Part shown: positions 1-64,000 of the stretch, piece by piece
Position numbering within the stretch: position 1 is the first letter of the stretch
Layout of the letters: every line of letters starts with the position of its first letter
From: Xanthomonas floridensis
GTDB taxonomy: Bacteria; Pseudomonadota; Gammaproteobacteria; Xanthomonadales; Xanthomonadaceae
Length of the DNA stretch: 64,000 nucleotides
Direction: 5' to 3'
NCBI RefSeq assembly: GCF_001642575.1
Contig: NZ_LXNG01000005.1
Location: forward strand, 62,001 to 126,000
The notes under the pieces: model-generated
What the model saw: only the letters and a program-made list of their open reading frames with translations
Told to the model about the DNA's origin: nothing
Database searches by the model: none
Made by a program: the position numbers and the translations under genes

Positions 1-504
1 GAACAACGCCGCCGCGCGCATACCTTGCTGGAACGCATGCGCGCCAGCAGCCCGCTGCGCATCCGCCTGGCGCTGGGCCAGTACGTCCCGCAGCCCAATG
101 GACTGGCACTGTCGCACCGGATCGCGCGCACCACCATGCGCATCGGCAAGGCCCGCCACCCGCAGGCCGACGCGTTCTTCTACGACGATTACCGGTTGCC
201 GGTGCTGGTGGACGACCTGCGCCAGGCCTGGCAGGCCGACGAGTTGCGCAAGCCGCTGCAGGCCTTGCTGGCGCAGGAGCGCCGCGGCCAGCTGCTGGCG
301 ACCCTGGCCACCTGGTTCGACTGCGGCATGCGCATGGCACCCACCGCTCAGGCGCTGGGCATCCACCGCAACACGTTGGATTACCGCATGCAGCGCATCC
401 AGGACCTGTGCGCGGTAGACCTGGGCCGCACCGAAGACTGCATGCGGCTATACCTGGCGCTGCAGATGCGCGATGAGCCGCGCACACCTGGCACACCGGC
501 GTGA
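1..504 (+). CDS. CdaR/PucR-type transcriptional regulator, C-terminal part (5' end outside window)
   Basis: The reading frame is already open at base 1, so this is the last ~167 residues of a longer protein. The C-terminus (AQALGIHRNTLDYRMQRI) is the helix-turn-helix of the PucR/CdaR family, which binds DNA in regulators of sugar-diacid (glycerate, glucarate) use; the residues before it resemble the GGDEF-like middle domain of these regulators. Family members normally carry an N-terminal sensing domain, which would lie upstream. The internal ATG at 25 is unlikely to be the true start. Regulated genes cannot be told from what is visible. Confident for the HTH family, less so for the ligand. 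Confidence 0.75.
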   Translation, partial: EQRRRAHTLLERMRASSPLRIRLALGQYVPQPNGLALSHRIARTTMRIGKARHPQADAFFYDDYRLPVLVDDLRQAWQADELRKPLQALLAQERRGQLLATLATWFDCGMRMAPTAQALGIHRNTLDYRMQRIQDLCAVDLGRTEDCMRLYLALQMRDEPRTPGTPA

Positions 505-604
505 GCACGGCCGCCCACCGCGCGTGGCGGCGTACGGCCGCCGGGCCATGCAAGCTGCGCGGTGGCGCACGCAATGCACCGGCGGCGTCCCCGGCCGGCT
601 CGGC

Positions 605-616
605 TAGACTGCGCCG
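605..616 (+). promoter_or_regulatory. candidate -10 region for a leaderless or very short leader transcript
   Basis: The string GGCTAGACT (603-611) puts a -10-like hexamer TAGACT at 605-610, six bases before an ATG at 617. The same arrangement (GGCTACACT, six bases, ATG) precedes rmuC at 13128, which suggests a shared promoter architecture with transcription starting at or near the ATG. No clear -35 was seen. Inference from spacing only. Confidence 0.35.
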
Positions 617-642
617 ATGACTTTCGCCGAGCGATCCTTCCG

Positions 643-2391
643 TTGAATCCGCGCGACGCCGTACCGTCCATCCCGCCTGGCGAAGCCGAGCGCCTGGCCC
701 GCCTGGCGTTGTTGCAGGTACTCGATACGGCGGCCGAACCGTTCTTCGATGCGCTGGCCGCCACCGCGCAGGCCATTGCCGGCACGCCGATCGCACTGGT
801 GTCGCTGGTGGACGAACAACGGCAGTGGTGGAAGGCCAATATCGGCTTGCCGGGCGCGTCAGAAACCCCGCGCGAGCTGGCGTTCTGCGCCCATGCCATC
901 CAGGGCGATGCGGTGATGGAGGTGCCCGATGCACCGGCCGACCCACGCTTCAGTCACAACGCCCTGGTCACCGATGCGCCCGGCATTCGCTATTACGCCG
1001 GCGCTCCGATCGTGCTGTCCGATGGTCTGCGCATGGGAACGGTGTGCGTGATCGACAAGCGCCCACGGCAGTTGCAGCCGGCCCAGCTGGAGGCCCTGCA
1101 GCACCTGGCCAGGGTGGCTGCCGAAGGGCTGGAGCAGCGCCGCGAGATGCTCGAGCGCGCCGACACCAATGCCCGGCTCCAGCAACGGCTGCGCGAGAGC
1201 GAGGCGTTCCTGGAACGCACCGGGCGGGTGGCCGGCGTGGGCGGCTGGGAAGTGGATGTCGGCACCGGCACGCTGATCTGGTCGGACGAGACCTGCCGGA
1301 TGCACGACCTGCCACCGGGCTACCAGCCCACCCTTGGCGAAGCCATTGCCTTCTATCCGCTGGAAGCGCGCGCGGTGGTCACCGAGGCGGTGGACACCTG
1401 CGTCAACGAGGGCATTCCCTGGGACCTGGAGCTGCCGCTGATCAGCAGCACCGGCCGCCACCTGTGGGTGCACAGCACCGGCGCGGTGGAACATGTGGAT
1501 GGCCGCATGCGCCTGATCGGTGCGATTCAGGACGTCACCGACCGCCACCGTGCGGTGGATGCGCTGGCCGCCAGCGAACGCAAGTTCCGCAAGATGTTCC
1601 AGTACAGCCTGGGCCTGATCTGCACCCACGACATGGATGGCCAGCTGGTCAGCGTGAACCCGGCGGCAGCACGCTCGCTGGGCCGCAGCGTGGAGGAGAT
1701 GGAGGGCCGCTCGCTGTTCGAGCTGATCCGCCCGGAGCGGCATGGCGGCCTGCGCGGCTATCTCTCGCGCATGGTGCTCGATGGCCAGGATTCGGGGGTG
1801 ATCGAGCTGGTGGCCCGCGATGGCAGCCTGCGCCACTGGAAATACCACAACGTGCTCGACGTGGAGGCCGACGCCACCATGGTGCTGGCGCATGCCCAGG
1901 ACATCACCAACCAGTACCAGCAGGAAAAACAGCTGCTGGAATGGTCGTTCACCGACCCGCTGACCAATTGCTTCAACCGCCGCTTCCTGAACGACCTGGA
2001 CAAGCGCGACGCCAACGTGCGCTGGGGCTGCGTGGTGGTGGATCTGGACAAGTTCAAACTGGTCAACGACACCTATGGCCACCAGCGCGGTGATGAGGTG
2101 CTGGTGCAGATGGCCTGGTTCCTCAACGACCCACTGCGTCGCCAGGACCACCTGGTGCGGCTGGGCGGCGACGAATTCCTGGTGCTGCTGCACGAGGCCA
2201 GCGAGCCGCAGCTGGAGGCGCTGGTGGGCACCTACCTCGCGGCCAGCGATGAGGCGCCGATCCTGTTCACCCTGGGCACCGCCTTGCGCCAGCCGGGCGA
2301 AGCACTGACCGCGGTGGTCGACCGGGCCGACCATTCGCTCTACGCGACCCGGCGCGCGCGGCGCGGCACAGGTGTCAACGACCAGCGCTAG
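643..2391 (+). CDS. GAF-PAS-PAS-GGDEF diguanylate cyclase
   Basis: Predicted cytosolic c-di-GMP synthase of 582 aa if started at TTG 643; an upstream in-frame ATG at 562 gives 609 aa but its extra residues look non-coding. Order: GAF domain (~15-160), PAS with its WEVDVGTGTL/LIGAIQDVTDRH signature (~190-305), second PAS (~315-425), then GGDEF (~435-575). The catalytic motif GGDEF is intact at residues 508-512 with the metal-site Asp in DLDKF (467). An RxxD inhibitory I-site (RRQD, 499-502) lies the canonical five residues upstream, so product inhibition is likely. No transmembrane segment is seen; sensing is presumably intracellular. There is no clear ribosome site for TTG 643; a nine-codon frame from ATG 617 ends in a TGA overlapping that TTG. 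Confidence 0.9.
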   Translation: MNPRDAVPSIPPGEAERLARLALLQVLDTAAEPFFDALAATAQAIAGTPIALVSLVDEQRQWWKANIGLPGASETPRELAFCAHAIQGDAVMEVPDAPADPRFSHNALVTDAPGIRYYAGAPIVLSDGLRMGTVCVIDKRPRQLQPAQLEALQHLARVAAEGLEQRREMLERADTNARLQQRLRESEAFLERTGRVAGVGGWEVDVGTGTLIWSDETCRMHDLPPGYQPTLGEAIAFYPLEARAVVTEAVDTCVNEGIPWDLELPLISSTGRHLWVHSTGAVEHVDGRMRLIGAIQDVTDRHRAVDALAASERKFRKMFQYSLGLICTHDMDGQLVSVNPAAARSLGRSVEEMEGRSLFELIRPERHGGLRGYLSRMVLDGQDSGVIELVARDGSLRHWKYHNVLDVEADATMVLAHAQDITNQYQQEKQLLEWSFTDPLTNCFNRRFLNDLDKRDANVRWGCVVVDLDKFKLVNDTYGHQRGDEVLVQMAWFLNDPLRRQDHLVRLGGDEFLVLLHEASEPQLEALVGTYLAASDEAPILFTLGTALRQPGEALTAVVDRADHSLYATRRARRGTGVNDQR

Positions 2392-2528
2392 CGTTGGTCG
2401 ATTCCTACTCCAATCCGGCGCGGGCCTGGCGTCATCCGGCCACACATCTGCTGTGACCCTGTCCACGGAACGTGCGCCTGAATGCGCTGTCGCCTAACAT
2501 GTAACCGTTTACAACTACATGGATTGGA

Positions 2529-2918
2529 ATGGACACCTTCGACCGCACCCAACTCAGCCCCAATTGGCAGTTTCGTTTCGCCTTCTTCGATCGCCACGGC
2601 GGCCCAAAGGATCCGGCCTACAAGGAAGCGCTGAAGACCCTGCCGTTCGGCGAGAAGCTCGAGGTGGGCATGAACTTCTACGCGCTGTTCTTCGGCTTCA
2701 TCTACTTCTTCATCCTGGGCCTGTGGCGCAAGGCATTGGGCCTGATCGGCATCGGCCTGGTGGTTGGCATCATTGCCTCGTTCCTGCCGGGATCGTTCGG
2801 CAACGCGCTGAGTATTCCGCTGGCCTTGCTGGCCGGGATGAGCGCCAACTACGCCTATTACCTGGACAAGGTAAAGGGCAGCACCAGCTTCAATCCGTTC
2901 GAAGGCATGCGCTGGTAA
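2529..2918 (+). CDS. DUF2628-type small membrane protein
   Basis: A 129-residue protein whose soluble N-terminus (~50 aa) is followed by two or three hydrophobic stretches (FYALFFGFIYFFILGLW, then LGLIGIGLVVGIIASFLP and a weaker third). This layout, with a conserved tryptophan-rich start and a membrane half, matches the DUF2628 family, whose function is unknown. ATG 2529 follows an ATGGATTGGA stretch; another ATG at 2519 is in a different frame. A strong intrinsic terminator lies about 50 bases after the stop, so it is probably a single-gene transcript. Confidence 0.7.
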   Translation: MDTFDRTQLSPNWQFRFAFFDRHGGPKDPAYKEALKTLPFGEKLEVGMNFYALFFGFIYFFILGLWRKALGLIGIGLVVGIIASFLPGSFGNALSIPLALLAGMSANYAYYLDKVKGSTSFNPFEGMRW

Positions 2919-2966
2919 GTCACGGCCGCCAGGCGGCGGACCCTCCCACCGCCGCCCTGCAGCCAG

Positions 2967-2993
2967 GCCCGGTCCGACGACCGGGCTTTTTTA
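2967..2993 (+). terminator. intrinsic terminator after the DUF2628 gene
   Basis: Seven-base stem GCCCGGT/ACCGGGC (2967-2973 and 2980-2986) with a six-base loop, followed directly by a run of seven T. Confidence 0.9.
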
Positions 2994-3506
2994 TGGGCGG
3001 CCGATGGACGGGCCGTGCCCGCCATTCCCTTCCACCGGCCTCAGCCCCTGCCGTGCGCGCGTGTCAGAAGACATCCCTGCGGCGGCGGCTGGCACCGCTC
3101 GCCGCGACTCGACCTGCGCACGCAGCATCAGCTAACTCCCTGCAGCGCCTCCGGGGGGGATCCACCGCGCCCGTCTGGCAGCAGTTGTCCCCGGCTGCCC
3201 GCAGCGAGGATCCGCCATGCATACAAGCCAGCTCATCCGTTAGTGCAGCTGACAACCGGCCTGGCTCCACAAGAATGAACCGCTCAAGGCATTGATCCAG
3301 CTGAATTTTCAATCCAAAAACATGCTTGAGACCGCCTGGATTGTTGCGACGCGGCGTGGAGCCCCGGGCGCCGATTGCTTAATCTTTGCCAACAGATGAC
3401 ATGGATCGCGTGGAGTTTAGATCGATCCAAATCCAGCCAATCTCCCGCAAGTGTTTGAAAAGACGTTGTCTTTCCGTCGCACCACCGCCCTCGACGAGAC
3501 GCTTGA
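2994..3506. other. intergenic region upstream of the TonB-dependent receptor
   Basis: About 510 bases with several short open frames but no frame showing recognisable protein features. The last ~130 bases turn more AT-rich and presumably hold the receptor promoter; no convincing -35/-10 pair or operator could be picked out. Confidence 0.5.
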
Positions 3507-6437
3507 ATGACCGCCTTCCGCCGTTGCCGTCCCAGCCTGTTGTCGCAGGCGCTAGTGCTCGCATCACTGTCGCCGTTGCCCGGCCTGGCCCAGCAGGCCG
3601 ATCCGCAACAACTCGACGCCGTCACCGTCACCGGCTCGCGGATCAAGCGCGTGCAGGCCGAAGGCCCGGCACCGGTGCAGGTCATCGGCGCCGACGAGAT
3701 CCGCGCGCAGGGCTTCACCACCGTCTACGACATGCTCGGCACCCTCAACCAAGCCATCGGCACGGTGGAGGCGGATGTCAGCTGGGGCTCGCACACCCCC
3801 AACGCCAGCCCGCTCAACCTGCGCAACCTCGGCCCCAACCGCAGCCTGCTGCTGGTCAACGGCCGACGCGTGGCCGACTACCCGCTGCCGTACAACGGCC
3901 AGAGCAACGTCTCCAACTACAGCAACATCCCGGCTGCCGCGGTGGACCGGGTGGAAGTGCTCACCGGTGGCGCCTCGGCCATCTACGGCTCGGACGCGAT
4001 TGCCGGGGTGGTCAACGTGATCCTCAAGCAGGACTACAGCGGCGACCAGTTCCGCATGCGCGGCGGCACCTCTACCGAGGGCGGCCGCGATACCGCCGAC
4101 GTGTCCTGGGCCGGTGGACGTACCGGCGACAATTGGAGCGTGACCTACGCGCTGCAGTACATCAGCCGCGACCCGTTGTTCGGCCGCGACCGCCCGCAGA
4201 TGGACGACGCCAGCGACGCGCCCTACAGCGCCTGGACCACCGAGCAGCGCCGGGTCGGCTTTCGTCCCAGCAGCGGCATCGCGCTGATCGACAACGCCAG
4301 CGGCACCCGCCAGGCCCCGCCGCCGGGCGCCTGCGACCAGTTCGGCGGCGAGTACTACCTGGCCGACCGGCTGCTCTACAACCGCAATACCGGCGTCACC
4401 ACCAACACCGGCCAGCTGTGCGGTCTGAGCGCGGACTACGGCCAATGGCTGCTGCGCAGCGGCAGCAAGGATCTGTCCGGATATCTGTACGGCACCTGGG
4501 AGTTCGGTAACGGCGTGCAGGCCTGGACCAACCTGGCGGTGTTCGACTCCCAAGCGCAGTGGGGCACCTCGCCACCGGCGGTGCAGCTGCCGGCCGGGCT
4601 GGAGTTTCCGGCGTTCTACGACGTGACCAGCGGCCAGCAGCTGATTGGCGTGCGCCAGTTCACCGCCGCCGAAGTCGGCAGCCAGGCCGGGTTGCGCAAC
4701 CGCAACCGCGAGCGCTCCTGGGATATCAGCGCCGGTTTCCGCGGCACCCTGGCCGATGACCGCTTCGACTGGGAGGCCTCGCTGGGGCGCTCGTACTACC
4801 GCGTGCAGGAGCGCATCTCCACGGTGAACTGGCAACGCGCCAACGATTACTTCCTGGGCCCGCAACAGGGCACCGTGGACGGGCTGCCGGCGTATGCGCT
4901 GGACCGCGCGCGCTGGTGGGCCCCGCTCACGCCCGGCCAGTACGCGCAGATCGGTGCGCATTCGGTCAACCGCGCCGCCTCCTGGGTCAACCAGGGCGCG
5001 CTGAGTCTGAGCGGCACGCTGTTCGAAGGCTGGGCCGGCCCGATCGCATTCGCCGCAGTGGCCGAAGCCGCGCAGCAGGGCTACCGGCTCAACCCGGACC
5101 CGCGCGCCAATGTCGATTACGAGGTGCAGAACGTGGACCGCGGCGGTGGCGAGCGCACCCGCTATTCGGGCGGGCTGGAGTTCAGCGTGCCGCTGAGCAA
5201 CACCCTCATCGCCACCCTGGCCGGCCGCATTGATCGCTACGGCGACTACAAGGCCTTCAGCGACGACGCCAACCTGCTGGATATCGGCACCCAGAAAGAA
5301 TCCACCTGGAGCGCCGGCCTGCAGTGGCGGCCGGTCGACAGCCTGTTGCTGCGCGGCAGTTACGCCACCAGCTTCCGTGCCCCGGACATGCATTACCTGC
5401 TTGGCCAGCCCAGCTCGGCGCAGGTGCGCACGCTGGATCAATACCGTTGCATCGCCAGCGGCGCCTACCAGATCAACAACTGCACCGGCGACAACACGGC
5501 GGTGACCTACCCGTTTGCAATCAACCGCCGCGGCACCCCGGACCTGGAATCGGAGCTGGGCAACTCGTGGACGGTGGGCTTCGTGTGGGACGCGTTCGAG
5601 CATGTCTCCTTCACCGCCGACTACTGGCGCATCCACCTGGACGAGGAAATCCGCGACATCGACGAGACCACCATCCTGCGCGACGAAGCCGGCTGCCGCA
5701 CCGGGCTGACCATCACCCCCGGGCAGGCCTGGTCCAACCCCGGTGGCGCCGATTACTGCGCCTCGATCCTGGCGCGCGTGCAGCGCAACGCTGCAGGGGC
5801 CATTACCGCCATCGAGCGCGGCCCGATCAACCTGGCCCAGCGCGATGTCAGCGGTATCGACCTGTCGGCGCGCTACCAGCTCACCACCGGTATCGGCGAT
5901 TTCCAGCTCGGGCTCGACTACACCAACCTGCGTTCGATGCGCGAACAGACCTACCGCACCGACCCCAACCCCGAGCGACGCGACCGCGACATCCGCAGCA
6001 AGCTGCGCGGCAGCATCAACTGGCTATACGGCAACTGGAACGCCACCGTGTACGGCGACCGGGTCGGCGCGGTGCCCGGCGTACGTTCGCACTGGGGCCT
6101 GGACCGGCTGGACAACCCTGGCGGCTGCGTGCCGTTCGCCGATGGCGGCGTGCCCGACGACCGCGCCGGCTGCACCGACACCGATCCGGCCAGTCCCACC
6201 TTCGGCCAGAGCACGCGCAAGTACTACGGCCGCGTGGGCCCGGCCATCACCTGGAATGTCAATGTCGGCTACCGCATTACCCCGGCGATGAAGCTCAACC
6301 TCTACGTCAACAACGTCTTCAACAGCACCGGCTACAACCACAAGGATCCCTACAAGCTGGATTACGAGTTCTACAACAGCCGCCTGTTCAGCCCGATCGG
6401 GCGCGAGATCGCGGCAGAATACGTGTTCGATTTTTAG
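3507..6437 (+). CDS. TonB-dependent outer-membrane receptor
   Basis: 976-residue energy-dependent outer-membrane transporter. An N-terminal signal peptide (about 28 aa, ending near GLAQQ) is followed by a TonB-box-like segment (LDAVTVTGSRIK), the plug domain (to ~residue 160, with LLLVNGRRV, VDRVEVLTGGASAIYGSDAI and AGVVNVILK), and a long beta-barrel ending in EYVFDF; the terminal phenylalanine is typical of BAM substrates. There is no STN domain, so it is a transporter rather than a FecA-type transducer. ATG 3507 is the first start giving a proper signal peptide. The gene precedes a secreted GH92 mannosidase by ~370 bases in the same direction, which suggests oligosaccharide uptake, as in the TonB-dependent carbohydrate-use loci of Xanthomonas. 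Substrate not determinable. Confidence 0.93.
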   Translation: MTAFRRCRPSLLSQALVLASLSPLPGLAQQADPQQLDAVTVTGSRIKRVQAEGPAPVQVIGADEIRAQGFTTVYDMLGTLNQAIGTVEADVSWGSHTPNASPLNLRNLGPNRSLLLVNGRRVADYPLPYNGQSNVSNYSNIPAAAVDRVEVLTGGASAIYGSDAIAGVVNVILKQDYSGDQFRMRGGTSTEGGRDTADVSWAGGRTGDNWSVTYALQYISRDPLFGRDRPQMDDASDAPYSAWTTEQRRVGFRPSSGIALIDNASGTRQAPPPGACDQFGGEYYLADRLLYNRNTGVTTNTGQLCGLSADYGQWLLRSGSKDLSGYLYGTWEFGNGVQAWTNLAVFDSQAQWGTSPPAVQLPAGLEFPAFYDVTSGQQLIGVRQFTAAEVGSQAGLRNRNRERSWDISAGFRGTLADDRFDWEASLGRSYYRVQERISTVNWQRANDYFLGPQQGTVDGLPAYALDRARWWAPLTPGQYAQIGAHSVNRAASWVNQGALSLSGTLFEGWAGPIAFAAVAEAAQQGYRLNPDPRANVDYEVQNVDRGGGERTRYSGGLEFSVPLSNTLIATLAGRIDRYGDYKAFSDDANLLDIGTQKESTWSAGLQWRPVDSLLLRGSYATSFRAPDMHYLLGQPSSAQVRTLDQYRCIASGAYQINNCTGDNTAVTYPFAINRRGTPDLESELGNSWTVGFVWDAFEHVSFTADYWRIHLDEEIRDIDETTILRDEAGCRTGLTITPGQAWSNPGGADYCASILARVQRNAAGAITAIERGPINLAQRDVSGIDLSARYQLTTGIGDFQLGLDYTNLRSMREQTYRTDPNPERRDRDIRSKLRGSINWLYGNWNATVYGDRVGAVPGVRSHWGLDRLDNPGGCVPFADGGVPDDRAGCTDTDPASPTFGQSTRKYYGRVGPAITWNVNVGYRITPAMKLNLYVNNVFNSTGYNHKDPYKLDYEFYNSRLFSPIGREIAAEYVFDF

Positions 6438-6806
6438 AGCGCGGCCAATCAAACCTCGCGCGCGATGCCAGGCCGCTACCGATGGCGCCTGAAACCGCGC
6501 CGTCCACACGGTAGCTACCGCGCCGTGTACCGGCGGCGCGCGCAATCGTTTGATTGGCTGCGCGAAGACGCCCAACCCCACGCTGCGGCGCATCGCAGCG
6601 ATGGCTGCGCGCGGTGCGCCCGCCGTGGATGTACACGCGCTTGCCTGCCGATGCGAAGCGGCACTCGCCATCAGCTGACGGTGAGGGCGGTTGTGGGGTT
6701 GGTCGTTGTTCGCGCACGCTTGTCGTGCTGGTCGCCGCGCCCTGCAGCGGCCGGCATGCGTCATTCCACCTGCGACCTCGGTCGCTCTCTCCCCGAGGTG
6801 TCCTGC
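6438..6806. other. intergenic region between receptor and mannosidase genes, with inverted repeat
   Basis: No gene is supported in these ~370 bases. It contains a perfect 10-base inverted repeat, CCAATCAAAC (6445-6454) and GTTTGATTGG (6548-6557), each with a CG-alternating run on the inner side. The right half is open in frame with the mannosidase but reads as low-quality Arg/Ala/Pro sequence. Confidence 0.5.
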
Positions 6807-9284
6807 ATGCTCCCTGTTGTTGCCTCTCATCGCGCTTGGTCACGTCTTTCATCAACGCCGCTGTGGCGCCGCGCCGCCGCCAGCCTGTGCCTGCTAGGTG
6901 TCACGCTTGCTGGCCCGTTGGCTGCGCAGGACCCGGCGCAGGTCAACACCTTCATCGGCAGCAAGGACGACGGCAATACCTTTCCCGGTGCCTCGGCCCC
7001 ATTCGGCCTGATCCAGGTCAGCCCGATTGGCGCGCACTACGCCGGCTGGCGCTATGACGACCCCAGCATCCGCGGCTTCGGGCATTCGTTTTTGTCCGGG
7101 GCCGGCTGCTGGGAACAGGGCGGCCAGGTGTCGATCCTGCCGGTGACCGGCCGCATCGGCCCGGGCGGCGATTTCGACACCGGCGACGCCAAGGCCTTCG
7201 ACCAGAAACGCTACGCCGCGCGTTACACCCACGAGGGCGAAGTGGGCCAGGCCGGCTACTACAAGGTGCGGCTCACCGACTACGGCGGCATCGACGCCGA
7301 AGCCAGCGCGCTCACCCGCGCCGCGGCCGAGCGCTATACCTTCGCGCCCGGCGCCGACACCGGCCATGTACTGGTCAACGTGGCCCAGGCCAACGACCGC
7401 CACGTGGTGATCGGCAGCCAGGTGCAGCTGATCGGCGACCGCGTAGTCGAAGGCAAGCTGGTCACGCAGAGTTTCTGTGGCGGCCACGAATACACCACCT
7501 GGTTCCGGCTGGAGTTCGACCGCCCGTTTACGGCGCACGGCATCTGGGGCGAAGACGGCGGCGTACCCGGTGCGCGCCACGGCATGGGCGGCGAACTCAA
7601 GCCCAACGGCGCCTGGCTCAGCTTCCCGTTGGGCACCGGCAAGGACGCGCGCGCGGTGACCGTGGTCAGCGCCATTTCGCATGTGGATGCCGAAGGCGCC
7701 CGCACCAATCTGCGTGCCGATGGCATGCAGGGCGGCAAACTGCTGAGCCTGGAGCAGATGCGCCGGCGCGCGCAGCAGGTCTGGCGCACCGAACTGGCCA
7801 GCCTGCAGCTGGACGGCGGCGCCAAGGACGACCGCACAGTTGCCTACACCGCGCTGTACCACACCTTGTTGCAACCGCTCACTGGCAGCGATGCCGATGG
7901 CCGCTACCGCGGTTACGACGATGCGATCCACCGCGCCGAGGGCTGGACCTACTACGAGTATTTTTCGTTGTGGGATACCTATCGCTCGCAGAACCAGCTG
8001 CTGGCGCTGCTGCGCCCGCAGCGCGCGCGCGACATCGGCCGTTCGCTGCTGGCCATCCATCAGCAGGGCGGCTGGCTGCCGCGCTGGGGCTATGCCAACT
8101 ACGACACCAACATCATGACCGGCGATCCGGTGACGCCCTTCATGGTCGACCTGTGGCGCTTCGGCGCACTGCAGGGCAACGAGGCCGAGGCCTACGCGGC
8201 GCTACGCCAGAACGCCTTCGGCCAACCGCCGATCAATTCGCGCCATTCCGGGCGCTCGGGCAACGCCAGTTATCTCGCCAATGGCTTCGTGCAATACGAC
8301 CGCGCGTTTCCGTCCAAGGGCATGGACGTGGACCCGCACCACGGCGGCTCGGCCACGCTGGAATACGCGCTGGCCGATTGCGCGCTGGCGCAGATGGCCA
8401 ACGCCCTGGGCCATGCCGACGACAGCACGCAGCTGCGCGCGCGTGGCGGCAACTGGCATCACGTCTGGGACGCGGACGTGCGCGATGCGGATACCGGCTT
8501 TGCCGGGTTCCCGCGTCCGCGTCTGGAAGATGGCAGCTGGTACGCGCCGTCCAACGACCAGTACAGCCCACGCTCGCAGCACGGCTTCCATGAAGGCACC
8601 GCCTGGCAATACCAGTGGCTGGTGCAGCAGGACATCCCCGGCATGCTGCAGGCCATGCATGGCAGCGAACAGGCGGGCAAACGCCTGGACACCTTCTTCG
8701 CCTACGACGACCTGCTCAAGGACCCGCTCAATGGCGCACGCACGCACTGGGTGGTTGGCCCGTACAGCTATTACAACCAGTACCGCTACAACCCCAACAA
8801 CGAACCGGACCTGCACGCGCCGTGGATGTATACGCTGATCGGCCAGCCGTGGAAGACCGCCACCGTGGTGCGCGCCGCGCAGCAGTTGTTCACCAACGCG
8901 CCCAACGGCGTCACCGGCAACGACGACCTCGGCACGATGTCGGCCTGGTACTTGTTCAGCGCCCTGGGTCTGTATCCGGCGGTGCCGGGTAGCGGCGAGT
9001 TCCTGTTGCACACGCCGCGCTTCAAGCGCGCCACGCTGGAGTTGGGCAACGGCAAACGCCTGCGCATCGACGCCCCTGGCGCCGACGGACGCGCGCTGCA
9101 ATACGTGCAAGGCGTGCGCTTGAACGGCACCCCGCAGAGCAAGGTCTTCCTGGATTGGGCGCAATTGCAGCAAGGCGGCACGTTGTCGTTTGCGCTCACC
9201 AAGCAGGCACCCACGCAGGGCTGGGGCACGCAGGCGGACGCACTCCCAACCTCGTTCTGCGCCACGCCTGCAACCGCGCGTTGA
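6807..9284 (+). CDS. GH92 family alpha-1,2-mannosidase, secreted
   Basis: 825-residue glycoside hydrolase expected to trim alpha-linked mannose from glycans. ATG 6807 is preferred because a GAGGTG ribosome site lies six bases upstream and it yields a signal peptide (cleavage near LAAQDPAQ). Family features: the start VNTFIGSKDDGNTFPGASAPFG, the GWRYDD and GFGHSFLSGAGC segments, an FHEGTAWQYQWLV motif and the active-site region GNDDLGTMSAWYLFSALG near the C-terminus. Export is to the periplasm or beyond. With the upstream TonB-dependent receptor it forms a plausible unit for N-glycan or mannoside use. Linkage specificity cannot be proved from sequence. Confidence 0.93.
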   Translation: MLPVVASHRAWSRLSSTPLWRRAAASLCLLGVTLAGPLAAQDPAQVNTFIGSKDDGNTFPGASAPFGLIQVSPIGAHYAGWRYDDPSIRGFGHSFLSGAGCWEQGGQVSILPVTGRIGPGGDFDTGDAKAFDQKRYAARYTHEGEVGQAGYYKVRLTDYGGIDAEASALTRAAAERYTFAPGADTGHVLVNVAQANDRHVVIGSQVQLIGDRVVEGKLVTQSFCGGHEYTTWFRLEFDRPFTAHGIWGEDGGVPGARHGMGGELKPNGAWLSFPLGTGKDARAVTVVSAISHVDAEGARTNLRADGMQGGKLLSLEQMRRRAQQVWRTELASLQLDGGAKDDRTVAYTALYHTLLQPLTGSDADGRYRGYDDAIHRAEGWTYYEYFSLWDTYRSQNQLLALLRPQRARDIGRSLLAIHQQGGWLPRWGYANYDTNIMTGDPVTPFMVDLWRFGALQGNEAEAYAALRQNAFGQPPINSRHSGRSGNASYLANGFVQYDRAFPSKGMDVDPHHGGSATLEYALADCALAQMANALGHADDSTQLRARGGNWHHVWDADVRDADTGFAGFPRPRLEDGSWYAPSNDQYSPRSQHGFHEGTAWQYQWLVQQDIPGMLQAMHGSEQAGKRLDTFFAYDDLLKDPLNGARTHWVVGPYSYYNQYRYNPNNEPDLHAPWMYTLIGQPWKTATVVRAAQQLFTNAPNGVTGNDDLGTMSAWYLFSALGLYPAVPGSGEFLLHTPRFKRATLELGNGKRLRIDAPGADGRALQYVQGVRLNGTPQSKVFLDWAQLQQGGTLSFALTKQAPTQGWGTQADALPTSFCATPATAR

Positions 9285-10155
9285 GCTAAAGCTCCTCTCC
9301 TGGTTGCGGGGGAGTGCGAGGGAAAGGCCTGACGTTGTCGGCGCACGTGCTCAAGCCCCTCTCCTGACCAAGGTTGGATAACACCAGGCTTCGCCCGTGC
9401 CCTCCTCCGGCGCCTCGGGCCACCTTCTCCCGATGGGAGAAGGTAGGTAGCATGAGCAGTCGTGCAGCACAGGACTGCTAGCGCCAAGACTTCCCATCGA
9501 CGATTCACCCTTGAAGGCGCGTGGCGACGCGTTCGTCATCGCTGGTCATTGGTGGATATCCGAGGCGCCCCTCATCCGGCCCTTCGGGCCACCTTCTCCC
9601 AATGGGAGAAGGGAGTGGTCAGCGCGCATCCGCAAGCAGTCGTGCAGCACAGGACTGCTACCGCCAAGACCTTCCCGTCGACGATTCACCCTTGAAGGCG
9701 CGTGGCGACGCGTTCGTCATCGCTGGTCATTGGTGGATATCCGAGGCGCCCCTCATCCGGCCCTTCGGGCCACCTTCTCCCAATGGGAGAAGGGAGTGGT
9801 CAGCGCGCATCCGCAAGCAGTCGTGCAGCACAGGACTGCTACCGCCAAGACTTTCCTATCGACGATTCACCCTCGAAGGCGCGTGGCGACGCGTTCGTCA
9901 TCGCTGGTCATTGGTGGATATCCGAGGCGCCCCTCATCCGGCGCTTCGGGCCACCTTCTCCCAATGGGAGAAGGGAGTGGTCAGCGCGCATCCGCAAGCA
10001 GTCGTGCAGCACAGGACTGCTACCGCCAAGACCTTCCCGTCGACGATTCAACCTCGAAGGCGCGTGGCGACGCGTTCGTCATCGCTGGCTATTGGTGGAT
10101 ATCCGAGGCGCGCCTCACCCGCCCTGCGTGCACCTTCTCCCGGTGGGAAAAGAGA
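9285..10155. other. intergenic repeat region between convergent genes
   Basis: The mannosidase and permease genes converge on ~870 bases of non-coding repeats. The first ~150 bases hold two short imperfect hairpin repeats (around 9290-9320 and 9352-9450), and the rest is the 180-181 bp tandem array annotated separately. The long open frames crossing it arise from repetition and extend antisense through the permease. Confidence 0.7.
9461..10150. repeat. tandem array of 180-181 bp units, about 3.8 copies
   Basis: The marker CGTGCAGCACAGGACTGCTA recurs at 9461, 9641, 9822 and 10003, giving periods of 180, 181 and 181. Units are almost identical, differing at a few positions (for example CTTCCCATCG, CTTCCCGTCG, TTTCCTATCG). 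Each carries a hairpin CCTTCTCCCAATGGGAGAAGG, the same type of short stem found in the window's REP-like elements. The last unit diverges in its right half and ends about six bases before the permease stop codon. The array may double as terminator for both convergent genes. Confidence 0.95.
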
Positions 10156-11571
10156 CTAACCAGCCTTTGCCAGCCGGCTATTGCGCCGCCCATACGCCAG
10201 ATACACCACCACGCCCAGCGCGTTCCACAGCAGGAACCACCCCTGCGTGGTGCTCGGCAGGCTCCAGAACAGATACAGGCAGCCGCCGATCGCTACCGGC
10301 CCTACCACCCAGGCCAGCGGCGTGCGGAACGCCCGCGCGCGGCCAGGCTCGCGCACACGCAACACCAACAGGCATGCGGCCACCGCGGTGAACGCCGCCA
10401 ACGTGCCGGCATTGGCGAGCGCGGCGATCTCGTCCAGCCGCGCCACGCCCGCCAGTGCCGCCACCAGCACCGCCGTAAACAGCGTGATCGCCACCGGTGT
10501 GCCGGTGCGCGCGTTGACCTTGGACAAGCCGCGCGGCAACAGCCCGTCGCGCGACATCACGAAGAAGATCCGGCTCTGCCCATACAGGAACGCCAGCAAT
10601 ACGGTTGGCAGCGCGATGATCGCCACCGCGCCGATCACCAGCGCCGCCTTGCCGTGGCCGAGTTCGCGCAGGATCAGCGCCAGCGGTTCCGGACTCTTGC
10701 CGAATACGGTAAAGCTCATCGCGCCGACCGCAGCCAGCGCCACCAGCACGTAGATCAGCGTGCAACCGATCATCGAACCGACGATGCCGATCGACAGATC
10801 GCGCCCCGGGTTCTTGGTTTCCTCGGCCGCGGTGGAAATCGCATCGAACCCGTAGAACGCAAAGAAGATGATCGCTGCTGCCGCCATCACCCCGCGCTCC
10901 ACGCCATCGGGGCCCATCGCCTTGGAGAAACCGTACGGCATGAACGGCTGCAGATTTTCGCTATTGAAGGCCGGCAAGGCGATCGCCACGAACACGCCCA
11001 GCGCGATGATCTTCAGCACCACCAGCACTGCGTTGAGCGTGGCGCTCTCCTTGGTGCCGGCCATCAGCATGCCGGCGACCAGGAAGGTGATCACTACCGC
11101 CGGCAGGTTCACGATGCCGCCGGCATGCGGCCCGGCAATCAGCGTCTGGGGCAGTTCCACCCCCAGCCACTGCAGGAACCCGACGAAGTAGCCGGACCAG
11201 CCCACCGCCACCGTGCTGACCACCAGCGAATATTCCAGCACCAGGCTCCAGCCCACCACCCAGGCGATGCTCTCGCCGAGTGCGGTGTAGCTGTAGGTGT
11301 AGGCGCTGCCGGCAGCCGGCATCATCGTGGCCATCTCCGCATATGCCAGCGCCGCGCAGGCACAGACGATGCCGGCCGCCACGAACGACAGCAGCACCGC
11401 GGGGCCGGCCTTGTCGGCGCCTACGCCGATCAAGGTGTAGATGCCGGTGCCGACGATGGCGCCGATGCCCAGTGCGATCAGATGCGGCCAGCTCAGGCTG
11501 CGGACCAGCTGCCGCCCGGCCTCGTGCACGGTGACCTGGTCGATGGATTTGCGCCGTAGCCAAGACGACAT
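10156..11571 (-). CDS. APC-family amino acid permease (cationic amino acid transporter-like)
   Basis: 471-residue inner-membrane transporter of the amino acid-polyamine-organocation superfamily. The N-terminus reads LIALGIGAIVGTGIYTLIG, the substrate-binding glycine-rich helix 1 of APC permeases, and about twelve hydrophobic segments follow (for example AVGWSGYFVGFLQWLG, MAAAAIIFFAFYGFDAIST). The helix-6 motif FYGFDAISTAAEETKNPGRD is characteristic of the CAT-like subgroup (YfnA and relatives). ATG at 11571 is preferred to the longer frame because GAGG sits seven bases upstream. Monocistronic as far as visible. Substrate is inferred only at family level. Confidence 0.9.
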   Translation of the reverse strand: MSSWLRRKSIDQVTVHEAGRQLVRSLSWPHLIALGIGAIVGTGIYTLIGVGADKAGPAVLLSFVAAGIVCACAALAYAEMATMMPAAGSAYTYSYTALGESIAWVVGWSLVLEYSLVVSTVAVGWSGYFVGFLQWLGVELPQTLIAGPHAGGIVNLPAVVITFLVAGMLMAGTKESATLNAVLVVLKIIALGVFVAIALPAFNSENLQPFMPYGFSKAMGPDGVERGVMAAAAIIFFAFYGFDAISTAAEETKNPGRDLSIGIVGSMIGCTLIYVLVALAAVGAMSFTVFGKSPEPLALILRELGHGKAALVIGAVAIIALPTVLLAFLYGQSRIFFVMSRDGLLPRGLSKVNARTGTPVAITLFTAVLVAALAGVARLDEIAALANAGTLAAFTAVAACLLVLRVREPGRARAFRTPLAWVVGPVAIGGCLYLFWSLPSTTQGWFLLWNALGVVVYLAYGRRNSRLAKAG

Positions 11572-11775
11572 GCGGACCTCGCGGGAATCAAAGAATTCCC
11601 GAGTGTCGCCCAACGCGCCGCAGCAAAGCTATCGGTCCAAGGTCATGCGTCGGCGCAAGCATGGCCGTGCAGGCACGCCCACCGCCGTCTATGAGCGCGC
11701 GCCGCACCTCGCCGTTCCCTGGCCCAACGCGACCGTCACCCACGACCCCAGCTTTTATAAATTCCCAATCCCCGC

Positions 11776-12156
11776 TCACTCGACCGACGGGCGATGCGGT
11801 GGACGCACATTGCGATAGACCAACTGCACCGCCCACGCGCCCACCAGGCCTACTGCGCCGGCGGCAAAGTGGGTCCAGTCGAGCAGGCGTGGCGCCGCCC
11901 CGTTGGCATCATGTCCCCAGAAGTTGAACCACAGCAGCACCAGTGCGGTGACCCCGATCCCGATCCAGAACCACAGCCGCGTGGCGCCGATCGCATAGAA
12001 CCCGAACGGCAAGGCTGCGCCGATCAAGAAGTGCACCGGGAAGAAATACGCCGTGCCGTACGGCCGCATCAGGTACCACACGATTGCCGCAAAGCTGGCG
12101 AGAAACGCGAACAGGCCCAGCGCGAACAGACGGGTTTGGTTGGTGGCAGTGGTCAT
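11776..12156 (-). CDS. hypothetical small membrane protein, about four transmembrane segments
   Basis: 126 residues with four hydrophobic segments: LFALGLFAFLASFAAIVWYL, FFPVHFLIGAALPFGFYAIG, LWFWIGIGVTALVLLWFNFW and FAAGAVGLVGAWAVQLVY. No catalytic motif is visible and the family was not recognised. Codon use is like its neighbours, and it is well separated on both sides (~205 bases from the permease start, ~135 from the GST gene), so it is probably transcribed alone. Confidence 0.65.
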   Translation of the reverse strand: MTTATNQTRLFALGLFAFLASFAAIVWYLMRPYGTAYFFPVHFLIGAALPFGFYAIGATRLWFWIGIGVTALVLLWFNFWGHDANGAAPRLLDWTHFAAGAVGLVGAWAVQLVYRNVRPPHRPSVE

Positions 12157-12290
12157 CGGCTGGCCTGGCAGGAACGAAGCCTCACCCTAGCCATGCGCAG
12201 GTCACGTTGAGGTCAATGCGCTGCAATCTGCCTGTAACGCCATTACCTCGGCGCTGTCTGACCCGCTTCGCGCAGCGGCTGCAGTATCTT

Positions 12291-12950
12291 CTACGGCGCG
12301 CTGCAGCCATGCTGTTGAAAGCCGGCACGCGTCTTCAGGCGAGCGTGATACGCCGCCACCGCAGGCAACCCCGGCCGCTCGATCGGGCTGGCAAGCCAGC
12401 GCTGCGTCGATAACCCCAATACGATATCGGCCAGGGTGAAGTCCGCTCCGAGCACGAACGGGCCGCCGCGTTGCAGCTGCGCCTCAAGAATTTCCATGTG
12501 CCGATTCCACTCGCGCACGCTCGCGGCAATCGCCTGCACATCGGCATGTGCCGCGCTGCCACGCACCGTGGCCATGAACGCGTACCGCCAGGCGTGATTG
12601 AGTTCGGTGGCCTGCCAATCCATCCATTGCTCGACCAGCGCACGTCCAGCGGGAGCCGTCGGCAACAGGTCGGTGCGGCCTGCATGTGCGGCCAGATACC
12701 GGCAGATCGTGTTCGACTCCCACAGCACCAGATCGCCATCGCGGATCACCGGCACCAGCGCGTTGGGATTGAGCGCGCGAAGCGCCGGCGTATCCACCGA
12801 TGAGCCGCTGCCACACGCGTGCAGCGTGTAGTCCAGCGCCAGTTCCTCGCACAGCCACAGCACTTTGCGCACATTGATGGAGGTCGGCTTTCCGTAAAGT
12901 TCGAGCACGGTCGGTCGCGGCTTGGGCAGGTCGCTCACCTTAGCGCGCAT
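12291..12950 (-). CDS. glutathione S-transferase family protein
   Basis: 219 residues from ATG 12950. The N-terminal thioredoxin-like half shows LELYGKPTSINVRKVLWLCEEL and the conserved NPNALVPVI and LWESNTICRYLAAH stretches; the loop proline and E-S pair for glutathione binding are present. The C-terminal helical domain includes FTLADIVLG. The layout matches theta/beta-like bacterial GSTs, which conjugate or reduce electrophiles in the cytosol. Longer starts up to 13100 only add Arg/Cys-rich sequence antisense to the rmuC upstream region. Substrate unknown; stands alone, divergent from rmuC. Confidence 0.88.
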   Translation of the reverse strand: MRAKVSDLPKPRPTVLELYGKPTSINVRKVLWLCEELALDYTLHACGSGSSVDTPALRALNPNALVPVIRDGDLVLWESNTICRYLAAHAGRTDLLPTAPAGRALVEQWMDWQATELNHAWRYAFMATVRGSAAHADVQAIAASVREWNRHMEILEAQLQRGGPFVLGADFTLADIVLGLSTQRWLASPIERPGLPAVAAYHARLKTRAGFQQHGCSAP

Positions 12951-13127
12951 GCCTGCATCTGCGCAGCAGCCCAGATCGTGGCGCGATGCCAGGCCGCTTC
13001 GCACCACCGCCAGGCACCTCGCAGGCTTGGCCCACCTGGGTCCGGCGCAGTGCGTGCGCACACAACTGCGCCCTGCAGCCGCCGCCGGCCGGCAAGCCAC
13101 TGACGCAGCCCCTGCGACCGGCCCGGC

Positions 13128-13133
13128 TACACT
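13128..13133 (+). promoter_or_regulatory. candidate -10 element immediately upstream of rmuC
   Basis: TACACT lies six bases before the rmuC ATG, within GGCTACACT. If used, transcription would begin about at the ATG, giving a leaderless mRNA; no ribosome site is visible upstream of the ATG, which agrees. Confidence 0.4.
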
Positions 13134-13139
13134 GGGCGC

Positions 13140-14720
13140 ATGTCATCCGAATCCCTGATCCTTCTCGGACTGCTCGTCGCAGTCCTGGTGCTGCAGCTGG
13201 CCCTGCTGCTGCGGCGTCCTTCCACCAGCGGGCTGGAGCAGGCGCTGCGCGCCGAACAGCGCGACGGCCGCGGCGAATTGCGCGAGCAACTCGAAGGCCT
13301 GTCCCGGCAGCAGGACGGCCGCCTGGAAACCTTCGCGCGCAATCTCACCGAACTGTCCACGCGCACCGATCAACGCCTGGACCAGTTGCGTGAAGCACTG
13401 GGCGAAGATGCCCGCAAGGCGCGCGAAGAAAGCAGCCAGGCCCAGCAGCGCACCGGGGAACTGCTGACCGCGCGGCTGACCGAACTGCGCACCCAGCTCG
13501 ATGGCTTCGGCCAGCAGCAGGAAACCCGCATCCACGTGTTCGGCCAGCAGCTGACCGAACTGATCGCACGCACCGACACGCACATGACCGCCCTGCGCCA
13601 AGCGCTGGCCGAGGATGCGCGCAAGGGCCGCGATGAAGCCGGGCAGTCGCAACAGCGCTTTACCGAAGCGCTGGGCCAACGCCTGAGCGAACTCACCCAG
13701 CGCAACGAACTGCGCATCGGCGAAATGCGCGCCACGCTGGAGCAGCAGCTGGCTGCGCTGCAGAGCGACAACGCCAGCAAGCTGGAACTGATGCGTGCCA
13801 CCGTCGACGAAAAATTGCAGACCACGCTCAACACGCGCCTGGATGCCTCCTTCAAGCTGGTGTCCGAGCGGCTGGAGCAGGTACAGCGTGGCCTGGGCGA
13901 AATGCAGCAGCTGGCCACCGGCGTGGGCGATCTCAAGCGCGTGCTGACCAACGTCAAGGACCGTGGTGGCTGGGGCGAAGTGCAGCTGGAAAACATCCTC
14001 GAGCAGACGCTGACGATGGAGCAGTACGCGCGTGGCGTGCGGCTCAAGCCCGACAGCGCCGAAGCGGTGGATTTTGCGATCCGCCTGCCCGGGCGCGGCG
14101 ACGACACCGTGGTGTGGCTGCCGGTCGATGCCAAGTTCCCGCGCGAGGACTACGAACGCCTGATCGACGCGCAGGAAAAGGGCGACCTGGACGCGATCAA
14201 GCATTCGACCGCGCAGCTGGAGCGCGCCATCCGCGTGCAGGCCAAGTCGATCAGCGACAAGTACGTCTGCCCACCGCAGACCACCGATTTCGCGGTGATG
14301 TTCCTGCCCACCGAAGGCCTGTACGCCGAGGTGATCCGCCGCGCCGGCCTGGTCGACCTGCTGCAGCGCGAACATCGCGTGGTGCTGGCCGGCCCGACCA
14401 CCTTTACCGCCCTGCTCAACAGCCTGCAGATGGGCTTCCGTACCTTGGCGATCGAGAAACGCTCCAGCGAGGTCTGGCAGGTGCTGGGCGCGGTGAAGAG
14501 CGAGTTCGGCAAGTTTGCCGGCATTCTCGAGAAGGCCGAGCGGCAGATCAGTAACGTGGGCAAGAGCCTGGGCGAGGCCAGTCGCAAGACCCGCACCATC
14601 GAGCGCCGCCTGCGCGGCGTGGAGACCTTGGCCAGCGAACAATCGCAAGGTCTGCTCGATATCGCCGGCAACGACGACACCGGCAGCAGCGATGACGAGG
14701 CCGGCGACGAGCAGGAATGA
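13140..14720 (+). CDS. rmuC: DNA recombination protein RmuC
   Basis: 526-residue RmuC family protein, thought to limit rearrangements at inverted repeats. An N-terminal membrane anchor (residues ~5-25, LILLGLLVAVLVLQLALLL) is followed by a long coiled coil (about 30-260, rich in Q/E/R/L with near-repeating segments around TELSTRTDQRLDQLREAL and TELIARTDTHMTALRQAL) and the conserved nuclease-like core (GGWGEVQLENILEQ, VVWLPVDAKFPREDY, FLPTEGLYAEV, FTALLNSLQMGFRTLAIE). The C-terminus is acidic. The start has a leaderless-type promoter. Length is typical. It lies apart from recBCD. Confidence 0.95.
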   Translation: MSSESLILLGLLVAVLVLQLALLLRRPSTSGLEQALRAEQRDGRGELREQLEGLSRQQDGRLETFARNLTELSTRTDQRLDQLREALGEDARKAREESSQAQQRTGELLTARLTELRTQLDGFGQQQETRIHVFGQQLTELIARTDTHMTALRQALAEDARKGRDEAGQSQQRFTEALGQRLSELTQRNELRIGEMRATLEQQLAALQSDNASKLELMRATVDEKLQTTLNTRLDASFKLVSERLEQVQRGLGEMQQLATGVGDLKRVLTNVKDRGGWGEVQLENILEQTLTMEQYARGVRLKPDSAEAVDFAIRLPGRGDDTVVWLPVDAKFPREDYERLIDAQEKGDLDAIKHSTAQLERAIRVQAKSISDKYVCPPQTTDFAVMFLPTEGLYAEVIRRAGLVDLLQREHRVVLAGPTTFTALLNSLQMGFRTLAIEKRSSEVWQVLGAVKSEFGKFAGILEKAERQISNVGKSLGEASRKTRTIERRLRGVETLASEQSQGLLDIAGNDDTGSSDDEAGDEQE

Positions 14721-15163
14721 GGGCGCACGCAGCGCGCCTGCGTGGATCGCGCCCGCATCGATGTCGCCAACACACCCGACCTCGCGCCTGCAGACACGCC
14801 CCGAACGCAGGTGGGCTCGGCACCGTTGCGTAGGAACGCACCCGGAAGCGACGGAGCCTTGCCAGTCATGCCTCGTCGCGCCCGGATGCGCTCCTGCGCG
14901 GCGCAGGGCATTGCGCTGCCGCAGCGCTGCAGGTGATCGCCGCAGCGATGGCCGGCCGCAGGGCGTGTGATCGATCGGCAAGGTCCTGCATCCACCGACG
15001 TCCCGTAGCAGCGCCCCGGGGCGCGACGAGGCCTTCCCGATCACCCATCATTGCGTCCAGGCACGATCCTGCACGCCGGAAGACAACCCACCCAACCCGA
15101 GTACGCCACGCTGACGCACCGGCCGCGATGCTTGGCGCACTCCTGTTCAAAGAGAAGATCCAC
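14721..15163. other. intergenic region with short dispersed repeats
   Basis: No supported gene in ~440 bases. GCCTCGTCGCGCCC (14870-14883) is matched by its exact reverse complement at 15019-15032, and the similarity extends imperfectly inward for about 15 more bases on each side. A third, weaker copy lies around 14823-14868. These look like members of a small interspersed repeat family. Confidence 0.55.
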
Positions 15164-15547
15164 ATGTCGAGCCGATGGATATACGCGGCAGTGTCCGCAC
15201 TGCTGCTGGCCGCCTGCAGCAATACGCCCACCACGCAACCATCGCAGGCGGCGGGCACGACGCCCGCACCCGCACAATCTGCATCTGCAGACGCTGCCGC
15301 GTGCGCCGCCAAAGGCGGTCAACTGCGCCCGGTGGGCCGCATGCAGATTCCGCGTTGCATCGTGCCGTACGCCGATGCCGGCAAGACCTGCAGCGATAAC
15401 GCCGATTGCGATGGCGACTGTCTGGCCACCAGCGTTGTGCCGACCGGCACCGCTACCACCGGCACCTGTCAGCGCGACAGCGATCGCTTCGGCTGCCGCC
15501 AGGAAGTGGTCGGCGGCAAGGGCCAGGCTGCGCTCTGCATCGATTGA
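15164..15547 (+). CDS. small Cys-rich lipoprotein of unknown function
   Basis: 127 residues starting at ATG 15164, with AGAGAAG about seven bases upstream. The signal sequence ends in a lipobox (LLLAAC, Cys 19), so it is probably lipid-anchored in the envelope. A Thr/Pro/Ala-rich linker follows, then a compact domain with eight cysteines (for example CAAKGGQLRPVG, PRCIVPYADAGKTC, CDGDC), likely disulphide-bonded. The family was not recognised; it stands alone upstream of the peroxidase gene. Confidence 0.75.
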   Translation: MSSRWIYAAVSALLLAACSNTPTTQPSQAAGTTPAPAQSASADAAACAAKGGQLRPVGRMQIPRCIVPYADAGKTCSDNADCDGDCLATSVVPTGTATTGTCQRDSDRFGCRQEVVGGKGQAALCID

Positions 15548-15632
15548 TGGATTGACCGACCGTCCCGCACGAGTCGCATCACGCGCGTGTGGCGGTTTAT
15601 GCTCCGGCGTTCCATCCAACCAAGCCACTTCG

Positions 15633-16178
15633 ATGAGCCAGAGCATCCACGACATCCCCGTGACCCGCATCGACGGTGAACCCGCCACCCTGGCCGACTA
15701 CCGCGGCAAGGTGCTGCTGGTGGTCAACGTAGCGTCCAAGTGCGGCCTGACCCCACAATACGAAGGCCTGGAGGCGTTGTACCGCGACAAACACGCCGCC
15801 GGCCTGGAAGTGCTGGCGTTTCCGGCCAACGACTTCAACGGCCAGGAGCCCGGCAGCGAGGCGGAGATCGCCCAGTTCTGCCAGCTCACCTACGACGTCA
15901 CCTTCCCGATGTTTTCCAAGATCGCGGTCACCGGCGCCGACACCCATCCGCTCTACCAGGCACTGACCAGCGCACGCCCGCAGGCCACCGGCGATGGCCC
16001 GATGCGCGACAAGCTCGCCGGCTACGGCATCACTCCCAACGCCGCCCCCGGCCTGCTGTGGAACTTCGAAAAATTTCTGATTGGCCGCGACGGCACCGTC
16101 ATCGACCGCTTCGCTCCGGACGTGCCGGCAGACGACGCTCGCCTGCGTGCGGCGGTGGATGCCGCATTGGTCGCTTAG
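15633..16178 (+). CDS. glutathione peroxidase / thiol peroxidase (GPx family)
   Basis: 181 residues. Reduces hydroperoxides using glutathione or, as is common in bacterial Cys-GPx enzymes, thioredoxin. The peroxidatic cysteine is in VNVASKCGLTPQYEGLE (Cys 37) and the other active-site elements are present: Gln in FNGQEPGS and Trp-Asn in LLWNFEKFLI. The FPANDF segment replaces the usual FPCNQF, so that position has neither Cys nor Gln. A signal peptide is absent, so the enzyme is cytosolic. It is monocistronic. Start ATG 15633 lacks a strong ribosome site. Confidence 0.93.
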   Translation: MSQSIHDIPVTRIDGEPATLADYRGKVLLVVNVASKCGLTPQYEGLEALYRDKHAAGLEVLAFPANDFNGQEPGSEAEIAQFCQLTYDVTFPMFSKIAVTGADTHPLYQALTSARPQATGDGPMRDKLAGYGITPNAAPGLLWNFEKFLIGRDGTVIDRFAPDVPADDARLRAAVDAALVA

Positions 16179-16372
16179 TACCTGGCACGTTGGCGAACGG
16201 ATCTGTAAACCCCACCCCACGATCGTCGATGGACACAAATCCTGTCCGACGACGCGCAGCGTCTCTGCCGGATATCAATAAAGAATTCTGCATGTCCATG
16301 CGGTTGTCGTGCTGCAAGCACCATCCTGATCCGCGTCCATCCCGTAGATCGTCTTTTAGTCAGAGGGTAGGC

Positions 16373-16936
16373 ATGCAACGTGTCGTTAGCATCGTCATGG
16401 CGGCCGTTCTTGGCATCGCAGCAAGTCAGGCTAATGCATGCTCAGTCCCAAATTCGCCAACGTTTGGGCAATCCCTGACCAACGCCACTAGCGTCTTTAT
16501 CTTTCGGTTGGACCAGGCGCAGTACAGGCGCGAAGACTTTGGACTCGGTGCTCATACGAGCTGGGTGGAGGGCAAGATCACGCTTGTGCAGAATCTTTAT
16601 GGCGATCCGACACGGCTCGTGAACTTACAGTTTTCAAGCGTATTGTGCGGTGCGGTCAAGCTGGTCGTCGGGCGTCACTACCTGATCGCGACCCGTGCGA
16701 CGGGTGACACGATTGAACTGGTGGGTGGGGACGCCTCACTTTTCGAGATCGAAGACCTCTACAACCCGGAAAGAAAGACCGCTTCGCTGCAGTCGATGTT
16801 GATATTGCCGGTGATTCGCGCCATCTGCGGTGTGCATGCCCTGCCTGAGGACTTCCCTCCGCGCGAGATTGCCGCCAGGACGGTGCTGCAGCTGCCGCCG
16901 CCCCCGCCCCCGCCGCCCCCACCCAAAGGCTCATGA
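16373..16936 (+). CDS. secreted protein of unknown function with poly-proline tail
   Basis: 187 residues from ATG 16373 (GAGGG eight bases upstream). Signal peptide to about residue 22 (VMAAVLGIAASQANA), then CSVPNSP, so the mature protein begins with or near a cysteine. The body alternates beta-prone stretches (TSVFIFRLDQAQY, SWVEGKITLVQNLYG, GRHYLIATRATGDTIELVG) and has three more cysteines; a netrin/TIMP-like beta-barrel is possible but only a guess. It ends in ten consecutive prolines plus KGS. Base use is slightly more AT-rich than its neighbours. A bidirectional terminator follows. Confidence 0.7.
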   Translation: MQRVVSIVMAAVLGIAASQANACSVPNSPTFGQSLTNATSVFIFRLDQAQYRREDFGLGAHTSWVEGKITLVQNLYGDPTRLVNLQFSSVLCGAVKLVVGRHYLIATRATGDTIELVGGDASLFEIEDLYNPERKTASLQSMLILPVIRAICGVHALPEDFPPREIAARTVLQLPPPPPPPPPPKGS

Positions 16937-16947
16937 AGACAGCGCAC

Positions 16948-16979
16948 AAAAAAGCCCGGGAGCGATCCCGGGCTTTTTC
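16948..16979. terminator. bidirectional intrinsic terminator
   Basis: Perfect eight-base stem GCCCGGGA/TCCCGGGC (16954-16961, 16966-16973) with a GCGA loop, A-run on the left and T-run on the right. It serves the secreted-protein gene on the plus strand and mlaA on the minus strand. Confidence 0.92.
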
Positions 16980-17015
16980 TTCCTATCTATCAGTCAGACA
17001 CGCAAACTCGACCGG

Positions 17016-18080
17016 TCAACGCACCCAGCTCGGAATCGGCATTGCATCCACCGGCACCGTGCTGTCCTTGTCTTCGCGCAGATAGTCGGGCAGTTCGTTG
17101 TTCTGTTCGCGGTGGCTGCGCAGGTCGCGCACGATCTGGTAATTGCGGCGCTGCATCCAGGCATCGCGGGTCAGCGCGTATTCGTCCGGTGCCTGGTCAC
17201 GCAGCGAATCCAGCGACATCAGCTGCGAGCGCGTGTCCACCAGCTGCAGGCCCTGCAGCGCGAAACGCACGCCCCCATCGTCGACCTGGCGCACCCACGA
17301 CAGCGGAATGTCGCCGCCCAGGCCGAAGGTGTCGCGTACGGTCCGCGGCCCGAACAGCGGCAGTTCGAAGTAACGCGAGTTGCGCCAGCCCCACACGCCC
17401 AGGGTCTGGCCGAAGTCCTCGCTGCGGCGCGGGATGCCCGCCGCACTGGCCGGGTCGAACAGCCCGGCGATGCCCAGCGTGGAGTTCATCACGAAGCGGC
17501 CCAGCGACTGCACCGCAAACACCGGGTGGCCCTGCAACAGTTGGTTGACCATGGTCAGCGGCGTGCCGAGGTTGTCGAAGAAGTTGGTCACGCCCAGGCG
17601 CGCCGGACGCGGCACCACCTTGGTGTAGGCGGTCGCCAACGGACGTGCCACGCCGCGGTCCACCGCCAGGTTGAAGCGGTGCATGCCGCGGTTGTAGCGC
17701 TCCCAGGGGTCGTAGGACGGCGCCGCACCCGGTTGCGCCGGCGCGCCATTGGCGCCGGCCTGCGGGATGGTTGGGCCGTACAGCGCGTCGAAATCGTCTT
17801 CGGCGGCGGTGGGCGCGCCGGCGGGCGCCGCACCGGCATCGGCGCTGGCGCCCGCTTGCTCAGCCGGTGCCGCGGTTGCGGCTGTGGCCGGTAACGCGTC
17901 GGCAGCAGCAAACCCGGCCGCGGCCGGTTGCGCGGTCACACCGGAATCGTCGCGGACCAGCGCCTGCGCGCTTGGTGCGGTGTCGCTGGCTGTCGAGGGC
18001 GGCGCGGACTTCGGCGCCTGGCTGGCACAGGCACCGAGCAACAGGCAGGCCAGCAGGGGGAGAGGGCGGAACTGGTTCAT
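17016..18080 (-). CDS. mlaA: MlaA/VacJ outer-membrane lipoprotein
   Basis: 354 residues. MlaA is the outer-membrane component that removes misplaced phospholipids from the outer leaflet and passes them to MlaC. The signal sequence ends in a lipobox (LLLGAC, Cys ~17). A long Ala/Pro-rich linker (to ~residue 125) precedes the conserved domain: YDPWERYNRGMHRFN, NFFDNLGTPLTMVNQLLQG, GRFVMNSTLGIAGLFDPA, and SEDFGQTLGVWG. The linker makes it longer than the E. coli protein (~250 aa). It is the last gene of the mlaFEDCBA operon, ten bases after mlaB. Confidence 0.95.
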   Translation of the reverse strand: MNQFRPLPLLACLLLGACASQAPKSAPPSTASDTAPSAQALVRDDSGVTAQPAAAGFAAADALPATAATAAPAEQAGASADAGAAPAGAPTAAEDDFDALYGPTIPQAGANGAPAQPGAAPSYDPWERYNRGMHRFNLAVDRGVARPLATAYTKVVPRPARLGVTNFFDNLGTPLTMVNQLLQGHPVFAVQSLGRFVMNSTLGIAGLFDPASAAGIPRRSEDFGQTLGVWGWRNSRYFELPLFGPRTVRDTFGLGGDIPLSWVRQVDDGGVRFALQGLQLVDTRSQLMSLDSLRDQAPDEYALTRDAWMQRRNYQIVRDLRSHREQNNELPDYLREDKDSTVPVDAMPIPSWVR

Positions 18081-18090
18081 GGCGTGGCGC

Positions 18091-18384
18091 TCAGGCCTGA
18101 AAATCGAGAGTGGGGGAGAGACGATAGGCAGCACGCAGGTCGTCCAGGCCGGACGCCTCGCCCACCACCGCCGCAGGACCGGTTCCGCGCAGGCGCGCGG
18201 CCAGTTCGGCCAGCATCGCAACACCGGCGCTGTCCAGACGTTGTACACCCGACAGGTCCAGCGTGCGCACGCCATCCAGGTGCGCGATCGCCTGCGGCCA
18301 GGCCGCAGTGACCGCCGCACGGTCGAGCACGCCGGTCACCACCAGCGTGTCGCCGTTGCGCTGCACCTGGCTGTTACTTGCCAT
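18091..18384 (-). CDS. mlaB: MlaB, STAS-domain subunit of the Mla ABC transporter
   Basis: 97 residues with a STAS fold: LVVTGVLDRAAVTAAW, VRTLDLSGVQRLDSAGVAML, in which the SAG motif near the conserved helix start is intact. MlaB binds MlaF and supports transporter assembly and activity in the cytoplasm. It overlaps mlaC by 11 bases, and the start ATG 18384 is chosen because longer versions overlap mlaC further with no domain support. Confidence 0.9.
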   Translation of the reverse strand: MASNSQVQRNGDTLVVTGVLDRAAVTAAWPQAIAHLDGVRTLDLSGVQRLDSAGVAMLAELAARLRGTGPAAVVGEASGLDDLRAAYRLSPTLDFQA

Positions 18385-19036
18385 TGGTCGGTGTCGCGCC
18401 GACCTGCATGCTGCCGCTGCGCAGGTCCGCGGCGACCTTGGCAATCCCCTTTTCGCGCAGCGGGCCATCGAACTGGGTCTTGAAGGTCTGCACGTAGGAG
18501 ATGCCTTCGATCATCACGTCGAAGATCTTCCACTGGCCGCCGACATTGCGCATCAGGTAGTCGACCGGGGTCGGGTCGTTGCCGGCACGCAGCAGGTCGG
18601 TGGAAACCTTGACGCCGCGGTTGCCCGGCAGCGCGCTTTCGGACTTGCCGCGGAAGGTCGGCTTGCCTTCGAAGTTGAGCAGGGCGGTGCCGTAGCGCTG
18701 CATCAGGTTGTCGGCCATGGCATCGGCAAACAGCTTGATATCGGCATCGGAGGCGCCGCGGCCATGCACGCCCAGCACCAGGCGTGCGGCGTAGTCGCGG
18801 TCGAAGGCCTTGTTCAATTCGCCGTCGATGTACTGACGCAGCGCCGCCGGGTTGCTGCGGAATTCGGCGCGGCGCTGTTCCAGCGTGCTCAGGATGCGGG
18901 TGCTGCTGTCGATGACGGTCTTGGTCGCCGCGCCTTGCGCAGGTGCGCTGGCGGCAGCCGGCTGTGCCAGCACGGTGGCCGGTGCGCACACCAGCAGGGT
19001 CGAGGCCAGGACGGCGGAGAGCAGGGTGGTCTTCAT
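18374..19036 (-). CDS. mlaC: MlaC, periplasmic phospholipid-binding protein
   Basis: 220 residues with a cleavable signal peptide (to VLAQP, residue ~25). MlaC shuttles phospholipid between the MlaA-porin complex and the inner-membrane MlaFEDB complex. Family features visible: the YIDGELNKAFDRDYAARLVLG region, ALLNFEGKPTF, and VDYLMRNVGGQWKIFDVMIEGISYVQTFKTQF, which is the conserved lipid-cradle end of the fold. It overlaps mlaD by 4 bases (ATGA) and mlaB by 11 bases. Confidence 0.94.
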   Translation of the reverse strand: MKTTLLSAVLASTLLVCAPATVLAQPAAASAPAQGAATKTVIDSSTRILSTLEQRRAEFRSNPAALRQYIDGELNKAFDRDYAARLVLGVHGRGASDADIKLFADAMADNLMQRYGTALLNFEGKPTFRGKSESALPGNRGVKVSTDLLRAGNDPTPVDYLMRNVGGQWKIFDVMIEGISYVQTFKTQFDGPLREKGIAKVAADLRSGSMQVGATPTNGK

Positions 19037-19566
19037 TGGTGCGGTTCCGTAGAGGGAGAAGCGGGCTGGGCAGGCGGGGCGGCCTGACCGTCTGCAGCGG
19101 ATTTATCACCGCCGCCACTGAACATGTACTTGCCGACCAGCTGCAGCAGATCCACCGCCGGCTGGGTGAAACCGATCTCTTCGCCCGGCTTGAGCGTTTC
19201 CGGATCGCCGCCCGGCTGCAACCCGATATAACTCTCGCCCAGCAGGCCGCTGGTGAAGATGCCGGCCGAGGTGTCGGCGGGCAGGTCCTTGTATTTGGTG
19301 TCCAGCGACAGCGTGACCACCGAATCGAACTTGGTCGGATCCAGGCTGATGTCCGAGACCTTGCCGATGGTCACGCCACCGATCTTCACCGGTGCCTGTG
19401 CACGCAGCTGGCCAATCTGGCTGAAACGCGCGATCAGGGTGTACTGGCTGGAGCCAAAGCCCCAGCGCTGGTTGGTCGAGGCCACCGCCAGCACCAGCAG
19501 CGAGGCCAGGGTCAGCAGCAAAAAGGCGCCGACGGCGAATTCGAGTCGTGGTCCACGCATGGCCAT
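19033..19566 (-). CDS. mlaD: MlaD, MCE-domain substrate-binding subunit
   Basis: 177 residues. One N-terminal membrane helix (FAVGAFLLLTLASLLVLAV, ~residues 10-29) is followed by an MCE domain: YTLIARFSQIGQLRAQAPVKIGGVTIGKV to GIFTSGLLGESYIGLQPGG. MlaD forms the hexameric ring that channels lipid on the periplasmic side. A low-complexity Pro/Ser tail ends the protein. It lies eight bases downstream of mlaE. Confidence 0.95.
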   Translation of the reverse strand: MAMRGPRLEFAVGAFLLLTLASLLVLAVASTNQRWGFGSSQYTLIARFSQIGQLRAQAPVKIGGVTIGKVSDISLDPTKFDSVVTLSLDTKYKDLPADTSAGIFTSGLLGESYIGLQPGGDPETLKPGEEIGFTQPAVDLLQLVGKYMFSGGGDKSAADGQAAPPAQPASPSTEPHQ

Positions 19567-19574
19567 GGGCTATC

Positions 19575-20324
19575 TCACCTAAACAACATTGCAGAAAGGA
19601 CGAAGTTGAACATCAGCGTCAGCAGCGAGGCGTTCACCACCGCCCGGGTGGTGGCGATCGAGGTGCCTTCGATGGTCGGCTCGGCATGGAAACCCACATA
19701 GGCGGCCACCAGTGCAGCGGTGCCGCCGAAGATCGCCGACTTGAGCATCGCCACGCCGAAGTCGTCCCAGAAATCGACGCTGTTGCTCAGCCCCGACCAG
19801 AATGTGCCGTTGTCGATGCCCAGCACGTGGACGGCTTCGAAGTAGCCGCCGGTGATCGCCAGCGAACAGAACACGCCGGTCAGCAGCGGCACGGTCAGCA
19901 CTGCCGCCCAGAAGCGCGGCGCCACCGCCTTGGCCACCGGGTCGATGGCCATCAGCTCCAGCGCCTTGATCTGGTCGGTGGCGCGCATCAGGCCGAGTTC
20001 GGCGGCGATCGAGCTGCCGGCGCGGCCGATGAACAACAACGCGGTCAGCACCGGCGCCAGTTCGCGGTACAGCGACAGCCCCAGCAGCGTGGACAGCGCG
20101 TCCGATGCACCATAGGTGGTCAGCGTGCGGTAGCCCTGCAGGGTCAGCACCAGGCCGACGAAGGCGCCGCCAACGGCGATGATCGGCAGCGAGCGCGCGC
20201 CGACCTTGTAGATCTCGCGCACCAGCTCGGCGATGAAGTCGCGCGTGGGCAGCGAGCCGCGCAGCACGGTCAGCGAGAACAGCCCGGCGCGGCCGAAGGC
20301 GCGGATCGATTCGACCATGGCCAT
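19575..20324 (-). CDS. mlaE: MlaE, permease subunit of the Mla ABC transporter
   Basis: 249 residues, multi-spanning inner-membrane permease of the MlaE/YrbE family. Family signature EYKVGARSLPIIAVGGAFVG-like start (here REIYKVGARSLPIIAVGGAF) and the central LALVLTALLFIGRAGSSIAAELG segment with conserved E-L-G, then MRATDQIKALELMAIDPV. Its ATG overlaps the mlaF stop by one base (TGATG), so translation is coupled. Confidence 0.95.
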   Translation of the reverse strand: MAMVESIRAFGRAGLFSLTVLRGSLPTRDFIAELVREIYKVGARSLPIIAVGGAFVGLVLTLQGYRTLTTYGASDALSTLLGLSLYRELAPVLTALLFIGRAGSSIAAELGLMRATDQIKALELMAIDPVAKAVAPRFWAAVLTVPLLTGVFCSLAITGGYFEAVHVLGIDNGTFWSGLSNSVDFWDDFGVAMLKSAIFGGTAALVAAYVGFHAEPTIEGTSIATTRAVVNASLLTLMFNFVLSAMLFR

Positions 20325-21118
20325 CAGGCAGCACTCCGGTCGCGGCGTGGCGCCGCATCGAACGCGATCGGGCCATCTGGCTGCCCGTGCAGGAACTGCT
20401 GCACCAGCGGGTCGGTGCTGTCCTGCAGATCTTCGGGCGTGCCGGCGAACACGATGCCGCCGTTGGCGATCACCACCGCCTGATCGCAGATCGGCAGCGT
20501 CTCGTGCACATGGTGGCTGACGATGATGCTGGTCAGGCCCAGGCTGTCGTTGAGGCGCTGGATCAGGCTCATGATCACGCCCGAGGCGATCGGGTCCAGC
20601 CCGGTCAGCGGCTCGTCGTAGATCATCAGCGGCGGGTCCAGCGCCAGCGCGCGCGCCAAGGCCACACGCCGCGCCATGCCGCCGGACAACTCGCGCGGCC
20701 AGGCATCGGCAGCCGCCAGCAGGCCCACCGCGTGCAGTTTCATCTGTACCAGGCGCTGCAGCACCGGTGCCGGCAGACGCGTGTGCGTGCGCAGCGGCAG
20801 CGCCACGTTGTCGGCGACGCTCAGGTCAGTGAGCAGCCCATTACCCTGCAGCAATACGCCGACATTGCGGCGCATCTCCAGCAGCGCGCGGCTGCCCTGT
20901 GGAATCGCGTTGCCGAACAAGGTCACGGTACCGGCCACCGGGCGCAGTTCGCCGGTCAACGCCGCCAGCATCGTGGACTTGCCGCTGCCGGAAGGACCGA
21001 GCACGGCAGTGATGCTGCCGCGCGGCACATCGAGCGAAACGTCGCGCAGGATCGTCCGACCGCCGCGATCGATGCGGACACCGGACAATTGCACGACAGG
21101 GGGAACGGGCGCCGTCAT
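20324..21118 (-). CDS. mlaF: MlaF, ATPase subunit of the Mla ABC transporter
   Basis: 264-residue ABC ATPase. Walker A GPSGSGKST (~residues 41-49), Q-loop near VGVLLQGNGL, signature LSGGMARRVALARAL, Walker B LMIYDEPLTGLDP and the switch histidine in SIIVSHHV. It powers lipid movement through MlaE. First gene of the operon, divergent from recC across ~190 bases that must hold both promoters. Confidence 0.96.
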   Translation of the reverse strand: MTAPVPPVVQLSGVRIDRGGRTILRDVSLDVPRGSITAVLGPSGSGKSTMLAALTGELRPVAGTVTLFGNAIPQGSRALLEMRRNVGVLLQGNGLLTDLSVADNVALPLRTHTRLPAPVLQRLVQMKLHAVGLLAAADAWPRELSGGMARRVALARALALDPPLMIYDEPLTGLDPIASGVIMSLIQRLNDSLGLTSIIVSHHVHETLPICDQAVVIANGGIVFAGTPEDLQDSTDPLVQQFLHGQPDGPIAFDAAPRRDRSAA

Positions 21119-21311
21119 TGCAGCCTTTAACAGAATTCCAACGCGATAGAGTAACCGTCACACGGCTGAACATAACCGAACCGCCGCGTGCAGTATTGTC
21201 GCACTACGAACCAGCTACCGACGTGCGCCACAGTACGTTTCTGCGCAACACACCATGCTGTCGCACACGTCGGTCTCGCCGGCTGCGACACCGCTACGGC
21301 ATCATGCCCGC

Positions 21312-24300
21312 ATGATTCCCGCGCCCGATTTCCGCCTTTATCCATCCAATGCGCTGGATACCCTGGCTGCCCTGCTGGCGCAGGAGCTGCGCCGGCCGGT
21401 GCCCGGGCAGCCGTTGTTGCAGCCGGAGGTCGTGCTGATCCCGCAGGTGGCGATGCGGCGCTGGCTGCAGTCCACGCTGGCAGCCGAGCATGGGGTGGCG
21501 GCGAATCTGGAATTCCTGACCCCCGGCGAATTCGTGGCGCGCGCGCTGGAGCGCAACCTCGGCCCGGCCGACGACGATCTGGACATGGCCACCACGCAGT
21601 GGCGGCTGTATGCCGCGCTGCAGGCCGATCTGGGCAGCGATGCGGCACTGGCGCCGCTGGCTGGCTATCTGTCCGATGGCGATGCGCTCAAGCCCTGGGC
21701 GCTGGCCGGCGAGTTGGGCAGCGTGTTCGAGAAGTACCAGGCCTGGCGCCGCGACTGGTTGCTGCGTTGGGAAGGCGGCGCCGATGCCGACGACCCGCAG
21801 GCGCGGCTGTGGCGCAGCATCGCCACCGGCCGGCACTACCGCGCGCGCCGCATCGGCCAGTACCTGGATCGCTATGCGCGCGCCGACGGCCCGCTGCCGC
21901 AGGGCTTGCCGGCGCGGTTGTTTGCCTTCGCCATCCTCAATATCTCGCCCGACGTGTTGCGCGTGCTGGCCACGCAGGCGCGCGTGGGCACGCTGCATTT
22001 CTATCTGCCCACGCCTACCCAAGGCTATTGGGGCGATCTGCAGACGCTGTGGCAACGCCGCCGCGAGGGCGGGGCGGCGGCGTTGTTCGCCGACCAGGTG
22101 CAGGAAAACCCGTTGCTGCAGGCCTGGGGCGCGGCCGGCCGCGATTTCATGGCCTTGATCGGCGATTACGAAGTGGTGCACCCGCTGGCCGAAATCGCCG
22201 CCTATGCCGATCCGCTGGAGTCCGGCCGCCGCCTGCTCGCCGACGGCGGCCTGGGCGACAGCCTGTTGCGGCGCATGCAGAGCGACCTGTTCCATCGCCG
22301 CGCCCCGATGGTGCCGGCCGCATTGCCGGCGGTGAATCGGCACGACCCCAGCCTGCAGGTGCACGCCTGCCACACGCGCTTGCGCGAGCTGCAGGTGCTG
22401 CACGATCAGCTACGCGCATTGCTGGACGACGAGCGCTTCGAACCGCCGCTGCAGCCGCGCGAGATCGCGGTGCTGTCGCCGGATATCGACCCGTACGTGC
22501 CGTATCTGGACGCAGTGTTCGGCAGCCATGGCAGCGACGACGCATTGCCTTATGCCTTGGCCGACGCCAGTCCGCTGGCGAGCGAACCGCTGGCCGAGGT
22601 GTTTCTCACCCTGCTGAAGCTGCCGATCGCACGCTTCGGCCTGCACGAAGTCCTGGACCTGATCGCCAGCGCGCCGATCGCCGAAGCCGCCGGGCTGGAC
22701 GAGGCCGGGCTGGAACGCCTGCGCAGCTGGCTGCATGCGGCCGGCGCACGCTGGGGCCTGGATGCGGCGCATCGGCGCCAGCACCAGGCACCGGGCGATG
22801 ACGCCTACACCTGGCGCTTCGCGCTGGACCGGCTGTTGCTGGGTCATGCCAGTGGTGCCGACGACGATATCGACGGCGTGGCGCCGTGGCCGCAGCTGGA
22901 GGGCAGCGCACTGGCCGCGCTGGACACGCTGCTGCGCCTGCTGCGCGTGCTGGAGCGGCACCAGGCCGCACTGGCCGAGGCGCTGCCGCCGGCCACCTGG
23001 CGCGAGCGCCTGCTGGAGCTGCTGGATGCGCTGATTCCCACCGCGCCCTCGGCCCCGCGTGCGCAGCGCGCGCTGGACCGGCTGCGCAGCCTCATCGACC
23101 AGTTCGCCCGCGATGCGCAGCGCGCCCAGTACGCCGGCAAGGTGCCGGCCGAGGTGGTGCGTGCGCATTTTGCCGCGGTGCTGGGCGAATCGGACACGCG
23201 CGCACCGCTGCTCACCGGCGGCATCAGTTTCGGGCGCATGGTGCCGATGCGCCTGCTGCCATTCCGGGTGATCTGCCTGCTGGGCATGAACGATGGTGAT
23301 TTTCCGCGCCGCGACCCGGCCGCCGGGCTCAATCGCCTCACCGCCGAGCTGGGCACCGAGCGCCGCCGCCACGGCGACCGCTCCACCCGCGAGGACGACC
23401 GTTTCCTGTTCCTGCAATTGTTCGCCTCCGCGCAGGACGCGTTCTACCTGAGTTATCTCGGCGCCGATGCGCGCGATGGCAGTGCGCGCGAGCCCTCGGT
23501 GCTGGTCAGCGAATTGCTGACCACCGCGGCGCACTACCACGCCGCCGCCGATGCCGCCGGTACCTTGGTGGTGCAGCACCCGCTGCAGCCGTTCGCCGCG
23601 ACCGCCTTCGGTGCGCAGAGCGAAGCGGGCAAGGACCCGCGGCGTTTCAGCTATCGCCGGCAATGGCGCCCGGCCGTGGACAGCCTCACCGGCCAGCGCC
23701 AGCCGCTGGCGCCGTGGGTGGCCGGCGCGCTGCCGGCCGACGCCAGCGGATTGCCGGGCAGCGTGTCCATCGACGATCTGCGCCGGCTGTTCGGCGATCC
23801 GGCCGGGCAGTTCCTGCGCCATCGTTTGGGCATGCGCCTGCCCGATCCGGCCAGCGAAGACAGCGATCTGGAACCGCTGCTCGCACCCACGCGCGGGCTG
23901 GATCACTACGGCTTGCAGCAACAGGTGTTCGAGGCCGCAGTGGCCGATGACGTGGACGGGCTGTACGAACGTCTGCGCGCGCGCGCGTTGCTGCCGTCCG
24001 GCCCGCTGGGACGGCGCCAGCTCGACGAACGGCTTGCGCAATTGCGGCCCTATGCGCAGGCCTTCCGGCAGTGGCGTGGCGACACCGACGCGCAGTCGCA
24101 GCGGCTGCAGGTGCAGATCGGCGATGTCGCGCTGCATGGCCGCTTGCCCGGCTGGTACGCGCATGGTGTGGGGCGCGTGCAGGTGGGCGCGCTCACCGGC
24201 CGCAACGCGATCCGCCATGGGCTGGAATGGTTGCTCCTGCGCGCCGCTGGCGAGCAGGTGCCGTATGTGCGTTTCTTCGAGCACGACGACGGCCTGGGCC

Positions 24301-24710
24301 CGCATCCCATCGATGCCCAGCCGCTGGCGCCGGCACAGGCGCAGGCCGCGCTGGGCGAGCTGCTGCAGCTGTATCGACAAGGCCTGCAGGCACCGCTGCC
24401 GTTCGCGCCCTATAGCAGCTGGAAATACCACCAGGCCGCGCGCGGCGACGATCTGGACAAGGCCATCAAGGACGCGGCGGGGCAGTGGCAGGCCAGCTTC
24501 GGTTGGAGCGAATCGCATAGCCCGGAGCTGCGCCTGGTCAACCGGGGCCGCGACCCGTTCGCCGATGCGCAGCGGTTCAGCGCGTTCGCCAGCACCAGCC
24601 ATCGGCTCTACGACCTGCTGGAACGCGCCAACACCGACGCAACACTGGACCCGCAGCGCGTGATCGACAGCTGGCGGCACTGGCATGGCGCACAGGACGA
24701 GGGCGAATGA
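21312..24710 (+). CDS. recC: exodeoxyribonuclease V gamma subunit RecC
   Basis: 1132 residues, close to the E. coli RecC length (1122). RecC splits the duplex ahead of the motors and recognises Chi. Visible family features: LYPSNALDTLAALLAQEL at the start, the ARLFAFAILNISPDVLRVL stretch, AVLSPDIDPYVPYLDAVFG, FGRMVPMRLLPFRVICLLGMNDGDFPRRD, and the EDDRFLFLQLFASAQDAFYLSYLG core of its inactive helicase-like fold. ATG 21312 matches the family start; an upstream in-frame ATG at 21255 adds unrelated residues. It overlaps recB by four bases (ATGA). Unlike recB and recD it shows no repeat insertions. Confidence 0.95.
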   Translation: MIPAPDFRLYPSNALDTLAALLAQELRRPVPGQPLLQPEVVLIPQVAMRRWLQSTLAAEHGVAANLEFLTPGEFVARALERNLGPADDDLDMATTQWRLYAALQADLGSDAALAPLAGYLSDGDALKPWALAGELGSVFEKYQAWRRDWLLRWEGGADADDPQARLWRSIATGRHYRARRIGQYLDRYARADGPLPQGLPARLFAFAILNISPDVLRVLATQARVGTLHFYLPTPTQGYWGDLQTLWQRRREGGAAALFADQVQENPLLQAWGAAGRDFMALIGDYEVVHPLAEIAAYADPLESGRRLLADGGLGDSLLRRMQSDLFHRRAPMVPAALPAVNRHDPSLQVHACHTRLRELQVLHDQLRALLDDERFEPPLQPREIAVLSPDIDPYVPYLDAVFGSHGSDDALPYALADASPLASEPLAEVFLTLLKLPIARFGLHEVLDLIASAPIAEAAGLDEAGLERLRSWLHAAGARWGLDAAHRRQHQAPGDDAYTWRFALDRLLLGHASGADDDIDGVAPWPQLEGSALAALDTLLRLLRVLERHQAALAEALPPATWRERLLELLDALIPTAPSAPRAQRALDRLRSLIDQFARDAQRAQYAGKVPAEVVRAHFAAVLGESDTRAPLLTGGISFGRMVPMRLLPFRVICLLGMNDGDFPRRDPAAGLNRLTAELGTERRRHGDRSTREDDRFLFLQLFASAQDAFYLSYLGADARDGSAREPSVLVSELLTTAAHYHAAADAAGTLVVQHPLQPFAATAFGAQSEAGKDPRRFSYRRQWRPAVDSLTGQRQPLAPWVAGALPADASGLPGSVSIDDLRRLFGDPAGQFLRHRLGMRLPDPASEDSDLEPLLAPTRGLDHYGLQQQVFEAAVADDVDGLYERLRARALLPSGPLGRRQLDERLAQLRPYAQAFRQWRGDTDAQSQRLQVQIGDVALHGRLPGWYAHGVGRVQVGALTGRNAIRHGLEWLLLRAAGEQVPYVRFFEHDDGLGPHPIDAQPLAPAQAQAALGELLQLYRQGLQAPLPFAPYSSWKYHQAARGDDLDKAIKDAAGQWQASFGWSESHSPELRLVNRGRDPFADAQRFSAFASTSHRLYDLLERANTDATLDPQRVIDSWRHWHGAQDEGE

Positions 24711-27700
24711 GCGCGCCCACCGTGACCGACCCGTATCTGCAGCTGCCGCTGGACGGCGTGCGCCTGATCGAGGCCAGCGCCGGCACCGGCAAGACCTTCA
24801 CCCTGGCCACGCTGTTCACCCGGCTGGTGGTCGAGCGCGGCCTGCGTATCGGCCAGATCCTGGCGGTGACCTTTACCGAAGCCGCCACTCAGGAACTACG
24901 CCGGCGGATCCGCGAACGCCTGGTGCTGGCCGCCACGCTGGTTCCCGATGCGCCATCGCCTGTCGTGGCAGCGGCCCGGGCCGTGACCGAACCGGCTGCA
25001 ACGCTGGCGACCGACGCTGCCCCGTCTGCTGGCACGGCTTCGGCCGCAAACGAGCCGGCTCCCACGCAGGTGCGCGATGCGGCACCGCGTTCCGCAGCAG
25101 CGGCCGTGCCCGCGACCGCCCTCGCCGGCGACCCGTCGCAGCTGCGAGCCCAAGAGCACCCAGCGCCGCACGAACAGGACGCCCCCGACGTCCTGCTCAC
25201 CCGCGCCATCCTCACCACGCACCTAGCCGCCGGCACCGAGACCCCGGCCGCGCTGCGCCGCCGCCTGCAGCAGGCCGTGGAAGAAATCGACCTGGCCGCG
25301 GTGTTCACCATCCACGGCTTCTGCGCGCGCGTGCTGCGCGAACACGCACTGGAAAGCGGCCAGGCCTTCGCCGCCCCGCAACTGCTCGCCAACGATCGCG
25401 AACTGCTGGGCGAAGTGGCCGCCGACCTGTGGCGCCAGCGCGCCGCCGATGCCGTGATGGCCGAAGACCTGATTGCCCTGTGGTCCGGTGGCCCGCCTGC
25501 GCTGGCCACGGATCTACGCGCCTTGCTGCGCCACACCACGCTGCTGCCGGCGGTCTGCGCCGACAGCGACGATGCCGCTGCCTTGCTGCAGGCCGTGCAT
25601 GCCGCCAGCCACGCCCTGGCGGCTGCCTTCCAGACCCATGGCACGGCGTTTTTCGAAACGCTCATGGCCGCCATCGACGGCGGCGTGCTGAGCAAGGTCA
25701 GCTACAAACCCGAATGGCTCACCGCGCTGTGGCACTGGTTCGAAGCCTTCGCCGCGGCACCGTCGCAGGACAGCACACCGCATCCCAAGCTGGTCAAATT
25801 GACCGCGGCCGAACTGGCCGCGGGCACCAACAAGAAGTTCGTCGATCGCACGCCGGCCTCGCCGATGAGCCACGAGATCGATGGCTATCTCACCGCGCTG
25901 GCCCGTGTCGAGCAATGGCGCACGCGCCGCCGCATCCGCCTGCTGCACGCCCTGCGCGAGGATGCCATCGCACGGCTGGCGCTGCTCAAGCGCCAGCGCC
26001 GCGTACAGACCTACGACGACCTGGTCGATGGTGTCGCGCACGCATTGGAGGGCCCGCAAGCCGAGGCCTTGGTACAACGCCTGCGCGCGCAATACGCCAT
26101 CGCGCTGGTGGACGAATTCCAGGACACCGACGACCGCCAGTGGGCGATCTTTTCCAATGTGTTCGGCAACGGCGCGCTCGCGCGGGCGGCCGGGTTTGCG
26201 CCGTCGCTGTTTCTGATCGGCGATCCCAAGCAGGCCATCTACGGTTTCCGCGGCGGCGATGTGCGCACCTACCTGGCTGCGGCAGTCAGCGCCGAACTGG
26301 CCCCGCCGTTGAGCCACAATTTCCGCTCGCGCCCCGGCGTGCTGGCGGCGATCGATGCGCTGTACGCGCAAGCCGGCTACAGCGATGCCTTCCTGACCGA
26401 CGGCATCGCCTTCCACCCGGTGCAGCCAGGCACCAAGCGCCTGGACACCGACCTGCGACGCGCCGGTGCCACCGCCCCGGCGTTGACGCTGTGGCGCGCG
26501 CCCGAACCGCCGCTGCCTGCGAAGGGCAAGCCCAAGCCCTGGAGCGCCGGCCGCGCCCGCGAGCTGGCCACCGCCGCCTGCGTGGCCGCAATCCGCGGCT
26601 GGCTGGCCGCTGGCCGCGACGGCACCGCCACCATCAACGCGCATCCGGTGCAGGCCGGCGACATCGCGGTGTTGGTGCGCAGCCATGGCGAGGCCACCCG
26701 CATCCAGCAGGCGTTGGGCGCGGTGGGCATTCCCGCAGTGGCCGCCGGCAAGCAGAGCCTGTTCGCCACCGACGAAGCGCTGGAACTGCTGGCGCTGCTG
26801 CAGGCCTTGCTCGACCCGGGCGATGACAGCCGCCTGCGTGCCGCACTGGCCACGGTGCTGATCGGGCAGGACGCCATCGCCATCGCCACCCTGGAACACG
26901 ACGGCGAGCGGCATCGCCACTGGCAGCAGCAGGCGCTGGACTGGCGCGAACGCTGGCAACGCGGTGGCCCGCTGGCGCTGATCGGCGAACTCGGCGCCGC
27001 GCACGGGCAACGCCTGCTGGCCCTGGTCGATGGCGAACGTCGCCTCACCAATTACCTGCAACTGGCCGAACTGCTGCAGGAAGCCGACGCACGCGCACTC
27101 GGCCCGCATGGCCTGGTCGACTGGCTGGCACGCCGCATCGCCAATGCCGACGACAACGACGAAGCCCAGCAACTGCGGCTGGAATCGGACGCACGCCGCG
27201 TGCAGATCGTCACCCTGCACAAGAGCAAGGGCCTGGAGTATCCGCTGGTGTTCCTGCCGTACATCGGCATCGGCCGCGGCGACAAGGGCGCTGGCCGCCA
27301 CTGCGTGGTGCATGCGCCCGAGACCGGCCGCCAGCTGCACTGGAACGTGTCCAAGTGGAGCCGCGACAAGGAAGACCCGGCCTGGAGCGCGGCCGAAGCG
27401 GCCTGGAAGCAGGAACAACGCGCCGAAGACGCGCGCTTGCTGTATGTCGGCCTGACCCGCGCCGAGCACGCGCTGTGGATCGCCAGCGGCAGCTTCCACC
27501 AGCAGGAACGTACGCCGCTGGCCGGCATGCTGCGTGCGCTCGATGCGCTGCAGGGTGCGGCCGGCGAGGGCGTGGTGGTGGTCGACACCGCCACCCCGCC
27601 GGCCGAGCTGCCACGCCTGCCGCCCCCGCCCGAGGCGCAGGTGCCGCCTGCGCGCATCCCGCAGCGGCATATCGCCCCGGAATGGTGGGTCTACAGCTTC

Positions 27701-28807
27701 ACCCAGTTGGCCAACGCCGATGCCGGCGCTGCCACCGACCCGATGGCCAGCGCCACCGTGGTGGGCAGTGGCGGTACCGACGAACCGGCCGCCAGCGACG
27801 CCGCGGCAGCAGTCACCGAGGCAGAGCCGTTCGATCCGCGCTTTGCCGGCAACCGCTTCGGCGTGGTGATGCACGACGTGTTCGAGCGTTGCGACTTCGC
27901 CGCCTGGCAACACTGGCGCCCCGGCGCCCCGGCGCCCGACGGTCAGGTCGCCCCGATCATCGAAGCCCTGCAACGCGGCGGCTACGCACAGGACGAGCTC
28001 GATGACGGCCTGCGCATGCTCACTGCGCTGATCGGCAACACCCTCACCGTGACCCTGCCCGAAGGCACCCCCCTGGCGGCCGTGCCCGAGCCGCAGCGCC
28101 GCAACGAAATGGAATTCCACTTCGCCATGCAGCCCACCCGCGTGGACGCGCTGCTGGCGCTGTTGCACCGCTTCGAGGTGGTCGGCGACCGCCAGGCCTT
28201 CGGTGCACGCCAGCGCCTGGAAGGCCTGATGACCGGCCTGATCGATCTCACCTACACCGTGGCCGGCCGCTGGTACGTGCTGGACTACAAATCCAACCGC
28301 CTGCCCAGCTACGACGCCGACACCCTGGCCCGTGCCATGGCGCATAGCGAATACACCCTGCAGGCGTTGATCTACACCGTGGCGCTGCACCGCTGGCTGC
28401 GCTTCCGCCTGGGCGAGGCCTACGACTACGCCCGCGACTTCGGCGGCGTGCGCTACCTGTTCTGCCGCGGCCTGGACGCCACCCGCAACCCCGCAGCCGA
28501 CTCCAGCGCCATCCTCGGTTCCAACTCCAACTCCAACTCCAACTCCAGCCCCGTCTCCGGTTTCGACCCCGCCAGCGACGCCATGTCCGACACGCCGGCA
28601 CCCAATACGCCTGTGCCTGGCATCCACGCCTGGCGCTTCGACCCGGCGCTGGTCCAAGCCCTGGACGCCCTGTTTGCCGGCAATCCCACGCAGCCCCTGT
28701 CCAGCGACGCAGCAGAGCCCCATTCCCCCGACGGGCAAGCGCCCCTCTCCCCCCGGGAGAGGGGGTGGGGTGAGGGTACGTCCGCAGCCGAAGCATCCAA
28801 GCCATGA
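24707..28807 (+). CDS. recB: exodeoxyribonuclease V beta subunit RecB, with repeat-derived insertions
   Basis: 1366 residues versus ~1180 in E. coli. 3'-5' helicase plus nuclease. Walker A EASAGTGKTFTL (~22-33), motif II ALVDEFQDTDDRQW, motif III GDPKQAIYGFRGGD, motif IV SHNFRSRPG, motif V LHKSKGLEYPLVFLP, motif VI LLYVGLTRAEHALW; nuclease residues are intact in GLIDLTYT...YVLDYKSNRL. The excess length is in low-complexity pieces: an Ala/Pro/Thr-rich ~60-residue insert after RERLVLAATL, a Ser-Asn run from four TCCAAC hexamers (28520-28543) followed by a Pro/Asp/Ser-rich loop, and a C-terminal extension after LDALFAG that translates a REP-like element (PLSPRERGWGEG). The stop overlaps the ATG of a repeat-built reading frame. 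Confidence 0.93.
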   Translation: MSAPTVTDPYLQLPLDGVRLIEASAGTGKTFTLATLFTRLVVERGLRIGQILAVTFTEAATQELRRRIRERLVLAATLVPDAPSPVVAAARAVTEPAATLATDAAPSAGTASAANEPAPTQVRDAAPRSAAAAVPATALAGDPSQLRAQEHPAPHEQDAPDVLLTRAILTTHLAAGTETPAALRRRLQQAVEEIDLAAVFTIHGFCARVLREHALESGQAFAAPQLLANDRELLGEVAADLWRQRAADAVMAEDLIALWSGGPPALATDLRALLRHTTLLPAVCADSDDAAALLQAVHAASHALAAAFQTHGTAFFETLMAAIDGGVLSKVSYKPEWLTALWHWFEAFAAAPSQDSTPHPKLVKLTAAELAAGTNKKFVDRTPASPMSHEIDGYLTALARVEQWRTRRRIRLLHALREDAIARLALLKRQRRVQTYDDLVDGVAHALEGPQAEALVQRLRAQYAIALVDEFQDTDDRQWAIFSNVFGNGALARAAGFAPSLFLIGDPKQAIYGFRGGDVRTYLAAAVSAELAPPLSHNFRSRPGVLAAIDALYAQAGYSDAFLTDGIAFHPVQPGTKRLDTDLRRAGATAPALTLWRAPEPPLPAKGKPKPWSAGRARELATAACVAAIRGWLAAGRDGTATINAHPVQAGDIAVLVRSHGEATRIQQALGAVGIPAVAAGKQSLFATDEALELLALLQALLDPGDDSRLRAALATVLIGQDAIAIATLEHDGERHRHWQQQALDWRERWQRGGPLALIGELGAAHGQRLLALVDGERRLTNYLQLAELLQEADARALGPHGLVDWLARRIANADDNDEAQQLRLESDARRVQIVTLHKSKGLEYPLVFLPYIGIGRGDKGAGRHCVVHAPETGRQLHWNVSKWSRDKEDPAWSAAEAAWKQEQRAEDARLLYVGLTRAEHALWIASGSFHQQERTPLAGMLRALDALQGAAGEGVVVVDTATPPAELPRLPPPPEAQVPPARIPQRHIAPEWWVYSFTQLANADAGAATDPMASATVVGSGGTDEPAASDAAAAVTEAEPFDPRFAGNRFGVVMHDVFERCDFAAWQHWRPGAPAPDGQVAPIIEALQRGGYAQDELDDGLRMLTALIGNTLTVTLPEGTPLAAVPEPQRRNEMEFHFAMQPTRVDALLALLHRFEVVGDRQAFGARQRLEGLMTGLIDLTYTVAGRWYVLDYKSNRLPSYDADTLARAMAHSEYTLQALIYTVALHRWLRFRLGEAYDYARDFGGVRYLFCRGLDATRNPAADSSAILGSNSNSNSNSSPVSGFDPASDAMSDTPAPNTPVPGIHAWRFDPALVQALDALFAGNPTQPLSSDAAEPHSPDGQAPLSPRERGWGEGTSAAEASKP
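28520..28543 (+). repeat. four copies of TCCAAC in recB
   Basis: Perfect hexanucleotide tandem repeat encoding alternating Ser-Asn in a loop near the RecB C-terminus. Copy-number change would keep the frame, so it can vary length without switching the gene off. Confidence 0.9.
28742..28780. repeat. REP-like hairpin element inside the 3' end of recB
   Basis: CCCCTCTCCCCCCGGGAGAG followed by a GGGGTGAGGG tail. Same core as the elements at 29797, 30577, 60041 and 60133. Translated as the C-terminal extension of RecB. Confidence 0.85.
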
Positions 28808-29327
28808 CCCACCAGAACGCACGCCCGATCAGCCCTGCGCGCGAGCCCCTCTCCCCTCGGGGCGAGCAGACACCGCATGCGCACCATGGCGCGCGTGCCT
28901 GGCAGTGTTTGCGCCCCGGCGCGCGGAGCGGGGGTTGGTGTGAGGGCCCGTCCGCCGCCGAAGCATCCATGACCCACCAGAACGCACGCCCGATCAGCGC
29001 TGCGCGCGAGCCTCTCTCCCCTCGGGGCGAGCAGACACCGCTTGCGCACCATGGCGCGCGTGCCTGGCAGTGTTTGCGCCCCGCCGCGCGCCCCGGGGCG
29101 CGGAGCGCGGGTTGGGGTGAGGGCCCGTCCGCCCACCAGGCATCCATGATCCACCAGAACGCACGCCCGATCAGCCCTGCGCGCGAGCCCCTCTTCCCTC
29201 GGGGCGAGCAGACACCGCATGCGCACCATGGCGCGCGTGCCTGGCAGTGTTTGCGCCCCGCCGCGCGCCCCGGAGCGCGGAGCGCGGGTTGGGGTGAGGG
29301 CCCGTCCGCCCGCCAGGCATCCCCCCC
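28804..29327. repeat. three tandem imperfect repeats (165, 177 and 182 bp) between recB and recD
   Basis: Unit starts at 28804, 28969 and 29146 share ATGA(C/T)CCACCAGAACGCACG. Each unit includes CCTCTCCCCTCGGGGCGAGC-type hairpin sequence and a tail GGTGAGGGCCCGTCC plus GCATCC before the next ATG. The shorter first unit lacks 12 bases of GC-rich sequence around CGCCCCGGGGCGCGGAGCG. The recB tail at 28770-28803 is a partial additional copy, and the recD start itself resembles the unit start (ATGAATCACCCAAAC). Confidence 0.93.
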
Positions 29328-29331
29328 ATGA
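28804..29331 (+). CDS. repeat-built reading frame between recB and recD (175 aa), doubtful protein
   Basis: An uninterrupted frame made entirely of three imperfect DNA repeats; each begins MTHQNARPIS or MIHQNARPIS and ends near GWGEGPSA. Its ATG overlaps the recB stop (ATGA at 28804) and its stop overlaps the recD start (ATGA at 29328), so ribosomes could in principle pass from recB through this frame to recD. No domain, signal or membrane segment is seen, and the residue mix (Ala/Arg/Pro/Gly) follows the repeat. It may act only as a translated spacer keeping recD coupled. Confidence 0.4.
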   Translation: MTHQNARPISPAREPLSPRGEQTPHAHHGARAWQCLRPGARSGGWCEGPSAAEASMTHQNARPISAAREPLSPRGEQTPLAHHGARAWQCLRPAARPGARSAGWGEGPSAHQASMIHQNARPISPAREPLFPRGEQTPHAHHGARAWQCLRPAARPGARSAGWGEGPSARQASPP

Positions 29332-31991
29332 ATCACCCAAACCTCTTCAGCGCGCTCATCAAAGCCGAGGCCGTGCGCACGCTGGACCTGGCCTTCGCCC
29401 AAAGCCTGCAACGCTTGGCCCCTGAGACCGACGCCCTGGTCCTGGCCGGTGCCGCCCTCGCGTCCCTGGCGGTCACCAGCGGCCACGCCGGGCTGGACCC
29501 GGCGCGCGCCAGCATGCTGCTGGACCAACGCGACGGCCCGGCGCCCACCCTGCCGGACCCCGCCGACTGGCAACGCGTGCTCGCCGCCTCGCGCTGGGTC
29601 GACCAACCCGCGCCCGACCAACCTGCCGCCGCCGACTGCCCGCTGGTGCTCGAACACGGCCTGCTCTACCTGCGCCGTTATCGCGAATACGAGCGCCGTC
29701 TGGCGCTGGGCCTGCAACGCATCGCCGCCCAGTCGCCGCCGCCCGTCGACGCCGCCACGCTGGCACCGCTGTTCGCCCAGCTATTCCCCCAGGCTTCCCC
29801 TCTCCCCCCGGGAGAGGGTGCCCGAAGGGCGGGTGATGGGACGGACCTGCCCGAGCCATCCGTCTACCAGGAAGCGACGGGCCTGCCCGAGCCATCCGCC
29901 TACCAGGAAGCGACGGGCCTACCCAAGCCATCCGTCTACCAGGAAGCGACGGGCCTACCCAAGCCATCCGTCTACCAGGAAGCGACGGGCCTACCCAAGC
30001 CATCCGTCTACCAGGAAGCGACGGGTCTACCCGAGCCACCCGTCTACCAGGAAGCGACGGGTCTACCCGAGCCATCCGTCTACCAGGAAGCGACGGGTCT
30101 ACCCGAGCCATCCGTCTACCAGGAAGGGGCGGGCCTGCCCAAGCCATCCCACCACCAGGACGGCACGAACCCATCCGCTCCGGGCCACTCCCCAGACCGC
30201 CAGGCCCAGGCCGCCGCCCTGGCCTTGCGCCGCACCCTGCTGCTGATCACCGGTGGCCCCGGCACCGGCAAGACCACCACCATCGCGCGCCTGCTGCTGT
30301 TGCGCATCGCGCAAGCGCACGCATCCGACACCCCGGCCCCACGCATCGCCCTGGCCGCGCCCACCGGCCGCGCCGCCGAGCGCATGGCCGAAAGCCTGCG
30401 CGCCGCGGTTGCGCGCGCCATCGCCGATGGCATCCAGCTCCCAACCACTCACACTGCCGGGCAAGCGAAGCAGTCACCGAACCCCGCGGTTGCCCCTCTC
30501 CGTCAAGCGACAGAGCCAGCAGATCCCGGCACGTCCCCCCACCCGCGAGCGACAGACCCAGCAAGCCCCGCCGTTTCCCCTCTCCCGCAAGCGGGAGAGG
30601 GTGCCCGAAGGGCGGGTGAGGGCCAGCCGCCCACCTGGGAATCCCTCCTCCCCACCAGCGCCAGCACCCTGCATCGCCTGCTCGGTGTCCTCCCGGATTC
30701 GCCGCAGTTCCGCCACACCGCCGACAACCCGCTGCCATTCGACCTGATCGTCGTCGACGAAGCCTCCATGGTCGACCTGCCGCTGATGTGCAAGCTGGTC
30801 GAAGCCGTGGCCGACGGCACCCAGCTGATCCTGCTCGGCGACGCCGACCAGCTGCCCTCGGTGGAAGCCGGCGACGTGCTCGCCGCCATCCTGCAGGCGG
30901 CCGGCCCCGGCGATGCGCTGCAGCCGGATGACGCCCACGCCCTGCAACCGCTGCTCGGCAACCCGCCCGCTGCCACCACGCCCACCGCCACCCATCGCGG
31001 CGGCCTGGCCGGCCACCGCGTGCACCTGCTGCGCGGCTACCGGCAGGCGCACGACTTTGCACTCGCCCCGTTGGCCGACGCCATCCGTGCCGGCGATGCC
31101 GACACCACCCTGGCCCTGCTGCGCAGCGGCGAACTGGCCGGCGTGCACTTCCACGAAGACGGCGAAGACCCGCTCACCCTGGGCCGCGACGCACTGCTCG
31201 CGCACTGGCGCGCGCTGGCCGACGCGCAGGACCCGGCCGCCGCCCTGCGCGATGCGGCGCGCCTGCGCCTGCTCACCGCCGTGCGCGCCGGCCCGCAGGG
31301 CGCGCGCGGCCTCAACGCCCGTATCGAACAACTGCTGGCCGACACCGGCTCCGGCGCCCGCCGCCTCGGCAGCGCCTCGCCGTGGTTCCAGGGACGCCTG
31401 CTGCTGATCACCGAAAACAGCTACCGCCACGGCCTGTTCAATGGCGACGTCGGCATCTGTTTGCGCAGCGAAGCGAGTCCATTCTCGGGGCGCAGCGAAG
31501 CGAGTCGCTCTCCCGCGCGCAGCGACGAAACCCCGTCTTCAGGACCAAGCCAGTCCGGCGACATCGCAAATCGCGACGGCCCCACCGCCGACCGCCGTGC
31601 CCAAGGCCCGTTGGTCGCCTGGTTCGAAGGCGACGGCGACGGCCAGGTGCGCGGCTTCCACCCCGCCGCACTGCCCGCGCACGAAAGCGCCTTCGCCATG
31701 ACCGTGCACAAGGCCCAGGGCAGCGAATTCGACACCGTCTGGCTGCAGCTGCCCACCCGCGCCGCCCGCGTGCTCAGCCGCGAACTGCTCTACACCGGCA
31801 TCACCCGCGCCCGCCGCGCCCTGCACCTGGCCGGCAGCGAAGCGGTCATCCGCAGCGCGCTGGCCCGGCACGCCGCGCGCATCTCGGGTCTGGCGTGGCG
31901 GTTGGGTGGCGAACAAGTACGGCCTGCTGCTGAAATCGCACAGGATTTGCCAGAGGCACCGGTTGCACCAATGCAAGGCTCGTTATTCTGA
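29328..31991 (+). CDS. recD: exodeoxyribonuclease V alpha subunit RecD, with three large in-frame insertions
   Basis: 887 residues versus ~608 in E. coli. 5'-3' helicase of the SF1B group. Core motifs are intact: Walker A ITGGPGTGKTTT (~307-318), DLIVVDEASMVDLPLM (~474), GDADQLPSVEAGDVL, LLRGYRQ, ARGLNARIEQLL, and MTVHKAQGSEFDTVWL with TGITRARRAL at the end. Insert 1 (residues ~157-290) is a REP element plus nine 12-residue repeats; insert 2 (~370-440) contains a second REP element (SPLPQAGEGARRAGEG); insert 3 (~706-755) holds a duplicated CGCAGCGAAGCGAGTC. All three fall between conserved motifs, which argues the protein is still functional. Start ATG 29328 overlaps the preceding stop. Confidence 0.92.
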   Translation: MNHPNLFSALIKAEAVRTLDLAFAQSLQRLAPETDALVLAGAALASLAVTSGHAGLDPARASMLLDQRDGPAPTLPDPADWQRVLAASRWVDQPAPDQPAAADCPLVLEHGLLYLRRYREYERRLALGLQRIAAQSPPPVDAATLAPLFAQLFPQASPLPPGEGARRAGDGTDLPEPSVYQEATGLPEPSAYQEATGLPKPSVYQEATGLPKPSVYQEATGLPKPSVYQEATGLPEPPVYQEATGLPEPSVYQEATGLPEPSVYQEGAGLPKPSHHQDGTNPSAPGHSPDRQAQAAALALRRTLLLITGGPGTGKTTTIARLLLLRIAQAHASDTPAPRIALAAPTGRAAERMAESLRAAVARAIADGIQLPTTHTAGQAKQSPNPAVAPLRQATEPADPGTSPHPRATDPASPAVSPLPQAGEGARRAGEGQPPTWESLLPTSASTLHRLLGVLPDSPQFRHTADNPLPFDLIVVDEASMVDLPLMCKLVEAVADGTQLILLGDADQLPSVEAGDVLAAILQAAGPGDALQPDDAHALQPLLGNPPAATTPTATHRGGLAGHRVHLLRGYRQAHDFALAPLADAIRAGDADTTLALLRSGELAGVHFHEDGEDPLTLGRDALLAHWRALADAQDPAAALRDAARLRLLTAVRAGPQGARGLNARIEQLLADTGSGARRLGSASPWFQGRLLLITENSYRHGLFNGDVGICLRSEASPFSGRSEASRSPARSDETPSSGPSQSGDIANRDGPTADRRAQGPLVAWFEGDGDGQVRGFHPAALPAHESAFAMTVHKAQGSEFDTVWLQLPTRAARVLSRELLYTGITRARRALHLAGSEAVIRSALARHAARISGLAWRLGGEQVRPAAEIAQDLPEAPVAPMQGSLF
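29797..29840. repeat. REP-like element inside recD (insert 1)
   Basis: CCCCTCTCCCCCCGGGAGAG stem followed by GGTGCCCGAAGGGCGGGTGA tail. Read in frame as SPLPPGEGARRAGDG. Confidence 0.9.
29844..30167 (+). repeat. nine tandem 36-bp units in recD encoding GLPxPSVYQEAT
   Basis: Contiguous units with no spacers, encoding a 12-residue repeat: GLP(E/K)P(S/P)(V/A)YQEAT with the first starting DLPEPS and the last degenerate (GLPKPSHHQDGT). Period is exactly 36 in all nine, so the recD frame is kept. Third-position differences and amino-acid changes are few, pointing to recent expansion. Confidence 0.96.
30577..30622. repeat. REP-like element inside recD (insert 2)
   Basis: CCCCTCTCCCGCAAGCGGGA stem with the GGTGCCCGAAGGGCGGGTGA tail, the cleanest copy of the family in this window. 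Read in frame as SPLPQAGEGARRAGEG. Confidence 0.92.
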
Positions 31992-32015
31992 TGACATCAC
32001 GCGCTTGGAGATCGC

Positions 32016-33074
32016 ATGAACACTGATGACAAGGATGCCCCTGCTTCCGAGCTGATCCTGTACCGCAGCGAGGATGCACAGACGCGCATCCAGGTGCGGT
32101 TGGAAGGCGACTCGGTCTGGTTGACGCAGCGGCAACTCTCCGAGCTGTTCCAGGTCTCCGTGCCGACGATTAACGAACATCTATCCGGTATCTTCGCCGA
32201 GGGTGAACTTGAAACTGAACGAACTATTCGGAAAATCCGAATAGTTCAAACCGAAGGTGAGCGCAATGTCCGCAGGATGGTGGATCACTACCATCTCGAT
32301 GTGGTTCTCGCGGTGGGCTACCGCGTTCGCTCCTCGCGTGGCACCCAATTCCGGCAATGGGCGACCGAGCGCTTGTCAGGCTATCTGGTCAAAGGCTTCG
32401 CCATCGATGACGAACGCCTCAAGCGCGGCCCCGATGACGGCTACTTTGAAGATCTGCTCAGCAAGATTCGCGACATCCGCTCCTCGGAGAAGATGTTCTG
32501 GCGCAAGGTGCTGGAGATCTACGCCACCAGCGTCGACTACGACGCCTCGGCCGAGGCCAGCCAGCGCTTTTTCACCACCGTGCAGAACAAGATGCATTGG
32601 GCTGCGCACGGGCACACCGCCGCCGAGCTGATCATGGAGCGCGCCGACGCAGGCAAACCGCATAGCGGGATGACCAATTGGGTTAGCGCTGCGCCGCGGG
32701 CATCCGACGCCACGATCGCCAAAAGCTATCTAAATCCTGACGAGCTGGACGCACTGAATCGCACCGTCACTGCCTATCTCGAATTTGCGGAGCTTCAAGC
32801 GCTGAATCGCAAGCCCATGACCATGGCCAACTGGATCGCCAAGCTGGACGACTTTTTGCGGCTAAGCGACCGAGAGGTGCTCACCCACGCGGGCCGGGTC
32901 AGCCGTGAGCAGGCGCTGGAATTTGGCAAGGCTGAGTTTGCACGCCACAAGCAGCAGAAGCTGGCCGAGCCCTCAGCGGTCGAACGCGATTTCGACGCCG
33001 CTACGCGAGATTTGAAAAAGATGGCACGTGCGCGGGGCAGTGGCGCAGCTGGCAAGAAGACCGGAGATGCATAA
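32016..33074 (+). CDS. RhuM family protein
   Basis: 352 residues. The N-terminal part reads DSVWLTQRQLSELFQVSVPTINEHL, a winged/helix-turn-helix-like DNA-binding element, followed by the RhuM core (IRIVQTEGERNVRRMVDHYHLDVVLAVGYRVRSSRGTQFRQWAT). RhuM was named as a Salmonella pathogenicity-island gene; its biochemical role is not established. The Lys/Arg-rich C-terminus is basic. It begins 24 bases after the recD stop and is followed 48 bases later by a HigA-like gene, so it could be cotranscribed with both. Base composition is a little lower in GC than recBCD, in keeping with horizontal gain. Confidence 0.85.
   Translation: MNTDDKDAPASELILYRSEDAQTRIQVRLEGDSVWLTQRQLSELFQVSVPTINEHLSGIFAEGELETERTIRKIRIVQTEGERNVRRMVDHYHLDVVLAVGYRVRSSRGTQFRQWATERLSGYLVKGFAIDDERLKRGPDDGYFEDLLSKIRDIRSSEKMFWRKVLEIYATSVDYDASAEASQRFFTTVQNKMHWAAHGHTAAELIMERADAGKPHSGMTNWVSAAPRASDATIAKSYLNPDELDALNRTVTAYLEFAELQALNRKPMTMANWIAKLDDFLRLSDREVLTHAGRVSREQALEFGKAEFARHKQQKLAEPSAVERDFDAATRDLKKMARARGSGAAGKKTGDA
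32221..32247. repeat. perfect 11-bp inverted repeat inside the RhuM gene
   Basis: GAACTATTCGG and CCGAATAGTTC separated by AAAAT. It lies in the codons for RTIRKIRIV, a conserved part of the family, so it may be partly fortuitous. Confidence 0.8.
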
Positions 33075-33122
33075 ACCCAGTCCCGGCATTGTCGATTACC
33101 ACTGAGCACAAGGCGTCTGTCC

Positions 33123-33413
33123 ATGACAGTCCTACCCAACATCCACCCTGGCGAAATCCTACTTGAAGAGTTCCTCGAGCCCATGGGCATCAGCCAGAAC
33201 GCACTGGCGCGCGCCACCGGCGTGCCGCCGCGTCGTATCAACGAGATCGTGCTGGGCAAGCGCGGCATCACCGCCGACACCGCCGTGCGCCTGGCTGCAG
33301 CGCTGGGCACGACCGAGCGCTTCTGGCTGGGCCTGCAAGCCGATTACGAGCTGGAACAGGCGCATCGCGCGCTGGGCGATCTGCCATCGCGGATCAAGCG
33401 GCTGGCGGCTTGA
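33123..33413 (+). CDS. HigA family addiction-module antitoxin (XRE HTH)
   Basis: 96 residues with the family start IHPGEILLEEFLEPMGISQNALARATGVPPRRINEIVLGKRGITADTAVRLAAALGTTERFWLGLQ in pieces: HPGEIL, SQNALARA, RINEIV, TERFWLGLQ. HigA antitoxins bind HigB mRNA-cleaving toxins and repress their own operon. The usual upstream higB is not present; the gene before it is RhuM, 48 bases away. It is either an orphan or works with RhuM. Confidence 0.9.
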   Translation: MTVLPNIHPGEILLEEFLEPMGISQNALARATGVPPRRINEIVLGKRGITADTAVRLAAALGTTERFWLGLQADYELEQAHRALGDLPSRIKRLAA

Positions 33414-33603
33414 GGGGAAGGGTGTCTCGCACGTCATGCTGACAACAGAGCACGCCCAGTGACCTGTAAGGCATGTCGATCGCGGAGCAGCGCAGCGTGA
33501 TCGTGCGCAGGCAGGAACGCGCACACTGATGCTTGGTGTCATCCAAAAAAAGCGAGGCCAGGACTGCGCCTGACCTCGTTCGCCGTCTGGCAGGCCGGGC
33601 GGC

Positions 33604-33702
33604 TTACTTGCCCTTCTTTTCCTGCTTGGCCGCGCGCTTTTCCTTCAGCGTCTTGGTCGGCTCTTTCTTCTGGCTCTTCTTCTGGTCCATCCCCTTGCTC
33701 AT
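33604..33702 (-). CDS. 32-residue Lys-rich protein
   Basis: Starts at ATG 33702 with GAGGGTG about three bases upstream. Sequence is almost all charged: begins MSKGMDQKKSQKKEP and ends in AAKQEKKGK. The good ribosome site and codon use suggest it is expressed although very short; longer in-frame versions add sequence with no support. Function unknown; a nucleic-acid-associated or disordered protein is possible. Confidence 0.6.
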   Translation of the reverse strand: MSKGMDQKKSQKKEPTKTLKEKRAAKQEKKGK

Positions 33703-33902
33703 GACACCCTCGTAGTTGCTGGATTGATTGGGCTGGCAGCGCCATGACCCGGCGTGCCTGCGCACTGTACGGCTTGCGCGGGGGGGAAGGGCAGGGGGGA
33801 GAGCGAGACAGGGCGACGGGCGGTGCGTCCGGCCCGGCGTCTGCTCGACGCAGCGTGCGCCGGCAGCCCTCGGCGCGGCCGGCAGTGCTGCAAACGCAAA
33901 AC

Positions 33903-33936
33903 GCCCGCGTGTGATGGTGAGGGTCGGCACGCGGGC
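33903..33936 (-). terminator. terminator hairpin of the truncated lipoprotein copy
   Basis: Stem GCCCGCGTG/CACGCGGGC (33903-33911, 33928-33936); on the minus strand it is followed by GTTTTGCGTTTG. Duplicate of the hairpin at 36138-36171. Confidence 0.7.
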
Positions 33937-33956
33937 GCTGGCGACAGCGGGGGACC

Positions 33957-34090
33957 TTACTTGGCCGTCGGCACGCGCTGGTACTGCTCGCCACCGGTGT
34001 TGAGGTGGCCGTTGGTCGCGTCGATGGCGAAGTTCACCGTCTCGCCATCGTCGGTGACCTGCAGCGCCCCGTCCTTGTAGACCGCCGGGG
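33957..34090 (-). pseudogene. 3' fragment of the small lipoprotein gene at 36190-36522
   Basis: Encodes only the last ~44 residues (YKDGALQVTDDGETVNFAID... to a TAA stop) of the intact gene 2.2 kb to the right, with one extra residue near the end (RVPTAK versus RVPAK). There is no start codon or signal sequence; similarity stops abruptly at ~34090. This is a product of duplication or of recombination that brought in the intervening cassette. Confidence 0.9.
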
Positions 34091-34290
34091 GAGCAGCAAC
34101 AGCCCGATGACTCCGCCGCCTCGGATGGGGTGAGCGCGCTGCATTCTTTCAGCGCCGACTGAAACGTCTGGAGACCGTCAAAAGTTCGAACCTCCCGACA
34201 TGCTGTCGCCGTTGGCGGCAGCGCTTTGGTTCTTCCAGGCGGATATTGCCGTGCTAGATTTCCACGACAGTTCTAGCGCGGGATAGAGAG

Positions 34291-34887
34291 ATGGCCCTTC
34301 GCATTCGGAGATTACATGGACTGCCATTTGGCTGGGGACATGCCGCCTTTCCGCGAGCAATCTTGTTGCCGCTTGGGCTGCTGGCGTGCAGCCTCCATTC
34401 GGGCTGTGCTTCTAGCACTCCACGCAGTCACTCAGCTGTAGCAGCTGCCAAGCCCCCCCTTGAAACCAGGAGCAAAGACGTGACGGAACGCCTCAAGCAA
34501 GATGTGGATCGTTTGATCGGCACCGATTTCCAAGATGTCGCAGCACTCAGTGCCCAGCTTCAAACACAATTTGGCCCTCCTCAATCGCAAGAAGCGATGG
34601 TGGTGCGTGTTGGTCAGGGCGGTGCGCTGGCCGGTGCGGCCTTGCAGCGTATCGAGCTCCGTAGTACGCAGGACGCCCCTTCGCATGCGACGCTGGTGCT
34701 CGACTTTTCTGCGTCTGGCCCGGCGCTCGAGGATGTGCCTTGGCCGGATGCGCTGCTCTACCCGCCGCGGCCAGACGCACCGGGTTCGAGCGCCTATTGG
34801 TCGTTTCAGAGGGGACAGGTCACCATCATCCTTGGGCTGACCAAAGATCAGGCCAACCTGAGCTTTATTACAATCAGCAAGCAGTAA
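34291..34887 (+). CDS. lipoprotein, probable immunity protein for the adjacent T4SS effector
   Basis: 198 residues. N-terminus is basic, then a hydrophobic segment AILLPLGLLACSLHSGC with lipobox LHSGC (Cys ~41), so the mature protein is probably anchored in the periplasm. The rest has no recognised domain. Immediately upstream (32 bases) of a XVIPCD effector on the same strand, the arrangement of X-Tfi immunity lipoproteins with X-Tfe toxins described for the bacteria-killing type IV system of Xanthomonas citri. Ribosome site is weak (GGGATAGAGAG). GC content is lower than the flanks. Assignment as immunity rests on context. Confidence 0.65.
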   Translation: MALRIRRLHGLPFGWGHAAFPRAILLPLGLLACSLHSGCASSTPRSHSAVAAAKPPLETRSKDVTERLKQDVDRLIGTDFQDVAALSAQLQTQFGPPQSQEAMVVRVGQGGALAGAALQRIELRSTQDAPSHATLVLDFSASGPALEDVPWPDALLYPPRPDAPGSSAYWSFQRGQVTIILGLTKDQANLSFITISKQ

Positions 34888-34921
34888 GTTGCTTAGCTGA
34901 ACCCCTGCAAAGGAGTGCATG

Positions 34922-36076
34922 ATGGAAAGTACCGACGAGTCGAAGTATCCCCAGTCACAGCAATCCACGCCAGCAACCGCGGCCGGGAAACCATCCTCGC
35001 CACTGTCAGATCCCGCGGTGATACCTTTTCTGCAACAGTCGCGCACACTTCAAGCAGGTCTTGCGCAGCTCAATCGAGATAATGTCGGTGTTGTCTGGGG
35101 AGCCGCTGGTGCCGGAACGTATCTGGTTCCCCGCACGCAAGTGGTCGTTGACGAAAATGCAATCGGGCAAGGTGCGCGCATCGCCCGTTCGCTCTCCCAT
35201 GAAATTGGACACCATCGGTTTACCGAGCAGCCTGATCATTCCTCTAAAAATGCGTACGTCACGAACATGCTCCGTGGTGAAGCTGCCGCAACACTCAGTA
35301 ATGCGTTGGTCCGACGTGAGATTCTGAATCATCAAGGTCCCGATATCGGTATCGCTGGTAGCGGTACGAGACCAAAGCAGTACGAAGCAATTGCTGATCG
35401 GCAGATGGCAGGCCAAATCACGCGTGATGCAGCTTTGAATCAGATTGCCCAGTTATTCAAGACTGAGCAGCCCTCCGTTGGGCCGAGTAAGACGTATGAG
35501 CAGTATTACGGGGACTATTACGACAAGAACATTGCACCACTGCAGCGCAAACACGGTAGGCCGGAGCCAGGGTCTGGAACGGATAGCCTCGTCAACGATT
35601 TGAAACAGGACTTGCCGAGCCGTGATTCACAAGCGCCATTGTCAGCAAAGCCATCTCTGCCAACGCAGCAGGATCATGAAGATCACGCGCTGTACCAGCA
35701 GATCAAAGGTGGCGTGGAAAAGCTCGATGCGCAGCATGGCCGGGAGTGGGATGCATCAAGTCAGCGCATGACGGCCAGCCTACTCGTGCTAGCAAAGGAA
35801 GAAGGCCTGACGCGTGTGGACCATGTGCTGCTCAACAGTCCAACAGACAAGCTCGCGGCCGGAGAAAAGGTGTTTCTGGTTCAGGGTATTCAGAGCGACC
35901 CAGCGCACCTTCGTGCCAACATGGCCACTATGCAGGCGGTGCAAACACCTGAAAACCAATCGTTCGAACGCGTGCAATCGATCAATCAATCTCAATCGCA
36001 AACACGTGAGCAGCAGCAAGCGCTTGAGCAATCGCAGCAGACAGTCACCCCGCCTGGGCCAACGATGACGCGTTGA
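34922..36076 (+). CDS. X-T4SS effector: metallopeptidase domain with C-terminal XVIPCD
   Basis: 384 residues from ATG 34922 (AGGAG six bases upstream; ATG 34919 is an alternative). No signal peptide, as expected for T4SS cargo. The N-terminal domain contains a zincin motif HEIGH (residues ~93-97) in RSLSHEIGHHRF, with a candidate third ligand in the following NMLRGEAAATLSN helix. The C-terminal ~140 residues (DHEDHALYQQIKGGVEKLD, GLTRVDHVLLNSP, GEKVFLVQG, QSFERVQSINQSQSQ, then a Gln-rich tail) match the Xanthomonas VirD4-interacting conserved domain that recruits effectors to the T4SS coupling protein. The paired periplasmic lipoprotein suggests action on an envelope substrate of rival bacteria. 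AT-richer than the chromosome average here. Confidence 0.85.
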   Translation: MESTDESKYPQSQQSTPATAAGKPSSPLSDPAVIPFLQQSRTLQAGLAQLNRDNVGVVWGAAGAGTYLVPRTQVVVDENAIGQGARIARSLSHEIGHHRFTEQPDHSSKNAYVTNMLRGEAAATLSNALVRREILNHQGPDIGIAGSGTRPKQYEAIADRQMAGQITRDAALNQIAQLFKTEQPSVGPSKTYEQYYGDYYDKNIAPLQRKHGRPEPGSGTDSLVNDLKQDLPSRDSQAPLSAKPSLPTQQDHEDHALYQQIKGGVEKLDAQHGREWDASSQRMTASLLVLAKEEGLTRVDHVLLNSPTDKLAAGEKVFLVQGIQSDPAHLRANMATMQAVQTPENQSFERVQSINQSQSQTREQQQALEQSQQTVTPPGPTMTR

Positions 36077-36124
36077 GAGCGTTCGCGTACGTGCTTGCAA
36101 AGATGTTGACAAACCGGCATGGCT

Positions 36125-36319
36125 ACAAATGCAAAATGCCCGCGTGCGACAGGGAAGGTCGGCACGCGGGCGCTGGCGATAGCGGGGCCTTACTTGGCCG
36201 GCACGCGCTGGTACTGCTCGCCACCGGTGTTGAGGTGGCCGTTGGCCGCGTCGATGACGAAGTTCACCGTCTCGCCATCGTTGGTGACCTGCAGCGCCCC
36301 GTCCTTGTAGACCGCCGGG
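36125..36319. repeat. direct repeat, right copy (matches 33890-34090)
   Basis: Contains the terminator and last third of the intact lipoprotein gene. Together with the left copy it bounds a ~2.0 kb segment carrying the immunity and effector genes. Confidence 0.92.
36138..36171 (-). terminator. terminator of the small lipoprotein gene
   Basis: Ten-base stem GCCCGCGTGC/GCACGCGGGC followed on the minus strand by ATTTTGCATTT. Confidence 0.75.
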
Positions 36320-36522
36320 TAGCTCTCGGTCTTGGGCTTGCGGCTGAAGAACTTCGGCGTGGTGCTGCGGACCATGAAGGTCTCGCCATTGCGCTCGATG
36401 TCCATCGTCTCTTCCTGCGTCTGCACGTTGACCCAGTGGCCGACGAACTTCTCGCCCTCCACCTTGGCACAACCGGTCACCAGCAGTGCCGCGGCCAGCG
36501 CGGTGCCCATCCACTTCATCAT
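36190..36522 (-). CDS. small lipoprotein of unknown function
   Basis: 110 residues from ATG 36522 (AGGAG eight bases upstream). Lipobox LLVTGC (Cys ~18). The mature domain (KFVGHWVNVQTQEETMDIERNG, YPAVYKDGALQVTNDGETVNFVID) looks like a small beta-rich fold, with no family recognised. A truncated copy of its 3' end lies at 33957-34090. Host-like codon use suggests it is the resident gene next to which the effector cassette arose. Confidence 0.75.
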   Translation of the reverse strand: MMKWMGTALAAALLVTGCAKVEGEKFVGHWVNVQTQEETMDIERNGETFMVRSTTPKFFSRKPKTESYPAVYKDGALQVTNDGETVNFVIDAANGHLNTGGEQYQRVPAK

Positions 36523-36665
36523 CGTGTGTTCTCCTGTTGAGGCTGTGGCAGAGGATGGCGGGTTGGGGATGTATGGGAGGTCAAGGTTTGCTCGCAAACG
36601 GTGGCTCAGGTGTAAACGCTGCTCACGCTGTTGAAAAAACGCGACTTGCTCGCGTTGCCCGACCA

Positions 36666-37145
36666 TCAAAATTGTGAAGGTTCGATCCCGCCTTTTGTTG
36701 GATCGAATGATAAAACGGCTTCTAATTCCAGCTTTATCTCTTTTGGCCGGCCTTTGAGTATATAAGTGCATCCCAAAATGCCTACCTCTCTCACGACGTC
36801 GGGATCCCTGTGAACCGAGTAAATAATAACTTGACGATCTCTATAGCCTCTATTTCTAGCCATTCTTGCTACATATAGTCCCGGGTACCTCGCATAAACC
36901 GGGCCAAGATCAAGTGCAGATTTGTCTAGCGGAGGAGATAGTGGGATGTTAAGGTCTATTACAAGTGCCCTATAGATCTCTTTTTCAATTTGGCTAACTG
37001 CATCATTTGCATTGTCAATTGGTATAACTTCGAGGCCGTTTTTGTAAAAATAATCTACCATCCAGCTTAGGTGGTGCATCTCGTCGTCGACTAAGACTAG
37101 AGTTTTTTCCTCGGTTGTTCTAGCCACCTTAAGCTCTCCTGCCAT
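36666..37145 (-). CDS. stand-alone response-regulator receiver domain
   Basis: 159 residues, a CheY-like receiver with no output domain. Conserved pocket: acidic pair D20-D21 (VLVDDE), phospho-acceptor D64 (ALVIDLNIP), S110 at the switch position (VIIYSV) and K131 (YILKGRP). An insertion of ~25 residues (PPLDKSALDLGPVYARYPG) follows the phosphorylation strand, unusual for CheY-like domains. Last gene of an AT-rich three-gene operon; its start overlaps the kinase stop by 17 bases, so the two are translationally coupled. Likely takes phosphate from the adjacent kinase; whether it signals to the nuclease or buffers phosphate is unknown. Confidence 0.85.
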   Translation of the reverse strand: MAGELKVARTTEEKTLVLVDDEMHHLSWMVDYFYKNGLEVIPIDNANDAVSQIEKEIYRALVIDLNIPLSPPLDKSALDLGPVYARYPGLYVARMARNRGYRDRQVIIYSVHRDPDVVREVGILGCTYILKGRPKEIKLELEAVLSFDPTKGGIEPSQF

Positions 37146-37887
37146 TCGGTAATTTGATAGTAAACATCAATCCTGATGGGCCATCACTTTGAACGGAAAT
37201 AAAGCCGTTATGTTGTTCAATAATTTGCTTGCATATGTAAAGTCCAAGTCCAGTCCCTGAGGCGATAGTTCTTTTTGCGTTGCCGCCTCTGAAGCCAAGT
37301 TCAAACATCCTTGTCATATCCCCGGCATCAAGATGATGCTTTGATTCGCTACGAATGGTAATAACTGCATTTTCAGAATTGCTCTGAATCCACTGCTTTA
37401 CAGCAACCGAAGATCCAAATTTTCCATACTTTGTACAGTTATCGAAAATATTCATTAAAACTTGTCGAATCAGCTCCGGGTGGCCTACAACCTTGTTTTG
37501 AGTCCTTCGATCATCTAGCTCGATTCTAATATTGTTGATTGCCGCATCCTCCTGGAAAAACATTGCTGACTCGATAATTACCTGTGGCAGAACGACCTGT
37601 CTTTTATCCTGATCAGCCACTCCTCCTGAGCCTTTCGCCAGAAACGCAAGGTTTCTCAACAGCGTGATGCATTGCTCGATCTGGGCACGTGCAGCATTTA
37701 GCCGCTGCTTCCGCCGTTGCTCTTCAATTACATCTTCAACGAGATTATCTAAAGTGCCCGCAATTCCGTTGAGCGGATTGACAATCTGGTGAACAAAATT
37801 TGCTAATAACGTGAGGTCGAAAGTGTCTTTAATAACTTCTGACTGCGTTGGAAGAGTTGAACCAGCAATTTGCTTTTCATTGCTCAT
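37129..37887 (-). CDS. cytosolic histidine kinase without sensor or membrane domain
   Basis: 252 residues. The HisKA H-box is FVHQIVNPLNGIAG (His 33), then a dimerisation helix, N-box LMNIFDNCTKYGK (Asn 150), and G-box GTGLGLYICKQI (211-222) of the ATPase domain. Only ~25 residues precede the H-box and no transmembrane segment exists, so sensing must be by the kinase itself or a partner. It overlaps the nuclease gene by 11 bases upstream and the receiver by 17 bases downstream. Base use is AT-rich compared with the chromosome, pointing to horizontal gain. Confidence 0.88.
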   Translation of the reverse strand: MSNEKQIAGSTLPTQSEVIKDTFDLTLLANFVHQIVNPLNGIAGTLDNLVEDVIEEQRRKQRLNAARAQIEQCITLLRNLAFLAKGSGGVADQDKRQVVLPQVIIESAMFFQEDAAINNIRIELDDRRTQNKVVGHPELIRQVLMNIFDNCTKYGKFGSSVAVKQWIQSNSENAVITIRSESKHHLDAGDMTRMFELGFRGGNAKRTIASGTGLGLYICKQIIEQHNGFISVQSDGPSGLMFTIKLPNGRRA

Positions 37888-38833
37888 AGTTCGTTATCTC
37901 AAAAGTCGATGATTCTACTGAAATATGAATATGCAATCTTGTCCATCTAGATATGATGCCCAACTCAACGGTGTTCACAGCTTTTGGAGTCATATGTGTA
38001 ACTGAGAAATTGCCTTTGATTGACCTTTCATCAAAGGTCTCTATGATCAATCCTGGTTGCCCAGTGATATAGGCAACATAGTACATGGCGGCTCTAACAG
38101 ACAATTCATCGTATTGCCGTAACGCCGGCGGTTGGATTGACGCATCCGCCAAAATCTCTTGATCAATGATGAAATTTTCTTTTACGTCAACGAATTTTCC
38201 ATATCGCGTCAATTCTGTCAGTCTTTTATCTATGAGCTCAGATACTGCGGCAGCGGTCTCAAGAGCAGGTGTTGAACTTCCATGTATGGATCGTGCTACG
38301 TAGGCAGTCTGAACTATTTTCGTAAGAATTGAAGCAACTGGCCCAACAGCATCATTAGTGCTTTCTTGAAAATAAAGTCCGTAAGCGGATGCTATATCTG
38401 AGAAGTCGCGCAGTAGCGTTTTCCACTCATAGCCTCGCCAGACTCTTATTTTTGGAATCTTGCGTGAAGCATTCCATTGTGAAATATGAGTTTCGCAATT
38501 TGGCGATGGAGTGGAGTTGGTACTCAATAAAAGAACATCTGCGCCATTACTTTCCGCGTAAGAAATTTTCTGCCAGACTGTAGGCCAGTCAATGCTAGAC
38601 TGATATTTCTTACATTCGATATACCAAATTTGCAAGGACTCATGACCAGTTGGGTCTCGATAAGATGCTTGGCCTTCAATATCTCTACCCCCGTCCGCCC
38701 CCGGCGTACGCCACACGAGATTTTTAAAGCCGATGGCGCTCAATGTGTCGTAAGTGAGGTTCTCGAATTCAGTTGGCGATAGTGAGGCTATATCATTAGT
38801 TCCCGTCTTACCCATATTGGTAATTAAGCTCAT
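37877..38833 (-). CDS. Mrr-like PD-(D/E)xK nuclease, first gene of a kinase/receiver operon
   Basis: 318 residues. N-terminal restriction-endonuclease domain: LSPTEFENLTYDTLSAIGF helix, then GADGGRDIEG (D51) and WYIECKKY (E73, K75), the D...ExK catalytic triad of Mrr-type enzymes. Residues after ~130 have no recognised family and may link the nuclease to the kinase. It probably cleaves DNA; whether constitutively or under control of the kinase is unknown. Gene order nuclease-kinase-receiver with overlapping ends, AT-rich composition and an isolated position suggest a mobile defence or regulatory module. Start ATG 38833 lacks a clear ribosome site; ATG 38815 is an alternative. Confidence 0.85.
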   Translation of the reverse strand: MSLITNMGKTGTNDIASLSPTEFENLTYDTLSAIGFKNLVWRTPGADGGRDIEGQASYRDPTGHESLQIWYIECKKYQSSIDWPTVWQKISYAESNGADVLLLSTNSTPSPNCETHISQWNASRKIPKIRVWRGYEWKTLLRDFSDIASAYGLYFQESTNDAVGPVASILTKIVQTAYVARSIHGSSTPALETAAAVSELIDKRLTELTRYGKFVDVKENFIIDQEILADASIQPPALRQYDELSVRAAMYYVAYITGQPGLIIETFDERSIKGNFSVTHMTPKAVNTVELGIISRWTRLHIHISVESSTFEITNYEQ

Positions 38834-38873
38834 TTAATAATAGTCTAGCTTTAAGAAAAGGAGTCATGTCCAC

Positions 38874-39710
38874 TCAAGCAGTTCCTCTGCACTTCGGGAA
38901 CAGGCTATAGCGTAGGAAGTGCTCATTAGTGCGCCAGTTCCTTCTATGCACAAGCGCGCTGCCGCAGCGCGGGCAGCTTGGTGTGGCGATGGTTGCAGAG
39001 GCAGTAAACTTAGTTGAAGCAAAGACTGGTTCGACGCGTACTGGTGTAGGTACCGGTTGCGCCATGACGTCTTCTTGTAGCCCTCGTATCATTTCCAGCA
39101 GCTGTTCGCCGCTAATCATTTCAATCGGCTTGCCTACAGCAAAGCGTTCTGCGTCATCCGTGTAGGTGCCGACGCAGACGATCTTTACCGCGTGGGCCTG
39201 GTGATGGGCGAGCAGGCCGAACATTTCACGCACGACGCCGACGCCCACTTGCTGGCGCTTCCACTGCTTGCATTGCACCAACGTGCGGCGGCCGTCCTTG
39301 CGCAGGATCAGGTCGATGCCGCCGTCGGCGCCGCCCAGGCCGGTTTCTTCGACGCTGTAGCCCTGGCGGCGGAAGGCTTCGCCCACCAGTCGTTCGAACT
39401 GGCGCCAGCCGCCGGCGGCCAGGCTCTCCAGAGTCGTGCGTGTTTCCAGAAAGCGTCGCCGGCGGCGTGCGCCCAGATAGGAGACCAACGCAGCAAGCCA
39501 GCAGACGCCGAGCAGCGCCCACGCCAATGGCGCGAACATTCCATCCGCTTGCTGGGCGATGCCGTGCGACAGCATTCCGCCCTGGTGAGAGAACCACCAG
39601 GCGATGCCATAGCGCACCACCAGATATGCAGCGATTCCCATCACGAAGCCAACCGGCCACGGCAACGCGGCCAACGCCTTGAATCCACTCTGCTTCTTTC
39701 TGCGTCCCAT
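38874..39710 (-). CDS. membrane-anchored Mrr-like restriction endonuclease with zinc-ribbon remnant
   Basis: 278 residues. Two membrane helices (~18-37 and ~60-80), then a PD-(D/E)xK nuclease domain: GWRQFERLVGEAFRRQGY, GGADGGIDLIL (D133) and TLVQCKQWK (Q146, K148), the Mrr_cat pattern. The C-terminus reads CPRCGSALVHRRN and ends in FPKCRGT, a topoisomerase-type zinc ribbon, but the aromatic-Gly-Cys element before FPKC is replaced (HFLRYSLFPKC), leaving three visible cysteines. Membrane-linked Mrr-like proteins of this type are widespread in Proteobacteria, role uncertain. GC-rich like the chromosome, unlike the adjoining nuclease-kinase-receiver operon 40 bases downstream. Confidence 0.85.
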   Translation of the reverse strand: MGRRKKQSGFKALAALPWPVGFVMGIAAYLVVRYGIAWWFSHQGGMLSHGIAQQADGMFAPLAWALLGVCWLAALVSYLGARRRRRFLETRTTLESLAAGGWRQFERLVGEAFRRQGYSVEETGLGGADGGIDLILRKDGRRTLVQCKQWKRQQVGVGVVREMFGLLAHHQAHAVKIVCVGTYTDDAERFAVGKPIEMISGEQLLEMIRGLQEDVMAQPVPTPVRVEPVFASTKFTASATIATPSCPRCGSALVHRRNWRTNEHFLRYSLFPKCRGTA

Positions 39711-39958
39711 GCAAGAACCCCCGTTCCAGGCTCAAACATAACTGCGGAAACGCGTATTGTCAGCAGGCGAACGAGGGTGTTGCGATCCGCATCCCATCAA
39801 ATGGCGGGATCATGTGCATCCGCGCAGAACGTTTACGAAAACGGCTATGCTCGAGCTCGCTCGCGTCAGCTCAGCGGATCGCGTGGAGTTATCCGCAAGG
39901 CGGGTGGTGCGTCCCGATGGCTGCAGATGACACGCCTTATGGCTGCTCCGACAGCCAT

Positions 39959-41353
39959 TCATGGGCCTGTAGGCTCGCGGCATTGCGCAGCAGCCTTCCG
40001 ATGCCCCACAAACGTCGCAACCGCATCAACAAAACACCCAGGCGCCGCAAACGCCAGCAGATGCGCGCCACGCTCGACGGTGCTGAAGGTCACCGGGCCT
40101 GCGGCTTTAAGCAGCGCGGCATGCGCCTGCGCGCCGGCATACGGGGTGTTGGGGTCCAGCGTGCCGTGGATGATCAGCGTGCGTGGCAGGGTGGTGGGGC
40201 TGCGGCCGAACCAGGCGTCGCGTGGGTAGGTGGGCAGGCTGGCGTCCACCAGCAGGCCGGGGATGGGGCTGACGAACAGGGCATCTTTGGCTTCGGCCGC
40301 GACCGTTTCGCGGGTGAGGGTTGGCCGTGCATTGTTTTCGGACGCGGCGATCAGCATGACCAACGGCAAGGCGGGCTGGTTGTCGCCGCCTTGGCCCATC
40401 GCGGCGAGCGCAGTCTGCAGATCGGCGATGGTGGTGGTGAGTATCGTGGCATCGTCGCGGGCCAGGTCATCGATGATGGCGGGAATGCGGTCGCGCAGGG
40501 TAGGGAAGTTGAGCAGCATGCCGAGAAAGCGTTTGAGGTCTTTGCCGGGAATTTGCGCACGCCATGCGGCGCTGTCGCTTCGATCGAGCACGCGGCGATA
40601 GGTGGCGATGTGTGCGTCATCCAGCAGCGCGCGCCCAACGGCATCGACCACGGCAGTGCGGTGGCTCAAGTCCCACTGGGTGGCTGTTTCTGGCGGCACC
40701 AGGCCATCAAGCACCAGCCCATCCAACGGGATGGGCGCCACTTGCAGGGTGCGTAGCGCCAACTGGGTGCCATAGGACACGCCGTACAGCAGCACCTGGC
40801 CCTTGCGTCGCTGCTGGCGGATCAGCAGGGCAAGATCCTGCGCGGCTTCGGTGATGGTGAAGGCTTTGGTGCGTGGCGCGTCGGCGTACAGCGTGCCGAT
40901 GCATGGGCCCCATTCGGCACCGGCCAGTCCCACGCCGTCTGCGCTTTGCGGCGCTTCCTGCACAGGGCACAAGCGTGCGGAGCGCCCGGTGCCGCGATGG
41001 TCCGGAATGATCAGGTCGTAGCCGGGGAAGGCGCGCCGGTAGGTGCTGATCATCGGATAGAGCGAAGCACCGGCTTCACCCGGCCCGCCCGCAATCAGCC
41101 ACACCTCGCCGCGTCGCTTGCTCGGGTCTGCTGTGGGCAAGCGACGAACAAACAGCGCGATGCTGCCGGCGTCCGGCGCTTCGTGTCGCAGCGGCACCTG
41201 GGTGAGCAGGCATTCGCTACCGGCCAGCGGGGTGTGCGCCGCAGCGTCGGCACACGCGGTGAAGCGTGGCGCTGGCGTCTGCGCCGCAGCAGCGCACGGT
41301 GCAAGCACAGCAGCAAGGTAAACAGCAGCGGCATAGATGATCGAACGCGGCAT
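39959..41353 (-). CDS. secreted alpha/beta hydrolase, tripeptidyl-aminopeptidase-like
   Basis: 464 residues from ATG 41353; the longer frame to 41650 adds unrelated residues. A signal peptide (MPRSIIYAAAVYLAAVLAPCAAA...) precedes an alpha/beta-hydrolase fold: oxyanion region LIAGGPGEAGASL, DHRGTGRSA, nucleophile elbow YGVSYGTQLAL (Ser in GxSxG), TLIIHGTLDPNTPYAGA (Asp) and VERGAHLL (His). This pattern fits the TAP-like/prolyl aminopeptidase group acting in the periplasm or outside. It is preceded by no obvious partner gene. Exact substrate not determinable. Confidence 0.87.
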   Translation of the reverse strand: MPRSIIYAAAVYLAAVLAPCAAAAQTPAPRFTACADAAAHTPLAGSECLLTQVPLRHEAPDAGSIALFVRRLPTADPSKRRGEVWLIAGGPGEAGASLYPMISTYRRAFPGYDLIIPDHRGTGRSARLCPVQEAPQSADGVGLAGAEWGPCIGTLYADAPRTKAFTITEAAQDLALLIRQQRRKGQVLLYGVSYGTQLALRTLQVAPIPLDGLVLDGLVPPETATQWDLSHRTAVVDAVGRALLDDAHIATYRRVLDRSDSAAWRAQIPGKDLKRFLGMLLNFPTLRDRIPAIIDDLARDDATILTTTIADLQTALAAMGQGGDNQPALPLVMLIAASENNARPTLTRETVAAEAKDALFVSPIPGLLVDASLPTYPRDAWFGRSPTTLPRTLIIHGTLDPNTPYAGAQAHAALLKAAGPVTFSTVERGAHLLAFAAPGCFVDAVATFVGHRKAAAQCREPTGP

Positions 41354-41550
41354 CGAGTTCCGTCTCTGGGCAAAGAGCCGCAGCATTGCCCAAGGCGGGG
41401 CCGTGCGTATCGCCCGAAAGTCATCCTGGCCGAATCGACCAGCCGCGAATCGATCGCTTGCCGCATCCCATCCACTGTCGGGCAGCGCGCGCGCGGACTC
41501 CCTACACGCCTGTCGAGGGGTGAAGTCGCTTGTATCGCGGCCACTGCAAC

Positions 41551-42044
41551 CTAGAAATACTTCAACCACGCGATATCGCGCCGGGCGGCCTTGAGCCGGG
41601 AGAACCATGCGGTAGGAAGGTAGAGCGGAACGATCAGCGCCACGTACCACGCCAGCACCCAGCCATAGTGGTCCACGCCGAACACCGTGCCTTGCGTTGG
41701 TCCCCGGATCGCTTCGGCGGCGTGGTGAGCAGCCGCAGCACGGTCAGGTGGAACAGATAGAAGACCATCGGTGCGCCACCGAACACCGCCAACGCAGTGG
41801 CGATGCGTCCTTCGCCCAGGCGTTCGAAGCCGGCCAGCAGCAAGGCGCCCACGCCCAGGGTGAGCAGCAGGAACAGCAGCAATGGCGGATATTTGGTCAG
41901 GGCCAGAAAGCTCATCAGCGTGCGCGCCGGGTCGTTGTCGACCACGAACCGCGGGGTATCGCCGTAGCCATTCCCTAGCCGCACCACGAGCAAGCCCAGC
42001 AGCATGGCAGCGGTCAGGCCGGCGTGTGCGTGGGTGCAGCCCTC
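41551..42044 (-). pseudogene. decayed DUF1624 / heparan-alpha-glucosaminide N-acetyltransferase-like gene, C-terminal part
   Basis: Reading the minus strand, membrane segments typical of this family are present (AAMLLGLLVVRLGNG, PPLLLFLLLTLGVGALLLAGFE, FGGAPMVFYLFHLTVLRLL), then the frame breaks at ~41720-41735. The coding sense resumes in another frame as PTQGTVFGVDHYGWVLAWYV and ends in AWLKYF followed by TAG at 41551. The 5' two-thirds are missing, cut off next to the TonB-dependent receptor promoter. So the gene is both truncated and frameshifted. Confidence 0.78.
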
Positions 42045-42131
42045 ATCCGTTCTCCTTTCACTCGCCTCTTCGCCTCTTCGCCTCAGCCGACAGCACGAGG
42101 CGGAGCGCCAGCACGCTGGGTTGTGAGTCGC

Positions 42132-42152
42132 AAATGTTATAATATTCCATTC
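42132..42152 (+). promoter_or_regulatory. candidate Zur (zinc uptake regulator) operator
   Basis: AAATGTTATAATATTCCATTC closely resembles the gamma-proteobacterial Zur box GAAATGTTATANTATAACATTTC: the left half-site matches fully, the right half partly. The TATAAT inside could also be the -10 element. It ends 24 bases before the GTG start of the receptor gene, the right place for zinc-dependent repression. Confidence 0.65.
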
Positions 42153-42176
42153 ACCCCTAACAAACTGCGGCTGCCT

Positions 42177-44240
42177 GTGACCCGTTCGTCTTTGTCCTTG
42201 ACCCACCTGTTGGCTGCCTCGTTCGTTACCGTGCTGTTTCCGCTGGAGCTGCGCGCCCAGTCGTCCGATTCGGCGCTGACGCTCGGCAAGGTGGATGTGC
42301 ACCACCACGCCGATGGCCAGCTGGCATCCCATCAGGTGCTCACGTCGGTGGACGTGCTGGGTGCCGACCAGATCGAGGGCAAGAACGTGTCGCAGAGCTG
42401 GGAGCTGCTGGGCCAGATGCCCGGCATCCAGCTCACCGAGACGCGGCAGGGCAATGAATCGGGCAAGGTCAGCTTCCGCGCCTTCAACGGCGAGGGCTAC
42501 ATCAACGCCATCAAGACCTTGATCGACGGCATCCCCAGCAACGTCAACAGCGGCAACCAGCGCTTCATCGACATGCTGTTCCCGCTGGACATCAGCTACA
42601 TCGAAGTGGTCCGCGGCACCAACGACCCGCGCTACGGGCTGCACAACATCGGCGGCAACGTCAATTTCGGTACGCGGCAGGGCGGCAACTACAGCGACGC
42701 ACGCCTGTCCTATGGCAGCTTCAACACCCGCGATGCGCAGCTGGCGGTGGGGCGCGAGCACGAGGGCTTCGCGCAGAACTATTTCGTGGGGTGGCAGGCA
42801 TCGGACGGCTACCGCCAGCACGACACGTCCAGCAAATACTCGCTGGGAGGCAAGTGGTATTTCGGCAATCTGGACGAGGGCATGCGCATCGGCCTGACCG
42901 CGCGCGTGTACCACAACGAGGCCGACGAACCGGGCTTTGTGACCGCCGAGCAGTTGCGTACCGCCCGCCGCGTCACCCAGCCCCACAATTTGAACGACGG
43001 CGGCGACCGCGACATGCGCCAGCTGGGTCTGCACCTGGACCTGAAGCTCAGCGATGCGGTGTTCTTCGGCACCAAGCTGTACTACAACAGCTACGAAGAC
43101 GACCGCCGGGTGACCTTCAGCGACCTGCCGGTGGGCAATGCGCCACGCCAGCGCCGCATCTGGGACGAATCGCAGATCGGCATGCTCAACACGCTGACCT
43201 GGCGCGCCGACGAACAGCTGACCCTGGAGGCGGGCCTGAACTACGAACACCAGGACAACCGCTACCAGCGTTTTCGCTTCAGCTACAGCGAGCCGACCAA
43301 CTTCAACGCCCCCCCGGCGCGGATCCAGAACGACGACCGCTACACGTTCGACAACTGGGGCGCCTATGTGCAGGCCATCTACCAGCCCATCGAAGCGTTG
43401 AAGATCGTACCGGCCTACCGCGTGGACCGCTTCGATGGCTATACCACGCTGCCGGGCGGCGTGCGCGCCCCGCTGCAGCGCTACGGCACCATCGAGCAGC
43501 CCAAGCTCAGCGTGGTGTACGCCTTCACCGAGCGCACCAATGTCTATGCGAACTGGGGCCGCACCTTTCAGGTACTCACCGGCTCCACTCCGCCGGCCTA
43601 CCTGACCCCGGGCCAGGCCGCCATCGGGCCCTCCACCAACACCGGCATGGAGCTGGGCATGAAGTTCAGCCCATTGCCGCGCAGCCAGGCGCGCCTGGCG
43701 ATCTGGCAGCAGGACGCGGCCAACGAGATCTCCAACATGCCCGCCACCGGCACCAACGTAGTACTGGGAAAGACCCGGCGCCGCGGCGTGGACGCGCAGA
43801 TCAACGCCCAGCTGGGCGAGGCGTGGACGGTATGGGCATCGCACGCCTACCAGGAGGCCAAGATCGCGCGCGACGTACGCGATGCCAGCGTCTCGATCCA
43901 GGGCAACGAGGTGATGTCCACGCCGCGCCACATCAGCAACATCGGCGTGGACTACCAGGCAAGCGATGCGCTCAAGCTCGGGCTGCAGGGTCGTGCGCAG
44001 AGCGACTACTACCTGGAAGAGCGCAATGTGGCCGGCAAGTTCGGCAGCATGGCCACGCTCGATCTCACCGCGCGCTATCAGGTCACCCCGGCGTGGAGTG
44101 TGGACCTGCAGCTGCGCAACGTCACCGGGCGCCTGTACGACTACGCCTGGTACGACAGCTTCTTCCAGGCACAGGCGCAACCCATGTTTTCGCCATCGGC
44201 TGGGCGGCAGGTGTTTGTTGGCGTGAACATGAAGCTGTGA
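42177..44240 (+). CDS. TonB-dependent receptor, probably zinc-regulated (ZnuD-like role)
   Basis: 687 residues from GTG 42177; in-frame ATG 42024 lies upstream of the putative operator and is rejected. Signal peptide to ~LELRAQ, then a short segment with a His cluster (VHHHADGQLASHQ), plug domain (TSVDVLGADQIEGKNVSQSWELLGQMPGIQLTETRQ..., IEVVRGTNDPRYGLHNIGGNVNFGTRQG in pieces) and beta-barrel to the C-terminus VGVNMKL. The barrel has FxVGWQASDGYRQ and TRRRGVDAQINAQL-type strands common to siderophore/metal receptors. The Zur-like site and the histidines favour zinc or a zinc chelate; iron-siderophore uptake cannot be excluded. Confidence 0.9.
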   Translation: MTRSSLSLTHLLAASFVTVLFPLELRAQSSDSALTLGKVDVHHHADGQLASHQVLTSVDVLGADQIEGKNVSQSWELLGQMPGIQLTETRQGNESGKVSFRAFNGEGYINAIKTLIDGIPSNVNSGNQRFIDMLFPLDISYIEVVRGTNDPRYGLHNIGGNVNFGTRQGGNYSDARLSYGSFNTRDAQLAVGREHEGFAQNYFVGWQASDGYRQHDTSSKYSLGGKWYFGNLDEGMRIGLTARVYHNEADEPGFVTAEQLRTARRVTQPHNLNDGGDRDMRQLGLHLDLKLSDAVFFGTKLYYNSYEDDRRVTFSDLPVGNAPRQRRIWDESQIGMLNTLTWRADEQLTLEAGLNYEHQDNRYQRFRFSYSEPTNFNAPPARIQNDDRYTFDNWGAYVQAIYQPIEALKIVPAYRVDRFDGYTTLPGGVRAPLQRYGTIEQPKLSVVYAFTERTNVYANWGRTFQVLTGSTPPAYLTPGQAAIGPSTNTGMELGMKFSPLPRSQARLAIWQQDAANEISNMPATGTNVVLGKTRRRGVDAQINAQLGEAWTVWASHAYQEAKIARDVRDASVSIQGNEVMSTPRHISNIGVDYQASDALKLGLQGRAQSDYYLEERNVAGKFGSMATLDLTARYQVTPAWSVDLQLRNVTGRLYDYAWYDSFFQAQAQPMFSPSAGRQVFVGVNMKL

Positions 44241-44737
44241 GGCTGGATTGCTGCAGCCGGTGCTGATGCTTTGGCAATCGAGAGCAGACGTGTGCAAAGG
44301 TGCCTGCGCGCGTGCAGGGCGCAGGCATGCGCGGGGCGACTTGGCCTTGTCACAAGCGTGTGGGTGCACTGCACCCAACCACTAGTAATGCGACATCGCG
44401 CGTGCGGCTCGAAGCGTCATACCCGACCTCGTAATGGTGCAGGCGAGCGAACGTCATCGGGTGCCACAGCTTCCACCGCCCGTCTTGAGGCGCATCACGG
44501 TGGCCGGCAATGCCTGCTGGTTTGAAATAACCCGTCACTGCCTTCGCATCGGTGGTTGCACCGTGCATCGCAGTCCCTTGCCAGCCCGCCACGTCGCAAC
44601 AGCGCCAGGCAGGGCGCGCTGCGTAACGCTCGCTGGCATCCTCTCCACGCAGCGCTGCCGGCGCAGCCTTGCGGAGAGCACCGGCACGGCACGGTACGAT
44701 TGCCGCTCCTGAAACTGAGTGCATCTGCGTCGTTGCC
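44241..44737. other. intergenic region with no supported gene
   Basis: About 500 bases. A minus-strand frame around 44352-44580 (DGRWKLWHPMTFARLHHYEV near its middle) has somewhat protein-like composition, but no ribosome site, no start near a sensible position and no recognised family, so it is not called. Confidence 0.4.
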
Positions 44738-45634
44738 ATGTCTGCTGCCCGCCCACTCCGCGATGGCATTCCTGCCAGCCGCTTCCAGCTTCCGGCCGGT
44801 CCCTGGGGCACCGTGCTGGAGGCGCTGTGCGCGAGTTTCCCCGGCGTGGACGCCGCCACGTGGCGTGCCCGTTTTGCGCGTGGCCGTGTGCTGGATGCGC
44901 AGCAGCAGGCCATGGATGTAGATGCGCCCTATCGGTTGGGCGCAGACCTGTATTACTTCCGCGAAGTGGCCGATGAGCCGGTCATTGCCGCAACAGAAAC
45001 GGTGGTGCATGCCGATGCGCAGGTGATTGTCGCCTGCAAGCCGCACTTCCTTCCGGTGGCTCCCGCAGGCGCCTACGTGCGCGAGACCTTGCTTACCCGG
45101 CTGGCACTGCGCTTGGACAACCCGTCGCTGGTGCCGCTGCACCGCATCGACCGCGACACCGCCGGGCTGGTGCTGTTTTCGGCCAACCCGGCCACGCGCG
45201 GGGTCTACCAGGCGCTGTTCCGCGAGCGGCGTATCCGCAAGCATTATCTGGCGGTGGCACCGCCGCTGCCAGGGCTGACGTTTCCCCATGTGCATCGCAG
45301 CCGGCTGCAGCCGGGCGAGCCGTTCTTCCGCATGTGCGAGGGCGTGGGCCAGGCCAATAGCGAAACCCGGATCGAGGTCGTGGCGCGCGGTGCGGACACC
45401 TGGACGTATCGGCTGGAGCCGGTCACCGGCCGCAAGCATCAGCTGCGCGTGCATATGGCCGCACTGGGTGCACCAATCCTGCACGACCGCTTCTATCCGG
45501 AGCTGCAGGAGCAGCAGCCGGATGATCTTGAGCGCCCGTTGCAGCTGTTTGCGCACACGCTGGCGTTTGATGATCCCATTACCGGCAAGGCCCGGAGCTT
45601 TACAGCGACAGTTGGACCGAAAGTTCCCAACTGA
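44738..45634 (+). CDS. RluA-family pseudouridine synthase
   Basis: 298 residues. Isomerises uridine to pseudouridine in rRNA or tRNA. The catalytic motif is LHRIDRDTAGLVLFS (Asp 138), followed by the conserved KHYLAVA and GRKHQLRVHMAALGAPILHDRFYP segments. The N-terminal ~85 residues may serve as an RNA-binding domain. Start ATG 44738. The paralogue (RluA, RluC, RluD or TruC type) cannot be settled by eye. Confidence 0.92.
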   Translation: MSAARPLRDGIPASRFQLPAGPWGTVLEALCASFPGVDAATWRARFARGRVLDAQQQAMDVDAPYRLGADLYYFREVADEPVIAATETVVHADAQVIVACKPHFLPVAPAGAYVRETLLTRLALRLDNPSLVPLHRIDRDTAGLVLFSANPATRGVYQALFRERRIRKHYLAVAPPLPGLTFPHVHRSRLQPGEPFFRMCEGVGQANSETRIEVVARGADTWTYRLEPVTGRKHQLRVHMAALGAPILHDRFYPELQEQQPDDLERPLQLFAHTLAFDDPITGKARSFTATVGPKVPN

Positions 45635-45658
45635 AGCAGCCTGCAGTGCCTTTGTGGG

Positions 45659-45904
45659 CTACTTGAGTCCTTTCTCGAACTGAGTGACGAACTTGGTAAG
45701 GGAGGTTCCGCAGGCATTGCAGAAGGCCCGCAACTGGAGAAGATCCCTCCGGCGACTGCCTCGCTCGACGTCGCTCACGTACGACTGTGGACGTTTGAGC
45801 GCTGTGCTCAGGGTAACTTGCGTTAGCCCAGCGGAGAGTCGAAGTTCACGCAATTGCTGCAGCAAGAGGTCGTAATGGTCTTTACGGATCGACTTGATTG
45901 GCAT
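45659..45904 (-). CDS. XRE-family helix-turn-helix regulator
   Basis: 81 residues. HTH: LRELRLSAGLTQVTLSTALKRPQSYVSDVERGSRR, a Cro/CI-type fold, followed by a short helix. ATG 45904 gives a standard length. It converges with the pseudouridine synthase gene 25 bases away. No partner toxin or phage gene is next to it. Confidence 0.85.
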   Translation of the reverse strand: MPIKSIRKDHYDLLLQQLRELRLSAGLTQVTLSTALKRPQSYVSDVERGSRRRDLLQLRAFCNACGTSLTKFVTQFEKGLK

Positions 45905-46095
45905 GGCGGCAAGAGTGATAGGCCGCAATAAAGCTATATCTACTTTTCCAAATATCTGAAAAAAGGATAATTCAGGCGGTGGAGATGGCTCCGCTTAGGT
46001 CGAGGACGGGCGGCATGGCGACTTCGAACAGCCGTAGAAGGGCTGCATCAGCAGAAAAGGTGGATTCGCACACGGAGCAATTCGCCTTCGGCGTC

Positions 46096-46286
46096 ACCAT
46101 CAGCAGATCGACCGCATCCACACACTGCTGCGCGCGATCACTGCGCAAAGCGACATGGTGGCGGTATGTGGGCGCGCGGCGCTGGACGCAGGCAGCGTGC
46201 CGGTCCTGGGCGAGGAGATCTTTACCGCCGCACGGGCACTGCGCCGCAGTGTCGATGAGATCCACGAACAACGACTGAGCAGCTAG
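46096..46286 (+). pseudogene. remnant of an unidentified gene, 3' end only
   Basis: A frame without a start codon reads ...QQIDRIHTLLRAITAQSDMVAVCGRAALDAGSVPVLGEEIFTAARALRRSVDEIHEQRLSS in pieces and stops at 46284. Its helical, regular composition is protein-like, but the 5' part is missing or frameshifted. Family not recognised. Confidence 0.4.
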
Positions 46287-46487
46287 CGCCAGGTTCGGTG
46301 GACGACAGGAAATCCGATCGGACGGCGGCGATGCATCCTCGCTGCCGCAGGCTGGCGTGCCTGTCAGCAGGCGACCACTATCTGTGATCCACGCTTCCTG
46401 CGTCCAATCAATTGACCAGGCTCCAGGCAAGCGATAACGGCGGCCGGACGATCGTCGCTTCAGAAACACCTGCTCAGTTGACACCAG

Positions 46488-46524
46488 AGAACGATCGTTC
46501 TACATTCTGAGAACGATCATTCTC
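46488..46524. promoter_or_regulatory. two palindromic operators upstream of the TetR gene
   Basis: AGAACGATCGTTCT (46488-46501) is a perfect 14-base palindrome, and GAGAACGATCATTCTC (46509-46524) is a second with one central mismatch. The 22-base spacing of centres puts them on nearly the same helix face. They end ten bases before the ATG, fitting autorepression by the TetR protein. Confidence 0.85.
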
Positions 46525-46533
46525 TAGCCGCCC

Positions 46534-47094
46534 ATGTCCTCACTCCCCGACGCCCAGCCCAATGCAGCCTTACTCGACGCTACCGAGCGCCTGATCTATG
46601 CCGGTGGTATCCATGCCACCGGCATGGAGGCGATCGTCAAGGCGTCCGGGGTGGCGCGCAAGACGCTCTATCGCCTGTATCCGACCAAGGACGCCTTGGT
46701 GGAAGCGGCCTTGCTGCGCCGCGACGAGCGCTGGATGGCGTGGTTCGAGGCGGCCACCTCGCACAGCGCCGATCCGGTGGCGCGCCTGCTGTCGTGCTTC
46801 GACGCGCTGCAGGACTGGTTTGCCGACAGCCGTTTCCATGGTTGCGCGTTTCTCAATGCGGCCGGCGAGACCGGCGATCCGAATCATGTGATCCGCCTGG
46901 CGGCACGCGCGCACAAGCAGCGCCTTTACGCGTATCTGCATAGCCTGGTGGTGGCCACCGGCCGACCAGACCCGGATGCGCTGGCGCAGCAGTTACTGGT
47001 GTTGATCGACGGCGCCATCGCCGTGGCCCTGGTCTTTGGCGGGACGGACGCTGCAACCACCGCCCAACACGCTGCCCGTCGGTTGCTCGGGTAG
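46534..47094 (+). CDS. TetR/AcrR-family transcriptional repressor
   Basis: 186 residues. The N-terminal HTH (LIYAGGIHATGMEAIVKASGVARKTLYRLYPTKDALVEAAL) is typical of TetR regulators, and the C-terminal helical domain with FHGCAFLNAAGE resembles the subgroup controlling small detoxification genes. It probably binds the two palindromes just upstream. A DUF1348 gene starts 40 bases after its stop and is likely cotranscribed and part of the regulon. Confidence 0.9.
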   Translation: MSSLPDAQPNAALLDATERLIYAGGIHATGMEAIVKASGVARKTLYRLYPTKDALVEAALLRRDERWMAWFEAATSHSADPVARLLSCFDALQDWFADSRFHGCAFLNAAGETGDPNHVIRLAARAHKQRLYAYLHSLVVATGRPDPDALAQQLLVLIDGAIAVALVFGGTDAATTAQHAARRLLG

Positions 47095-47133
47095 TGCCCC
47101 CTGCGTGTTTTACCTTCCTTGAGGAGTTTTGCC

Positions 47134-47613
47134 ATGTCATCGTCTGCATCGTCCCGCCCGCCGCTGCCGCCCTTCACCCACGACACCGCCTTGCTGAAGG
47201 TGCGGTTGGCCGAAGACGGCTGGAACAGCCGCGACGCGGCCAAGGTGGCGCAGGCCTATAGCGTGGACACGCGCTGGCGCAACCGCGCCGAGTTCGTCAC
47301 CGGCCGTGACCAGGCGCAGGCGTTTCTTCAGCGCAAGTGGGCCAGGGAACTGGAATACCGGCTCATCAAGGAGCTGTGGGCGTTCAACGACAACCGCATC
47401 GCGGTGCGCTACGCCTACGAATGGCGCGACGATTCGGGCAACTGGTACCGCTCCTACGGCAACGAGAACTGGGAATTCGGCGCCGACGGCCTGATGCACG
47501 CGCGTTTTTCGTCGATCAACGACCTGCCCATCCAGGAATCCGAGCGCAAGTTCCATTGGCCGCTCGGACGCAGGCCCGATGCGCATCCGGGCCTGTCCGA
47601 CCTGGGGCTCTGA
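47134..47613 (+). CDS. DUF1348 (NTF2-like) protein
   Basis: 159 residues from ATG 47134 (GAGGAG seven bases upstream). The family pattern is visible as [33 protein letters not shown] and [28 protein letters not shown], an NTF2/SnoaL-like cone fold. Function is unknown; members of the family are often next to TetR genes, as here, which suggests a role in handling a small compound. Confidence 0.85.
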
Positions 47614-47899
47614 CGGCCGCACTGGACGCATCGCCTGCGCTGGAACGTGCGCCGCGGCAATCGCCACTGCGCAGCGCGCGCGCCGGGATGTCATGGCGTT
47701 GCCTTGGCGATGAGCGGCCAGGCGATGGGACGAGCGCGGGGATGTTGCACCGCGTTTGCCCATGTGCTCAACGCACCTTGTACGCCGCTGCTGCCGCCGC
47801 CCGGCCTGGGCTCGAACACACGCCCCTGCCCCTGCGCTCCTGCTGCGTGCTCATGCTAGCGTTTCGCAGCCGAGTGCAGGCTGGCCGAAGGAGTGGGGC

Positions 47900-48607
47900 A
47901 TGCGGATCGATCCGATGCGCGAAGGGGATGCGGTCGCCGGTGGCAGGCCGGTCGCGCGCGTGGCGTGGGCGCTGCTGTGGCTTGCGCTGGCCGCATTAGC
48001 GGCCGAGTTCGTGCGCCATGTGTACCTGAAGTACGCCGCGCTGGACGCGCCCGCATATGCCATGTTCCTGACCCGGCGCGGCTGGCTGTGGTGCCATCTG
48101 GGAGGCGGGGCGGCAGGCATCGTGCTCGGTACGTTGCAGTTCGCCACGCAACGCTGGCGTCGGCAGGCATGGGTGCATCGCTGGGTGGGGCGTGCCTACG
48201 TCGCCGGCATGCTACTGGCGATGGTTGGCGCCACCGCGTTGATCGCCACCTCGCCCGCGCCCATGGCGATCCGGGTCGCCTTCGCAGCGACGGAGGCGGC
48301 GTGGCTGGTGGTGGCGTCCGTCGGCGTGCTGGCCATCCGCCGCAACCAGATCAGCCAGCACCGGCGCTGGATGGTGCGGGCGTATCTGGTGACCCTTGCG
48401 CCGGTAGCCTTCCGCGTTGTGCTGTATGCCGCTGTCACTGCCGGCGTGGCGCCGTCGCCCGCGACGATTGCAACGCTGCTCTGGGCCAGCTGGGCGGTGC
48501 CGTTGCTGCTGCACGCCGTGGCAAGCAGCATTGCAGATGCCAGAAGCCCGGGCGCGCGTCCGTATGCTGCCCCGGCCGGTGCCGGCATCGCGCGGGATGC
48601 CGGCTGA
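47900..48607 (+). CDS. DUF2306-type membrane protein
   Basis: 235 residues with about seven hydrophobic segments (for example WALLWLALAALAAEFV, AGMLLAMVGATALIA, LLWASWAVPLLLHAV). The HRWVGRAYVAGML and ISQHRRWMVRAYLVTLAPVAFRV motifs with conserved histidines match DUF2306, a possible heme- or quinone-linked membrane family of unknown function. Ribosome site AAGGAG lies nine bases upstream of ATG 47900. Confidence 0.8.
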   Translation: MRIDPMREGDAVAGGRPVARVAWALLWLALAALAAEFVRHVYLKYAALDAPAYAMFLTRRGWLWCHLGGGAAGIVLGTLQFATQRWRRQAWVHRWVGRAYVAGMLLAMVGATALIATSPAPMAIRVAFAATEAAWLVVASVGVLAIRRNQISQHRRWMVRAYLVTLAPVAFRVVLYAAVTAGVAPSPATIATLLWASWAVPLLLHAVASSIADARSPGARPYAAPAGAGIARDAG

Positions 48608-48637
48608 AACAGTTGCGGCGCACAGCGCCGCAGGGCC

Positions 48638-49093
48638 TCAACGCACTTTGTACAACACCGCCGCGCCGGGCCGCGGTTCGAACATCGGCACGGTCTGCTG
48701 CTTGAGCGCAGTGCCCTTGGCGTCCCATACCAGCGTTTCGACCGGGTAGTCGTCCTTGCGGGTCATTGCGCCGATCTGCTGGACAATCACGGTCTTGGCG
48801 GCAGGCACTTCAGGGTTCCAGGCGAACACGCCAAGGCGACCGTAGAACACCGCCGGCGCAGCCGCGTCCAGGCGGCGGTCGGGGCACATCACCAGGCCAC
48901 GTTCCAGCATCACGCGCAGCGCGCCTACGGGCACGGCCTTGACGGTGGGCGAGGTGCGGTCGGTGCTATGGCCAGGGCAGACATTGGCCGAGCGGGTGAT
49001 CATGTCCTCGGCCACCTGGCGGTCGGACTGGGCCAGCGCCGGCAGTGCGGCGGTGGACAGGGCAAGCAAGGCAAGAGCGGATTTCCAGGGCAT
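48638..49093 (-). CDS. secreted protein of unknown function
   Basis: 151 residues from ATG 49093 (GAGGAG about seven bases upstream). Signal peptide with cleavage near LPALAQSD (~residue 22). The mature protein has two cysteines (NVCPG, LVMCPD), which may form a disulphide. No family recognised. It converges with the DUF2306 gene. Confidence 0.65.
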   Translation of the reverse strand: MPWKSALALLALSTAALPALAQSDRQVAEDMITRSANVCPGHSTDRTSPTVKAVPVGALRVMLERGLVMCPDRRLDAAAPAVFYGRLGVFAWNPEVPAAKTVIVQQIGAMTRKDDYPVETLVWDAKGTALKQQTVPMFEPRPGAAVLYKVR

Positions 49094-49529
49094 CTGACAA
49101 CTCCTCATGAGATGGCACTCCAATGGCGACAGCCGGGCAGGGCTGCTGCCGATGACGCGCCCGGATGCTAGCAAGCGCTTCGTTAAATCCCGTCGAGGCG
49201 ATGGCCGCGGCCTGTAGTGGACCTTAGCCTGGTACCCGTGTGCGTGTGCGCCGCCGCGATGCCCACGCTTGCGTAGCCGCGCAGTGCCCAGATCTTCAGT
49301 GGCGTCGCCGCGTCATGAGGGGTGGCAGGCGATTGCCGCGCGCCCGGCTGCTCGCGCCGGTGACCCTTGAGGAGACGGCACGCAGCGCAATTGTTTTGGA
49401 CAGACGTCGACCACGCCATGGCCGCCAACGACAACGGCCGCTGACCTGTTTGGCGGCTGTCGGGAGACTCCCGATTGAGCGCCGTCGGCGCCACCGCTAG
49501 CGTGCGCGCAAGACACTGCCGGATCACCC
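49094..49529. other. intergenic region with no supported gene
   Basis: About 430 bases; short frames on both strands have Arg/Ala/Pro composition and no start sites of quality. No repeat or terminator stood out. Confidence 0.5.
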
Positions 49530-49931
49530 ATGGAACGCGCCGACCTCATCGCCTCACTGCTCACCGGTATGCGCCGGGCCGAAGCCTTGCGTGCGCAGCC
49601 GTCCAGCTACAGCACCGCGCACAGCGAGCAGATGAGCGTGGAACACGGCAAGGCCGCCGATGCGGAACTGGTGCTGTCGATGTTCAAGTTCACCCCGGAG
49701 CATCTCAAGCTGCTGGGCAGTGACGGGATCGAAGCGCTGGGTGAAATCGTGTGCCACGCCTGGGCACTGCACGGCGGCAACAACGAGAGCCTGATCCGCT
49801 GGTTCCGCGAACCGATGAACGCGCTGGATGGCCAGACGCCGGCCGCCATGGTGCGCGCCGGCCGCCTCAAGGTGCTGCTGCTGGTGCTCAGGCAACAGAT
49901 GGAATGGGAGCTACCGAAGCGCTCGGCGTAA
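49530..49931 (+). CDS. hypothetical protein, possible MbcA/ParS-type antitoxin-like C-terminus
   Basis: 133 residues. The N-terminal half is Ser/Ala-rich and helical; the C-terminal half (SLIRWFREPMNALDGQTPAAMVRAGRLKVLLLVL) weakly resembles the DUF2384 domain (W-x-x-x-PNxALGGxTP pattern) that binds RES-type toxins. No RES toxin gene is adjacent, so the resemblance may be superficial. Start ATG 49530 has no strong ribosome site. Confidence 0.5.
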   Translation: MERADLIASLLTGMRRAEALRAQPSSYSTAHSEQMSVEHGKAADAELVLSMFKFTPEHLKLLGSDGIEALGEIVCHAWALHGGNNESLIRWFREPMNALDGQTPAAMVRAGRLKVLLLVLRQQMEWELPKRSA

Positions 49932-50003
49932 TGTCACCCGCGTCTGAAACGCTCCGCCGGCTGATTGCCGCAGCGTCGACACCACAGATTAGGGCGATCC
50001 GGA

Positions 50004-50508
50004 TTGTCTAAAAAGTCGTTAGCGGTCTATGCGGCAGTGCGGATGATCGCCCCCATCGGCCTGGTGCAAGCACAGGGTGAGCCGCCATCCTCTCAGGTCA
50101 ATTCCCAAGCGCGTGCTGCTGTCGCACTGCGTACGGTTGTTCCTCGCTACCCAATACGCCTGGTGCTGACCGGAGTGGGTGGCGAAGGCAAAGGGCGATT
50201 CTGGGTGGAACAGGACGGGGCCGTGGCGAATCCATCCCTTCAGGAGAGCAGCGCCAAACGCTGAGCGGGACAAGGTGGCGACCGATGGCGTGCGTGTTTG
50301 GCGATTTGCACCGGCATTGCACGACGAGGGTCAGCCCGTCGGAAGCCAGCTGCAGACAACCATCGCTTTCGATCCGAGCAACGACCTCAGCCCGGAGCAG
50401 GCCGAGGCAAGCTTGAAACGCCTGAAGTCCAACTCGCTGGATTCAGCAAGAGGTGGCATCGCACACCCGGTGCGCGCGTGCGCCGGCGCAGTTCCACCGG
50501 CGCTGTGA
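50004..50508 (+). pseudogene. TonB-like energy transducer gene with frameshift
   Basis: From TTG 50004 a short protein with signal-like start (SKKSLAVYAAVRMIAPIGLVQAQG) leads into a TonB C-terminal-type domain (VVPRYPIRLVLTGVGGEGKGRFWVEQDGAVANPSLQESSAK), then stops at ~50264. Its continuation (AERDKVATDGVRVWRFAPALHDEGQPVGSQLQTTIAFD) is in the next frame and ends at 50508. A single indel near 50250-50260 would account for it. Function is probably lost unless programmed shifting or a sequencing error is involved. Confidence 0.65.
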
Positions 50509-50616
50509 TCTGCGGCGTGCAACGCCTGCAGCGATCGCAAGAGCTGTCACCCATGGCCGCATCTGGCGAATATGGCCAGCACGCTGATCGGCGTGCGGGT
50601 GCATGCAGCTGTGCAC

Positions 50617-52224
50617 TCACCGCTTCGGACGTGCCACTGCGTACATCTCCCAGGCGATCTTCTTCATCAAGGCGTTGTTGTCGTCGCCCTCCTGGTACAG
50701 GTCGAAGTGGGTGCGGCCTTCCAGGTAGCGGAAGTCGCTCCTGGCGCCCAGGCCGTCCAGCACCGCCTGGAATTTGCGCGCCGCGCCATCCAGGTAGAAC
50801 GTGTCGGCGGTGCCGACGATCAGGTGGATCTTGCCGTCCAGGTCGGGCTTGAGCGTGGGCCACTGCGCGGCGACCCGGGCAGAAATGTCGTAGTGCGTGC
50901 GCCAGTAGGCCACCACGGCCGGGTCCACCTTGCCGCTGTCGCGATCGAACATCGGCAGCGGGCGGCCGTCGGCGCCGCGCGGGGAGAACACCCAGTCGAA
51001 CGAGGTGAACTGGCCGCCGTACGGGCCCAGTACGCGTTCGAGTTTGGCGAAGGTTTCCAGATCGGCCACCACCTTGTCGTGGTCGCGGATCAACGGCACC
51101 TGGCTGCCGTCGGCGCGCCGGTACATGTTGGCATCGGGTGCGTACAGATCCGGCCCGGTGAAGTCATGGAAGTTGCTGGAATCGGGCGATGTGGACCAGG
51201 TGCCGCCGAACAACTTGGGGTAGCGGGTCTGCAGCCACAGCGTGGCCCAGCCGCCGGAGGAATGCCCGTTGAGGAAGCGGCCGCTGGCCTTGCCATCCAT
51301 CCGGTAGCTGCGTTCCAGCGCAGGGATCAGCTCCTGGGTCAACGCCGTGCCCCACGGGCCGTTGTTGACCGAATCGGCGAATTCATGGGTACCGGTGGGC
51401 GTGGACTGGTCCAGGAAGACCCAGATCATCGGCGGCATCTGCTTGGACGCCATCGCGCTCCAGGCGCTGGCGATGCTGCCGGCAAAGCGGTTGTAGTTGC
51501 CGCCGAAGCCGTGGGTGACGTAGACGGTGGGATAGCGCGTGGCGGCCTTGGCATCGTAGCCGGGCGGCGTCAGCACGCGGGCGCGCAGCGAGACCGGCCG
51601 GCCCCAGAACGCGCTCAATGCCGGGCTCACCATCGAGGCATCGGCACTGTGCAGCCTGGCCTCGGGCACGGCATCGCGTACGGCTTGCGGCGCGCGCGGC
51701 GAGACCTGCCACGGGTCGTCCGAGGTGGGCAGCCGGGTGCTGAGGGTAAGCGCAGGCAGCGGCGTCTTCTTGCCCAGCGTCACCGGGGTGACCACGCTCA
51801 GCAGGTCGCCGCCATCGCGGCCGAGATAGCCATAGCTGTGGATCGGGTCCAGCACCGCCTGGAACAGGTAGTCGCCGGCCGGCAGCGCGGAGAACCCGCT
51901 GGGGAAGGCGATGTTGTCCAGGTCGATCTGCACGCTGCCACCCGCTACGAGCCCGGTCACCTCCTGCGCGGCCACCGCGGTGGCGCTGGGACGGAACGGG
52001 TTGGTGTCCACCGCGTCCACCTTGCCGTCCTTGGCCTGCGCTTGCGCGTCCTTGGCCAGGGTGGCGAACACCAGCAGGCGCCCGGAGGTGGGCTGGTCGG
52101 TCGCTTCACCCAGCGTCACACGCAGCAAGCGATGGGCAGCCACCGTCTCGGCAGCGTGCGCAGTGCAGGCGCACAGCAGGCCAACGGCCAGACTCAGGCG
52201 AGGGGCGAGAGGGTGCAGGCACAT
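50617..52224 (-). CDS. secreted esterase (putative esterase/enterochelin esterase-like D family)
   Basis: 535 residues with a signal peptide (MCLHPLAPRLSLAVGLLCACTAHA). A beta-rich N-terminal part (~30-190) is followed by an alpha/beta-hydrolase of the esterase D/PF00756 type: YPTVYVTHGFGGN, nucleophile FLNGHSSGGWATLWL (GHSSGG), and VGTADTFYLDGAARKFQAVLD near the C-terminal His segment GRTHFDLY. It should be exported to the periplasm; the substrate is unknown. Confidence 0.85.
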   Translation of the reverse strand: MCLHPLAPRLSLAVGLLCACTAHAAETVAAHRLLRVTLGEATDQPTSGRLLVFATLAKDAQAQAKDGKVDAVDTNPFRPSATAVAAQEVTGLVAGGSVQIDLDNIAFPSGFSALPAGDYLFQAVLDPIHSYGYLGRDGGDLLSVVTPVTLGKKTPLPALTLSTRLPTSDDPWQVSPRAPQAVRDAVPEARLHSADASMVSPALSAFWGRPVSLRARVLTPPGYDAKAATRYPTVYVTHGFGGNYNRFAGSIASAWSAMASKQMPPMIWVFLDQSTPTGTHEFADSVNNGPWGTALTQELIPALERSYRMDGKASGRFLNGHSSGGWATLWLQTRYPKLFGGTWSTSPDSSNFHDFTGPDLYAPDANMYRRADGSQVPLIRDHDKVVADLETFAKLERVLGPYGGQFTSFDWVFSPRGADGRPLPMFDRDSGKVDPAVVAYWRTHYDISARVAAQWPTLKPDLDGKIHLIVGTADTFYLDGAARKFQAVLDGLGARSDFRYLEGRTHFDLYQEGDDNNALMKKIAWEMYAVARPKR

Positions 52225-52457
52225 GCGGATCCTTGGAGGCGTAGGTGGGACGGCGGAGAACGGCCGCTCTTTGCAAACTGTAGCGAGTTCCCGGCCAGGC
52301 AAGCGCGCCAGGTGCGAGATCCGGTCGACGTGGCCGATCTTTGGCCATCGCGCTGCCGCACCGGCTGGGTCACAGCCGCTGGAGACGGTCGACTGCATTG
52401 CCCGTGGACGCTCGTCAACGATGCAGCAACGTGAGCAAACGCACTGCGCCAGCGCCC

Positions 52458-53570
52458 TCAGCGATACGGCCCCGGTCCGCGCCAGACCGGTTCGCCCAGG
52501 CGATAGACCTCCATCATGTTGATGACCTCGCGGGCGTCGCCGATGCTCTTCAGCTCCGGCGAATCCGGCGGCAGCAGGCGGCATTTGCTGGAGCCGCGTT
52601 TAAGCGCGACATCCAGCGGGCAGACCATGCGTTGCTGGGTGCCGGGCAGGATGATGGCGATCTCCTGCATGCCCTGTTCCTTCCATACCCGCAGCTGGGT
52701 TTCGCTGCGCACGTCGTAATAGACCTGGTAGCCGCCGATATCCATGCTGGGCTGGGCGTTGCTGCGGTCGTTGCGGCGGCCCTGGCTGATGGTGGGCGTG
52801 TACGAAGTGCCGTCTTCGGCGGCGTCGGCCGGTTCATCGAGCATGCCCGGTGGACGGCCGGTCCAGGTTTCCGGGCGGCGCTGCGGCGGCGATGATGGGT
52901 CGGCCGGTGGTTGCGGCGGAGTGGGACGCTGCACCGGCCTGGCCTGGCGCTGTTCGGTCAGTCCGCCACTGCGCGTGCTGCCTTGCGGCGGTACCGGGTT
53001 CCTGGCGTTCTGCACCAGCGTGGATTGCACCGGCGAGGCGGCCGGTGGCGGCTGTACCGGTACCGGTGTCTGCGAGGGCGGGGTGGGCGTTGGCGACGGG
53101 GTGGGTTGCTGGGGTTGGTCGGTGTCGCCGACAAAGTCCACCTTGGTGCGGCCGCCGCTGGCCGAGCCCTGCGGCGGCGTCACCGTGGGTGTGGAGGCCG
53201 ACAGCAGGATCAGCAGCATCAGCACATGCAGCAGCGCGCTGATCAGCGCGGCGATCCATGGCTCGAGGCGTTCGATCAGTGGGTCGGTGCGCGGCAGCCA
53301 GTCGCCGGCGTCCAGCTGGACATGCAGCAGTTGCAGCGTGTCATCGCGCACGCGGTAGACCAGCACGTACGGGGTCTGTTTGACCACCCATTCGCGGGTG
53401 CCCGGCACCCGGCCGGCGCGGCCACGGCCGGGTTGTTCGGCCAGCGTGCGGGTGGCGTGCAGGACCTGCCGTGCCATCGCCGCCGCCGCAAGCGGGTTGA
53501 GCGCGTGGTAGTGATCCTGGGCGTGGGCAAGCTGCTTGGCGGCCGGGACGGTCCACTCACGCCGCAACAT
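52458..53570 (-). CDS. RelE/ParE-family toxin fused to a membrane, proline-rich protein
   Basis: 370 residues. Residues 1-~88 (WTVPAAKQLAHAQDHYHALNP, ARQVLHATRTLAEQPGRGRAGRVPGTREWVVKQTPYVLVYRVRDD) match a complete ParE/RelE toxin. The frame then continues without a stop into a hydrophobic helix (~106-124, WIAALISALLHVLMLLILL), a Pro/Thr/Gln-rich linker of ~125 residues, and a ~100-residue C-terminal domain (MDIGGYQVYYDVRSETQLRVWKEQG) with no recognised family. No ATG or good ribosome site for an independent second gene lies near the junction. Either a membrane-tethered toxin or two proteins translated as one. The start overlaps the antitoxin-like gene by 14 bases. Confidence 0.8.
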   Translation of the reverse strand: MLRREWTVPAAKQLAHAQDHYHALNPLAAAAMARQVLHATRTLAEQPGRGRAGRVPGTREWVVKQTPYVLVYRVRDDTLQLLHVQLDAGDWLPRTDPLIERLEPWIAALISALLHVLMLLILLSASTPTVTPPQGSASGGRTKVDFVGDTDQPQQPTPSPTPTPPSQTPVPVQPPPAASPVQSTLVQNARNPVPPQGSTRSGGLTEQRQARPVQRPTPPQPPADPSSPPQRRPETWTGRPPGMLDEPADAAEDGTSYTPTISQGRRNDRSNAQPSMDIGGYQVYYDVRSETQLRVWKEQGMQEIAIILPGTQQRMVCPLDVALKRGSSKCRLLPPDSPELKSIGDAREVINMMEVYRLGEPVWRGPGPYR

Positions 53571-53763
53571 CAACGCCCCATCCGGCGAACAGTGCGGTGA
53601 GCTGCGCCGGCGCGACGAAGGCGCCCTGGTCGGCGGCAGCAATGCCGTCGAGCACGGCCGCCTGAAAGCTGGCCTCGGTCACCGCATGCAGCACGTCCTG
53701 CCACCCTGCGGTGTCGGGCAGCGTGTCGATCAGCGTACGGGCGTGATGCTTGATGGCGGACAT
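53557..53763 (-). CDS. small protein, probable antitoxin partner of the ParE-like toxin
   Basis: 68 residues from ATG 53763. Helical sequence (HARTLIDTLPDTAGWQDVLHAVTEASFQAAVLDGIAAADQGAFVAPAQLTALFAGWGV) resembles the ParE-neutralising antitoxins found just upstream of ParE genes in this arrangement. It overlaps the toxin gene by 14 bases, and the two are presumably coupled. Family membership is inferred from position and length. Confidence 0.7.
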   Translation of the reverse strand: MSAIKHHARTLIDTLPDTAGWQDVLHAVTEASFQAAVLDGIAAADQGAFVAPAQLTALFAGWGVDVAA

Positions 53764-54008
53764 GGCACTGCGGTGGGGGAATACTGCCGGCAAGTCTACC
53801 GCCGCAGCGCGGACTGGCGTGTGGCAACAACCGGCGCGCAGGCGTGGCATTCACCGGCGAGGGCGGCCGCAGTGCACGCTGCCGGCGCTGCAGCCGCCTG
53901 CCAGTGGCCATGCCGGCGCACGGGTGGCAGCAGAAAGTGACACTTGGCACCTTGTCGGCGGCATGGCCGGGTTTCATCCTGCAGCGGCCACTTCACCAGG
54001 ACCGCGTC

Positions 54009-54536
54009 ATGCCCGCCCACGCCATCGCCCCGTTCACGCCGTATCTGTCGATGGCTGCCATCGGGTTCCTCTACTACCGGCGGATCCGGCGCAGCTTCGG
54101 CCGCCAGCCGTGGAAGCCGCTGGCGACCGGACTGCGCACGACGGCCCTGCTCATCCTTGCGGCGGCGTTGGGGTTCGCGGTGTACGGCTTGCCGCAGGTG
54201 CGGCTGGGGATCGCGCTGGGAGCGGTGGCCGGCATTGGGTTGGGCGCCCTGTCGCTGCGCTACACGCATGCCGAATGGGCGCAGGGCCGCGGCTGGTACA
54301 CGCCCAACCCGTGGATCGGCGCGGCGTTGATGCTGGTGCTGCTGGGCCGGCTGGCCTGGCGCTGGGCCTCGGGCGCTTTCAGCGAGGGTGCGGCCGCTGC
54401 CGGATCGCAGGCCAGCCCGCTGACCCTGGGGATTGCGGCTGCGCTGGTGCTGTATGCGCTGGTGCATATCGCCGGGCTGTGGTGGCGTCTGCGCCAGCTG
54501 CGCCTGCAGGCAGGCGCGGCGGGGGCGGCGCACTAA
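54009..54536 (+). CDS. hypothetical membrane protein
   Basis: 175 residues from ATG 54009. About four hydrophobic segments (FTPYLSMAAIGFLYYRRI, ALLILAAALGFAVYG, LGIALGAVAGIGLGALSLRY, LGIAAALVLYALVHIAGLWW). A YRRIRRSFGRQPW motif follows the first. Not recognised as a named family. Ends 23 bases from the convergent cardiolipin synthase gene. Confidence 0.7.
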   Translation: MPAHAIAPFTPYLSMAAIGFLYYRRIRRSFGRQPWKPLATGLRTTALLILAAALGFAVYGLPQVRLGIALGAVAGIGLGALSLRYTHAEWAQGRGWYTPNPWIGAALMLVLLGRLAWRWASGAFSEGAAAAGSQASPLTLGIAAALVLYALVHIAGLWWRLRQLRLQAGAAGAAH

Positions 54537-54559
54537 CCGCTGTCACCGGCCTTGCGCGC

Positions 54560-55825
54560 TCACACCTGCGAGCGGAACGGGAACACCAGTTTCTCGCCCA
54601 GCTTCTGCCGCAACGGCCGTGCGCGCCAGCGTTCCAGCGTGTACTGCTCGGCGCGCTGCAGATCGCGTTCGAACACCTCGGTCATGCGTGCGGCCAGCGT
54701 GGCGTCGTAGACGTTCAAGCTGGCCTCGTCGTTGAGGCGGAACGAGCGGATGTCGAAGTTGGTCGAACCCACCGACACCAGCAAACCGTCGATGATCAGC
54801 AGCTTGGTATGCAGCATGGTGGGCTGGTATTCGTGGATTGCGATGCCTGCCTGCAGCAGCGGCTCCCAGCTGGCCTTGGAGGCCAGCCGCACCGACACCG
54901 CATCGATATGCTTGCCCGGTAGCAGCACGCGGATGCTGACCCCGCGGCTGCGGGCCTCCAGCAGCGACCGGGTGATCAATGCATCGGGCACGAAATACGC
55001 CGCCGCCAGGTCGATGGTGCTGCGCGCGGCGGCGATGGCGACCAGGTACATCAGGTGCATGCTCTCGCTGCCGCCGGCCGGCGAGGCCACGAACAACTGC
55101 GCATCGCTGTCGCCGGCCGCTTCCAGCGCCGGGTAGTACTGCGCGCCGTTGACCACGCGGCCGGTGGTCTTGATCCAGTTGTCGTTGAAGGCGGTCTGCA
55201 CCTGCGCCACCACCGGGCCTTCGATGCGGTAATGGGTGTCGCGCCAATGCTCCGGGTCCTGCGCATCGCCCATCCACTGGTCGGCCACGCCCACGCCACC
55301 GGTGAAGCCGATCCGGCCATCGATCACCAGCAGCTTGCGGTGCGTGCGGTTGTTGACGCGGTGCAGGTTGTACCAGGCCAGCGGGCGGTAGCGATGCACT
55401 TCCACGCCGGCCTCGGTCATGGTGTCCACCAGCGCATGGTCCATCTTCAGGCTGCCGCCCCAGTCGATGGTGACCCGCACCGCCACACCGGCGCGTGCGC
55501 GTTCGGACAACGCGTCACTGAACTCGCGGCCGATCTCGCCCGACCAGTAGATGTAGGTTTCGAAGGTGATGGTGTGCTGCGCGCTGCGGATCGCAGCCAG
55601 CATGGCCGGGAAGATCTCGTGGCCATTGTTGAGTACGTCGATGCGATTGCCCGGCAGGATCGCCGGGCCCAGCAGTACCGACATCTCGCGCTTGAACTGC
55701 GGATCCGCCACGTCGTACAGATGCTTGGGGATGTGCTGGAGCTTCTTCTCCGGCGTGGCGAAGTTGAGCAGCAGCAGCCCCACCAGCAAGGTGACGACCA
55801 CAGCGGCCACGATGATCCAGATCAT
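54560..55825 (-). CDS. cardiolipin synthase (phospholipase D family)
   Basis: 421 residues. One N-terminal membrane helix (IWIIVAAVVVTLLVGLLLL) anchors a two-domain PLD enzyme. Both HKD motifs are intact: NNRTHRKLLVIDGRIGFTGG and MLHTKLLIIDGLLVSVGSTN, each with a following conserved G-G or G-S. It joins phosphatidylglycerol (or PE) units to form cardiolipin at the inner membrane. It is shorter than E. coli ClsA, closer to ClsB/C-like enzymes. The class cannot be fixed by eye. Confidence 0.9.
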   Translation of the reverse strand: MIWIIVAAVVVTLLVGLLLLNFATPEKKLQHIPKHLYDVADPQFKREMSVLLGPAILPGNRIDVLNNGHEIFPAMLAAIRSAQHTITFETYIYWSGEIGREFSDALSERARAGVAVRVTIDWGGSLKMDHALVDTMTEAGVEVHRYRPLAWYNLHRVNNRTHRKLLVIDGRIGFTGGVGVADQWMGDAQDPEHWRDTHYRIEGPVVAQVQTAFNDNWIKTTGRVVNGAQYYPALEAAGDSDAQLFVASPAGGSESMHLMYLVAIAAARSTIDLAAAYFVPDALITRSLLEARSRGVSIRVLLPGKHIDAVSVRLASKASWEPLLQAGIAIHEYQPTMLHTKLLIIDGLLVSVGSTNFDIRSFRLNDEASLNVYDATLAARMTEVFERDLQRAEQYTLERWRARPLRQKLGEKLVFPFRSQV

Positions 55826-55983
55826 GCATCCCACTCCGATGTCCCGCCATTGCGGGCATAAACGGCGGGCATTCTGGCAAGGCTGACGGCATGGGGGTCG
55901 TGAAGGGAGATGGCACCCTAAGGGAGATGGCACCCTTACGGCCGTGCGGCGACGCGAACGGCTGCAATTAACGCTGCAAGCGC

Positions 55984-56823
55984 TCAGCCCACAGCTGCCG
56001 GCGCATCGGTCGACAGCGCGATATCGCGTTGGGCTTCCAGTGCGCTCAGGCGCGCGCTGAGAGCGTCGTGAATGGCGTGGTACGCCGCGGTACCCATCAC
56101 CAGGCGCAGCGGTGGCGGACTCTGCTCGGTGCACGCGATCATTGCATCCACCATGCGTTGCGGGTCGCCAGTGATAACCCAGCTTCCGTTGTCCAGCGCG
56201 CGGATCAGGGCGCCGACTGGCGTATTGGCATAGTCAACCGGGAGGTCAGTACGCACCAGCGCGGTGCCGAAGTTGGTGCGCGCCGGGCCGGGCTCGGCCA
56301 GGGTGAACTCGATACCGAAGCCCGCCACTTCCTGTCGCACCGCTTCCACGAACCCTTCGATGCCCCATTTGCTGGCGTGGTACAGGCTGAAGCCTGGGTA
56401 GGCGATCTGCCCGCCTTCGGAAGACACCTGCATCACGTGCCCGCCGCCTTGCCGACGCAGGTATGGCAGCACGGCCTGGATCACGCTGATGGAGCCGATC
56501 AGGTTGGTGTCGATCAGCGCGCGCACCTGCGCCTCGGTGGCGGCCTCGGCTGCGCCCAGCGTGCCATAGCCGGCATTGCTGACCACCACGTCGATGCGGT
56601 TTAGCGCTGCGAATGTCTGTGCAATGGCAGCGTGCACCGCGGCGGTGTCGCGCACGTCCAGTTGCAGTACGGTCAGTGCGCTTCCGTGCGTTGCCTGCAG
56701 ATCGCCCAGGGCGTCGGGCCTGCGCACGGTGGCGGCGACGCGATCGCCGCGTGCAAGCAGTGTTTCGACCAGACCGCGGCCGAAGCCGGAGGAGGCGCCT
56801 GTGATGAGCCAGTTCTTGGACAT
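55984..56823 (-). CDS. short-chain dehydrogenase/reductase
   Basis: 279 residues, SDR fold: NAD(P) motif TGASSGFGRG (residues ~8-17), NAG at VVVSNAGYG, catalytic Ser in MQVSSEGG and YHASKWG (Tyr, Lys). The C-terminal lid is of the classical SDR type seen in ketoreductase and aldehyde reductase groups. Divergent from a LysR regulator whose start is 100 bases away, so the LysR protein probably controls it. Substrate unknown. Confidence 0.9.
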   Translation of the reverse strand: MSKNWLITGASSGFGRGLVETLLARGDRVAATVRRPDALGDLQATHGSALTVLQLDVRDTAAVHAAIAQTFAALNRIDVVVSNAGYGTLGAAEAATEAQVRALIDTNLIGSISVIQAVLPYLRRQGGGHVMQVSSEGGQIAYPGFSLYHASKWGIEGFVEAVRQEVAGFGIEFTLAEPGPARTNFGTALVRTDLPVDYANTPVGALIRALDNGSWVITGDPQRMVDAMIACTEQSPPPLRLVMGTAAYHAIHDALSARLSALEAQRDIALSTDAPAAVG

Positions 56824-56879
56824 GGGAGTGGCCTTCTATGGAGAGGAGGCCCCACTGTAGGAAGCGTAGATTGCTGGGT

Positions 56880-56890
56880 CTATGCCATAG
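56880..56890. promoter_or_regulatory. candidate LysR-type operator between SDR and LysR genes
   Basis: CTATGCCATAG is a perfect 5-1-5 palindrome in the 100-base gap between the divergent genes. LysR regulators commonly bind such sites with dyad symmetry to control both directions. Confidence 0.45.
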
Positions 56891-56922
56891 AATTCGAATG
56901 AGTTGATGCGGTTTTGCCACTA

Positions 56923-57825
56923 ATGCCCAAGCCTACGTTCAACGATCTCGCCGCGTTCACCGCCGTGGCCACGCATCGCAGTTTTCGACGTGCGGCCAGC
57001 GAGGTGGGGCTTGCGCCGTCCTCGCTCAGCCACCTGATCAGCGCGCTGGAGCGCAATGTAGGGGTGCGCCTGTTGCACCGGACCACGCGCAGTGTGTCGC
57101 TCACCGAAGCCGGTGCACGTCTGTACGCAAAGCTGGTCCCGGCGTTGCAGGACGTGGACCACGCGCTGCTGGAGCTGGAGGATTTCCGCAATGGACCCAC
57201 CGGCACCGTGCGTATCAATGCGCACGAGGTGGTGGTGCAGTTGTTGCTGCAGCAGGTGGTACCGCAGGTGCTGGTGCGTTACCCGGCGCTGTCGGTGGAT
57301 CTGGTGAGCGAAGGCCGGCTGGTGGATATCGTGGCGGCAGGGTTCGATGCCGGCATTCGCTTCAGCGAGTCGGTGCCGCAGGACATGGTGGCGGTGCCGT
57401 TCGGCGGGCCGGCGCGTTTTGTAGCGGTTGCCGCGCCGGCCTATCTCGCGCATGCCGGCGAGCCCGACACACCCGACTCCCTGCACAGGCACGCCTGCAT
57501 CCGCCACCGCATGCCCAGCGGCAAACTGTACCGCTGGGAGTTCGAACGGCGCGGGGAGGAAGTGGTGATTGATGTGCCTGGGCGACTTACCCTGGACCAG
57601 ATCACGCAGATGTGCGAAGCCGCCGAAGGCGGGCTGGGTATTGCCTATGTACCGGAGTACGCGGTGCGCGCAGCCCTGCAACGCGGCACGCTGGTGCGTG
57701 TGCTCGACGCGTGGTGCCCGGTCTTTCCTGGGCTGGTGCTGTACTACCCCGGGCGGCGCCAACTGCCGCCGGGCCTGCGCGCCTTTATCGATACGCTCAA
57801 GGAGCTGCTTCCGCAGGACGCATGA
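56923..57825 (+). CDS. LysR-family transcriptional regulator
   Basis: 300 residues. N-terminal winged HTH: FNDLAAFTAVATHRSFRRAASEVGLAPSSLSHLISALERNVGVRLLHRTTRSVSLTEAG, in the standard LysR layout, followed by the type 2 periplasmic-binding-like effector domain. It belongs to the AaeR/CrgA-like group by the HRTTRSVSLTEAG run. ATG 56923 is used; TTG 56914 would add three residues. Divergent from the SDR gene. Confidence 0.92.
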   Translation: MPKPTFNDLAAFTAVATHRSFRRAASEVGLAPSSLSHLISALERNVGVRLLHRTTRSVSLTEAGARLYAKLVPALQDVDHALLELEDFRNGPTGTVRINAHEVVVQLLLQQVVPQVLVRYPALSVDLVSEGRLVDIVAAGFDAGIRFSESVPQDMVAVPFGGPARFVAVAAPAYLAHAGEPDTPDSLHRHACIRHRMPSGKLYRWEFERRGEEVVIDVPGRLTLDQITQMCEAAEGGLGIAYVPEYAVRAALQRGTLVRVLDAWCPVFPGLVLYYPGRRQLPPGLRAFIDTLKELLPQDA

Positions 57826-57915
57826 GAGGGTGCGCATGCGGCCTGGAGCGTGCGGCCCTTTGCATGGTGACGTGCGGCACCAGTGCACTGCGCAGGTAGC
57901 GGGCAACGGCGGTGC

Positions 57916-57921
57916 TATCGT
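57916..57921 (+). promoter_or_regulatory. candidate -10 element upstream of the DUF1905 gene
   Basis: TATCGT in GTGCTATCGT lies seven bases before ATG 57929, giving a near-leaderless arrangement like those at 605 and 13128. Confidence 0.35.
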
Positions 57922-57928
57922 TCGCGCA

Positions 57929-58474
57929 ATGCGCACCGCCGCCATTCGTTTCACTGCCTTTTTATTGCAGCCTGCAACGCCTGCAGATGCCAGCTGGGTG
58001 TTTATCGTGTTGCCTGCCGCAGCAAGCAACACGTTGCCCACGCGCAGCATGGTCACCGTCACCGGCACAGTTGCCGGGTATCCGCTGCAGGCCACGCTTG
58101 AACCCGACGGGCAGGGCGGGCATTGGCTCAAGGTCGACCATGCCTTGCAACAGGCCGCCGGCGTGGCTGCCGGTGACAGGGTCGCAGTGGAGATGACGCC
58201 GGTGGACGTGGAACCCGAGCCGGTGGTGCCGGATGATCTGCACGCCGCACTGGCCGCGCAGCCGGCCGCGCGTGCGACCTGGGACGACATCACGGCAGTG
58301 GCGCGGCGCGACTGGATCTTCTGGATCGTGTCGGGCAAGAAGGCCGACACGCGGGTCAAGCGCATCGCCACCGCCTGCGACATGCTGGCGTCCGGCAAGC
58401 GCCGTGCGTGCTGCTTCGATCGCTCCGGGATGTACAGCAAATCGCTGGCTGCGCCGACGCCAAAAGCGAGCTGA
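57929..58474 (+). CDS. DUF1905 / YdeI-OmpD-associated protein
   Basis: 181 residues. The first ~95 residues form a DUF1905-type beta-barrel (VTVTGTVAGYPLQATLEPDGQGGHWLKVD, LQQAAGVAAGDRVAVEMTP), and the C-terminal part (PDDLHAALAAQPAARATWDDITAVARRDWIFWIVSGKKADTRVKRI) is the OmpD-associated/bacteriocin-protection helical region. The biochemical role is not established. Start ATG 57929 has a near-leaderless promoter and no clear ribosome site. Confidence 0.85.
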   Translation: MRTAAIRFTAFLLQPATPADASWVFIVLPAAASNTLPTRSMVTVTGTVAGYPLQATLEPDGQGGHWLKVDHALQQAAGVAAGDRVAVEMTPVDVEPEPVVPDDLHAALAAQPAARATWDDITAVARRDWIFWIVSGKKADTRVKRIATACDMLASGKRRACCFDRSGMYSKSLAAPTPKAS

Positions 58475-58669
58475 AGCGTCACGCGCAAGCTGTGAGAGAG
58501 CGCGGCCAAATGACGGCGATGCAGGCCGCACCTCGGTGGTTTTCCAACCGCACGCTGCCCCTTGACTAGCGGCTTGCGCGGCGCCTGCCTATGCGCCGAA
58601 ATGCTTACATGCGTCACACAAGCGCACACCTATACTCCAGGGCTGCCCCACCGAAGAGGTTCTGACCGC

Positions 58670-60031
58670 ATGAGCGCACCCCCATCGTCTCCGATTGCCG
58701 CCGGTTCTGGCGCAGCGCCCGGTAGCCTTCGCCGCTCGGTGTCCAATACGCTCAAGGGGTCGGCCGGTAATCTGGTCGAGTGGTACGACGTCTACGTTTA
58801 TTCGGTATTCGCCACCTACTTCGAATCGCAGTTCTTTTCCAAGGAAGACAAGAACGCCACGATGTTCGTGTGGGCGATCTTCGCGATGACCTTCCTGATG
58901 CGCCCGATCGGCGCGTGGTACTTCGGTCGCTTCGCCGACCGCTATGGCCGCCGCCTGGCGTTGACCATCTCGGTGTCGATGATGGCGCTGTGCTCGTTCG
59001 TCATTGCCATCACGCCCACCGTGGCCACGATCGGTATCGCCGCGCCCATCATCCTGTTGCTGGCGCGGCTGCTGCAGGGCTTTGCCACCGGTGGGGAGTA
59101 CGGCACCAGCGCAACCTATATGTCCGAAGCGGCGATTCCCGGACGGCGCGGGTTCCTGTCCTCGTTCCATTACGTCACCCTGGTGGGCGGCCATGTGCTG
59201 GCGCAGGCCACCTTGCTGGTAATGCTGCATTTCTTCGATGCCTCGCAGGTGTCGGCATGGGGTTGGCGCGTGGCGTTTGGCCTGGGTGGTATCGGCGCGC
59301 TGGTGGTGTTCTGGTTGCGCCAGACCATGGATGAGTCGCTGAGCTCCGAATCCATCGCCGATTCGCGCACCGGCAAGGCCAGGGCCTCGGGTTCGATGCG
59401 CGAGCTGTTCGTCCATCAGTGGCGCCCGCTGTTGCTGTGCTTTTTGATCACCGCCGGCGGCACCATCGCGTTCTACACCTACTCGGTGACCGGCCCGAAG
59501 ATGATCCAGACCGCGTTCGCCGGTGGCGACGTGATGGCCGGCACCATCATCAACCTGGTCGCGCTGACGGTGCTGATGCTGATGCAGCCAGTGGGCGGGT
59601 GGTTGTCGGACATCGTGGGCCGCAAGACCTTGTTGGTGTTCTTCGGCATCGGCGGCGTGCTCTACACCTGGTTCCTGGTGACCCAGCTACCCAAGCAGAC
59701 CGACTGGCTGACCGCCTTTGCGATCCTCACCGTGGGCTTTGTGATCCTGACCGGCTACACCTCGATCAACGCGGTGGTGAAGGCAGAACTGTTCCCCACC
59801 CATGTGCGCGCGCTGGGCGTGGGCCTGGGCTATGCACTGGCCAACTCCGCCTTCGGCGGTACTGCGCCGCTGCTGTACCAGGCCTCGTTGAAGACCGGAC
59901 ATGTGAGTGAGTTCGTGATCTACGCCACGGCGGTGATCGCGGTGTCGCTGGTGGTCTACATGTTCTTCCTGACCAACAAGGGCAGCAACTGGCTGGACGA
60001 CGAAGCGGCGATGCATCAACGCAAGCGCTGA
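58670..60031 (+). CDS. MFS metabolite:H+ symporter (KgtP/ShiA-like)
   Basis: 453 residues with twelve hydrophobic segments. The MHS-family start GSAGNLVEWYDVYVYSVFATYFE and GRFADRYGRR (the MFS motif between TM2 and TM3), plus LLQGFATGGEYGTSATYMSE, mark it as a metabolite:H+ symporter of the ShiA/KgtP group, probably importing a dicarboxylate, alpha-ketoglutarate or a similar acid. A GAAGAGGT ribosome site lies about ten bases upstream of ATG 58670. A hairpin repeat follows the stop. Confidence 0.92.
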   Translation: MSAPPSSPIAAGSGAAPGSLRRSVSNTLKGSAGNLVEWYDVYVYSVFATYFESQFFSKEDKNATMFVWAIFAMTFLMRPIGAWYFGRFADRYGRRLALTISVSMMALCSFVIAITPTVATIGIAAPIILLLARLLQGFATGGEYGTSATYMSEAAIPGRRGFLSSFHYVTLVGGHVLAQATLLVMLHFFDASQVSAWGWRVAFGLGGIGALVVFWLRQTMDESLSSESIADSRTGKARASGSMRELFVHQWRPLLLCFLITAGGTIAFYTYSVTGPKMIQTAFAGGDVMAGTIINLVALTVLMLMQPVGGWLSDIVGRKTLLVFFGIGGVLYTWFLVTQLPKQTDWLTAFAILTVGFVILTGYTSINAVVKAELFPTHVRALGVGLGYALANSAFGGTAPLLYQASLKTGHVSEFVIYATAVIAVSLVVYMFFLTNKGSNWLDDEAAMHQRKR

Positions 60032-60040
60032 TTCGCGTTG

Positions 60041-60090
60041 CCCTTCTCCCATCGGGAGAAGGTGCCCCGAAGGGGCGGATGAGGGTACGT
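60041..60090. repeat. REP-like hairpin element after the MFS gene
   Basis: CCCTTCTCCCATCGGGAGAAGG stem with the GTGCCCCGAAGGGGCGGATGAGGGTACG tail in pieces. Same family as the recB/recD copies; lies in the gap between convergent genes and may terminate the MFS transcript. Confidence 0.9.
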
Positions 60091-60132
60091 GCGAAGCCAC
60101 ATGCGCTTGAACAACGCTAGGGCTTCGCACCG

Positions 60133-60170
60133 TACCCTCACCCCAACCCCTCTCCCGTGGGGAGAGGGGC
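60133..60170. repeat. REP-like hairpin element overlapping the 3' end of the FUSC gene
   Basis: TACCCTCACCCCAACCCCTC followed by TCCCGTGGGGAGAGGGG. It is in opposite orientation to the copy at 60041 and supplies the last codons of the FUSC gene (PLAPLPTGEGLG). Confidence 0.9.
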
Positions 60171-62471
60171 TAAGGGCGAACGAGTACCGACGTACCCATG
60201 GGTTTGCGGCGCCGTCTGCGCAAACACGCTGTAACGCAGCCCAATCAACCCCAATAGCGCTTCATCGCGATGTGCGCCTGCCGGCACCTTGCCCACGCGC
60301 GCCAGCGAGGCATCCAGCCGCGCGCGCAATGCATCCGGCGCAGGCAGCGGGCGCTTGTGCGCGATCTGTTGCCGGTAGTGCGCAGCAACCTCGGCCAGAA
60401 TCGCATCCACCGCATCACTACTTGGCTGTGGCAACCCGCGGCGCGCGCTGCGCAGCTGCAGGATGTTCAAGCCCACACGCACTTCGTTGAGCATATCCAC
60501 CGAGGCCAGCTCGCTGCCTTCCGGCGCCAATGCCAGCCGTGGTGCGAGCAGGCCGAGCAGGTCCAGCATGCGCGCGGCAAAGTGCTGCCGGTCCTGCGTG
60601 CCGCGGCCGTCGGCGGCATCGGCCAGGGTGCGCCAGCCCTGGCGCACCAGCCGGCGCGCGCTCCATTCGGCACTCACCGAGCGGAACAGTCGCGTCAGCA
60701 CCACGGCAAATCCAATGCCCAGCACCATCGCCACCGCTGCGTTGACGAAACTCTGGATGTTGGCGTTGTAGGTGTTCTGCAGGCTCAGCAACGCGGTGAG
60801 GTTCACCACCAGCGGCAGCGCGATCAGCATGGTCCTGGGGCGATGCAGCAGCGCACCCAGGGGCAGGAACACTGCCGCCAGGACCAGCACCAGCATCGGG
60901 AAATCGTGGATGGCCGGGAAGATGCCGAACAGGTAGATGCCGGCGACCAGGCTGGCGACCACCGCCCAGGTGAGGAATGACAGCATGCTGGGCGCCGGGT
61001 CGTCCTGGGCCGCGAAAAAGGCCGCCGTCACCGCCGCCATCATCGCGCCATTGCCGCCGCCTTCCCAACCGATACCGATCCACAGCACGCAGTAGGCCAT
61101 CAGTGCAATGCCGGCGCTGAGTGCGGAGAACCCGGCCATGCCCAGGTCGAGATGGCGGGCATTGGAGGCGCCGGACGCACGCGTGCTCATTGCGCTGGCA
61201 GCGTTGCGTAACCAGGGCAGGCGTTGCCGCCCGGAGGCGTGAGTGCCATTGCCTGCACTGCGCCCCAGATGTGAAGCAGCGTGCGGCCCATTCGCTGGCG
61301 CTGCGGCGCTCGTCGGCGGGTCGATGGTCGGCGCTGCAGCGTCGGGCTGCACCGCATCGCTGTCTGCCTGTCGGCTGGCCGCGCGGGGTGCTGCGGCAGC
61401 AGGGCTGACGGGTGCGTCCGGTGGCAAGGTCGTCGCAGAGGCGGCAATGTCGGGCGCCGGGGCCGTGGTGTCGTGCAACAACTCGCGCTCCAGCGCGCGG
61501 CACTGTTGCCACAGCTCCAGCAGCTCCTGCAGGCGCAGCAACAGACTGTCACGTAGCAGGCGCTGCAAGTCGTTATCGACGGCCGGGCGCAGGGCGGCGA
61601 TGCGCGCGTGCAGATCGGCGAGGGCGACGGCGCTGTCGGCGTCCTGGCCCTGTTCGATCCAGACGCCGATATCGTCCAGCAGCTGCAGCAGCGTAGGCGA
61701 ACCGGTGCCGTGCGCGTCATGCACCGCCTGCAGCTGGTCGGTGATCGATGACAGCACCGGCAACAGCAGCAACATGCGTGCGCGCAGCTGCTCCATCGCC
61801 GGCACCGCACCGGCATGGCGCGGGTCGTCGTGACGGACGAAGGCGATCAAGGCATCGAACTGCACCAGGTCGGCTGCCAGCCGATTGCGCGGGGCGTGCG
61901 AGGCGCCGCGTTGCAGCACCTGCCGGCACCATTGCGCGGCATCCTGCATCCAACTGCCGATGCGTGCATGGAGCATCGGCCGCACCGAGGCCGGGAATAC
62001 CAGCGAGGCGAACAAGACCGCCATCACCGTGCCCAGGATGATCTCTTCGCTGCGGGCCACCACGGTGTCGAAGATGCCTTCGGGCGAGGTCACCGCCGGA
62101 AAGCCGATGAAGGCGGCGGTGTAGCCGGCCAGCAGGAACGCATAGCCGCGCGGGCCGCGGTTGAGCAGCGCCAGGAACAGGCAGACCGATAGCCATAGCG
62201 CCATCGCCGCGCTCAGCAGCAGCGGGGTTTCGACCAGATTCGGCAGCATCACCAAGGTGGCCGCGCCGGCCAGCAAGGTGCCGAGCACGCGGTACACGCC
62301 CTTGGCGCGGGTCGGGCCAAGCAATGGTTGCGAGACGATGTAGACCGTGGCCATGGCCCAGTACGGTCGCGACAGATTGCCGGCCAGCGCCACGTACAGC
62401 GCCGCGATCGAGGCGGCGAAGGTCTTGACCGAGAACAGCCAGGCCTGGCGATCGCGCAGCAATGCGTTCAT
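60138..62471 (-). CDS. FUSC-family inner-membrane efflux transporter (AaeB-like), with repeat-encoded C-terminus
   Basis: 777 residues. Two blocks of about six membrane segments (residues ~15-185 and ~420-570) separated by a large cytosolic region form the FUSC/AaeB pattern (PYWAMATVYIVSQPLLGPTRAKGVYRVLGTLLAGA, and IGIGWEGGGNGAMMAAVTAAFF, in pieces). AaeB exports aromatic carboxylic acids. Residues ~345-405 (TAPAPDIAASATTLPPDAPV... ) are a Pro/Ala/Ser-rich linker. The last ~12 residues translate the REP-like element at 60133, so the original stop was probably lost when the repeat arrived. The start overlaps the upstream efflux gene by four bases. Confidence 0.88.
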   Translation of the reverse strand: MNALLRDRQAWLFSVKTFAASIAALYVALAGNLSRPYWAMATVYIVSQPLLGPTRAKGVYRVLGTLLAGAATLVMLPNLVETPLLLSAAMALWLSVCLFLALLNRGPRGYAFLLAGYTAAFIGFPAVTSPEGIFDTVVARSEEIILGTVMAVLFASLVFPASVRPMLHARIGSWMQDAAQWCRQVLQRGASHAPRNRLAADLVQFDALIAFVRHDDPRHAGAVPAMEQLRARMLLLLPVLSSITDQLQAVHDAHGTGSPTLLQLLDDIGVWIEQGQDADSAVALADLHARIAALRPAVDNDLQRLLRDSLLLRLQELLELWQQCRALERELLHDTTAPAPDIAASATTLPPDAPVSPAAAAPRAASRQADSDAVQPDAAAPTIDPPTSAAAPANGPHAASHLGRSAGNGTHASGRQRLPWLRNAASAMSTRASGASNARHLDLGMAGFSALSAGIALMAYCVLWIGIGWEGGGNGAMMAAVTAAFFAAQDDPAPSMLSFLTWAVVASLVAGIYLFGIFPAIHDFPMLVLVLAAVFLPLGALLHRPRTMLIALPLVVNLTALLSLQNTYNANIQSFVNAAVAMVLGIGFAVVLTRLFRSVSAEWSARRLVRQGWRTLADAADGRGTQDRQHFAARMLDLLGLLAPRLALAPEGSELASVDMLNEVRVGLNILQLRSARRGLPQPSSDAVDAILAEVAAHYRQQIAHKRPLPAPDALRARLDASLARVGKVPAGAHRDEALLGLIGLRYSVFAQTAPQTHGYVGTRSPLAPLPTGEGLG

Positions 62472-63928
62472 CGCGCGGCAGTGGCAGCGGTGGCGTCGCT
62501 GCGGGCGTCGGTGTCCCAGCCGCCGCCCAACGCCAGAAACAGCTGGATCTGATCCTGCGACACCTGCGCCTGCGCATTGGCCAGGGTCATGTCGGCGGTG
62601 GCCAGGGTGCGTTCGGCATCCAGGCTGGACAGATACGGCGTGCGCCCGCCCTGATACAGCCGGCGGTTTTGCGACGAGGCCAGTTCGGCCTGCTGCTGCG
62701 CCTGTTCGAGCAGGTGCAGGCGGTCCAGATCCTGCGCGTAGCGCGACAATGCGGTCTGCACTTCGCGCAAGGCCTGCAGCACGGTGTTGTCGAACTGCGC
62801 CAGCGCCGCGTCGGCACCGGCTTCGGTGGCGCGCACGCGGGCATGCGCAGCGGCCGAGGGCAGCGTCCAGGAGATCAGCGGGCCGAACGACCACGCATGC
62901 GTGGCCGGCTCGCCGACGTCGGCCAGCAAACCGGTGGCGCCGATCGAACCGCCCAGGCGGATGTCCGGATACAGCTCGGCGGTGGCCACGCCGATGCGCG
63001 CGGTGGCCGCGGCCAGCCGGCGTTCGGCCTGGCGCACATCCGGCCGGCGCGCCAGCAATGCGCGTCCGTCGCCAACGGGAATCGCCTGCTGCAACGCAGG
63101 CGGGTGATCGCAGCGGTCCACGCCGGCCGGCACCTCCCCGGGCGTCTTGCCGAGCAGCGCTGCCAATTGGTAACCGGCGGCCTGGCGGCGCGCGCGTAGC
63201 GGCGGTAGCGCCGCTTCCAGCATCGCCACCTGCGCGGTGGCGCGTGCAAGATCGGGCGGGGTACCGCGTCCGGCGGCGATCAAACGCTGGGTGATCTCGC
63301 GGCTGCGCTGCTGCAATTGCAGCGAATGCTCGGCCACGTGCAGCTCATGGTTGGCGTGGCAGATCTCCACATAACTGCCGGCGACCTGCGCGGCCACGTT
63401 GACCCGGGCCAGATCGATGGCGGCCTGTGCGACCTGCGTATCGGCGTGCGCGGCTTCGGCGCCGCGTTGCAGCTTGCCGAACAGGTCGAACTGGTACGAC
63501 ACACCGAGCTTACCGTCGGCCAGGTTGAACACCGGCAGCTTTTCCTCCTGCAGGAACGCTTCGGCCGAGACCTGCGCGCGGCTGACGCCGGCTTCCACCT
63601 CGTAATCGAAGCCGCCGGCATCCATGGCCTGTTCGTACACCGCTGCGGCGCGGCGCAGGTTGGCGCTGGCCACCTTCAGCTCGACGTTGTCGCGCAACGC
63701 CTGTTCGACCAGGCGGTCGAGCATCGGGTCGCGATACAGCGCCCACCAGCGTGCCGGCAGCGGCGCGCCGGGCTGCACCTGGTCGTTGCCGGTGTCGATG
63801 AACGCGGCATTGGCGGCCGGGCGCCGGTAGGCGGATTGATCGGGCAGTGCGTAATCGGGGCCGACCGTGCTGCAGGCGGCCAGCACGGTGACGGCAGCGC
63901 TCAGGCCGAGCAGGCGCAAGCGGTTCAT
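62468..63928 (-). CDS. outer-membrane efflux lipoprotein (NodT/OprM-like)
   Basis: 486 residues. Lipobox VLAAC (Cys ~19) followed by the TolC-type OM factor: GPDYALPDQSAYRRP, WWALYRDPMLDRLVEQAL, and two repeats of the coiled outer-membrane efflux domain (ARVNVAAQVAGSYVEICHANHEL; LARRPDVRQAERRLAAATARIGVATAELYPDIRLGG). Forms the outer-membrane channel for the FUSC pump and the upstream HlyD-like protein, whose stop overlaps it by four bases (ATGA at 63925). Confidence 0.93.
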   Translation of the reverse strand: MNRLRLLGLSAAVTVLAACSTVGPDYALPDQSAYRRPAANAAFIDTGNDQVQPGAPLPARWWALYRDPMLDRLVEQALRDNVELKVASANLRRAAAVYEQAMDAGGFDYEVEAGVSRAQVSAEAFLQEEKLPVFNLADGKLGVSYQFDLFGKLQRGAEAAHADTQVAQAAIDLARVNVAAQVAGSYVEICHANHELHVAEHSLQLQQRSREITQRLIAAGRGTPPDLARATAQVAMLEAALPPLRARRQAAGYQLAALLGKTPGEVPAGVDRCDHPPALQQAIPVGDGRALLARRPDVRQAERRLAAATARIGVATAELYPDIRLGGSIGATGLLADVGEPATHAWSFGPLISWTLPSAAAHARVRATEAGADAALAQFDNTVLQALREVQTALSRYAQDLDRLHLLEQAQQQAELASSQNRRLYQGGRTPYLSSLDAERTLATADMTLANAQAQVSQDQIQLFLALGGGWDTDARSDATAATAAR

Positions 63929-64000
63929 GGCGCGGCCCTTGCCTGCACGTGCGCAGGAGAGGCAGCGGACGGCGTCTGCGTGGCATCGGGCAGGATCGCC
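63925..64000 (-). CDS. C-terminal end of upstream gene, probably HlyD-like membrane-fusion protein
   Basis: Only the last 25 codons are in the window (ending QARAAP then TGA overlapping the next ATG). The position fits the periplasmic adaptor that goes with AaeB-type pumps, but no domain is visible in this stretch, so the family is inferred from operon context. Confidence 0.5.
   Translation of the reverse strand, partial: AILPDATQTPSAASPAHVQARAAP

Follow-up and report, generated by a model that had tools for sequence, protein, structure and literature searches.

We have analyzed a window of 64,000 nucleotides, the whole stretch of Xanthomonas floridensis DNA considered here (contig NZ_LXNG01000005.1, positions 62,001 to 126,000), in which a cassette of three genes for a nuclease (NUC), a histidine kinase (HK) and a receiver (RR) is located. 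In window coordinates, the cassette and its immediate surroundings are as follows:

36190..36522, minus strand: small lipoprotein gene of the left flank, common to congeners and outside the cassette (start set by eye at the MMKWMG site)
36586..38850, strand not given: inserted segment between flanks shared with congeners, approximate extent (blastn against 6 congener regions)
36666..37145, minus strand: RR, single-domain receiver of 159 aa (D20, D21, D64, S110, K131), without output domain
37129..37887, minus strand: HK, sensorless HisKA plus HATPase protein of 252 aa (H33, Gln34, N37, N146, N150, GTGLG; Ser180 at the position of the G1-box Asp)
37877..38833, minus strand: NUC, Mrr-type PD-(D/E)xK nuclease of 318 aa (D51, E73, K75), from the Pfam Mrr_cat match, an AF2 model and the conserved catalytic residues
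38874..39710, minus strand: membrane-anchored Mrr_cat protein of the right flank, outside the cassette (Pfam and genus genome search)

The three genes overlap by 11 and 17 bases. Pfam identified NUC as Mrr_cat (E=2e-11) and HK as HisKA (3e-7) plus HATPase_c (2e-16), and the only match of RR was to Response_reg (5e-5), under the Pfam cut-off. The GC content of the cassette is 43.2% vs 64.6% in 16 kb of flank. An earlier sequence-only reading of this DNA had described an AT-rich operon of three overlapping minus-strand ORFs, coding for an Mrr-type nuclease with D51/E73/K75, a cytosolic kinase of 252 residues with His33, a GTGLG box and almost nothing before the H-box, and a receiver with D20/D21/D64/S110/K131. 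This description holds throughout: ORFs, strands, overlaps and base composition are as it gave them, and the residues that it named recur in the relatives, as detailed below.

To find these relatives, an HK profile was run over 84,980 species genomes with exact short motifs required, which gave at least 79 loci. An HK of this family was present in 16 of them (L014-L029), with NUC directly upstream in 16/16 and RR after HK in the 14/14 in which the contig continues (those of L024 and L029 stop inside HK). In the remaining 63 loci the histidine kinases are of other kinds, and NUC was not matched (E<1e-5) in the flank obtained for them. The three genes also occur, in identical order, on a Diaphorobacter sp. 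HDW4B plasmid (L004) and on four contigs of a viral collection. Leaving out L019, practically identical to L020 and from one MAG, the non-redundant set contains at least 21 loci, window included, a number to be taken as a lower bound. NUC precedes HK in 21/21 and RR follows it in the 19/19 that could be tested. The observation goes beyond chance because the same order recurs in every family locus found. Most family loci belong to Proteobacteria, the record titles naming Sphingopyxis, Ruegeria, Chachezhania, Hyphomicrobium, Pseudomonas, Pseudoxanthomonas, Tahibacter, Nevskia, Comamonas, Paludibacterium and Pseudoduganella as well as MAGs, one of which (L024) is labelled Bacteroidia. No fourth common gene appeared, besides two pairwise coincidences, when mechanically called ORFs (80 aa or longer) from 8 kb of flank were compared by blastp (E 1e-8). 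When 19 loci are compared in pairs, the identities of NUC, HK and RR rise and fall together (rho of 0.30-0.55 for parts taken from different proteins, the observed value being reached in at most 2 of 300 permutations), as expected of sequences that are inherited together. More distant relatives of the Mrr domain were matched in Agrobacterium and on plasmids of Rhizobium and Rhodococcus; the plasmid relatives are 28-30% identical over the nuclease domain, and HK and RR are not listed alongside them in gene tables that are incomplete.

The distribution of the cassette is patchy. With scoring confined to the 5 or 10 top candidates of each genome, searches with the NUC profile in 398 genomes of the phylum (E 1e-20) and with the RR profile in 369 genomes of the class (E 1e-12) recovered the own genome only. 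NUC was not matched in 50,697 phage records, and a DNA match was absent from E. coli genomes. In PADLOC-DB 2023, HK resembles PDC-M43B (7.8e-15), NUC PDC-M58A (1.2e-9) and RR PDC-M60C (0.0055). These matches are domain-level and each goes to a different candidate system, the three systems being unconnected and none of them matched whole. The available portions of the literature on this gene combination or on Detocs hold no description of the cassette. A figure legend of DefensePredictor names HATPase and REC and, going by that legend, an overlapping prediction of the cassette is possible.

The putative active site of NUC is conserved, with D51 and K75 in 21/21 members and residue 73 being E in 17 and D in 4. 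In the AF2 model (pLDDT 85) the N-terminal domain resembles AspBHI, MspJI, Avs4 and FokI. AspBHI and MspJI are the closest solved folds, and the same fold is found in Cap4, LmuA, Can2 and Card1 with lower scores than in Avs4. With a D...(D/E)-x-K site placed on an Mrr-like fold, NUC is predicted to cleave DNA. The C-terminal half (approximately residues 156-318) is the fastest-evolving part, with a mean identity of 18.6% vs 48.0% for the nuclease domain, and is predicted to form a helical hairpin plus an alpha-beta-beta-alpha-beta-beta unit. Searches with this half of the 21 members matched three families, each in one member and weakly (E 0.07-0.33). It is possibly a sensor domain, and a docking domain would fit the variability equally well. 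A receiver was not detected on NUC, Mrr_cat being its sole Pfam match above the cut-off and the comparison of the C-terminal half with the RR profile giving a probability of 0.1%, nor did Pfam and the C-terminal searches match any known domain that reads modified bases.

HK keeps H33, N37, N146 and N150 in 21/21 members, and G213 and G215 in 20/20 (L029 ends before them). Neither the length of the 19 complete members (236-263 aa) nor the model, in which residues 1-22 are modelled at a pLDDT <50 and the DHp helix begins as early as residue 25, leaves a sensor region on this protein. Two departures from ordinary kinases had been overlooked in the sequence-only reading. The residue that follows the phosphorylatable His is Gln (Gln34 in the window) in 21/21 instead of the usual acidic one; of 47 controls with this column aligned, 41 have E or D and the other 6 have Q, which may be over-represented there, these controls having been fetched partly with a pattern containing HQ. 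The G1-box Asp (D-x-G-x-G), which contacts adenine, is absent in 20/20, its place being taken by G (12), N (5) or S (3), so that the motif reads G/N/S-x-S/G/P vs D-x-G in the controls. This Asp was present in 73/73 control kinases, taken from the other loci of the HK scan with the overlapping locus L070 left out. According to one study, CpxA uses the acidic residue as general base in autophosphorylation, and NtrB and CdrS lost their kinase activity when it was mutated (PMC3904827). Another study assigns the phosphatase reaction to a Thr or Asn at +4 from the His (PMC7005713), and a residue of this type is kept in HK (N37, 21/21). The pattern fits a reduced autokinase activity with phosphatase or phosphotransfer retained, or else an altered nucleotide pocket.

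The receiver preserves D20, D21, D64 and K131 in 19/19 members, and position 110 is S in 17 and T in 2. It is a stand-alone protein of 139-194 aa in 19/19, and in the window member D64 is separated from the conserved G89-L90 by a longer stretch. No output domain, DNA-binding or enzymatic, was detected on it. Being invariant in the alignments, H33 and D64 argue that phosphotransfer still matters. The own genome contains 17 further HK matches, so that RR could also be fed by another kinase.

The cassette has a lower GC content than its flanks in 22/22 loci (L019 included). L003, on a prophage-like contig, and L021, located elsewhere, have a segment of 2124 bases in common that is 83.7% identical, beginning 55 bases ahead of NUC and ending 20 bases past RR, and nothing further matches at E 1e-10. 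For a defence role, the sequence-only reading had proposed looking for the same gene order in unrelated genomes near defence genes, and had set against it an order found nowhere else or homologues in housekeeping contexts only. What we found is the order given above in all 21 loci, and mobile-element or defence-type genes near 10/20 of the non-redundant relatives. L010 adjoins phage lysozyme, terminase and portal genes, and L003 is a viral contig with a GH19 endolysin nearby. L013/L007 (IMGVR_UViG_3300011601_000002) is a contig of 14.7 kb that carries the cassette as cargo together with a lambda tail-I-like gene; its primase aligns with the P4 enzyme over 75% of its length, at 45% identity. 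The best-covering relative of this primase sits in a 16.5-kb induced element together with capsid and portal genes, which makes L013 a possible satellite or small phage-like element. Its layout recalls the AH14b satellite of Pseudomonas, where a histidine kinase gene comes after tail-I and lipoprotein genes (PMC4936722). In L012 a DUF4238 gene and complete GajB and GajA genes follow (Gabija; PADLOC 1e-237 and 2e-234), L018 is flanked by SIR2_2 (PDC-S25/ThsA-like) and DUF2971 (PDC-S31) genes, and L024 adjoins an SduA-like gene (a weak match, 1e-5). TraI_2 is near L023, a resolvase near L019/L020 and a HEPN gene approximately 2 kb from L016, and the plasmid L004 has an IS5 transposase next to the cassette. 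In L015, L021, L022, L025, L026 and L027 the one or two flank proteins searched belonged to ordinary families, to an RNA ligase (L015) or to none; for L014, L017, L028 and L029 the flanks were inspected only visually. As far as sequence comparison goes, these data show that NUC, HK and RR form a conserved unit which moves horizontally. Its PD-(D/E)xK site and phospho-His/phospho-Asp pair are intact, and there is neither a sensor domain on HK nor an output domain on RR.

The site in X. floridensis looks, from the alignments, like a hotspot for cargo. NUC was not found in 34/34 congeners searched (E 0.001). Seven congener regions were compared by blastn, both flanks being present in six and the right one only in the seventh; homology to the six stops at 36585-36597 and restarts at 38850-38883. 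In 6/6 the interval has other content, of 1.7-4.8 kb and 40-55% GC. In L111 (7864-10026) it codes for a protein of the PADLOC candidate PDC-S46 (E=5e-272), of which a near relative was recognized by eye, in two ORFs, in L108 (5800-7955). L106 (7824-10728) has a RelA/SpoT-domain protein and a ParA-like ATPase with an apparent transposase between them (by eye), possibly a further defence cargo, and L107 a thymidylate-synthase-domain protein with an M78 peptidase that matches the PD-Lambda-2 and RmrA models. Only sub-threshold matches were obtained in L109, and the two proteins searched from L110 gave no family. The Mrr_cat protein of the right flank occurs in 23/35 genomes of the genus, the own one included; it has hydrophobic N-terminal stretches and a zinc-ribbon-like C-terminus (a weak Pfam match). 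On the left side, the window segments at approximately 33880-34089 and 36114-36573 each match more than one place in L106, so that the small lipoprotein gene next to the cassette is apparently duplicated in part some 2 kb away. Also on this side, the product of 34919-36076 (plus strand) has an X-Tfes XVIPCD domain (Pfam 4e-32). It is a putative type IV secretion effector against bacteria, of the kind found in Xanthomonadales, and the lipoprotein-like ORF upstream (34291-34887) could be its immunity protein.

We propose, with a probability of about 0.6, that the three genes make up a mobile conflict system, most likely directed against phages, with NUC as an effector gated by HK and RR. NUC would be a DNA-degrading enzyme, silent or licensed according to the phosphorylation state of RR. 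Since RR is devoid of DNA-binding or enzymatic output, it would act through protein binding, most likely to the variable C-terminal half of NUC. HK would be a partner dedicated to RR, placing the phosphoryl group on it, relaying it or taking it off, and the loss of both the general-base acid and the G1-box Asp suggests a balance shifted from autokinase towards phosphatase or phosphotransfer, or an altered nucleotide pocket. Infection would perturb this relay through a ligand of the C-terminal half of NUC or through nucleotides at the altered pocket of HK, either of which could be the place of sensing, and NUC would then cut phage and/or host DNA. That the gating would take place at the protein level is suggested by the conserved phospho-His/phospho-Asp pair, the outputless receiver and the strict linkage to one nuclease; the direction of control, the sensing step and the DNA targeted are what we infer. 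The genomic context makes the anti-phage role likely. Of the defence role put forward in the sequence-only reading, the conserved order and the mobile or defence-type neighbours are what stands, and protection itself is presumed from that context.

A toxin-antitoxin-like addiction or superinfection-exclusion module, with NUC as a toxin that HK and RR merely restrain, would agree with carriers such as the prophage-like contigs, the element with the P4 primase and the plasmid, and with genes that overlap or nearly so; an invariant phospho-His/phospho-Asp pair exceeds the needs of a simple antitoxin, and we regard this reading as unlikely although worth bearing in mind. Rather doubtful too is a reversal of the normal two-component logic, with HK as a pseudokinase that, through Gln34 and a pocket altered by the lack of the G1 Asp, would read nucleotides and work as phosphatase or phosphotransferase of RR. 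Infection would change the flux of nucleotides or phosphoryl groups and thereby flip the state of RR, and NUC would be released via its C-terminal half, which would then be a degenerate DHp-CA-like docking domain. The resemblance of NUC to AspBHI and MspJI, and flanks without a common methyltransferase, could point to a type IV (modification-dependent) restriction enzyme with an accessory regulator. This is improbable, the searches having matched no known domain for modified bases on NUC and RR having no DNA-binding output with which to regulate expression.

Detocs kinases carry a large N-terminal sensor region and Detocs effectors a receiver. A reduced member of this group, as the sequence-only reading had suggested, would have a kinase that senses infection and phosphorylates both a buffering receiver and the receiver of the effector. 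The set of kinase, stand-alone receiver and effector is there, but neither Pfam nor the profile comparison with RR found a receiver on NUC and HK has no sensor region. Membership is thus unsupported, and we largely reject it as very improbable on account of these two defining features. Ordinary housekeeping signalling genes placed by chance beside a nuclease gene, as the location of several loci among ordinary chromosomal genes might suggest, are hardly credible and were rejected given the strict three-gene linkage in 21 loci, to which the patchy distribution and the mobile and defence contexts are added.

The conflict system that we propose can be compared with known ones. In Avs4, Cap4 (CBASS), LmuA (Lamassu), Can2 and Card1 the nuclease is gated by STAND, SAVED/CARF or SMC-type partners, in contrast to the phosphorelay pair of the cassette. 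From HisKA kinases such as HK853 and CovS, HK differs in the missing sensor, the Gln at H+1 and the absence of the G1 Asp. Detocs, presented in PMC11249213 as a family of 3-gene defensive two-component systems, is the nearest working analogue. Both have three genes with a histidine kinase, a stand-alone receiver (19/19 in the cassette) and an effector, which in the cassette is probably gated by phosphorylation as well. However, the cassette has one receiver only, its effector has no detectable one, and its kinase is without sensor region, G1-box Asp and the acid after the His. Hence it is best filed among the two-component-gated effector systems and not within Detocs.

We know of no earlier immune two-component system with a dedicated kinase that is sensorless and degenerate. 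If our proposal is right, bacteria would have, next to Detocs and separate from it, a second architecture that puts an immune effector under the control of a two-component phosphorelay. A pseudokinase-like histidine kinase would then take part in immunity, and one would have to ask how an infection is perceived when there is no sensor domain. With a size of approximately 2.2 kb, the module is directly testable.
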